Source: a virus. From it: a stretch of 34,331 nucleotides of DNA. Position numbers and translations under genes: made by a program. This document shows, piece by piece, positions 1 through 34,331 of this stretch (positions within the stretch are counted from its first letter, which is position 1; each line of letters starts with the position of its first letter). The notes under the pieces were generated by a model. That model was given only the letters and a program-made list of their open reading frames with translations. It made no database searches and was not told the origin of the DNA. The DNA lies in the IMG/VR virus record IMGVR_UViG_3300034010_001074, positions 1-34,331 of that record. One strand, 5' to 3'.

Positions 1-1059
1 ATGAACACCATACTATTAACTGACTGTCCCATTCTAACAGGCGTCCCCTACGACACCATTAGAAAATGGGTACAACGTGGCATTATTAAAGCCGTTAAAA
101 TAGACGGCAAGTGGCGGTTAAATCCTGCCACATTAAAGAAGATCAAACGGCTCCACCAAGACAAAGCCGTCAAGATGCCAAGCATCCCCTATGAGGATGC
201 CTTAACGTCATGGAAGGAGGCGATGCGTTCAGGGTACGGCTACAAGAAGCCCCTGCTCCCACGAAGTGTTCAGACAAATCTTAGTGCCATGGGTTACTAC
301 TGGCGTTGGCTCAAACAGAAGCCAAGCATCGAGATTATCAACGTCGATAATCTGGAACTGGCGTTTTCTCGGGTCGGCATGAACGCCGAAACCTGCCATT
401 ACAGTATGAAGATTCAAGCGTTTAAAGCGGTTAAAAGCTTCCTGAAGCACCTTGCCAAGCGTGGCTTCAAAACAGAGCAAGACGTGGAAGCCTTAAGCAA
501 GGCTCGCCCTTACAGGGTCGTTCCTGCTAAGCGTGTGAAGATCACCAAAGACCAGTTGCATCAATTGATCAAGCACAACCATTACAGCATGAGAGAAGGA
601 CGCAACGACTACCAAAGGGCTAGGATGTACCTGTTGCTCATGCTCACAGGGTATTCAGGATTAAGGATCCGCGAATGTTTAGAATTACCTGTGAAAGCTA
701 TTGAGTTTGAGCAAAACCGAATTAAAGTGCTAGGTAAAGGCATGAAGCTCCGTTATGCTCCGCTCCCCAAAGAGGTGGCACAAGTGGCGAAGAGCTGGCT
801 TAAGCATGAGCATCAAGGGGATAGGCTACTATTGGAAGGCATGACGTACAACGCCTGTAGCCAAGCGATACAACGCTTAAGCAAGTCCAGCGGAATCGAT
901 ATTTGCTGGCATGGGTTGCGTCGCACCGCTGCCACGTGGTGGGTGAATGAAGGGATGCCATTGCCACAAGCGAAGTCTTTATTGGGGCATTCTGATATTC
1001 AAACAACCATGCTTTATGTGGAATCGGACTCCACGGATGCGGTAAATTGGTTCCATTAG
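1..1059 (+). CDS. int: Tyrosine-family integrase with N-terminal excisionase-like HTH
   Basis: Site-specific recombinase expected to insert and excise the phage genome. The 352 aa protein carries the full tyrosine-recombinase set: R222 (SGLRIRE), K246 (GKGMK), H304 and R307 (HGLRR), H330 (LLGH) and nucleophile Y339, with the usual 9-residue spacing between the last two. Residues 10-50 (LTGVPYDTIRKWVQRG, then a KIDGKWRL wing) look like a MerR/excisionase-type winged helix rather than a classical arm-binding domain. Residues about 62-170 fit the SAM-like core-binding domain. The gene starts at the first base of the window, so its ribosome site and promoter cannot be seen, and a longer N-terminus cannot be excluded. 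It is followed by the repeat-rich non-coding block expected near attP. The family call is firm; the role of the N-terminal domain is inferred. Confidence 0.95.
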   Translation: MNTILLTDCPILTGVPYDTIRKWVQRGIIKAVKIDGKWRLNPATLKKIKRLHQDKAVKMPSIPYEDALTSWKEAMRSGYGYKKPLLPRSVQTNLSAMGYYWRWLKQKPSIEIINVDNLELAFSRVGMNAETCHYSMKIQAFKAVKSFLKHLAKRGFKTEQDVEALSKARPYRVVPAKRVKITKDQLHQLIKHNHYSMREGRNDYQRARMYLLLMLTGYSGLRIRECLELPVKAIEFEQNRIKVLGKGMKLRYAPLPKEVAQVAKSWLKHEHQGDRLLLEGMTYNACSQAIQRLSKSSGIDICWHGLRRTAATWWVNEGMPLPQAKSLLGHSDIQTTMLYVESDSTDAVNWFH

Positions 1060-1286
1060 GTGAAGCTGAAAGCATACTAAAATGTATCGTTTTTATTTAT
1101 TGTATCCGTCACACTATACGAAAGGACTTGAAAATTACAAAACCTGTTACAATTTTTTACATTTATTAACAATTATTTACGATCGTGTTTTATACATAGT
1201 GTAAAATATACAATAAGTGTAATTTTTACACACTTTGTATAGCTGGATATACATTTTAACTAATCCTTACATTTTAAATCACTATA

Positions 1287-1344
1287 TGTAATGAAGTAGT
1301 AATGCCTCAATCCCTTGAGGTGACTACATCCTTACAGCATTACA
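1287..1344. repeat. Interrupted palindrome / extended hairpin
   Basis: The core CCTCAA-TCCC-TTGAGG (1305-1320) is a perfect 6-bp stem with a 4-base loop. It extends by two G-T wobble pairs and then, past a 2-base AA bulge, by GTAGT (1296-1300) with ACTAC (1323-1327). An outer pair TGTAATG (1287-1293) with CATTACA (1338-1344) closes it. There is no T-run after it, so it is not a typical rho-independent terminator. It may be an operator, a cruciform or part of the attachment site. Confidence 0.6.
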
Positions 1345-1448
1345 CAAATTACCATATATATATAGACACGTAAGAAAAATATATATATGTATAGGTGTAT
1401 GTGTGTATGTACGTGCGTATGTGGGTGTATATTTCCATGTAAGGATGT
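1326..1448. repeat. 11-bp perfect inverted repeat, inner pair
   Basis: ACATCCTTACA at 1326-1336 recurs as its reverse complement TGTAAGGATGT at 1438-1448. The pair lies inside the 15-bp pair and flanks the GTRN tract. Together the two pairs give four TCCTTACA octamers, the left two in one orientation and the right two in the other, as arm-type recombinase sites often are. Confidence 0.8.
1397..1428. repeat. GTRN tetranucleotide tract
   Basis: Eight consecutive in-register tetranucleotides of form GT(A/G)N: GTAT GTGT GTAT GTAC GTGC GTAT GTGG GTGT. The tract is almost entirely alternating purine-pyrimidine and is preceded by an ATATATAT run. It sits between the arms of the inner inverted repeat. 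Such tracts can unwind or adopt left-handed DNA; function here is unknown. Confidence 0.75.
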
Positions 1449-1639
1449 TATTTTTACTTACTTATTGAAGTATTGCCGTTATTATTGAGTTACACACATT
1501 ACAACTATGAAAGTAGTAATGTAATGGTTTTGTAATAACTGATATACTTAATGAAGAATTACATTCCCTATTGAGTTTCAGTTTTTTAAAATGTAAGGAA
1601 TACTAACTTATTGAACTAACTTTATTTAACATAGTGGAT

Positions 1640-1668
1640 TTGACAGATTCGGCGGATTCTGATACGCT
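1640..1668 (+). promoter_or_regulatory. Possible sigma70-type promoter upstream of the late genes
   Basis: TTGACA at 1640-1645 is a perfect -35 box. A 17-base spacer leads to TACGCT at 1663-1668, a weak -10 box. It points rightward about 70 bases before the first rightward gene (ATG at 1739). The spacing is ideal but the -10 match is poor, so this is a candidate only. Confidence 0.35.
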
Positions 1669-1738
1669 GGAGTAGCCTCGTGAAGTGTGCCAAAATAACA
1701 ACCTCTCAAGTGTTGTTTTAGCCATTTGGAGGTCGCCT

Positions 1739-2014
1739 ATGTACTTTCTGCGAACTGGGCAATTCGCCCGACTGATCAAACCCTATGACCCATCAATGTG
1801 CCATAGGAAAATAAACTACTGGTGTGAATCGGGTAAAATTCAAGCAAAACGATGTCTCATCAAAGAAACCAAAGGCTGGTGGATGATTCCTCTGGAAGAA
1901 GTTGAACGTATCTTCCGTGAATGCCTAGAACTGCCTGAACAAGAGCTTACTGCCCTCAGGGTGAAGCTTGCTTTTCTCATGGATAAGAAAAAATCCCAAT
2001 ATCTTAGGGAATAA
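1739..2014 (+). CDS. Small winged-helix DNA-binding protein (excisionase-like or packaging-related)
   Basis: A 91 aa protein. The start is set by GGAGG at 1728-1732, six bases before ATG 1739; an upstream GTG at 1685 in the same frame has no comparable site. The pattern TGQFARLI, HRKINYWCESGKI and GWWMIPLEEVERI fits a MerR/excisionase-type winged helix, with a helix-turn-helix, a W-containing wing and a final helix that runs on into a leucine-rich tail. It resembles the N-terminal domain of the integrase in layout. Two roles fit: Xis or a regulator acting on the adjacent repeat region, or a DNA-recognition partner of the terminase genes that follow. The first AAGTAGAAACGTGCT motif begins inside its stop codon. 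Confidence 0.7.
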   Translation: MYFLRTGQFARLIKPYDPSMCHRKINYWCESGKIQAKRCLIKETKGWWMIPLEEVERIFRECLELPEQELTALRVKLAFLMDKKKSQYLRE

Positions 2015-2027
2015 GTAGAAACGTGCT
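2013..2027 (+). promoter_or_regulatory. Recurrent 15-base motif, copy 1
   Basis: AAGTAGAAACGTGCT begins inside the TAA stop (2012-2014) of the HTH gene and is followed by TTTTG. It lies 34 bases before the ATG of the putative small terminase gene. Identical copies occur at 11890-11904 and 14104-14118, always on + in a gap just after a stop codon. It is probably a phage-specific regulatory or RNA-processing element; its function is not recognised. Confidence 0.6.
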
Positions 2028-2061
2028 TTTGTTTTCTCTTTAAAAGCTTTAAATTATAAGC

Positions 2062-2508
2062 ATGACTACCCCAAAGAAAAGCACCAAAAAGGGCGAAACC
2101 AAAACGCCTGCTAAGAAAAAAACCGTCGTTCGCCGTGGAACGGATTGGGTTAGTATTCATCCGCTTTATATTCAAGGCATTTCACCTTCAAAGCTCGACC
2201 TTGAGTACGAATTACCCAGTGGGAGCGTGTCACGTCATGCGTATCAGGCTGGCTGGTACGAAGAAAAAAAGCTTTACCAGCTCGAACTTGCTAAGGCGTT
2301 GGCTCTTGAGCATTCCAAGGTTGTATCCGTTGCCAAGGGGCAAGCACTGGCTTTTGGCATTCAGGTTTTGAACAACTATGAAGCGTTTGATGTGAAGTTG
2401 GTTTGTGCTGTGTTTAGCAAGTTCATTGACCTTAAGGACGTGGCAGATACCGCCGAAACCTTTGGGATTGTGGGCTTGCCTGAACTTGACTTGGGGGACA
2501 CGCTATGA
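2062..2508 (+). CDS. Putative terminase small subunit
   Basis: A 148 aa protein immediately upstream of, and overlapping by four bases (ATGA), the large terminase gene, the usual place for TerS. It starts with a Lys/Thr/Pro-rich basic tail (residues 1-25). Next comes a region that could be a helix-turn-helix (HPLYIQGISPSKLDLEYELP), then helical Ala/Leu/Lys-rich sequence suited to oligomerisation. TerS would recognise phage DNA and load the packaging motor. No strong Shine-Dalgarno sequence is seen ahead of ATG 2062, and the upstream leader carries motif copy 1. The call rests mainly on position, size and predicted helical character, as TerS proteins diverge widely. Confidence 0.6.
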   Translation: MTTPKKSTKKGETKTPAKKKTVVRRGTDWVSIHPLYIQGISPSKLDLEYELPSGSVSRHAYQAGWYEEKKLYQLELAKALALEHSKVVSVAKGQALAFGIQVLNNYEAFDVKLVCAVFSKFIDLKDVADTAETFGIVGLPELDLGDTL

Positions 2509-3926
2509 GTTTTCAAGGCATCGTCCCCTATACCCAATTTTGGGACAAGCAAAAGCAATTCATTCAGCGTGATGCCGATGTTGACTTGGATATGTGCATC
2601 TATCAGGGTGGCTACGGCTCGGGCAAGACATTTATCGGCTCGTTGCTTGGTATTTTGCTTTCCAACAAGTACAAAGGCAAGACTGGACTCGTGGTAGCCG
2701 ATACCTTCACTTTGCTTGAAGAGACGACACTAAGGGCGTATGAGGATCACTTTGAAGCCTTTGGCTGGGAGTCAGGAATCCATTACATCAAGCGTGGGGG
2801 CAATGGCAAGGCTCGCATTTCATTCCCTCAATGGGATTCGCACATCTTGTTCATGGGTGGGCGTGATCCTGAACGGTTGAAGTCCTTGAACTTGGCATGG
2901 TGTCACATGGAAGAAGGCTCACAGCTTCCTGAAGCGACGTTTAACATGGTTTTGTCACGCCTTCGGGCAAAGGGCGTCGATTGTCACCGCTTGTTTGGCA
3001 CAACAAACCCTCAAGCCGTCAAGGGCTGGATCCATAAGCATTTTGTGTTGAATGGCGGTCGTAAAGAATTAACTGGTGAAGACGGTAAAGTTACCATCAT
3101 TAACAAACGCCGTATCATCGCCCCTACCAGTGATAATAAATCCTTAAATGAGAGCTATGTCATGTCCATGAAAGAAACCTTTGACGATGAGTATTTCCGC
3201 ATTAACGTGCTAGGTGAAGACGGCGATTATGCCAGTGGCTTAGTCTGCAAGACGTGGACAGAAGCCAACGTAAGCCCTACGTGTGAATACGACAAGAACG
3301 CCGATATTTTCTTGACCTGTGATTTTAACGTGGATCCGATGTGCTGGGGCATTGCTCATTACGTCAACGGCTCGTTTTGCTTCTTCGATGAAATCGCCAT
3401 TGAGAACACGACGACGCATCAAGCGTCTGAAGAGTTCGCCATGCGTTATAAGGGGCATCAAGGAGTGGTTATTGTCACTGGTGATGCGTCTGGTCAAAAC
3501 AGGGCGACAAAAGCACAGAATGTTGGCACGACGGATTACACGATCATCCTTAACACGTTGTCATCCTTTGGGTATCATCGTGTTTCAACCAATTTACCCA
3601 CAAGCAACGGTTCAATCATGGATCGTATTCAGGCATGGAACGCCGCCGTTTGCAATCGGGACGGTGTGCGTCGGGTTTTGGTGTCGCCAAAATGTAAGAA
3701 AATCATTTGGAACATGGAAAATCTTAAGTACATCAACGGGACAAGCGTTGTAGAAGAGCCTACGACGAATCAAATAGATAAAGACAAGGCGTTAAAGTTC
3801 AGCGGTCACATGTTTGATGCCGTGAGTTACTTGATTAACCGCTACATGCCGATTAAGCATGACCATTCGTTTCACAAAAAGCAACAATTGGTTTCAGTTC
3901 CGTATCGCACAGGAGGAGGTATCTAA
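2505..3926 (+). CDS. terL: Terminase large subunit (packaging ATPase/nuclease)
   Basis: Motor that cuts phage DNA and pumps it into the prohead. In 473 aa it shows the complete architecture. The ATPase domain has Walker A GGYGSGKT (35-42), a Walker B-type strand ending AWCHMEE (131-137, catalytic Glu at the end) and coupling motif GTTNP (165-169). The C-terminal RNase H-like nuclease has acidic residues D273 (CDFNVDP), D327 (GDASG) and D438 (MFDAVSYL). Its start overlaps the small-subunit gene, and its TAA stop overlaps the next ATG by one base (TAATG), implying translational coupling. Confidence 0.95.
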   Translation: MSFQGIVPYTQFWDKQKQFIQRDADVDLDMCIYQGGYGSGKTFIGSLLGILLSNKYKGKTGLVVADTFTLLEETTLRAYEDHFEAFGWESGIHYIKRGGNGKARISFPQWDSHILFMGGRDPERLKSLNLAWCHMEEGSQLPEATFNMVLSRLRAKGVDCHRLFGTTNPQAVKGWIHKHFVLNGGRKELTGEDGKVTIINKRRIIAPTSDNKSLNESYVMSMKETFDDEYFRINVLGEDGDYASGLVCKTWTEANVSPTCEYDKNADIFLTCDFNVDPMCWGIAHYVNGSFCFFDEIAIENTTTHQASEEFAMRYKGHQGVVIVTGDASGQNRATKAQNVGTTDYTIILNTLSSFGYHRVSTNLPTSNGSIMDRIQAWNAAVCNRDGVRRVLVSPKCKKIIWNMENLKYINGTSVVEEPTTNQIDKDKALKFSGHMFDAVSYLINRYMPIKHDHSFHKKQQLVSVPYRTGGGI

Positions 3927-4678
3927 TGAGTTTACTAGGTTCAGTTTTTGGCGGATTAGGCAATAGAAAGCGTTCTAAGGATGCCTTGAATGCTTTAAAG
4001 CCGATTGATTTCACTTCGCCCTTTGGCTCTTTGACTGGTGGCGGTAATTACAAACCTGTAATTACAAAGAATCAGCAAAATGTCTTGGATCAGTCGGATG
4101 ACAACCTGTTTGCATCTTTGAAGGCGACGGCTCCCACACGGAATGCCACGGAATCATGGAATCAACGAGTTATGCCTTTGGCGGATACCATGTACAGCAA
4201 TTTTCAGCGGAATGCGTCACGAAACTTCAGTACAGGTCAACGTGATTTGAATAACCGCATGAACGCTTATGGTCAAACAGGCAATGCTTACGATGCCTTG
4301 CAACAAAGCCAGTTCCGTCGGAACTATGACGACTCGCTAAATGATGCTTACACACAGTCGCAGGCGTCGGCTTACGATGCTTACATGGAGTGGTACAAGC
4401 AACAATTGGCGGCTCAACAATCTTTCGGCAATACGAGAGATAATCTGCGTGAAGCCTTGATGCGTCCTATGGCATATTTTACGAATCATCAGCAGGCGTT
4501 GAGTGGTTTACAGCAACAAAGGGCGGATCTTTTGGGTCGGCAACAAAACGGCTGGGATTTTGCTAAGTCTTTCGATGATTTAGCAACGCAAGCAATTCTT
4601 GCATCGGCTGGGGTTCCTAGTGGCGGTGGTAGTAATCAAGCCATTATGTCGGCAATGAGTCAAGCAGGGCATCAATAA
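3926..4678 (+). CDS. Putative internal virion/ejection protein, Gln/Ala/Asn-rich
   Basis: A 250 aa protein starting in a TAATG overlap with terL behind a strong AGGAGGAGGT site (3911-3920). It has a short Gly-rich N-terminus (MSLLGSVFGGLGNRKRSKDA) and then long, mainly helical Gln/Asn/Ala/Tyr-rich sequence without catalytic motifs. Size and composition resemble small ejection proteins of podoviruses such as T7 gp14, and the next gene encodes a transglycosylase-bearing partner. It would be packaged in the capsid and ejected with DNA. The role is inferred from neighbours and composition, not from a recognised domain. Confidence 0.55.
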   Translation: MSLLGSVFGGLGNRKRSKDALNALKPIDFTSPFGSLTGGGNYKPVITKNQQNVLDQSDDNLFASLKATAPTRNATESWNQRVMPLADTMYSNFQRNASRNFSTGQRDLNNRMNAYGQTGNAYDALQQSQFRRNYDDSLNDAYTQSQASAYDAYMEWYKQQLAAQQSFGNTRDNLREALMRPMAYFTNHQQALSGLQQQRADLLGRQQNGWDFAKSFDDLATQAILASAGVPSGGGSNQAIMSAMSQAGHQ

Positions 4679-4696
4679 TTTAGGAGGTTTTCGGTC

Positions 4697-6277
4697 ATGG
4701 GTAACAACAAAACGCTTGAAAAACTAGGCAAGGTTGCGGTTAATGTGCTTTTTCCCGGCCATGAAGAGGCTTGGCAAGGGAATAGTCAAGGCAACGCCTT
4801 ATCATCCATTTATGAAGGCAGGTCTAAGGCGTCTGACTGGACCTCTAAAGGCGTTCGGTTTACACCTGAACAAACCAAGCAGATTTACAACGATTTTTTC
4901 AATGTAGATCAGCTTAATCAGGCACGGAAATCGCAAGACACAGGTATTAACCAAGGGGCGAATGGGTTTAATGCGATGTACAACCAAGGCACTCGCACGA
5001 TGCCTGATTTGCAGTATGGCAATAATCCCACGCCCAAACCCATGGCGGTGGCTCCTAAGAATACTATGCCGTCGGCTCCTGCTTCAATGAGCTTTAAGCC
5101 GATTGCTAAAACAAAAGGCGGTACTGGACAATGGGCAGATTTAATCAATAAATCTGCTAAACAATACGGTGTTGACCCTGTATTGCTTCAAGGGCTTATC
5201 GCTCAAGAAAGCGGTGGACAGCCTCGTGTGGTGTCTAAAGCTGGGGCAATTGGCTTGGGGCAATTGATGCCTGCTACGGCTCGTGGGCTTGGCGTTACAG
5301 ATCCTTATAATCCTGAACAAAACATTAAAGGCACGGTGAAATACTTGGCTCAACAGCTTAAAACCTTTGGGGGGGATAAGCAAAAAGCTTTAGCTGCGTA
5401 TAATGCAGGTCCGAACGCCGTTAAGAAGTACGGTGGGATTCCGCCTTACAAGGAAACACAAAACTACGTTAAGGCTATTATGGCAAGGGCTGGTAAAGGT
5501 TCTGCTCCCACGACGTTGAAGCAAGTGGCACAGGCTGGCGTTCCTATTGCTCGTAACGATATTCCGCAATTGGAGCCTACAGGAGCGTTAAAAACTGGTG
5601 AAAACTGGTACACTCGTCCTGATTTCACATCGGATAATGGGTTATTTGATGCTCGTTTAGCGAAATTTGATCTTGAAAACCGCTTAGGCAACTTGAAGGG
5701 TGGACAGGTTTTATCACAAAACCCGATACAGGAAGCCTATAATAACCGTGAACAAGCCATGAAAACTAGCTTATTGCCTACGCTTGCCGAAAATGGCATG
5801 TTGTTAAATACGATGCAACTGCAACAACAAGACAAGCAGTTTGCTCAAGAGTTGGGCTTAAAGAAGCAACAACTCGCTATGCAACAAGAGGGGTACAATG
5901 CAGCACTTGCCGAAGCACAACGCCAAAGACAGTTACAGGAAAATGCCCCTTCTTGGCAACGTAATGCAGGCTTGATTTCGTCAATGCAAAATCAGTTAGA
6001 AAGCACGGCAAAGGCTCTAGGCTCAAAGGATTTACCCGAAGAAACAAGAATGTCTTTGCTTGAACGTTACAATGCCTTATCTTCACAGATTGACCAGCTA
6101 ACAGGTTTTGGCGGTGGCGGTTTAGACCCTAACGCTCTGCAACGTGAAGCTCAAGGTGGAGGTGGCTTTCCTTTCGTTGGAGGTGGGCAAGTTCCGTCCG
6201 CCGTTCGTGGCGGTATGCCTCCTAGCAGTGTTCCTGCTGGTAAAAAATGGAATCCGAATAGAAGGGTTTGGGAATAA
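4697..6277 (+). CDS. Internal virion protein with lytic transglycosylase (SLT) domain
   Basis: A 526 aa protein behind an AGGAGG site. Residues about 145-265 form a soluble-lytic-transglycosylase/goose-lysozyme-like domain: catalytic Glu in AQESGG (E171), GLGQLMP (186-192) and AYNAGP (234-239). These cleave peptidoglycan between MurNAc and GlcNAc. The rest is Gln-rich and helical, with a Gly-rich C-terminus from about 460. A transglycosylase embedded in a structural protein of the late region is typical of podovirus ejection machinery, as in T7 gp16, opening the wall for DNA entry. The stop overlaps the next start by one base (TAATG at 6275-6279). Confidence 0.85.
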   Translation: MGNNKTLEKLGKVAVNVLFPGHEEAWQGNSQGNALSSIYEGRSKASDWTSKGVRFTPEQTKQIYNDFFNVDQLNQARKSQDTGINQGANGFNAMYNQGTRTMPDLQYGNNPTPKPMAVAPKNTMPSAPASMSFKPIAKTKGGTGQWADLINKSAKQYGVDPVLLQGLIAQESGGQPRVVSKAGAIGLGQLMPATARGLGVTDPYNPEQNIKGTVKYLAQQLKTFGGDKQKALAAYNAGPNAVKKYGGIPPYKETQNYVKAIMARAGKGSAPTTLKQVAQAGVPIARNDIPQLEPTGALKTGENWYTRPDFTSDNGLFDARLAKFDLENRLGNLKGGQVLSQNPIQEAYNNREQAMKTSLLPTLAENGMLLNTMQLQQQDKQFAQELGLKKQQLAMQQEGYNAALAEAQRQRQLQENAPSWQRNAGLISSMQNQLESTAKALGSKDLPEETRMSLLERYNALSSQIDQLTGFGGGGLDPNALQREAQGGGGFPFVGGGQVPSAVRGGMPPSSVPAGKKWNPNRRVWE

Positions 6278-9200
6278 TGCCACAAGTTCAGCAAAAAACA
6301 TTCGCTCAAAAAAGCGTTACTGAAAAAGCGTCTCAATTAGCACGAAGCGATTACTTTAATTCGCTCGATCCAGTGCGTCAGCATACGTTCTTGAGAGAGC
6401 TTGCCCCTTCCATGGACTTTAAGCAACGCAAAGCGTTAATTGGCGACGTTCAGAATGCGAACACATTCTTGGGAGCTTTGGGCAATACGGCGGTTCAAAC
6501 AGGCTCTTTTGGCTTGATTGATCGTCCTGAAGCTGGTGTGGGTGGATTGGGTATTCAAACGGCTCAAGTTTTGGGTAATGTGTTAGGACAGGCTCCTTTG
6601 ATTTTAGGGACGGTTGCCACTGGTGGCGGTTTGGGTCTAGGGCTGGGCTTGGCTGGTGGTATGGCTTCAGGGCTTGGCAACAACGCACGGCAACAGATCG
6701 ACGAAGGTTCTGCTTCAGGCTATGGCGACGTGGATTATAGACGTGCCAGCTTGCAAGGTTTGGGTGAAGGTGCTTCTAACCTTGCAGGTTTGGGCGTGGG
6801 GCGTGCCGTGGCTAAGTTCGCTCCTTCTGCCAGTGGTGCGGTGTTTGGGGCTGGACGCAAAGCCATTGCACAGGGTATTGCTGACGGCACAGAAGCATCC
6901 GTCGTTGGCGGTTTGGCTCGTGAAGCAATGGGTAACGCCGCACAATCGCAAGCGTTTAAAAACGCCTTTCGCCCCTTGCCACTGCTTGCCGATGCCGTCA
7001 CAGAAGGCTTGGGCGAAACAGGTACAGAATATCTTGATCAACGCTATACAGGGCGATATGACAACAACGCCTTGCTTCAAGCAGGGTTGATCGGCGGATT
7101 AACTGGTGGACTAACCAACGTTGGCATGGATCTAGCCAGTAGTGGGGCTTCTCTGATAAAGCCTCCCATGACGGATATGCAAGCAAAGCGTCAACAAGCC
7201 GATGACACCGCCAAGTATTTTTACATCAAGAAAAAGCAAATGCAGTTAATGGCAGAAGAGGCTCAAGCTCAACAAGAGGGACAAGCTCCTAATCCGCTGG
7301 ATTCGCAAGTGGTTCCGTTTGACCCTATCGATTACGGTTCAAAAATGCAAGAACAAACCCAAATGGCACAAATGGAGTTTGACCGTTTGGGGAATATGGG
7401 GCTTGGCTTGCAGGATAAACGGATTAAATCCATTGCAAAAACGCTTGAAAACAACACGGATTTATTGATTTTGAGTCCTGAAGAGGTGGCTCAAAAAGCT
7501 CCTGATTTATTGCCTCAAAAAATACAGCTAGATGCGTATGCACAGGTTTTGCGTAATCGTGAAGCCAGTATGCAGCAACAGCAGGATTTAGAATCACAAC
7601 AGCAGGGACAGGTTCCGCAACGTCCTCCAACGGATCCGCAAGCCTTGTCTGAACGCTTAATCGGCTTGCTTGAAAATGGCAATAATTCCGCCTTAAAGCA
7701 ACGTATGGGCTTGATTCAAAAGAATTATAGACAGCTTTTGGTAAAGGAAGATGCAGGGCAATTGAGCGATTTTGAGGCTCAAGAATTGCAGAATATCGAA
7801 CAAGGCATCGGTCTGTTTGAGCGTCACCAAGCGTTATTGAAGCAAAGCCAAGTGAGTACAAAGGGCTTATCTGTACTGGGTGGCAACCCTCAACAACAAA
7901 ACGTTTTAAAAGCGTCTGATTTAGAGGGTGTGGATAATTCAGGCAAAGCGACGCTAGGGGCAATGAGCCAAGTCTTTGATAATCAAGGCAACGCTTATGA
8001 TGTGCAACATGGCTTAGTGGATTTGAAGTATTTAAACCCTAGCAATAAAGCCGATTTCACACCGAATCCAAACTATCCACAGGAATTACAGCCTCGTGAT
8101 CGTAGCCGTGCATCAAGCCAAGCACAGATCGACAATATCGCCAATAATCTCATTCCTGAAAAACTGGGGGATTCTTCAAGCTTGAGTGAAGGAAGCCCTA
8201 TCGTTGGCAAGGATTTAGTCGTTGAAAGTGGTAACGGTCGGATTTTGGCGTTAAATCGTGCCTATGATGTGAATCCACAAAAGGCAGAAGCGTATCGTAA
8301 ATACATTAGAGATAATGCAGAACGGCTCGGGCTTGATGCTTTGGCGATTGACTCAATGGAAAAGCCTGCTTTAATTCGTATTCGCCAAACGGATGTGAAC
8401 CGTGCGGAATTTGCCAAACGTGCGAATGAGTCATCCGTCGCACAAATGAGTCCGATTGAGCAAGCGAAAAGTGATGCGGATAAACTAGATGCCACACTTC
8501 TTTCCACGTTGGATCCAAAAGAAAACGGCGATATTAACGATGAGTTCATCATTAACTTTGTGCAAAGCGTCGTTCCTGAAGTGGAGCAAGGGGCTATGGT
8601 TACATCCACTGGACAGCTTACGTCTGCTGGCTTGAAGCGTATTGAAAACGCCTTGCTTTACAAAGCCATTGGTGAAGGGGATGGACAGCTTGCTGTAAGT
8701 AATTTGCTTGATTCTACAGAAGAAACCAGTAAGAACATAGGGAAAGCCATTGTAAACTCGGCTCCCACGATTGTGGCTACTCGTCAAGCCATTGAAAACG
8801 GACAGTTGAAAGATCTTGATATTTCAGGTGATATTGGCGTAGCTGCTTCCACTTACATCAAAATCCGACAAAACAAGCAAAGCGTTTCGGATTATTATGC
8901 TCAACAAAAGCTTATTGGCGACGGCTTGACGCAAGCCCAAAACCATTTATTGCAGGTGTTTGATGCTTACAAACGGCAATCTAAGCGTTTAGAAAGTTTT
9001 ATTGAAGATTATTATAACGCCGTGGAGGCACAGGGCGATCCACGCCAAACCACTTTATTTAAGGTTGAGGACAAAACGCCTGCTCAATTGATTAAAGAAG
9101 TGGCAAGCGAGCAAGAAACGCCTTTAGAACTTATGGATATTGGACAGGATGCTATCGCAACCCCCGAAGATGCGGTGGTTGAGTCAAAAAAGCTCGAGAA

Positions 9201-10239
9201 AGAAAACGCTGAAAGCCAGTCCACCACTGAAAGCAAAAATCAAAAAATGAGTAAAGAGGCCGAAACAGGAATCCCTGTAACGGAAAAAGCCATTGCTACT
9301 GAACCTGTTAAGACCCCTGAAAAAACCATTGAGCCAGTAAATGAAGCGGTTGATACGCCTGTTAATGAAGACCCCACATTTAAGGAATCGGAATGGCTTA
9401 AGCCTCTTGATCTGAACGAAAAAGGCAACGTCATTCGTGAACGGCAAAAAGCCTTAAGTGATTTGAAGAATTACAAAAACGCTCAAGGTGAAGTCAATTA
9501 TTCGATCAATCACCATGCGTTGAATGATGTTGTCGCCACAAAAGACGGCAAGCTAGCCCTTAAAGATGTCGAAGGTATGGCGTTGAAGATTGAGCAAGCT
9601 ATTCAATCAGGCAAGCGTGTGTTCGGTCAATTCTATGACCCCAAGGGGGGCGTGAAGCGTACTGGACAAGCTGAAGAGTTAATCACTCCCCTAGGGTTTA
9701 AATTGGGCGTTGAGCGGTCGTACAATGGCGAGAAAATCGACAGCAAGCCTTATGTTCGCAAAGACGGCACGGTTAATCTTGGCACAAAAGACAACCCTAA
9801 TATCGTTCCTGAAAGTGCTATAACGAAAACGCCACAGCTTTACATGGTTGGGGTGAATGAGCATGGAGCGATTACGACACGCCTGTTAAATCGTAGTCAA
9901 GGCGTGGTGAAGGTATCCAATGAGTCCGCCATGCACAGCTTCTATCAGTCGGCGTATGCCACCGAAAAGCCTGCCTTATTTGACCCTGCGGAACAATGGA
10001 AGGATGTTATTTTAACGCCGATTTTGCGTATTAACGAAAGTAACAAAATCGCAAAATCTAACAAAACACCTGTAAAGAGCACAGCTTATGCGTATAATGA
10101 AGCATACCAGCTTGCTTCTAAATCACTTGAAGCACTTGGGGGCGATTGTCAACACCCTGTGATTAAAAAGGGGCTAGGCTTGCTTAAACAAAGCAATGAA
10201 GACGTTTACCAGCACTTACTCAAAAAGATTGGATGTTAA
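6277..10239 (+). CDS. Giant polyvalent-type virion protein with DdrB/ParB-like domain
   Basis: A 1320 aa protein. ATG 6277 overlaps the previous TAA; a TTG nine bases upstream is in frame but less likely. Visible parts: a glycine-rich hydrophobic segment at about 97-135 that could insert in a membrane; Gln-rich helical sequence to about 560; a DdrB/ParB-superfamily-like domain at about 590-810, marked by QPRDRSRASSQAQIDNIA and SGNGRILAL (651-659); an acidic Glu/Lys/Thr-rich linker at about 930-1040; and an unrecognised C-terminal domain. DdrB-ParB domains are known in polyvalent proteins of phages and conjugative elements, thought to enter the cell with DNA and protect or process it. Placement among presumed ejection proteins supports injection; the activity is inferred. 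Confidence 0.7.
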   Translation: MPQVQQKTFAQKSVTEKASQLARSDYFNSLDPVRQHTFLRELAPSMDFKQRKALIGDVQNANTFLGALGNTAVQTGSFGLIDRPEAGVGGLGIQTAQVLGNVLGQAPLILGTVATGGGLGLGLGLAGGMASGLGNNARQQIDEGSASGYGDVDYRRASLQGLGEGASNLAGLGVGRAVAKFAPSASGAVFGAGRKAIAQGIADGTEASVVGGLAREAMGNAAQSQAFKNAFRPLPLLADAVTEGLGETGTEYLDQRYTGRYDNNALLQAGLIGGLTGGLTNVGMDLASSGASLIKPPMTDMQAKRQQADDTAKYFYIKKKQMQLMAEEAQAQQEGQAPNPLDSQVVPFDPIDYGSKMQEQTQMAQMEFDRLGNMGLGLQDKRIKSIAKTLENNTDLLILSPEEVAQKAPDLLPQKIQLDAYAQVLRNREASMQQQQDLESQQQGQVPQRPPTDPQALSERLIGLLENGNNSALKQRMGLIQKNYRQLLVKEDAGQLSDFEAQELQNIEQGIGLFERHQALLKQSQVSTKGLSVLGGNPQQQNVLKASDLEGVDNSGKATLGAMSQVFDNQGNAYDVQHGLVDLKYLNPSNKADFTPNPNYPQELQPRDRSRASSQAQIDNIANNLIPEKLGDSSSLSEGSPIVGKDLVVESGNGRILALNRAYDVNPQKAEAYRKYIRDNAERLGLDALAIDSMEKPALIRIRQTDVNRAEFAKRANESSVAQMSPIEQAKSDADKLDATLLSTLDPKENGDINDEFIINFVQSVVPEVEQGAMVTSTGQLTSAGLKRIENALLYKAIGEGDGQLAVSNLLDSTEETSKNIGKAIVNSAPTIVATRQAIENGQLKDLDISGDIGVAASTYIKIRQNKQSVSDYYAQQKLIGDGLTQAQNHLLQVFDAYKRQSKRLESFIEDYYNAVEAQGDPRQTTLFKVEDKTPAQLIKEVASEQETPLELMDIGQDAIATPEDAVVESKKLEKENAESQSTTESKNQKMSKEAETGIPVTEKAIATEPVKTPEKTIEPVNEAVDTPVNEDPTFKESEWLKPLDLNEKGNVIRERQKALSDLKNYKNAQGEVNYSINHHALNDVVATKDGKLALKDVEGMALKIEQAIQSGKRVFGQFYDPKGGVKRTGQAEELITPLGFKLGVERSYNGEKIDSKPYVRKDGTVNLGTKDNPNIVPESAITKTPQLYMVGVNEHGAITTRLLNRSQGVVKVSNESAMHSFYQSAYATEKPALFDPAEQWKDVILTPILRINESNKIAKSNKTPVKSTAYAYNEAYQLASKSLEALGGDCQHPVIKKGLGLLKQSNEDVYQHLLKKIGC

Positions 10240-10240
10240 T

Positions 10241-11887
10241 ATGCCTAAAGATTGTTCTCCTGATGATTTGGCGATTGCCTTTATTGCAAGGGCTAGAATG
10301 AACGGTGGACGCATGGGGGTGACTCCTGAATCCGTCACCACAGGAATCGGGTTTAATCGTCCTGATAAGATAGTTTTTAATGCGTCTGAATTGGCGAAAT
10401 ATGAGCAAAGAATGGCAAAAGAGGAGGCTCGTAATTTCAAGGCGAATCTTCAGGCAGAAGCCAGTAACATCAACGAAAAGCAAGAAACCTATAAGGGCTT
10501 AAAGGAAAATGCTCGTAAGACACAAGAGGCAATGGGTGTTCTTAATACGACTAAGGGCATTGCACAGGCTTTACTGCCTCCTAGTATGGTAATTCCTGCT
10601 CGCATTTATACCCCCACGTCTCAATCGCTACAGAAATTTCAAGAGAAATACGCCACGGCGACGAAGGAAGAGGCGAAAGCCGCCTACATGAAAGAAGTGG
10701 CTCCGCAATTCAAGGCGTGGCAAGACAACCTCACAAAGCTTGCTCAAACGCATCGTACCGCAGAAGAGTTTACTAGAGTGTCTAAATCCATGTATGGCAT
10801 CACCAGTGCGAATCTGTACCATGTCATGGATTATGTAGATCACTGGGCGAATGGGGGTAACTGGTTTAAGTCGGCTCCTCCGAATAGCTTCGCCATGGGA
10901 TTTTTTGGTAAAGGGCTTGAAGCTTTCAGTAAAAACGTTCAACGTTGGAATCTCAAATGGACGTTAAGCAACATTGCCGAAACGCACCGTTTGTTTGTGC
11001 ATTATAGACCTGATCAAGTGCTTACTGGACTTGTGAACGCCTTAAGAGCCACAAAAGGTAATTTGATGAGTGAACTTCCTGAACTCAAGCAACTAGGAGC
11101 CTACGGCATGTCGTGGGAGCATGATGCTAAAACCAATTGGATAGACAAGGTGAATCCCTTTGCTTTGTCTATTAACGTGCAGAAAAATCTCGCTTGGTTT
11201 ACGGATAAAGCCAGCGGTGGGAATGGGCATCAAGGCATTAAGAAAGTCGTGCTTGAGCGTCCCTCTTGGGATATGCCGATGATTTACAACGAAAGCGGAA
11301 TGCGTCACACGTTGAGCATGACACGCTACATGTACGCCGAAACCATGCAGAATGTAGAGCTTTACAAGGAAGCACGAAAAAGCCCTATGGGTGCTTTAAA
11401 GCTGGTTAATTCCCTTGTGATTCGCAGTGCGTTCTTTGGCGTCCCTGCGGTTATTCCTTCCTTGTTGTGGAAAGCCTTGCCTAAAGAGGAAAAAGAAAAG
11501 ATTGAGGAGCTAAACAGCTTACTTCCAACGGCTCCGCCTTTTGGCTATATGGCGGAATATGTGCAACCGTTCAATGAATTATTTCTAGCTGGCACATTGC
11601 AGACCCTTGTGGGAACGGCGAATAAAGCAGGCTCCCACGGATTCAAGGGCGGTGTCGCCTTGCTTGAAGGTGATTCTAAGATGGCTTTGTCTTACCTCGT
11701 CAACAGTGCCATGCATGCTGGCGTATTTGTCACCATTCCTCAAAGCGTGGCAAAACTGTCCGATGCGTTGGTGAAGATTCTTGAAGATGAGCTTGAAGGA
11801 GATGAAGCATGGGAAGCCGTGTTTAAAAAGGAACTTGGTACTGAAATGGGTAAAGGCATTGGGGAGCAATTGGCTTCTTTGCAATAA
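10241..11887 (+). CDS. Putative ejection/polyvalent-associated protein
   Basis: A 548 aa protein of unrecognised family. ATG 10241 follows the preceding TAA (10237-10239) with a one-base gap; an in-frame ATG at 10196 would overlap the previous gene by 44 bases and is less likely. The sequence is mostly helical and Lys/Ala-rich. It has a coiled-coil-like stretch (KYEQRMAKEEARNFKANLQ) near residues 53-75, a hydrophobic segment around residues 386-413 (LVIRSAFFGVPAVIP) and an acidic C-terminus. Position directly after the polyvalent protein and before the portal suggests it is the third member of an ejection set, or the separated C-terminal portion of a larger polyvalent protein. No catalytic motif was recognised. 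Confidence 0.5.
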   Translation: MPKDCSPDDLAIAFIARARMNGGRMGVTPESVTTGIGFNRPDKIVFNASELAKYEQRMAKEEARNFKANLQAEASNINEKQETYKGLKENARKTQEAMGVLNTTKGIAQALLPPSMVIPARIYTPTSQSLQKFQEKYATATKEEAKAAYMKEVAPQFKAWQDNLTKLAQTHRTAEEFTRVSKSMYGITSANLYHVMDYVDHWANGGNWFKSAPPNSFAMGFFGKGLEAFSKNVQRWNLKWTLSNIAETHRLFVHYRPDQVLTGLVNALRATKGNLMSELPELKQLGAYGMSWEHDAKTNWIDKVNPFALSINVQKNLAWFTDKASGGNGHQGIKKVVLERPSWDMPMIYNESGMRHTLSMTRYMYAETMQNVELYKEARKSPMGALKLVNSLVIRSAFFGVPAVIPSLLWKALPKEEKEKIEELNSLLPTAPPFGYMAEYVQPFNELFLAGTLQTLVGTANKAGSHGFKGGVALLEGDSKMALSYLVNSAMHAGVFVTIPQSVAKLSDALVKILEDELEGDEAWEAVFKKELGTEMGKGIGEQLASLQ

Positions 11888-11889
11888 AC

Positions 11890-11904
11890 AAGTAGAAACG
11901 TGCT
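11890..11904 (+). promoter_or_regulatory. Recurrent 15-base motif, copy 2
   Basis: AAGTAGAAACGTGCT, identical to copies 1 and 3, starts three bases after the TAA of the preceding gene and 55 bases before the portal ATG. Here it is followed by AGGCAT rather than the T-run seen after the other two copies, so the conserved unit is the 15-mer and not a downstream T-tract. Confidence 0.6.
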
Positions 11905-11958
11905 AGGCATAACAGGCGTTTGGTTTTAACATTGAACATAAAAGCAAAGGAGTTTTTT

Positions 11959-13890
11959 ATGTTCAACATCCCTAATATGCAAGTTCTTGAAGAGGATAAT
12001 GCTGGTGGACTGCCTCCCCATTTACAGCAAGTGGCTCAAGCCTTAAGCAATCCGTCTTACATGGAACCTTTAGAGCCAGCTCTTGAGCAAGTACCTCTTA
12101 TTAAGCGTAAAACACCCAGCAATTTAAAAGTGAGTGATGCAGAACAAAGTGCCATAGTCGTAGCGTGTGAGCAATTCAAAAAATACGCCATTGACTCGAC
12201 TCGTTTAAAACGAGAAAAACAGGCTAGGGCTTATGGGTACATCAATAACACCTTATGTGATGATGATTTGTTGCCTGTGCCAAAGGTCAAAGGTTCAGAG
12301 CATGACACTAAAAGCGATCGCCCCCAAGTGTTTGTGCCTATTTCAAAACAACAAGCCATTAGCCTTTATTCTGAAATTAAGATGAAAATTTTCCCTAACG
12401 ATGAGGACTTCTTCAGGGTGAAATCTAAAACGGCTGAAGGGTATTCTTTTGAAGATACCCTTACTGAAGGTTTGAAGTTTAAGTTTAAAGAGCATAAAGT
12501 AAGCGAAAAGCTAGGTTCTTTTCTTTGGGATTTGATTTGGGCAGGGAATGCGTCTTGTCACCCCTATGTGAAGCGTAACACGCATTACAAATGGAAGTTT
12601 AACGATATAACAGGTGAATGGAAAGAAGTCAAGGAAGACGGCGAAGGAGAATGCGAGATTGAAGTATTCACACCGCTTTCCTTCTTTATTGATCCTCGTG
12701 CGAAAAACACTGAAGATGCACGGTGGGTGCATTGTGGCATCAAGCATCTTCACGAATTAAAAGACAATCCCCTTTATATGAATACGGATAATTTGCAGGA
12801 TTTAGGAGGTACTGAACACACAAGGAAGCAGGCGACGGAACAGTTTCAAGACACCGTTAACGATCTTTCTTATGGCGAAAACGACGGCTTAAAAAAAGTC
12901 GAGTACGATTTGTACTATTTCCCTGTTTTGGAGACGAATGAAAAAACCTATCGCAATATCCTTGTAGGTATTGCAGGGGGTAGTCAACTGGTTCGATTCC
13001 AGCCAAACACTTATGCAGAAGGTAAAAACCCTGCGGTATTTTGCAACTGGCGTCCCAATTCAGGCACGGCGGAAGGCACAGGTCCTATAGAAGATATGCT
13101 TAATTTGCAACGCATTATTAACATGCTTATGAACTACGTGCTTGAAAGCTTAGCGAGAAATGGCAACCGTTGGCTGGCTAATGAAAGCGTTGATTTAGAA
13201 GGGTTCTTTGGCACGGCTGGCGGTATTGCCGTTCTTCAAAATGGGGGTCGTGTGCAAGACAGCATGGTTTCCCTTAGTGGGGATTTTCAAGAGTCTCAAA
13301 TAATCATGAACTTGATCGGACTACTGAAGGCAGAAGCTCAAATTATGAGCGGTTCGCAGAATCCGTTTCAAGGTTCCAGTGAAGTTGATTATCAAAAAAC
13401 CGCTACGGAATTGCAGATTTTAGACAATAAAAGCATCACGATTTCAAATGAGGTGATTGAACATATTGTCGCTACTGGTATCCAGCCGATTTTAGAGCGG
13501 TTGGCTTACTTAATGGCAGAAACGTATGTTGAGCCGTTTTCTGTGCGTTTAGAGAGTGGAGAATATTCTGAAATTGATTTAGATCATTTAAAAACTGGTC
13601 AATTTGTCATTGAGCTGGTGAACATCAACCCTGCTTCTTCTAAATTGGCTCAAATTAACAATCTTGTGCGTCTTTATCAGATGTCACAAAGCAATCCTGA
13701 GCTCTACAATGCTTGGCGAAACAATGGGTATGACTTGCTTCGCAAAATAGCCACTTTGCAAGGGGAAAAAGGTTTAGAGACGATCATGCACACACCAGAA
13801 GAGATAAGAGCCATGGAAGAGCAATTGCAACAAATGCAAGAGATGCAGGCATCGCAAGGCATGCCTCCACAGCAAGGGATGGTGGCTTAA
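11959..13890 (+). CDS. Portal (head-tail connector) protein
   Basis: A 643 aa protein forming the dodecameric ring through which DNA passes. ATG 11959 is chosen because AAGGAG (11947-11952) lies six bases upstream; an in-frame ATG 39 bases earlier lacks a site. Typical portal features are an N-terminal polar region, a DxFFRVKS-type segment after MKIFPNDED, PLSFFIDPRA, then RPNSGTAEGTGPIEDMLNLQ and a long helical stretch with QNPFQGSSEVDYQKTATELQ. It ends in a Gln/Met-rich tail. Length fits podovirus portals. Scaffold and capsid genes follow, as expected. The next gene starts directly after the TAA (TAAATG). Confidence 0.85.
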   Translation: MFNIPNMQVLEEDNAGGLPPHLQQVAQALSNPSYMEPLEPALEQVPLIKRKTPSNLKVSDAEQSAIVVACEQFKKYAIDSTRLKREKQARAYGYINNTLCDDDLLPVPKVKGSEHDTKSDRPQVFVPISKQQAISLYSEIKMKIFPNDEDFFRVKSKTAEGYSFEDTLTEGLKFKFKEHKVSEKLGSFLWDLIWAGNASCHPYVKRNTHYKWKFNDITGEWKEVKEDGEGECEIEVFTPLSFFIDPRAKNTEDARWVHCGIKHLHELKDNPLYMNTDNLQDLGGTEHTRKQATEQFQDTVNDLSYGENDGLKKVEYDLYYFPVLETNEKTYRNILVGIAGGSQLVRFQPNTYAEGKNPAVFCNWRPNSGTAEGTGPIEDMLNLQRIINMLMNYVLESLARNGNRWLANESVDLEGFFGTAGGIAVLQNGGRVQDSMVSLSGDFQESQIIMNLIGLLKAEAQIMSGSQNPFQGSSEVDYQKTATELQILDNKSITISNEVIEHIVATGIQPILERLAYLMAETYVEPFSVRLESGEYSEIDLDHLKTGQFVIELVNINPASSKLAQINNLVRLYQMSQSNPELYNAWRNNGYDLLRKIATLQGEKGLETIMHTPEEIRAMEEQLQQMQEMQASQGMPPQQGMVA

Positions 13891-14109
13891 ATGGAAGATG
13901 CCAAAAAGCCCTATTTAGAATTGGCAAGACATCCTTCGTGGGGGCTTGTTCGGGAATATGTGGAGAAACACGCTAAGTTCCCAATGGCTCCTTTTGTGGA
14001 TGTGTCTGACGTATTGCGTCATCAATCCCTGCTGGCTTCGGCTCAAGCCTTGCATGGGTTGATTCGTCACATTGAAGACAACGCTAAAAAAGAATTAGAA
14101 AACAAGTAG
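13891..14109 (+). CDS. Small helical protein between portal and scaffold genes
   Basis: A 72 aa protein whose ATG abuts the portal stop codon, implying coupled translation. It appears wholly helical (DVLRHQSLLASAQALHGLIRH, ending in a Lys/Glu-rich tail). No family is recognised. Position suggests a head morphogenesis role, for example a prohead accessory protein. Its TAG stop lies inside motif copy 3. Confidence 0.6.
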   Translation: MEDAKKPYLELARHPSWGLVREYVEKHAKFPMAPFVDVSDVLRHQSLLASAQALHGLIRHIEDNAKKELENK

Positions 14110-14118
14110 AAACGTGCT
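14104..14118 (+). promoter_or_regulatory. Recurrent 15-base motif, copy 3
   Basis: AAGTAGAAACGTGCT overlaps the TAG stop (14107-14109) of the preceding small gene and lies 57 bases before the scaffold ATG. It is followed by TTTCATTTTG. Like copy 1 it embeds a stop codon in the motif, so a regulatory or RNA-processing signal overlies the end of the coding sequence. Confidence 0.6.
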
Positions 14119-14175
14119 TTTCATTTTGTAGAAAAGCCGTATTATTTTCTTATGTACTGATTAAGTGAGGTTATT

Positions 14176-14706
14176 ATGCCAAACGAATGGAATGATTATT
14201 TGAATGAAGGGCAACAAGAAAATCTACCTAGTGAGACGCCTCCTCCTGTTGCTCCTGTAGGTGGTCAACCTACACCCCCACAATCTCCTGATTTAAACGC
14301 TTTTAAATCGGCGGTGGAATCACAAGTGGATGCAAAATTAGCTCAAATTCAAGAGCAATTGCGGTATGAGCAGCAACAAAGCCAAGCCATTTTAGAATGG
14401 CGTCAAAGTAACCCTGAATTGCAGGAATACGAAGATTATATCGGCGTAAATGTTCGCAAGGTAATTGCTTCAGAAGCCGCCGAAGGTCGCTATCCTGATT
14501 TTGAAACGGTGCTTAAAAAGGCAACGGAACAATTTAAACAGGTGTTGCCAGTGGGTTCTAAAAAAGAATATTCGACTACGACTTTTCAAGGCTTGGATTT
14601 AGGCGAATCTAAAGAGTCTAAAAAGGCATTAAACCCTCAAGAAGTGGCTCATAAGGTTGCTACAATGCCTCGTGAAGAGTTTTTAAAGTTGCTTAATGCG
14701 TCCTAG
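14176..14706 (+). CDS. Putative capsid scaffolding protein
   Basis: A 176 aa acidic, Gln/Glu/Pro-rich protein directly before the major capsid gene, the canonical scaffold position. It has a Pro-rich segment (residues about 18-40), a helical Gln/Glu-rich core and a short C-terminal helix (PREEFLKLLN) of the kind that contacts capsid subunits. GAGG lies upstream of ATG 14176. Scaffolds share little sequence, so the call rests on position, size and composition. It would direct prohead assembly and then be lost or cleaved. Confidence 0.7.
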   Translation: MPNEWNDYLNEGQQENLPSETPPPVAPVGGQPTPPQSPDLNAFKSAVESQVDAKLAQIQEQLRYEQQQSQAILEWRQSNPELQEYEDYIGVNVRKVIASEAAEGRYPDFETVLKKATEQFKQVLPVGSKKEYSTTTFQGLDLGESKESKKALNPQEVAHKVATMPREEFLKLLNAS

Positions 14707-14734
14707 TTGTTTCCTTGTTGTATCCCCCTTAATG

Positions 14735-14749
14735 TAAAGGATTCCTTTA
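14735..14749. promoter_or_regulatory. Palindrome over the capsid gene ribosome site
   Basis: TAAAGGA-T-TCCTTTA is a perfect 7-bp dyad around one base, ending two bases before ATG 14751. It includes the AAAGGA ribosome-binding sequence. In RNA a 5-bp stem (TAAAG with CTTTA) could mask that site. It could be a translational operator or chance. Confidence 0.4.
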
Positions 14750-14750
14750 A

Positions 14751-15746
14751 ATGATGTCAGTTAATTTTACTTCTTTGCCTTTGCAAAACCAAGTTTTTTA
14801 TGACCGTGGTTTGCTTGAGCGTAGCATCCCCCATTTGGCGTTTATGAAAGCCGCCCAAAAGAAGCCTCTTAAGAATCGTCAAGGTAAGTCAATTAACTTC
14901 AGACGTTACCCTTCTTTGGCGGTTTCTACCACTCCATTGACTGAAGCCACGACTCCTTCAGCTGCTTCGCTGACGCAAAATGAAGTTTCCGCATCCGTTA
15001 ATGGGTACGGAAATTATGTGTCTTATAGTGATTTTATTGATTATGCTGGTATTGATAACAACGTTTTGGCTGCTACGCAAGTTCTTGGCGAAAACATGGC
15101 TCAAACCATTGATCAGTTACTTCGTTCTGTTGCGGTTACTGGTACAAACGTTCGCTTTGGTACTGGTGCAAACCGTAACTTGCAAAGCTCCGCTAATCCC
15201 TTGTCTCTTTCCTTGATTGAAAAAGCCGTTACTCAATTGCGTATTGATAATGCTCCTGTGTTTTATCCTCGTAAGGCGGACGGTTCCTCAAACACGCAAG
15301 GTTATTATTTGGGTATTATTCACCCTGCTGTTTTTTATGATTTGTTTGGCGATACTCGCATTCAAACCATGGTTCAGCATGTCGAATCTCAAGGCTTGCA
15401 TTCCTTTGAGGCTCCTGAACTTGGTGGGGTTATGTGGATTCAGTCCACCAACGCTCCCAAGTTTGCAGCAGCAGGGGCAGGCTCTCCGGCCGCCGATGTT
15501 TATGGCACTTTGATTTTTGGTAAAGATGCCTTTGCCTGTGTTGACCCTGCTTGGGTGGGTTCTGAACTCAACAAAGAAGGCTACAGCAATTCGGGTGCTG
15601 GCATTATTGTGAAGCCGTTAGGTAGTTCAGGATCGGACGACGCCCTAAACCAGCGTGGTTCTATCGGTTGGAAAACCTACATGGGTTCCGTGATTTTAGA
15701 CCAAACTCGTATGATTCGTATTGAAACAGGTACGGCGTTTGCCTAG
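14751..15746 (+). CDS. Major capsid protein, N4-gp56-like family
   Basis: A 331 aa protein. The N-terminus (LPLQNQVFYDRGLLERSIPH, then AQKKPLKNRQGKSINFRRYP and TTPLTEATTPS) closely follows the pattern of the N4-gp56 major capsid family. That family has an HK97-type fold and forms the icosahedral shell. The middle (YGNYVSYSDFIDYAGIDNNVL, then LGENMAQTIDQLLR) also matches the family's conserved region. Tandem ATGs exist at 14751 and 14754; the first is listed. Codon choice looks highly expressed. Scaffold upstream and head-tail genes downstream agree. Confidence 0.9.
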   Translation: MMSVNFTSLPLQNQVFYDRGLLERSIPHLAFMKAAQKKPLKNRQGKSINFRRYPSLAVSTTPLTEATTPSAASLTQNEVSASVNGYGNYVSYSDFIDYAGIDNNVLAATQVLGENMAQTIDQLLRSVAVTGTNVRFGTGANRNLQSSANPLSLSLIEKAVTQLRIDNAPVFYPRKADGSSNTQGYYLGIIHPAVFYDLFGDTRIQTMVQHVESQGLHSFEAPELGGVMWIQSTNAPKFAAAGAGSPAADVYGTLIFGKDAFACVDPAWVGSELNKEGYSNSGAGIIVKPLGSSGSDDALNQRGSIGWKTYMGSVILDQTRMIRIETGTAFA

Positions 15747-15757
15747 AAGGTGTCCTT

Positions 15758-16057
15758 ATGGCGATTTTAAAAGCCGATAAGCAAAGCATGGAAACCTTGG
15801 ATTCGTTTCGTTTGGAGCGTAAATCTAAGGTTTTCATTAAACCCAATCCTGAAACAGATACCTTTTTCGTGGATGTGGAAGGGAAAGGGCATAGCGTCGC
15901 ACATACTGTGCGTATGAATGGCATCCCCTTTAATATCTATTCAGGGGAGGAGCAGTGGGTTCCTCATTCCGTATTGGCGTTGGTTGAACAATGCCTAGTC
16001 GAAAATGTTGAACATTGCCCTGCTCCCAAAACAGGTCAATTGATAAGAAGTTTTTAA
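15758..16057 (+). CDS. Small head-region protein of unknown function
   Basis: A 99 aa protein behind GAAGGTG, 11 bases after the capsid stop. The sequence alternates short beta-like stretches (KVFIKPNPETDTFFVDVEG, then GIPFNIYSGEEQWVP) and ends with a short helix, suggesting a small beta-rich domain. No family is recognised. Position after the capsid gene makes a decoration or head-completion protein plausible, but nothing in the sequence proves it. Confidence 0.65.
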   Translation: MAILKADKQSMETLDSFRLERKSKVFIKPNPETDTFFVDVEGKGHSVAHTVRMNGIPFNIYSGEEQWVPHSVLALVEQCLVENVEHCPAPKTGQLIRSF

Positions 16058-16075
16058 CCAAAAAGGATTTTTGCT

Positions 16076-16525
16076 ATGTCAGAAGCCACTACCCCTAACC
16101 TTAAAGAGGAGCTTAAAGCCCTTGATGTTGAGAATAAGAAGCTTGTAAAGGCTTTGGATGAACTGCGTAAAGCCTATGAAGTTTTAGAGACTTCAAGCAA
16201 AGCCCTTGATGTTGAGAATAAGAAGCTGGTTGAGTCCGAAAAATCCCTTAAAGGTCAATTAGAAGAAGCAGTCACTCAATTGACGACGTTAAAAAAAGAC
16301 ACCCCAACACCTGTTAAAGAAGGCTTTAAGCGTATTTATATTCCTAACGATAATCGTTTAAGTGGTGAAATCTACAACGGTAAAAAAACCCTTCTTGTGC
16401 AAATTGGAGCCGTTAAAGAGTACTTTGAACTAGGTAAACAGCATGATGTAAGCGAAGATGTTTACTCTATCTTGGCTGATTTGCTTTCTCATTACGATTT
16501 GTTAGATGTAAAAAAAGAAGGTTAA
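16076..16525 (+). CDS. Coiled-coil structural protein with internal four-heptad duplication
   Basis: A 149 aa protein. Residues about 8-75 form a strong coiled coil containing ALDVENKKLV twice (15-24 and 43-52), exactly 28 residues apart. The C-terminal half (about 80-145) is a compact domain of unknown type (FKRIYIPNDNRLSGEIYNGK and onward). It lies between capsid and adaptor genes, so a head or neck component is likely. It could also be a trimeric fibre, as coiled coils plus a C-terminal knob are common in such proteins. The duplication is seen at the DNA level too. Confidence 0.65.
   Translation: MSEATTPNLKEELKALDVENKKLVKALDELRKAYEVLETSSKALDVENKKLVESEKSLKGQLEEAVTQLTTLKKDTPTPVKEGFKRIYIPNDNRLSGEIYNGKKTLLVQIGAVKEYFELGKQHDVSEDVYSILADLLSHYDLLDVKKEG
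16115..16227 (+). repeat. 29-bp direct repeat, offset 84 bp, inside coiled-coil gene
   Basis: The 29 bases at 16115-16143 recur without mismatch at 16199-16227. The 84-base offset equals 28 codons, four heptads, so coiled-coil register is kept. Identity at synonymous positions implies a recent duplication or ongoing recombination. Confidence 0.9.
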
Positions 16526-16528
16526 GCC

Positions 16529-17182
16529 GTGGCAAAACGTACCGCCTTGGAATTATGCAAAAGTGCTTACAGAACCGCCAATCTCGAAGGGGAATTGAGC
16601 GGTTTTAGCACTGTGTATGACTGGCCGTATAGTTTAGCCCTTGATGCCATTAACGACACCTTGCGTGAATTGAATCGTTTAGGCTCTTTTGACTTTATGC
16701 GTCGTGAGGTTTCGTTGCCTTATGGGGTTTCCACGTATCAATATGATTTGGAAGCCTTAGGCGTTTCTCCTCAACGAATTGACAATCTTTGTGAGAAGGA
16801 CACTGGACGGTTAATAGATCAGGTAGAATGGACGGCTTTTGTCAAAGCTTACAGACGTCAAGCCGTTTCCACTGGGCAGGTTGTGGCGTATGCCAAGCAA
16901 GGCAATTCTTTAGAACTTAATGCTGTTCCTGAAAGCGATAAAGAATTGACGCTTTGGTATTTCGCCGATTTGCCTTTGGTGACATCTGCTGATCAGATTC
17001 TGCCATGGCCTGAATCACATGAAGATGTTTTGGTTCTTGGTATCCGAAAATATATCTTGCTTTCCATGGGACGCTCTGAAGCGAATGACCTTTTCGCCCT
17101 ATTTGAAAAGGGAGCGTCTTCATTGCTTGTGGAGATTAAAAAAGATCGTGGCATCCCTCGTGTCATGCCGAGGGCGTTCTAA
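16529..17182 (+). CDS. Putative head-tail adaptor protein
   Basis: A 217 aa protein with a GTG start at 16529 behind GAAGG. An N-terminal helical segment (ALELCKSAYRTANLEGELSG, then LALDAINDTLRELNRLG) is followed by a mixed beta region and a C-terminal helical part. This resembles podovirus adaptor or tail tubular A-type proteins (T7 gp11/P22 gp4 position) that dock under the portal. Its TAA overlaps the next ATG by one base, tying it to the nozzle gene. The functional call is from position and general architecture. Confidence 0.65.
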   Translation: MAKRTALELCKSAYRTANLEGELSGFSTVYDWPYSLALDAINDTLRELNRLGSFDFMRREVSLPYGVSTYQYDLEALGVSPQRIDNLCEKDTGRLIDQVEWTAFVKAYRRQAVSTGQVVAYAKQGNSLELNAVPESDKELTLWYFADLPLVTSADQILPWPESHEDVLVLGIRKYILLSMGRSEANDLFALFEKGASSLLVEIKKDRGIPRVMPRAF

Positions 17183-18771
17183 TGGCAACCAAGAAAAGCG
17201 GTTTGGAACAATTTCAGTTGATGCCTATTACTGGTGGGATTCAAGAGATGACCACTGAAGGGTTTTTGGCTAAGCCTGACGCAAAAACAGGCAATGGTTC
17301 AGAAGTTCGCAATCTTGAAAACTTTGAATTGACACAATCAGGTGGCTTGAAAAAGGTGGGTGGGATCACACAATTAGGAGCTACGTTGGACGGTGCGATT
17401 CAAGGGTTATTTGTGTACAAGGGATCACGCTACGCCATTGCAAAAGGCATTATTTACCAGTACAAAAATAAAGTATGGACGAATATCACCAGCGGTTTAA
17501 GTGAAACAGGTTCGATCCATACCAGCCTTATAGATGAGCTAGTCATCCTTTGTGATGGCGTCAATAAGCCTTTTACGTTTGATGGTGTTTCTTTGGTGGC
17601 ACTGGCTCCCACGTTGACACTCATGGGTGGAAAGCAATCGTTAGGGTATCACAACCGCCTTTGGTATTTTAGCGACACGCAGGACACCAGCCGTGTGTTC
17701 TATTCGGACGTTTTAGATATTGATACTGGCTATGATGTTGGTTTTATTGCTTGTGGGTTAAATGACGGTCAAAAGATTACCGCCATTTTTCCGTTTTTTA
17801 TTCCGCTAAGTATGCAGCCTGCCATTTTAGTTGGTAAAACAAATAGCGTGGGTTTGATAACAGGTCTAGGCACTCCTGAAAGCCCTTATCGGTATGATGT
17901 TTTGAATAGCGATATAGGCATGGTGGGAGCCTCTGCTTTTGTTCAGTATGGACAGAATTGTGCTTATTTAACTGGGGCAGGCGTGGCGACGTATATAGGT
18001 GATAAGCAGTATGGCAACTTGATTCAGTCCTATTTAAGTGCTTCCGTTGAGAAGAGTTTTTTAACTCGAGTAAACTTTAGTCTGTTGGAAAATGCGTTGG
18101 CTTGGTATGAGCCTAAGAAGCGACGCATTAGTTTTGCGTTTACTGAAAAAGGCTACACTAAAAACAATGTTATTTGGCATTATGACGTTCAGTTTGAAGC
18201 GTGGTATAAAGAACGTTTTCCTAACACAATAGGCAAAAAAGGCATTACTGCCGTTTATGTAGCAGAAGACGGCGAACGTCTTCATGGAGATTCGATCGGT
18301 CGAGTGTGTGTGCAAAATGATTTTGCTTACAACGTTTTGGGGCAAGACATCACCTGTGTACTTGAAACGGACAGCATTATCACTGGTGGGGATATTCTCA
18401 ACAAAACGATTCGTCAATGTGACTGGACGTTTGAAAGTAACGGTGTTTCAAGCGTCTTGATTGAAACCTTTTTAGAGTATGGCAACAAAATCGGTAATTC
18501 TTACCCCTTAACCTTGGTTTCACCGAATAATACCTATACGACAAGTCGCCCCATTTGGGGACAGTCTGCTTTTGGTACGCAGGAAGCACGAGACATTAAA
18601 GGTTCAAAATATGGCAAAGCACGATATAGTGCATCGCCTATTGTGCGAAAAACCATTTATCCCGCTGGGCATTCATGCAGTATTAAGTACCGCTTGACGC
18701 ACAAAAGCAAAACCGCTGGATTCAGTATCAGGAATATGAACATGCTCTATGAAGCATCAGGCTGGAGGTAG
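17182..18771 (+). CDS. Tail nozzle/stabilisation protein
   Basis: A 529 aa beta-rich protein following the adaptor with a TAATG overlap. Repeated strands with aromatic residues (GLFVYKGSRYAIAKGIIYQY, NRLWYFSDTQDTSRVFYSD, NNVIWHYDVQFEAWYKE) suggest a beta-propeller like P22 gp10 or T7 gp12 nozzle proteins, which seal and extend the short tail. The opening VRNLENFELTQSGGLKKVGG motif is typical of such proteins. It is placed between adaptor and tail fibres, as expected. Confidence 0.75.
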   Translation: MATKKSGLEQFQLMPITGGIQEMTTEGFLAKPDAKTGNGSEVRNLENFELTQSGGLKKVGGITQLGATLDGAIQGLFVYKGSRYAIAKGIIYQYKNKVWTNITSGLSETGSIHTSLIDELVILCDGVNKPFTFDGVSLVALAPTLTLMGGKQSLGYHNRLWYFSDTQDTSRVFYSDVLDIDTGYDVGFIACGLNDGQKITAIFPFFIPLSMQPAILVGKTNSVGLITGLGTPESPYRYDVLNSDIGMVGASAFVQYGQNCAYLTGAGVATYIGDKQYGNLIQSYLSASVEKSFLTRVNFSLLENALAWYEPKKRRISFAFTEKGYTKNNVIWHYDVQFEAWYKERFPNTIGKKGITAVYVAEDGERLHGDSIGRVCVQNDFAYNVLGQDITCVLETDSIITGGDILNKTIRQCDWTFESNGVSSVLIETFLEYGNKIGNSYPLTLVSPNNTYTTSRPIWGQSAFGTQEARDIKGSKYGKARYSASPIVRKTIYPAGHSCSIKYRLTHKSKTAGFSIRNMNMLYEASGWR

Positions 18772-18774
18772 CAC

Positions 18775-19941
18775 ATGACTTTTGAAGAGATTGAACGCTT
18801 AAGGCTCCCACAGATCCAAAATGGACTTGAAATCAATGCCGATGACATCAACGCCGAGTTTGATCAATTGGTTGATCAAAGCAATGAACATTATACTGAA
18901 ATTGTGGGAGTTAAAGCAAAAGCAAACTCTTTGGCGAATTATTTAGGCGATTTGACGGCTTCAGGCGGTGCTATTTCATCAAGCCCTGTTGGGTTGACGC
19001 TGCCTTTGGCAGATGGTTTTGAGGTGACGTTTCGATTGACAACGCAAGTCGCCACTGGTACGGCGTTAAGTCTTAACTTAGGCGGTGCTGGAGCATGGAA
19101 CATCTTGGCACAGAGCGGTCAAATCATGCGTGGTGAAGACATCAAAGCGAATGAAGTTTTAAAGCTTGTTAAGCGTGGCACGAATTGGCACGAAATGAAC
19201 AGTGGAAGAGGCTTGTTTCCTGAAGGCTACATCAATATGCCTGCTCCCACATACAGTACAGCCAGAAGAGTGGCAATTAACGGAACGGCATCTTTAGCAA
19301 GTGCTGACGGATCTTTGAATATCCGTATTTTTGGAAACAAGCTGCTTGATTTAGACGTGGTGGGTTTAGGTGGACGTGCACACGCCGTTTCCTTGTCGCC
19401 GAATACTTGGTATTATGCCTACGCCGTTTCATTGGCGGACGGAACAAGTCAGGATTACGCATGGAGTACCAGTGACTCTCAAAGCACTTTGACGATTGGA
19501 GGCGTTTCTTACAAGGCACGTCAAATCCCTTTAGCCGTTCGGACGGATGCGTCTTCAAACATCCTACCTTTCTACATGGTTTCTTGGGAGGGGCGTAGTT
19601 CACATACACGTTATTCAACACAATTAAACGGAACCAACGCAGGCTTAGCTGGCAGTCCGACTTTAATCGGGTTAGTTTCTAGTGGGACTTATTCTGCCTT
19701 TTCACTTGCTTCTTTTGTCCCCCCTCCGTCAAGAGTAGGCACGTTATTTGTCTACTCTAGAGGTGGTGGTGGTGTTTTGTTTCGCACAACAGGGGATACA
19801 AACGAATACATCTACGATTTAGCTGGGGCAGTACAGTCAAGAGAATTAACTATCCTCACTGATAGCAGCCAAAGTATTGACGCACGAGTCACAGTCAATG
19901 GAGTTGACCTAGCCGTCACAGGCTACACAATCAATTTATAA
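18775..19941 (+). CDS. Tail fibre or fibre-anchor protein
   Basis: A 388 aa protein behind GGAGG. The N-terminus is helical (residues 1-55). A fibre-type module follows with TLPLADGFEVTFRLTTQ, LSLNLGGAGAWNI and RGTNWHEMNSG, a pattern frequent in phage tail fibres. The C-terminal half is Ser/Gly/Thr-rich beta sequence. It probably attaches to the nozzle and contributes to host binding. The family is not identified precisely. Confidence 0.7.
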   Translation: MTFEEIERLRLPQIQNGLEINADDINAEFDQLVDQSNEHYTEIVGVKAKANSLANYLGDLTASGGAISSSPVGLTLPLADGFEVTFRLTTQVATGTALSLNLGGAGAWNILAQSGQIMRGEDIKANEVLKLVKRGTNWHEMNSGRGLFPEGYINMPAPTYSTARRVAINGTASLASADGSLNIRIFGNKLLDLDVVGLGGRAHAVSLSPNTWYYAYAVSLADGTSQDYAWSTSDSQSTLTIGGVSYKARQIPLAVRTDASSNILPFYMVSWEGRSSHTRYSTQLNGTNAGLAGSPTLIGLVSSGTYSAFSLASFVPPPSRVGTLFVYSRGGGGVLFRTTGDTNEYIYDLAGAVQSRELTILTDSSQSIDARVTVNGVDLAVTGYTINL

Positions 19942-19951
19942 GGAGTTCATC

Positions 19952-20323
19952 ATGCCCTATTACGCATTCACTAATTTTGATGAAGAAAACGCCACCTACA
20001 CAGGCTTTCGTATGGTAGAAGCCGACTGGGAGCTAGGCGAGAATGAAACGCTGGTTGAGGCGGATTCCCTCGACGGCTACACCGAAGCCGTACCCAACTT
20101 ACCGAAGACCCCTCAAGAAAAGCTTCAGGAGCTAACAGCGTTGATTCTAACACTAGACAACGCCACGCAAAAAGAGTTTCTTCCTACTTCAAGAGATGTC
20201 TTTGTGGTGCTTCAAGCAGGCAATGTCAGCCTTGCCGTTGATATTGTTGAAGATGTCGATGTCACAGGCGACGCCAACAAAGAAGCCCTTAAGAACGCCA
20301 TACTTGAAATTTTGAACAGTTAA
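19952..20323 (+). CDS. Small tail-region protein, possible fibre assembly factor
   Basis: A 123 aa acidic protein behind AAGGAG. A short aromatic N-terminal domain (MPYYAFTNFDEENATYTGFR) is followed by helices (TPQEKLQELTALILTL). Position between two fibre genes and an acidic character suggest a fibre chaperone or a small fibre accessory part. No family motif was recognised. Confidence 0.55.
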   Translation: MPYYAFTNFDEENATYTGFRMVEADWELGENETLVEADSLDGYTEAVPNLPKTPQEKLQELTALILTLDNATQKEFLPTSRDVFVVLQAGNVSLAVDIVEDVDVTGDANKEALKNAILEILNS

Positions 20324-20343
20324 GCACAGAAAAGGAGACAAAA

Positions 20344-20586
20344 ATGCCATCCGCAATTTGCACAAGTCTAAACACTACATTTACTCCACAAGTAGGGGCA
20401 TTTAACATTCAGGTCACTCGAGATGTTGCTGTCCTTGAAAGAAAACAAATTGGTGCTACTGATTGGGCAAAAGTGGGAACCATTGACCCTAGAGAGCAAA
20501 CTGCTTTTATTGTGGACAATCCCATTTCAGGGGCTCAATATCGCTTTACGTCAACAGGAAACCCAACGGTACAGGCGGATCAATAA
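20344..20586 (+). CDS. Small beta-rich tail protein
   Basis: An 80 aa protein behind AAAAGGAG. Its pattern of alternating strands (FTPQVGAFNIQVTRDVAVLE, then WAKVGTIDPREQTAFIV and GAQYRFTSTG) reads as a single beta-sandwich domain, similar in feel to small tail or fibre-linker proteins. The TAA overlaps the ATG of the large fibre gene by one base, so the two are probably made together. Confidence 0.6.
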   Translation: MPSAICTSLNTTFTPQVGAFNIQVTRDVAVLERKQIGATDWAKVGTIDPREQTAFIVDNPISGAQYRFTSTGNPTVQADQ

Positions 20587-23312
20587 TGCTACGTTCAGGT
20601 TTAAGAAGTCCAATTGCTCCCACATCTTATGGTGGAAGCAGTTCCCCTATCATCAAAAATGCCATTGCCTTAACACAATCGGCGTACAACGCCCTTGTGA
20701 CAGCGGGGACGGTTGACCCTACGACGGAATACACCATTTTGGCGTCAAGCCCTGCGACGTTGCCAGCATCGGCGACTAAGGTATACTATAACGGCACGAT
20801 CCGTTATGAAGTCGGCTTGCCTGTAAATACGGTGGCTCCTTCTATTAGCTCTATAGGGGATGTCGTTTCTGTTGGGACGGTCTTCACTAGGACAACTGGT
20901 ACATGGACAAATACGCCCTCATCTTACGCCACAAAATGGCAACGATTCGATGGCACTAATTGGGTTGATATTGGTGGAGCCACAGGGTCTACCTATACCA
21001 CGACTGGATCGGATGCCGATAAAAATATCCGATGTGTCGTTACCGCTTCAAATGGTGGGGGTGCAGGAACCCCTGCTAATAGTAATGTAATCGGTATCGT
21101 AGGAGTCCCAGTTATTGATACTGTTCCTGTAGCCGTCAAAACAAGTGCCACGGTGTACGATTGTGGTACAGGTGTTTGGATTGGTGCTGGAACGCTTACT
21201 TATGCTTATCAGTGGAAGCGGAACGGCACAAATATTTCAGGGGCTACATCCGCCACTTACAACCTTGTCCCAGCTGATTTTGGGGCAAGCATCACTTGTG
21301 CCGTCACGGCTTCAAACACTGGTGGGGCTGGGACACCTTCCACCAGTAACACACTTACCGCTGGCGACCCTTTAAATCAAGACGGTTTAATTGCTCTTTG
21401 GGATGCGTCTGATGCGAGTACAGAGACCGTTCAACTAAATCAGACTTTCACGTCTTCGGATGTCAACACGACATCTGGAAATCTTACGGTTACTTTACCC
21501 TTTGGGTATCACAATGCCGATCCTAACAGCGGTGGCAACTTGGCGACAGAAGTATTCTTTAGCACTACAGGGACATTACCAGCTCCTCTTGTGGCGAATA
21601 CCCCTTACTATATTCGTCAAAACTTGGCTGGCACGGAGTATGAGGTATACCCAAAAAACAGCCCAACAGACGGCGGAACTATTCCATTCACCGTCCCTGA
21701 AGATTACATCCCCCCTTGTATGAACTTTCGCTTGGCGGTAAATAAAATTGCCATATCAACTGGTGGAACTGGAACACATACAGCGTTTACGAACCCACTA
21801 TTGACGAGAATCCCTAACCAGTCGTCTGTCAACATTACTTGGGAAAGAACAAGTGCCAATTACAATGACCGAGTAGAGTTATTGACTGCTGGAGATGGCA
21901 AGAAGTATCTTGATTTCAAAGGCGTGTTGGGTAAACTGATAAATGGTCAAACTACACTTGAGGGGGTTTCTAGGAAATTAGACACTGCCACCCCTTTAGG
22001 GGCGGAAACGGCTGCTTTTTGCGACCTGTTTAGAAATAAACGATTCTTTTACTTGACGTTTATTGGGGAGTGGGACGACGACTATATTATGGATTGTCGT
22101 AAGAATATACTATCCCCCAGTAATATCAACGTCAATGGAACAATAACCTACACAACCCATGGTTTCCCTAACGGATCAACTACAGGGGTTACAGAAGTAA
22201 GGTGTACGGCAACCGCAGGTTCAACACTACCTAGTGGGATGCCAGCGACCGCATACCTTCGTGCAGGTTTAACAAACTCAGGTAACACTTACACTCTTCA
22301 CCCTACAATGTCGGATGCACAGGCACGAACAAATACTATTACTTATGGTAATACTGGTAGTGGTAACTTCATCATCAATTCCAAGACTGATTACATGGGG
22401 GATACTTTTAACAGTTACCCCTTTGGATTAGACTTCCCTGTTAATTACAACCCTGCACAATCTCCGTCTAACGGCACGGCTGGGCAACGTCTAATTTCGT
22501 TCACGCAAGATCCTGGGTTTTATTTCAGCCCAAGTCTAATCGGACCAACCCCTGTTGAGACTGCTCTCAACAATGCGTCTACTGGGGTTACTGCGTCAAA
22601 CAAAGCAATATATGGGGTTTATGCTTCAACTAATAATGCCACCTATACAAATCAAGCTTACGTCTCCTACCCTGTTCGCTGTAGAACAAACGGCACTTAC
22701 CCCTTGCGTACAGACATTGGGGGTGGTGTACGATTAAACCCGAATACAACGTATTGGATGGTTCCCCGAGTTAACTCCTCTCGTGTTTGGTTGTTTGCGA
22801 CTAAGGCGGATGCTGATGCGTTTATTGCTACGAATCCAACCAGTACGAGTACCCCGAGCAACAGCATCACTTTAGACAATGCGGATTACTACGGACGTTT
22901 GAAATGGCATCTTGGAAATGATGGCACTTATGACGTTGTCAACATGGGGCAATCAAATATCATACCCATTCCACGTTGGGGGATAGTACCTTTGAGAAGA
23001 CGTGCTGTATTTACAAGAATTCTAGATTGTAATAATCCGTCTGAAACCTTTTGGACACAGTCACTTTACATGAATGGTACACCTATTTATGAGAATGCCT
23101 TAATGAACAATAGTGATGTTCGCTACAAGGGTCTGTTGACAGGGACGGATAAAGGAATAACAATGGTTATGGGAAGCCCTAGCCAAACTCACAAAGGGGC
23201 TAAGTTTAAGTTCTTTGGTGCATTGTTAGGGACATCCAACACCGACCCAACCAGCTCACTTAATGGTACGACGACGCCCTTGCTAATGAAGCAATTTAAC
23301 ATCACACCATAA
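20586..23312 (+). CDS. Large tail fibre/spike with two Ig-like domains
   Basis: A 908 aa receptor-binding candidate. Two Ig-like domains lie at about 80-170 (YATKWQRFDGTNWVDIGGAT, IRCVVTASN) and 173-257 (YAYQWKRNGTNISGATSATY, ITCAVTASN). After them, LIALWDASDAS opens a long Gly/Thr/Asn-rich beta region. It contains three loosely similar modules built as G-x-LP...Y-x-R/V...Y/LHP (near FFSTTGTLPAPLVANTPYYI, TAGSTLPSGMPATAYLRAG and VRLNPNTTYWMVPRVN). Phage Ig-like domains commonly bind cell-surface sugars. It is the last structural gene before lysis, consistent with the host-range determinant. Confidence 0.8.
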   Translation: MLRSGLRSPIAPTSYGGSSSPIIKNAIALTQSAYNALVTAGTVDPTTEYTILASSPATLPASATKVYYNGTIRYEVGLPVNTVAPSISSIGDVVSVGTVFTRTTGTWTNTPSSYATKWQRFDGTNWVDIGGATGSTYTTTGSDADKNIRCVVTASNGGGAGTPANSNVIGIVGVPVIDTVPVAVKTSATVYDCGTGVWIGAGTLTYAYQWKRNGTNISGATSATYNLVPADFGASITCAVTASNTGGAGTPSTSNTLTAGDPLNQDGLIALWDASDASTETVQLNQTFTSSDVNTTSGNLTVTLPFGYHNADPNSGGNLATEVFFSTTGTLPAPLVANTPYYIRQNLAGTEYEVYPKNSPTDGGTIPFTVPEDYIPPCMNFRLAVNKIAISTGGTGTHTAFTNPLLTRIPNQSSVNITWERTSANYNDRVELLTAGDGKKYLDFKGVLGKLINGQTTLEGVSRKLDTATPLGAETAAFCDLFRNKRFFYLTFIGEWDDDYIMDCRKNILSPSNINVNGTITYTTHGFPNGSTTGVTEVRCTATAGSTLPSGMPATAYLRAGLTNSGNTYTLHPTMSDAQARTNTITYGNTGSGNFIINSKTDYMGDTFNSYPFGLDFPVNYNPAQSPSNGTAGQRLISFTQDPGFYFSPSLIGPTPVETALNNASTGVTASNKAIYGVYASTNNATYTNQAYVSYPVRCRTNGTYPLRTDIGGGVRLNPNTTYWMVPRVNSSRVWLFATKADADAFIATNPTSTSTPSNSITLDNADYYGRLKWHLGNDGTYDVVNMGQSNIIPIPRWGIVPLRRRAVFTRILDCNNPSETFWTQSLYMNGTPIYENALMNNSDVRYKGLLTGTDKGITMVMGSPSQTHKGAKFKFFGALLGTSNTDPTSSLNGTTTPLLMKQFNITP

Positions 23313-23322
23313 GGAGGTAATC

Positions 23323-23637
23323 ATGGCCGCCGTTGAAGTCGATTTAAACCTAATTATTGGCGTTGTTGTCGCCCTTGTTGGTGGGCTTGTCTTCCTTTTT
23401 AAATTAGGGTGGAACTTTATAGGGCAGGAAATCGCCTCGATAAAACTAGATGCCACTACCGAAAAGAAGCTTTGTGCAGACAATGCCAAGCTTCAAAACC
23501 AGCGATACGACATTCAAAACCAGCGATACGATGAACTACAAAAATCATACGCCGATGTTCGTTATAAACTTGGATTACTCGAAGGAAGAGCAGAGGGAGT
23601 CCACCATGCGGAAATTGAAGTCCACCATTTGTCTTAG
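23323..23637 (+). CDS. Membrane/coiled-coil lysis protein (holin or inner-membrane spanin candidate)
   Basis: A 104 aa protein behind a near-ideal AAGGAGGT site. One N-terminal transmembrane helix (residues about 9-33, LIIGVVVALVGGLVFLFKLG) is followed by a periplasmic-type coiled coil (45-90) containing QNQRYD twice in tandem (58-63, 65-70). Membrane anchor plus coiled coil fits an Rz-like inner-membrane spanin; a single-helix holin is the alternative. The C-terminus is His/Glu-rich. A small gene begins inside its 3' end in another frame, as in Rz/Rz1 pairs, which slightly favours the spanin reading. Confidence 0.6.
   Translation: MAAVEVDLNLIIGVVVALVGGLVFLFKLGWNFIGQEIASIKLDATTEKKLCADNAKLQNQRYDIQNQRYDELQKSYADVRYKLGLLEGRAEGVHHAEIEVHHLS
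23492..23531 (+). repeat. Tandem 21-bp (one-heptad) repeat in lysis gene
   Basis: TTCAAAACCAGCGATACGA occurs at 23492-23510 and again at 23513-23531, an offset of 21 bases, seven codons. One coiled-coil heptad has been duplicated with no synonymous change. Confidence 0.9.
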
Positions 23638-23758
23638 CCTGCTTTGCTTAATAGCGTGGCTCGACGGATTGATGCTCATCGTGTGGGATAACTGCGAGAT
23701 CGACGACGTGCAACCTATGGCGATTGATTATTTCACTTTGGATCGTGAGATGTTATAA
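23606..23758 (+). CDS. Small membrane protein overlapping the upstream lysis gene
   Basis: A 50 aa protein, below usual gene-length cut-offs. GAGGGAG lies just upstream of ATG 23606, and the first 32 bases overlap the previous gene in another frame. The N-terminus MRKLKSTICLSLLCLIAWLDG has a positively charged start and a hydrophobic stretch, either a signal or a membrane anchor; the remainder is acidic. Two Cys lie in the hydrophobic part but neither is in a good lipobox, so an Rz1-type lipoprotein is possible but unproven. It could also be an antiholin. Confidence 0.55.
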   Translation: MRKLKSTICLSLLCLIAWLDGLMLIVWDNCEIDDVQPMAIDYFTLDREML

Positions 23759-23787
23759 GATACGTTACAAAATCAGGAGGATTGATT

Positions 23788-23931
23788 ATGTTGTTATGGA
23801 AAGTTGTTTCGTTCGGCTTATTGAGTGTGCTTGAAAAGTACGGTTCAGAGATTGCCGACAACACAAAAAACCCTTTCGATGATATTGCTGTAAAAGCATT
23901 GATTACCATTTTAAAGGGTTTAAAGTTTTAG
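23788..23931 (+). CDS. Very small amphipathic protein in the lysis cassette
   Basis: A 47 aa protein, too short for most gene finders. CAGGAGG at 23774-23780 is seven bases before ATG 23788, a strong site. The sequence starts MLLWKVVSFGLLSVLEKYGS and ends VKALITILKGLKF, two hydrophobic/amphipathic stretches around an acidic middle. Position between membrane lysis genes and the endolysin suggests a lysis-timing or holin-type role. It is followed directly by the terminator. Confidence 0.55.
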   Translation: MLLWKVVSFGLLSVLEKYGSEIADNTKNPFDDIAVKALITILKGLKF

Positions 23932-23965
23932 TGTGTGTGAATTGCAAAAGAGAGAAGCAAAAGTT

Positions 23966-23993
23966 AGGGGCTTCCCCATAGCCCCTTTTCTTT
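23966..23993 (+). terminator. Rho-independent terminator before the endolysin gene
   Basis: AGGGGCT pairs with AGCCCCT around a 7-base loop (stem arms 23966-23972 and 23980-23986), followed by a T-rich tail TTTTCTTT that overlaps the last pair. The strong ribosome site of the endolysin gene begins right after it, so the terminator would set the endolysin level relative to upstream genes unless readthrough occurs. Confidence 0.75.
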
Positions 23994-24004
23994 AGGAGGA
24001 TATT

Positions 24005-24508
24005 ATGCCTAAGATTCTAACAACTGTAGGCTCTGCTTACGCCCTAGTCAAGGCTGGGGAGTTTGATCTGCTCAAGCCTCGCAACATTACACAGAACTTC
24101 ACGTGGGGGGAAGTCTTCACAGGCATTAATGAACGCTCCACTAAAGAAATGGCAGAGCTTAAAGCCTTGCCAAAATCGGTGTATGAAAACGCTTTCATGA
24201 CGGCGTTACAAATGGAAAAGCGTCGTGTGCTTCATGGTAACAAGTCAATCAAGGTAAACTCATGGGTGCGTGTGCCTAGCCACAATGCCCGAGTGGGAGG
24301 CAAGCCAAAGACAGACAAGGCTCATGGCTCGTTCCATATGGACGGCGTGGCGGTGGACTACGTCGTAGCTGGTGAAGCCCCAAGCGTCACACAAAAGCGT
24401 GTAGACGGCGTGAACTTCGGAGGGCTTGAATACGCCCCCACATGGACGCATGAGGACTGGCGAAACTTGCTCGATCCTCCACATCCGAAAGCACGGTTTT
24501 ATCCGTAA
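24005..24508 (+). CDS. Endolysin, M15-family peptidase
   Basis: A 167 aa predicted zinc D,D- or L,D-type peptidase that cuts peptidoglycan peptides at lysis. Strong AGGAGG site before ATG 24005. Zinc-binding pattern of M15: H111 and D118 in FHMDGVAVD, and H149 in WTHED, with the supporting SWVRVPSHNARVGGKP segment (86-101) characteristic of the M15A subgroup. No signal peptide or cell-wall-binding domain is visible, so a holin would be needed for export. It is the last rightward gene; leftward genes converge from 24526. Confidence 0.88.
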   Translation: MPKILTTVGSAYALVKAGEFDLLKPRNITQNFTWGEVFTGINERSTKEMAELKALPKSVYENAFMTALQMEKRRVLHGNKSIKVNSWVRVPSHNARVGGKPKTDKAHGSFHMDGVAVDYVVAGEAPSVTQKRVDGVNFGGLEYAPTWTHEDWRNLLDPPHPKARFYP

Positions 24509-24525
24509 ATTGTGCAAACGTTCGT

Positions 24526-24780
24526 TTACTTTCTAATTTCATTGTGCTTGACAATACTATCAACCATCCAACTGTAACCAGCAAACATATTGGTAGCTTT
24601 TTCACGCCCTGCCAACCGAGCCTCTACAGAAGCACCCCACCCGTCGCCAAAATCATAATAGTAACTCGGCTTCATTTTCTCGATTTGATCGAGAAGGACT
24701 TCCTGAATTATAGTATGTTTCTTGTTGTCCCCACTCCATGCACCATTCCAACTATTTCTATTTGGCATCCATTTGTTCAC
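24526..24780 (-). CDS. Small accessory protein, last gene of the leftward operon
   Basis: An 84 aa protein with GTG start at 24780; a weaker alternative is ATG at 24768. No clear ribosome site is seen, but a chain of short overlapping frames from the previous gene could allow coupling. The sequence is Trp/Tyr-rich (NRNSWNGAWSGDNKKHTI, then YYYDFGDGWGASVEARLAGR and AGYSWMVDSIVKHNEI). It looks like a compact, genuine domain, but the family is not recognised. It converges on the endolysin gene with no strong terminator between them. Confidence 0.55.
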   Translation of the reverse strand: MNKWMPNRNSWNGAWSGDNKKHTIIQEVLLDQIEKMKPSYYYDFGDGWGASVEARLAGREKATNMFAGYSWMVDSIVKHNEIRK

Positions 24781-24806
24781 ATTGCGTGGTTAAGTCTGTT
24801 GAACAT

Positions 24807-25022
24807 TTACTCATTCACAGGCACTCCTTTTCCCTTTGCAAAATCAAGTAGTTTCTCATAGAATCTTCTTGCATCACCTGCTTGAAAAAACTTTTTATCA
24901 AATCGACTGTCTTCTAAATACCAATAGCACCCCTCACGAGCAAGGGCTATATCATGCCCTTCCGCCTTTAATTCATCAATCAATTTAAAAATATCAGCCT
25001 TATAAGGGCATGTCATAATCAT
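24807..25022 (-). CDS. Small accessory protein
   Basis: A 71 aa protein. ATG 25022 is chosen because AAGGAG lies seven bases upstream and the start forms an ATGA overlap with the preceding gene's stop; a longer frame from 25076 would run deep into that gene. It is a small alpha/beta protein: two helices (KADIFKLIDELKAEGHD, DARRFYEKLLDFAKGKG) around a Trp/Tyr-rich strand (GCYWYLED). No recognised family. Confidence 0.6.
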   Translation of the reverse strand: MIMTCPYKADIFKLIDELKAEGHDIALAREGCYWYLEDSRFDKKFFQAGDARRFYEKLLDFAKGKGVPVNE

Positions 25023-25474
25023 ACTGGCACTCCTTCCACTATAAAGCCAAGCAAGACTTGCAAGGCGAGGGGGCAATCGGCTTGGATGCCGTTCTCTCCA
25101 AGTAGATAATTATCCGTATAATAAAAATTATGATAAGGACACCACCATTTATTTTCTGAACTGTAGAAAATAGAAACAGTCGCCCCTTCAAAAAACAAAG
25201 TGTATCTATCACACGCTGGGTTGTCATTGTAAGCCTTGTTCATAGCCTCAAGCACCGCCTGCGTCACCTTGATAGGGGGATTCAGGGCTTTGTCCCAAGC
25301 AAATACAAATCCCTGCAATATATCTTTTTCAGATTTTCCAGGAAAATGCAAGTGCGTTTCGTACTCATGTTGAATCGTCAGCCTATCGCCCATTACGTCA
25401 AAGTCGGTTATTTTATTAGCATCTAGGGTGACTTCGTAAATCGTCCCCTTGCCAAGTGTCATACGTCTAAACAT
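25019..25474 (-). CDS. Accessory protein of unknown function
   Basis: A 151 aa protein with AAAGGA upstream of ATG 25474. Sequence mixes strands and an aromatic-rich centre (FYSSENKWWCPYHNFYY); four Cys are scattered without a clear metal-binding pattern. No family is recognised. Overlap with the next gene (ATGA) shows it belongs to the leftward operon. Confidence 0.6.
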   Translation of the reverse strand: MFRRMTLGKGTIYEVTLDANKITDFDVMGDRLTIQHEYETHLHFPGKSEKDILQGFVFAWDKALNPPIKVTQAVLEAMNKAYNDNPACDRYTLFFEGATVSIFYSSENKWWCPYHNFYYTDNYLLGENGIQADCPLALQVLLGFIVEGVPV

Positions 25475-25541
25475 CTTTCGTTTCCTTTCTCATTTCATCT
25501 AGGGCTTTTTGCAAATGTGGGAGAATCCACCGTATTTCTTG

Positions 25542-25832
25542 CTAGCATCTTAAGTATTCATCAAAGCCTTTGCACGACATTTTCTTTTTCTTTGTGAGTT
25601 GAATCTTAAGACGCTTAATGTCTTTTGATAGACCGTCAATGTTTTCTTGAGTGACTTCCAATTTGTCAACCATAAGATACCCACGCTCAATGTCCCATGC
25701 ACGAGGTACTTCTACAAAATTACTCATCTTTTCCGTCGCCAGCACAGGGGCGTTGAGAACGTCGGCTATGGTACAAGCATCAAACGTTTTACCCCACAAG
25801 ACACGCGATCCCATCATTTCTTCGTTAGTCAC
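25542..25832 (-). CDS. Small accessory protein with C-terminal coiled coil
   Basis: A 96 aa protein with GTG start at 25832 behind AAAGGAGG nine bases upstream; it overlaps the end of the pentapeptide gene by eight bases. The second half (VTQENIDGLSKDIKRLKIQL, then KKKK) is a probable coiled coil with a basic patch. The first half carries no recognisable motif. Function unknown. Confidence 0.6.
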   Translation of the reverse strand: MTNEEMMGSRVLWGKTFDACTIADVLNAPVLATEKMSNFVEVPRAWDIERGYLMVDKLEVTQENIDGLSKDIKRLKIQLTKKKKMSCKGFDEYLRC

Positions 25833-26466
25833 TTTTGCAATCCTCCTTTACAGGATCAAACACACCCATGGAATCCAATATAGGTAGCCATTTATTTAAA
25901 TACTCAAGACCATCAGGAGCAAATGACGCTTTCTTTTTGTCACTAAACTCTAGCCAATCTTTTAATGGGTGTTGTTGACAACCAATAGCAAGCGTCGCAT
26001 TCGTCCAAGCAAATCGATAGGTATCCGTTTGCATAGATTTAATCTCTTTGCTGTTACCAACACACTCTCTCAAGTTAGCACCGCTCAAGTTAGCATCGAC
26101 CAAGTCGGCACCGCTCAAGTTAGCACGTCTCAAGTTAGCACCGCTCAAGTCGGCACCGCTCAAGTTAGCACGTCTAAAGTCGGCATCGCTCAAGTTGGCA
26201 TCGCTCAAGTTGGCATCGCTCAAGTTGGCACCGATCAAGTCGGCATCGCTCAAGTGGGCATCTCTCAAGTTAGCACGTCTCAAGTCAGCATCGACCAAGT
26301 CAGCATCGACCAAGTCAGCACCGCCTGTAACAAACTGCTTTCCTTGTGGAGGCTCTTCCCCCCTTACTTCTTCATCTTCATCTTCTGCATTCCACAGCTC
26401 CCAAGCTAGCCATTCCGTATGGGCTTTTAAGGCTTCTTGTAAGTTAAAATCTTTGTTAGTCATCAT
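25825..26466 (-). CDS. Pentapeptide-repeat protein
   Basis: A 213 aa protein. Residues about 48-133 comprise 17 tandem A(D/N)LXX pentapeptides (GADLV, DADLV, RANLR and so on), which fold as a right-handed square beta-helix. The C-terminal part (TYRFAWTNATLAIGCQQHPL, then EFSDKKKASF) resembles a module often attached to phage pentapeptide proteins. Known pentapeptide proteins include DNA mimics that block gyrase (Qnr, MfpA), but most are of unknown function. Among early accessory genes, a host-directed role such as protecting or inhibiting topoisomerases is possible but unproven. AAGGAAAGGA precedes tandem ATGs (26466, 26463). Confidence 0.85.
   Translation of the reverse strand: MMTNKDFNLQEALKAHTEWLAWELWNAEDEDEEVRGEEPPQGKQFVTGGADLVDADLVDADLRRANLRDAHLSDADLIGANLSDANLSDANLSDADFRRANLSGADLSGANLRRANLSGADLVDANLSGANLRECVGNSKEIKSMQTDTYRFAWTNATLAIGCQQHPLKDWLEFSDKKKASFAPDGLEYLNKWLPILDSMGVFDPVKEDCKSD
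26071..26325 (-). repeat. 17 tandem 15-bp units encoding pentapeptides
   Basis: Read on +, 255 bases divide into 17 contiguous 15-mers of form (C/A)AAGT(T/C/G)(A/G)GCA(C/T)C(G/T)(N)(N), several identical (CAAGTTGGCATCGCT twice, CAAGTTAGCACGTCT three times). Identity extends to synonymous positions, pointing to recent unit duplication or exchange. Confidence 0.9.
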
Positions 26467-26478
26467 TCCTTTCCTTTT

Positions 26479-26694
26479 CTAAACTTGGTATCCTTCATGG
26501 TAACGTGTGGCAATGGGCAAGTAGTCATCAGGGGCTTTTTGACCGCATTTCCCGCACTCCATTTGAGGAATTACCTCATTGTGGAAGCAGGCATCATCGT
26601 AGCCTTTGCCTTCTTTAACCCAATCGCAATGTTCGCATTCGTAAAGTGCCGTAAAATCCCTACGGTACTGACTTATCTTCTTTCTAATTCTCAT
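26479..26694 (-). CDS. Small zinc-ribbon protein
   Basis: A 71 aa protein. ATG 26694 overlaps the upstream stop by 11 bases; an ATG at 26715 in frame is an alternative start. The pattern ECEHC (Cys-x2-Cys) and, 24 residues later, ECGKCG (Cys-x2-Cys) forms a zinc ribbon. The rest is charged with a basic N-terminus (RIRKKISQYRRD), so nucleic-acid binding is plausible. Partner and target are unknown. Confidence 0.65.
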   Translation of the reverse strand: MRIRKKISQYRRDFTALYECEHCDWVKEGKGYDDACFHNEVIPQMECGKCGQKAPDDYLPIATRYHEGYQV

Positions 26695-27223
26695 GAATTT
26701 TTCTTTTCGCCTCATCGGCTTCTTTTAGTTTTCGTATTCCATCCATGATTTGACTTACAAAACCCAAGGTGGTGCAATCAGTTCCCTCAATAATGTAAGG
26801 GGGCATATCTAAACAAAGTATTTGAATCAAATACGCATTTAGATAGTTCAAGTGTATATATTGTGTCCTGTCATTAAGAAGTTTTTCTTGTTTTGAACAT
26901 CCCTCCAAGCACTTATTATTGAACTCTAAAACCTGCTTTATAACCTTTTCTGCACTGGGTTCAATCCCTGTCTTCATTGCGTCATCCATAATGTCTAACA
27001 TCAGTTTGTTTAGCCCATTGTGCATCTGATGCACTGTCATTATCTCCATTAGTGTCATTTTAGTTTCCTTTTCATATTGTTTTAAGCACTTCTTATTAAC
27101 CCTTATAATTCCTTTAATTATATTGAACGGAGAACATACTTCAGACGAAATATTTTCGTCTAGCATATTTAAAATAAGGCTATGTATTTCATTGTGCATC
27201 TTTCGTACGGTCATTTGTGGCAT
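26684..27223 (-). CDS. Helical protein with three internal repeats
   Basis: A 179 aa protein behind AAAGGAG (eight bases before ATG 27223, inside the end of the primase gene). It contains an obvious internal repeat of about 58 residues: MTVRKMHNEIHSLILNMLDE (4-23) and MTVHQMHNGLNKLMLDIMDD (62-81), each followed by a helix ending (V/F)N(K/N)KCL. A more divergent third unit covers about 122-172. All-helical. No family recognised. The unit arose by gene-internal duplication, so the protein may be a repeat scaffold or a bundle that binds something repetitive. Confidence 0.65.
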   Translation of the reverse strand: MPQMTVRKMHNEIHSLILNMLDENISSEVCSPFNIIKGIIRVNKKCLKQYEKETKMTLMEIMTVHQMHNGLNKLMLDIMDDAMKTGIEPSAEKVIKQVLEFNNKCLEGCSKQEKLLNDRTQYIHLNYLNAYLIQILCLDMPPYIIEGTDCTTLGFVSQIMDGIRKLKEADEAKRKIHEN

Positions 27224-27226
27224 GAT

Positions 27227-29806
27227 TTAATCTCCTTTCTTTACAGGGATTGAAATCCCTCTGACGGTGCGTCCGAAAATCCATTTACTTTTCTTTTCAG
27301 CTCCTCCAATTTCCTTTAACACATGGTTCCAATTCACGCCCCATGACGTGCTTTCCAAAAGCTTCTTCAAGGCACTGTGACGGTTGGGGATAAACAATCT
27401 GCCGTGCGGTTCAGGAAACAAACCGTGCTGTACCAAAGACGTACTAATCGCAGGCGTAAAATTGGACAAGGTGAATCCACACACCTTTTCAAGCATTTCC
27501 CCTATGCTCATATTCGTAATGCGATCGGACATCTCCACACGCAAAACCTGTTCCATTAAAAAGCTAAAGCACTGCTGGGCATCGGATTCAGGACGATCTT
27601 CTTCGCATTCTTCAAAGCCAAGGGGTTCAATAAACGCTAAAATCTCTTCAGTCGTGGGAGATTCTTCAGACCATAAATGCCACGCCCCTGCAAGCAGCGT
27701 ACCGTATTGATCCCCCAATCTTGCAGAGCCTAGTTTATTTTTCATTACCTCACGAATGGTTTTAGTGCTTGTTTCAATTTTAGGCAATAAGCGAATGGCA
27801 CGATTCCGCATTTTTTGAGGCATATTCGGGCGGTTTAACACCTCTTTGGCAAAGCCTTTCAACTCATTAAAATGAGCTTCCTTCTCTTCCATGTTACTGA
27901 ACGGATCAATTAAATTGAGTTGAGCGATACGAGTTAAGTCACTTGAAAGTGACATTGCTGGCATGATCGAGCTAAAGCAAAACATCGAACGGATGCAGAA
28001 CACTTGAGATTGCCCTGTCCCTGTACCTTTTACAATCATCGCCCCATTGCCACGGCTGGCTTGTCTCATCAACGCCATGACATCATCCATGCGTTCTCGA
28101 GCTTTCTGATTTTCGCATTCCGCTTCATCAAATAAAACAGGCAAGGCATTCTGACCTAAGTTCTGACGAATGCCTGCTTCCGTGGTAGCCCCTTGGTAAA
28201 ATCGGCAATAATTCCCTAGAATGCGTTTGATCAACTCATTCATTACCCATGTTTTACCGCTACCTGATTGCCCTGAAAGCCATATATGGGGTCGCCATTC
28301 CATAGCACCACACACAGGGGCTAGAAACAACCAGCCAGCCAGCAAAGTTCCCATGTAAGGCGATTCCCATTTAAGGTTATTGCAAAGCCCCCATAGTTCA
28401 AAGGATTCTGAATCACTGGCATAATCAGGGATGTATTCTTCGCCAGTGGCTCTTGTGAAAATCGCTTTACCTTGATAATCCTGCAAGGCGACTTTCTGCC
28501 CTTTAATCATCAAATAATTACCGCAATGCACGACGATTTTACCGTCTTCATGCCAAACGCCTAAGCCACGTTCCATTTCGCCTAGCGACACATAGCCTTG
28601 ACGTTCCGCAAGCAATGATAGGCGTTCGGTGGCAAGTTCTTTAAGGCGGTTGGCTTTGCCGTCGGCTTCAGGAAAGTAAGCATCCCAAAACAAACGAGGA
28701 GCCAAGCCCTGCAAGCGGTCTAAGCTGAAATCGGACACTTTAAGCTTTAAAACATGAGCCATAGGCTTATGGAAAAAGTAAAAATACTGCTTGTTTTCGT
28801 GGACGCTATAGCCCAAAATCTTAAAAAACGCATTGTTCGCAAGGGTTTCTTTAAAATCAGGGGCTTCCACGATAAAACCTAAAGGATTCGTGCCTTCTTC
28901 GATGCAATCGGCAATATCCCATCCCTTGGCTTTGTCTTCAGGGATGCTCAATAATTTAACCGATTTAGCCACGCCTTTAAGGTTCATTTCGATTTGTTGC
29001 ATTGCTTTTAAGCCAACGGCGTCATTATCGGGCCATAAAATAACATCTCGACCGTTCAACAAACTCACTTCAGCGATAGGGGCTGTGCTTGTTCCACCCA
29101 TCCATGAAAGCACATTGTATTCATGCCCTAGCTTGGCTTGTCCTGCATCCGCACATTTTTCACCTTCCACCATTAAAACAGGCAGCGTGTTTCCGTTTAA
29201 ACGATCCATGCCATACAAAGGACGTGGAGCATCGCCACGAAATCCTTTATAGCGAAAGCCTTCCTCTTCGTAAAACACATCAGGGGCATGATAAAAATAA
29301 GGACGGTTCTGCTTGTCCCCCTTTTCATCAATAAACCGCAACATGTACCCCATAAAATCGCCGTATGGCATGCGGTACGCATACTTGGCGACTGGTTCGC
29401 CTAATGGATGTGGCTTTAAAATTTTAGGCTCAAAAGGAGCTGGCAAAATAGGCGTGTAAGGAGGGTTTGATTCTCTGTGAAATGCCGTTACTTCGTCTTT
29501 AGACAAGGGTTTGATTTCGGCGTTAAGCTGTTTTGCCACTTCTTTAAACGCTTCACCTTGCTTTAAATCATGCAAGTAGGCATAAAGTGCAATGAGATCC
29601 GCCCCTGTTTTTTCGTCTGAAAAATCGCACCATTGCCCTGTGTGAAGGTTGACCTTGAAGCTTCCCAAGTGCTTGTCATTGCGTTTTGGGTTCAAGGCAA
29701 CCCATTCCCTGCCTTCACGCTTCCCCTGTGGGAGCCAAGACGGTACGAGTGAATTAGACGCATTTAACGCTAAATCTGCCACTTCCTTAAAGTTGTACTT
29801 AACCAT
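27227..29806 (-). CDS. Primase-helicase (Toprim + superfamily 3/DUF927-type helicase)
   Basis: An 859 aa replication protein. The N-terminus (residues about 20-75, NDKHLGSFKVNLHTGQWCDF) is a primase-type substrate domain. A Toprim domain follows with VEGEK (E214) and WPDNDA (D260, D262), the metal-binding acidic set. The C-terminal helicase has Walker A GQSGSGKT (512-519), Walker B VLFDEAE (557-563) and a later Arg in SSDLTRIAQL (R626) where an arginine finger would lie. A winged-helix-like tail ends the protein. It would prime and unwind at the phage fork. Its start overlaps the VRR-NUC gene by eight bases. Confidence 0.9.
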   Translation of the reverse strand: MVKYNFKEVADLALNASNSLVPSWLPQGKREGREWVALNPKRNDKHLGSFKVNLHTGQWCDFSDEKTGADLIALYAYLHDLKQGEAFKEVAKQLNAEIKPLSKDEVTAFHRESNPPYTPILPAPFEPKILKPHPLGEPVAKYAYRMPYGDFMGYMLRFIDEKGDKQNRPYFYHAPDVFYEEEGFRYKGFRGDAPRPLYGMDRLNGNTLPVLMVEGEKCADAGQAKLGHEYNVLSWMGGTSTAPIAEVSLLNGRDVILWPDNDAVGLKAMQQIEMNLKGVAKSVKLLSIPEDKAKGWDIADCIEEGTNPLGFIVEAPDFKETLANNAFFKILGYSVHENKQYFYFFHKPMAHVLKLKVSDFSLDRLQGLAPRLFWDAYFPEADGKANRLKELATERLSLLAERQGYVSLGEMERGLGVWHEDGKIVVHCGNYLMIKGQKVALQDYQGKAIFTRATGEEYIPDYASDSESFELWGLCNNLKWESPYMGTLLAGWLFLAPVCGAMEWRPHIWLSGQSGSGKTWVMNELIKRILGNYCRFYQGATTEAGIRQNLGQNALPVLFDEAECENQKARERMDDVMALMRQASRGNGAMIVKGTGTGQSQVFCIRSMFCFSSIMPAMSLSSDLTRIAQLNLIDPFSNMEEKEAHFNELKGFAKEVLNRPNMPQKMRNRAIRLLPKIETSTKTIREVMKNKLGSARLGDQYGTLLAGAWHLWSEESPTTEEILAFIEPLGFEECEEDRPESDAQQCFSFLMEQVLRVEMSDRITNMSIGEMLEKVCGFTLSNFTPAISTSLVQHGLFPEPHGRLFIPNRHSALKKLLESTSWGVNWNHVLKEIGGAEKKSKWIFGRTVRGISIPVKKGD

Positions 29807-30140
29807 GTTTTAACTGGCTTTCTATCTCCTTGGGGGATCTTGCGACAAAGGCAATCCCGCCGTGGCTTTTAACGTGATTCAAAAAATTTTCTTGCTCGGG
29901 GCTTAATCGCCCTGTGGCAGTTTTGACTTCAATTGCCGTATAAACCGCCACTGTCTTTCCAACCATTTCAGGGGTAATCTCGATTTTGGTAAACCCTGTT
30001 AAATCGCTGTAGCCCTTGGGTGTGCCTGTGGTAAACCAGCGACCGTCCGCCATTTGAAAGCTTCCCACGTTGATTCTGAAATACGTACCAAAACGAGACA
30101 AGGCAAGGCGGATTTGTTTCTGAAGGTTACTTTCTTTCAT
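29799..30140 (-). CDS. VRR-NUC domain nuclease
   Basis: A 113 aa protein that is one complete VRR-NUC domain of the PD-(D/E)XK superfamily: GTPKGYSD (D46), IEVK (E71, K73) and SPEQENF (Q83). Known members are structure-specific nucleases acting on flaps or Holliday junctions. ATG 30140 directly abuts the upstream stop (TAAATG). It lies between a helicase gene and a primase gene, fitting a role in resolving replication or recombination intermediates. Confidence 0.88.
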   Translation of the reverse strand: MKESNLQKQIRLALSRFGTYFRINVGSFQMADGRWFTTGTPKGYSDLTGFTKIEITPEMVGKTVAVYTAIEVKTATGRLSPEQENFLNHVKSHGGIAFVARSPKEIESQLKHG

Positions 30141-30392
30141 TTATTTAAACGCCCTTACAGAACGAATGTTTTGAGTGATTTCTGTTTCCAAAACCCTCAT
30201 TTCTTCAGGGCTTAAATGCTTGGCATTCGTTACGAATGGTTTGATAAACAGATTTTCACTGATCTCAAAACACAAAACATTTGTGCCACAAAGGCGTTTA
30301 GTGATTGAAATATCTTGAGGGGATAGCCGTCTTGTCGGCATGGAAACATGGGTGATATTTTCTGAACAACAAAATTGTAATACTTTAGACAT
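30141..30392 (-). CDS. Small protein of the replication operon
   Basis: An 83 aa protein behind AAAGGAG (six bases before ATG 30392), overlapping the helicase stop by eight bases. Four Cys are present (CC near residues 8-9, C35, C41) without a clear paired motif, and the C-terminus is helical (LSPEEMRVLETEIT). No recognised family; a helicase or nuclease accessory factor is plausible by position. Confidence 0.55.
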   Translation of the reverse strand: MSKVLQFCCSENITHVSMPTRRLSPQDISITKRLCGTNVLCFEISENLFIKPFVTNAKHLSPEEMRVLETEITQNIRSVRAFK

Positions 30393-31812
30393 TGACGACT
30401 CCTTTATTTAACATGGCTTCAAAAGCCTCGGCTTCTTTGCTGATCTTCTTGGCTTGATACTGGTGAAACGCCCAACCTGTTTTATAGCCCTGCAACTTCG
30501 CAATGGCGACAAAATCAGTCATGGTATTCGCTTGGGCAATCGCACGTTTTAAATGCGTCGTATCCATAGCGATTAACTCACCGTCTTGACGATTTACTTC
30601 ACGTTCTCGAGCTTCAATCGTGTAACCGCAACTGGGGCAGGTGTTGCCACTTGGAAACACAAAGAAGCAGGCAGGGCATGACTTCACATCGATGTATTTT
30701 TCTTCTTTGAGTTGCTTCTTGGTTTTGGGCTTTTCTTCCATATGGTTCAACGCCCAACCGTGATCCATATCAGGCACACCGTGACGCATAACATTCCCCA
30801 CATGGTCTAAAACAATAGCGAATTCCTTAGATTTATGAGGACGCAATACACGCCCCATGGCTTGTAAGTGAAAACGCTTTGATTGCGTGGGACGCAAGAA
30901 AATAGCCGTGGTCGCCACAGGAATATCCGTGCCTTCGCTTATCACATCCACCGATGCCAAGCCGTGTAAATCGCCAGTGGCAAGGGCTTTAATGAGGCGT
31001 TTTTGCGTGAAATAATCTTGCTTGCCTGTCAATAAAGCAAAGCGATAGCCTGCATCATTAAACGCTTGCACCGTCTCTTCGGCGTGTTTAATGCTGACAC
31101 AGAACGCTAAAGCTGGTGTATTGTGAGCGTATTTGCGGTACGCTTCCACCGAATCGCCGATAATGGACGTATCCTTTAAATACTGTGTTAATAAATCAGG
31201 GTCATAATCGCCGTTTCTCGTTTTGATCATGGATAAATCAAGCATTGCTTTAGGGGCGTAAATCTGATACTCGCACAAATGCCCTGCTTCAATAAGTTCT
31301 TTTGCGGTTGTGCCTTCAATCAAGACATCATAAATATCCGCCAATGATTGCCCTTTTGGAGCAATCGGTGTTGCCGTAACGCCCAAAACTACGGCGTTAG
31401 GAAAGCGGTCTAAAATCTTACGCCATGTGGAAGCAATGGCATGATGCCCTTCGTCAATAATAATAAGCGTTGGCTCAAAGTTAAAATCTTTGGAGTTCAT
31501 GCGTCTTATCAAGGTTTGCACGGATGCCACTTGCACGGATTTATGATACTGCTTCGTGTGACGTGGTGAGATCACGCCATGATCCACCCCTAGGTTTTTG
31601 AGGGAGTCGCTGGCTTGATCCACCAATGAGTTACGATGCTCAAGAATGAGGACTTTTCCGCCGTGTCGCTGTGTGCCTTCGGCGATATAACAGAAAAGGT
31701 AGGTCTTCCCTCCTCCTGTGGGTAGCACATAGAGAGGGGCTTTGTAGCAAGCCTGATAGGCTTGTTCAAGCAGGCTTACGTCACGTTGCTGATAATCTCT
31801 TAAGCTAATCAT
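30385..31812 (-). CDS. DEAD/DEAH superfamily 2 helicase with C-terminal zinc ribbon
   Basis: A 475 aa protein from ATG 31812, preceded by GGGGAG; an in-frame GTG at 31851 lies upstream of a hairpin and is rejected. Motifs: LRDYQ, Walker A LPTGGGKT (30-37), DEGH (120-123), TAT (146-148), EGTDIP (293-298), QAMGRVLRP (317-325). C379, C382, C392 and C395 (CPACF, CPSCGY) form a zinc ribbon near the C-terminus. Such helicases accompany DUF669 and Sak4-like genes in many phage replication modules and probably unwind DNA at forks or recombination intermediates. Confidence 0.9.
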   Translation of the reverse strand: MISLRDYQQRDVSLLEQAYQACYKAPLYVLPTGGGKTYLFCYIAEGTQRHGGKVLILEHRNSLVDQASDSLKNLGVDHGVISPRHTKQYHKSVQVASVQTLIRRMNSKDFNFEPTLIIIDEGHHAIASTWRKILDRFPNAVVLGVTATPIAPKGQSLADIYDVLIEGTTAKELIEAGHLCEYQIYAPKAMLDLSMIKTRNGDYDPDLLTQYLKDTSIIGDSVEAYRKYAHNTPALAFCVSIKHAEETVQAFNDAGYRFALLTGKQDYFTQKRLIKALATGDLHGLASVDVISEGTDIPVATTAIFLRPTQSKRFHLQAMGRVLRPHKSKEFAIVLDHVGNVMRHGVPDMDHGWALNHMEEKPKTKKQLKEEKYIDVKSCPACFFVFPSGNTCPSCGYTIEAREREVNRQDGELIAMDTTHLKRAIAQANTMTDFVAIAKLQGYKTGWAFHQYQAKKISKEAEAFEAMLNKGVVNV

Positions 31813-31814
31813 AG

Positions 31815-31844
31815 GTCTCCCCAAAGGGGGCGAGATGCCCCCTT
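31815..31844 (-). promoter_or_regulatory. Hairpin with competing pairing at the helicase ribosome site
   Basis: On -, AAGGGGGC pairs with GCCCCCTT around a 5-base loop (31824-31831 with 31837-31844). The same C-run can alternatively pair with GGGG of the GGGGAG ribosome site just downstream via CCCC-TTT-GGGG. The two pairings are mutually exclusive. With only three T after the stem it is a poor terminator; translational control is possible. Confidence 0.45.
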
Positions 31845-31874
31845 GCTTCACTAAAACAGTTCAAACGGATTTAT

Positions 31875-32531
31875 TCAAACAGGCTGTGCTTGCCAAGGTG
31901 CAACGGCTCCCACTGGTGCTGGAGTTAATGGCGGAGCTTGTTGGACTGGAGCAGAAAGAGGAGCCAACTGCAACACAGGAGGAGCCTGTGGGGCTTGCTG
32001 AATAGGAGCCTGTTGAATTGGAGCCACTGCTGGATATTGAGCAGGTGGAGCCAAGGGAGGCGGTGCGTGTTGAGCTACATGGGCATTAACAAGCGTCGGC
32101 TTGAAGTTGATATAAGTCTTGCCATTCTTACCTGTACTGGCTTCAAGGTTGAAAAACACCACGGCTTGATTCAAGGCTTCAGGTAAAATGTTTACCAAGT
32201 CATGCAAGGCAATTTCGCCATAAGCAGGATCCAACAACTTGGCAAAAAACTTCAACTGGTTCAAGTTGCCTTTTCGTGCTTCAAACATTCCTGATTGCTC
32301 ACTTTTTTGAGCCAAGATGATATTTTCCGTATGCGTCAACCCATAAAGCTCACCTTCCATAATTTTAATATGCAAGGTGAACATTTGGGAATTGCCGTTT
32401 TGCGAAAGCACAAATTCCGCTTTTTCCACATGCCCCACATAGGAGCCGGGAGGAATCTGCAAGCTATCAAGACCGGGGGCTTGCTCATAAGCCTGATTCA
32501 AATAACTTAAATCGTAACTGGATAATGTCAT
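31875..32531 (-). CDS. DUF669-like putative ssDNA-binding/recombination protein
   Basis: A 218 aa protein with AAAGGTG before ATG 32531. Residues about 20-150 fit DUF669: IPPGSYVGHVEKAEFVLSQN, then QMFTLHIKIMEGELYG and INFKP. The C-terminal 65 residues are a Pro/Gln/Ala-rich low-complexity tail with QQAP repeats (PIQQAPIQQAP) and no acidic tip, unlike bacterial SSB. DUF669 genes usually sit beside Sak4-type ATPases and helicases, as here, and are thought to bind ssDNA during annealing or replication. The exact function is inferred. Confidence 0.75.
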   Translation of the reverse strand: MTLSSYDLSYLNQAYEQAPGLDSLQIPPGSYVGHVEKAEFVLSQNGNSQMFTLHIKIMEGELYGLTHTENIILAQKSEQSGMFEARKGNLNQLKFFAKLLDPAYGEIALHDLVNILPEALNQAVVFFNLEASTGKNGKTYINFKPTLVNAHVAQHAPPPLAPPAQYPAVAPIQQAPIQQAPQAPPVLQLAPLSAPVQQAPPLTPAPVGAVAPWQAQPV

Positions 32532-32548
32532 GGTGACACCTTTCTTTC

Positions 32549-33436
32549 TTAACTATTCGTCACTTCATAGACCCTTAGACGTTGACGACGTTCGTCTTCA
32601 GGGATTTGGGCAAGCGACACTTCCCCATTCGTACAAAAATAAGGCAAGGCATTTGAAAGCGTTAAGCCGTAGTTTTTACCCCACGCCATAACCTCTCTCT
32701 CGAACTCTTGCAAAGTCAAAGGGCGTTCAATCACTTCCGCCCCACTGTCCGCCCACTGAGCGAGGAGTTCACCGTCTTTCGAGGTGATCACCCAATCAGG
32801 TTTATCCACAAACAAGCCTGTGCGGTCTTTCGACACGGTGGCAAGGTGCGATTTGTTCTGAATATCAAAACAAGCCGTCATTTCATAATCAAGTCCCTCT
32901 CGAGTGATGACTTTAAGCCCCACCTTTTGAGGAACGCTTTTGCCTTTGTCGTTTTGTGAAATTACAACATCGGTTTTAACTCGACCGCAACAGATCACAT
33001 GACAAGGAGCGGTTAAAATTTCTTCCAAAAAAGAATTATGACGTGGCGTGATTCTGCCCCAATTGGTGTAAGAGTTTCCACCGCCTAAGTCTAATTGTTC
33101 TTTAATCTCTAAAGCACCGCCCTTTCCTTCCCATTCATGCGAAATAGAATCTACAATAATGCACTCCATTTTTGCTTGAATGCAGGTTTTAATGGCTTCC
33201 ACATAGCGTTCAGGCGTGTAAGGGGCGGAAAGTAATAAGGTGTTATACTCCCCTAAATCGGCGTATAAATCGGCGGAATTATTTTCTGAATCAATCACGC
33301 AGACCTTAGACCAGTCCCCCACAAGCCCTTTTGCAAGAAGCAAAGCGGAATAGGTTTTACCGCTTCCAGACGTGCCAAACATACCGATGCGGAGCTTGGC
33401 TTTTTGTCGGACGGCTCGGCGAATCTGAAAGCTCAT
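32549..33436 (-). CDS. Sak4/RecA-like AAA ATPase, putative recombinase
   Basis: A 295 aa P-loop ATPase: Walker A GTSGSGKT (21-28), Walker B CIIVDSI (D96), then a hydrophilic RecA-core-like region with ICCGRVKTD. The pattern fits the AAA_24/Sak4 group of phage single-strand annealing or strand-exchange proteins, which act with an SSB-like partner; the DUF669 gene lies immediately downstream. ATG overlaps the preceding stop by one base (TAATG). Confidence 0.8.
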   Translation of the reverse strand: MSFQIRRAVRQKAKLRIGMFGTSGSGKTYSALLLAKGLVGDWSKVCVIDSENNSADLYADLGEYNTLLLSAPYTPERYVEAIKTCIQAKMECIIVDSISHEWEGKGGALEIKEQLDLGGGNSYTNWGRITPRHNSFLEEILTAPCHVICCGRVKTDVVISQNDKGKSVPQKVGLKVITREGLDYEMTACFDIQNKSHLATVSKDRTGLFVDKPDWVITSKDGELLAQWADSGAEVIERPLTLQEFEREVMAWGKNYGLTLSNALPYFCTNGEVSLAQIPEDERRQRLRVYEVTNS

Positions 33437-33882
33437 TATGCCGTCACCTCTTCTTTAATTACGGATGACGTGAAACGTGGGCTAGGCTCGCCCAATTCGC
33501 TATGATGAGCGTTGATATTATCAATCTGCTCTTGCGTCAAGATGCCTTTTTTCTTCAAGGCACCTAGTGCAGTGGCTGTGATATTGAGTTCAGGCAAGAT
33601 CTGCGGTGCGTATTCAAGCAAGGCGATATTCGCCGATTTTTTATACGTCCGTTTTTCGATGTAGCTGTACTTATACGCAAGCCCCACATTTGATTCGATG
33701 CGTTCCCCTGCTTCGTAAGAGCCAAGCAATAGGTTTTGAACGCCTTTTTTATACGTCGTCAACCATTTTTCAAGACGTTCAGACATATATAGCCTGTCCG
33801 CCAAAGAAACGTAACCGTCAAAGAATCCTGTTAAGGAGTGGATCGCATCATGAAGCGATTTTTCAATAGTTTTTTGATTCAT
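33436..33882 (-). CDS. Early protein of unknown function
   Basis: A 148 aa helical protein behind AAAGGAG (eight bases before ATG 33882). Residues include Tyr/Lys/Leu-rich helices (EKRTYKKSANIALLEYAPQI) and a Pro/Ser-containing C-terminal tail. No family recognised. Its stop overlaps the ATPase start by one base (TAATG), so the two are probably translated together, which suggests a recombination-linked role without proof. Confidence 0.65.
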   Translation of the reverse strand: MNQKTIEKSLHDAIHSLTGFFDGYVSLADRLYMSERLEKWLTTYKKGVQNLLLGSYEAGERIESNVGLAYKYSYIEKRTYKKSANIALLEYAPQILPELNITATALGALKKKGILTQEQIDNINAHHSELGEPSPRFTSSVIKEEVTA

Positions 33883-33953
33883 TTATGAATCTCCTTTATA
33901 ATGATACAAAATATGGTTCGTCTGCCTCCCTTCCTCCAAGAGGGGGCTTTGTT

Positions 33954-34094
33954 TTAAGGAAACTTGCCAGCGGTACAATCCACAACAAATTGCGACGCTA
34001 GAAAACTAATGGGGATGCTGAACATTACCAGCATGAATATCACTGGGAAAGCATCCAAAAAAATGTGCCTAAAACAATAATCCCAATAAAGCAT
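33954..34094 (-). CDS. Small single-pass membrane protein (46 aa)
   Basis: A 46 aa frame, too short for usual gene calls. ATG 34094 directly follows the stop of the upstream gene (TAAATG). The sequence has a polar start (MLYWDYCFRH), a hydrophobic segment at about 16-38 (PVIFMLVMFSIPISFLASQF) and a short polar end. No strong ribosome site is present, so expression would rely on coupling. A 71-base gap follows, down to the next start. Function unknown; small early membrane proteins in phages often act in exclusion or host takeover. Confidence 0.45.
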   Translation of the reverse strand: MLYWDYCFRHIFLDAFPVIFMLVMFSIPISFLASQFVVDCTAGKFP

Positions 34095-34331
34095 TTATAA
34101 ATTGTGTCGCTGATTAAGCGTTGGCTTCGACAATTTTGGCATTTGTACATCAGGTGCTTTCCTTTCAAAGGTATCTTGTGGTAATTCTTTTAACGTCTTT
34201 GCGGTGGGAGCCATACCCATTTTAATAAGGGCATCTTCCCATTCCTCTTCAGGAGGAGGGATTCTTGTAACCGTCGCACGCTTTTCGCTGTTGCGTTCGG
34301 CGTGGATATTTGGGTAAAAGGGATTAATCAT
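34095..34331 (-). CDS. Early protein of unknown function, at the window edge
   Basis: A 78 aa Pro/Glu/Lys-rich protein beginning with an ATG at the last base of the window, so its ribosome site and any upstream extension are out of view. An acidic PPPEEEWEDALIKMGMAPTA segment is visible and the C-terminus is polar and probably unstructured. No family recognised. It is the first visible gene of the leftward operon; promoter and any repressor gene must lie further right or across a circular junction with base 1. Confidence 0.5.
   Translation of the reverse strand: MINPFYPNIHAERNSEKRATVTRIPPPEEEWEDALIKMGMAPTAKTLKELPQDTFERKAPDVQMPKLSKPTLNQRHNL

Follow-up and report, generated by a model that had tools for sequence, protein, structure and literature searches.

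The response regulator RpaB of cyanobacteria is known to bind the HLR1 element (PMC9241938, PMC6331805), which has the consensus (G/T)TTACA(T/A)(T/A)NN(G/T)TTACA(T/A)(T/A) (PMC9241938). In cyanobacteria, RpaB represses when bound over the core promoter and activates when bound upstream, whilst stress dephosphorylates the regulator and releases it (PMC6331805). Sister lineages of cyanobacteria that do not photosynthesise have retained RpaA and RpaB, in a role described as unknown (PMC3787301). The genes rpaA, rpaB and nblS are recorded in Melainabacteria as lacking a known function, in passages on these genes that make no mention of an HLR1 regulon (PMC3787301, PMC4040986). No dedicated study of Vampirovibrionales prophages was found in the literature searched. 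Further points of comparison for the locus described here are the P4-type iteron origin, the SPP1-type packaging site and the attP of lambda-type tyrosine integrases.

The window, i.e. the whole stretch of DNA that was analysed (34,331 nucleotides), is the complete IMG/VR record IMGVR_UViG_3300034010_001074. Both of its ends fall on gene starts, position 1 being the start codon of the integrase gene (int). The longest non-coding gap of the phage (1060-1738; the next longest is 246 bp) contains a dense array of TTACA and TGTAA pentamers. This array sits in the phage's main non-coding control region, which separates int from the late (terminase/structural) operon. Our principal reading, to which we assign a probability of about 0.5, is that the control region is responsive to RpaB of the host and that the left end of the array (1146-1183) is a predicted RpaB site. 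The features of this part of the window are as follows.

1-1059, + strand: tyrosine integrase with an N-terminal Xis/MerR-like HTH (PF00589 E=1e-28; HTH_17 E=7e-5; excise E=8e-6)
1060-1738: control region, a non-coding gap of 679 bp and 70% A+T between int and the late operon
1135-1596: 17 TTACA/TGTAA pentamers, counted in the sequence
1146-1163, + strand: exact HLR1 box GTTACAATTTTTTACATT, a 16/16 match and the sole exact one in the 34-kb window
1146-1183, + strand: in-phase half-sites, four at 10-bp intervals (TTACA 1147, TTACA 1157, TAACA 1167, TTACG 1177)
1264-1278, + strand: left arm of a 15-bp perfect inverted repeat, TCCTTACATTTTAAA, from sequence
1585-1599, - strand: right arm of the 15-bp inverted repeat, from sequence
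1326-1336, + strand: left arm of a nested 11-bp inverted repeat, ACATCCTTACA, from sequence and pairing
1438-1448, - strand: right arm of the nested 11-bp inverted repeat, from sequence and pairing
1395-1423: alternating purine-pyrimidine run of 29 nt, GT/AT-rich, the longest in the window, within the innermost inverted repeat
1640-1668, + strand: candidate sigma70 promoter TTGACA-17-TACGCT with TG before the -10, under the threshold of the automatic scan
1739-2014, + strand: small putative HTH protein of 91 aa, the first gene past the array
2062-2508, + strand: putative small terminase, from gene order (it precedes TerL) and an HTH-like start
2505-3926, + strand: large terminase (TerL), start of the late operon (PF04466 E=8e-18; phrog_2 E=8e-30)

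A preliminary description of this DNA had reported 17 pentamers in about 465 bases, four octamers with the left pair opposite in orientation to the right pair, and nested perfect inverted repeats of 15 and 11 bp. These observations were borne out. A recount of the 465-bp stretch 1135-1599 gave 10 TTACA and 7 TGTAA pentamers; the octamer TCCTTACA occurs twice on the + strand (1264, 1329) and twice on the - strand, appearing there as TGTAAGGA (1438, 1592); and both inverted repeats are present. No other 465-bp stretch of the 34-kb window is as rich in pentamers as the array (16-17), the runner-up elsewhere having six. The same description had expected about two pentamers by chance, a value that agrees with mononucleotide shuffles (2.2) but is too low by dinucleotide shuffles, for which the mean was 4.6 (sd 2.0, maximum 12) and the observed 17 was reached in 0 of 2000. 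With correction for the choice of pentamer, an excess equal to that observed was seen for any pentamer in 1 of 1000 shuffles. Taken singly, the inverted repeats are less remarkable, and so is the octamer with its four copies (~4% of shuffles each), as a perfect inverted repeat of at least 15 bp was found in 40, and some octamer present four times in 42, of 1000 dinucleotide shuffles. All 17 pentamers together exhibited a best period of 10.1 bp (P = 0.005 versus random placement). Searches for homologues of the array in phages, plasmids and 386 genomes of the phylum returned only short AT-rich chance matches, as did a search of IMG/VR with the paired 15-mers; conservation therefore provides no footprint and cannot decide how the array is read. 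Comparisons with a DnaA box, NtcA sites and BlaI-type palindromes were dropped by eye because the pentamers lack a fixed palindromic spacing.

The exact HLR1 box is extended by two degenerate repeats that remain in phase, such that the overlapping 18-mers score 15/16 and 14/16. Two sites scoring at least 15/16 were observed as compared to 0.03 expected, and an exact HLR1 was generated in 14 of 8000 dinucleotide shuffles of the gap. As HLR1 was picked for comparison after the TTACA sequence had been seen, the weight of this match rests on the independent results obtained for the host and for related phages. The locus resembles the cyanobacterial HLR1/RpaB regulon in its exact box, in the RpaB orthologue of the host and in the occurrence of the same boxes in host intergenic regions; it differs in being a prophage of a non-photosynthetic lineage, in that binding at the site is predicted, and in that the phage box consists of four in-phase repeats amid 17 pentamers and far from a gene start. 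The distance to the next gene start is ~575 bp, much further than in host promoters. Weak promoter-like hexamers (1166-1194) overlap the box, and the stronger candidate promoter (1640-1668) lies 480 bp off, ~40 bp past the last octamer, and points into the late operon. The HLR1 pattern does not extend to all 17 pentamers: only one exact pair among them has the 10-bp spacing, and the four octamers do not match HLR1, having C where G/T is required. The suggestion in the preliminary description of an operator array consequently holds in part, being favoured by the exact HLR1, the two in-phase repeats and the RpaB and boxes of the host, but covering about four repeats only. Most of the other pentamers and the nested repeats fall outside the HLR1 reading.

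An identical integrase (100%) was found in a Vampirovibrionales MAG on contig L002 (JAJTHC010000113.1), with a tRNA-Arg(CCG) gene ahead of int together with genes that we take, from their translations inspected by eye, to be murA, dnaN and alr. The opposite end of the window was located on a separate contig of the same MAG, where the phage continues 1.8 kb beyond and carries an HTH_3 repressor. The IMG/VR record is short by ~0.2 kb on the left and by 1.8 kb on the right, the repressor gene being included in the missing part. Three proteins of the host MAG contain an OmpR-type DNA-binding domain. One of these (L137 1489-2310, - strand) is an RpaB orthologue with a score of 327.2 bits on NF045944, for which the curated cut-off is 330, as compared to 217 for the next family; the two paralogues score 195-207 and do not stand out. 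Among the matches listed, host TTACA pairs on one strand peaked only at a 5-nt spacing, that of HLR1, with 20 pairs as compared to 4.9 on average for each of the other spacings. All 12 intergenic pairs with the 5-nt spacing fit the full consensus, in that the four constrained positions, which precede or separate the repeats, are occupied by G/T, A/T, A/T and G/T, whereas the pairs within genes mostly did not fit. Across 18 Vampirovibrionales genomes (G001-G018; examples L140-L219), the HLR1 pattern KTTACAWWNNKTTACA gave 155 matches versus 18 for the reversed pattern. The corresponding counts for G001 were 20 and 1; these counts, the spacing peak and the 12 intergenic pairs were taken together as use of the motif in promoters of the host's own genome. 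From these patterns, the host appears to use HLR1 boxes for its own genes. Around HLR1 sites in genomes of the host order, pentamers number 3.2 per 465 bp on average and 5 at most, and RpaB alone therefore does not call for 17 pentamers.

Exact HLR1 boxes were also detected in phages with related terminases, mostly in the control gaps that divide early from late genes. In 80 IMG/VR TerL-related loci (734 kb), seven exact HLR1 18-mers were found versus none for the reversed pattern (seven versus one for the 16-mer), and six of the seven boxes are intergenic. Exact boxes in long AT-rich control gaps were placed as follows.

L051:710
L054:2049 and 3126
L060:2562
L068:3385
L069:3385

The first gene of a rightward (terminase) operon follows the box at ~80 bp in L051 and L054; in L060 and L068/L069 the box lies 70-85 bp before a leftward operon, in a similar long AT-rich gap. 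Since L051/L054 and L068/L069 are near copies, there are about five independent sites. The enrichment is confined to exact boxes, with 15/16 matches not being enriched in these phages. A clade-specific TerL scan for the HLR1 footprint yielded only four loci. The array itself has no counterpart of comparable density near TerL in 53 loci, nor did any comparable pentamer array turn up when the gaps beside the terminase genes were examined in more than 40 TerL relatives. Of the TerL elements from the same order, the nearest (G004, G005) either lack the array or are truncated.

The gap precedes the late operon and contains candidate promoters. The simplest picture is one in which RpaB occupancy would convey host stress to the prophage. 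In a quiet lysogen, phosphorylated host RpaB would bind the HLR1 box and would block or tune transcription starting in the gap. A change in the stress or redox state of the host would release RpaB and alter transcription from the gap, and prophage activity would thereby be tied to host physiology. The remaining pentamers, including the TCCTTACA octamers and the nested repeats, may help RpaB or a phage partner. In this scheme we infer the binding of RpaB, the direction of its effect, the promoter that it controls and the role of the remaining pentamers. The comparison of genomes suggests that an RpaB-HLR1 circuit is alive in the non-photosynthetic Vampirovibrionales and that phages may plug into this circuit. 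Vampirovibrionales would then offer a concrete RpaB regulon that is unconnected with photosynthesis and open to testing, and their prophages a candidate host signal by which they could be controlled. A broader proposal, which is possible but doubtful, is that temperate phages of non-photosynthetic Cyanobacteriota (those of Vampirovibrionales and probably of gut relatives) have incorporated RpaB, as the redox/stress regulator of the host, into the gap between early and late genes, with the whole TTACA field of the present phage acting as a many-site RpaB platform through which the state of the host reaches the lysis-lysogeny decision.

The gap also has sequence in common with the cI/early switch of the phage. 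Ten 10-mers are common to the two regions as compared to a mean of 1.4, with 1 of 415 AT-matched controls having as many, and the words AAATATACAATAA, TAACTTATTGA and ATACAATAAATAA occur in both the gap (1060-1740) and the repressor/early switch (L008:2966-3085). Such sharing would also fit regulatory DNA that one phage regulator recognises in both places. The switch contains a leftward promoter near consensus (TTGACA-17-TATATT) and a TTGACAAC/GTTGTCAA palindrome. The protein encoded at 1739-2014, between the array and the terminase genes, had no family match, and its structure model had a pLDDT of 51, at which fold matches are meaningless. No relatives of the integrase, of this HTH protein or of the putative small terminase were found in IMG/VR.

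The nested repeats, the 29-nt run and a strong predicted fold on either strand could belong to a structured leader, to a packaging site or to an origin. In an origin, the TTACA repeats would serve, in both orientations, as iterons for an initiator encoded by the phage (the 859-aa Toprim primase-helicase is a candidate), and the AT-rich core of alternating purines and pyrimidines at 1349-1435 would be where the DNA melts. P4-type initiators read iterons, and the likeness to a P4-type origin extends to AT-richness, to short repeats that occur in either orientation and to a phage-encoded primase-helicase. An origin would also suit the placement of the array in the longest non-coding gap (70% AT), with the 29-nt alternating run held within nested inverted sites, and the restriction of the motif to one place in the phage. 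The cumulative GC skew reaches its minimum near the left end, but mostly tracks gene direction. Differences from the P4 type are that the phage repeats are irregularly spaced and lack supporting relatives, and that no initiator is known to bind them. No replication initiator gene adjoins the array. The search for primase relatives gave a single, uninformative one (L136, 32%), which is without such an array in the stretch covered. An origin would, in addition, leave the exact HLR1 box unexplained. We consider this reading unlikely.

Packaging was considered from the position of the array just before the genes for the putative small terminase and the large terminase, the latter a Terminase_3 protein. 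In a pac or cos site, small-terminase sites would flank the cut as in pacL/pacR of SPP1, and the oppositely oriented paired sites do flank a central segment. The likeness to SPP1-type pac lies in this arrangement of sites around a centre, beside terminase genes with a Terminase_3 TerL; it is one of layout alone, with no sequence likeness known. The TerL relatives are without comparable arrays, no repeat array having been found before the terminase in more than 40 of them, and the putative small terminase (2062-2508) gave no family match that would confirm its assignment. A packaging site would again leave the HLR1 box unexplained, and this reading is judged improbable.

The pentamers might instead act in RNA, as complementary arms of a structured leader (1267/1592, 1287/1490, 1332/1438, 1499/1520 and 1135/1218). 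The + strand has a predicted fold with a z of about -4.5 to -5.2, in which TTACA-TGTAA pairing involves 10 of the 17 pentamers. The opposite strand, however, folds nearly as well, some phage coding stretches score equally low, and any array with two orientations would fold likewise. Homologues for covariation are lacking, and an Rfam scan of 1000-2100 with E up to 1 found nothing near a gathering score, the only hits being sub-threshold microRNA models. A leader RNA is accordingly given a low probability.

The proposal of the preliminary description that the array, which adjoins int, forms Int/Xis arm sites of attP for an integrase with an Xis-like N-terminal HTH was rejected as highly improbable, because int separates the att core, which lies 5' of this gene, from the array at a distance of 1286 bp, and because the flanks of the core contain no TTACA or TGTAA and have an inverted pair of their own. 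The related integrase of a second Vampirovibrionales genome (G013) likewise has its tRNA att site 5' of int. The search for attL and attR in the lysogen, which the same description had advised, placed the crossover in tRNA-Arg, away from the array. The core is the 43-bp 3' part of tRNA-Arg(CCG), CCTCCGAAGCC...GGCACA, with attL at L002:6226-6268 and attR at L008:4297-4339, the second copy being without the full tRNA. The occurrence of this 43-bp repeat on both contigs defines attL and attR and places attP upstream of int, 151 bp before the start codon and outside the window. A 10-bp inverted pair, TGACACACAA/TTGTGTGTCA, flanks the core at distances of ~43 and 57 bp (L008:4245-4254 and 94-85 bp before window position 1), with GACGCA words nearby; the pair and these words are likely candidates for arm-type sites of the phage integrase. 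The phage resembles lambda-type systems in having an attP with its own core and inverted flank repeats ahead of int; this attP lies apart from the array. The related suggestion that the Xis-like N-terminus of the integrase reads the array retains its weak HTH_17 and excisionase-family matches, but nothing connects the integrase to the array, and no TTACA array was found downstream of the related integrases in G013 and G017.

The HTH_17/excisionase-like domain of the integrase replaces the usual arm-binding domain, and the related integrases of G013 and G017 align across the same N-terminal stretch. In G013, the att site is in a tRNA-Ala gene whose end recurs 38 kb on, the interval (G013:C1:746270-784676) being a 38-kb prophage-like element in tRNA-Ala. 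Elsewhere in the phage, a 17-bp word, AAAATAACAACCTCTCA, occurs in both the late-operon leader (1692-1708) and an early-operon hairpin (L008:2679-2695), and the gene at 25825-26466 (- strand) is built of tandem 15-bp units and resembles that of a pentapeptide-repeat protein.
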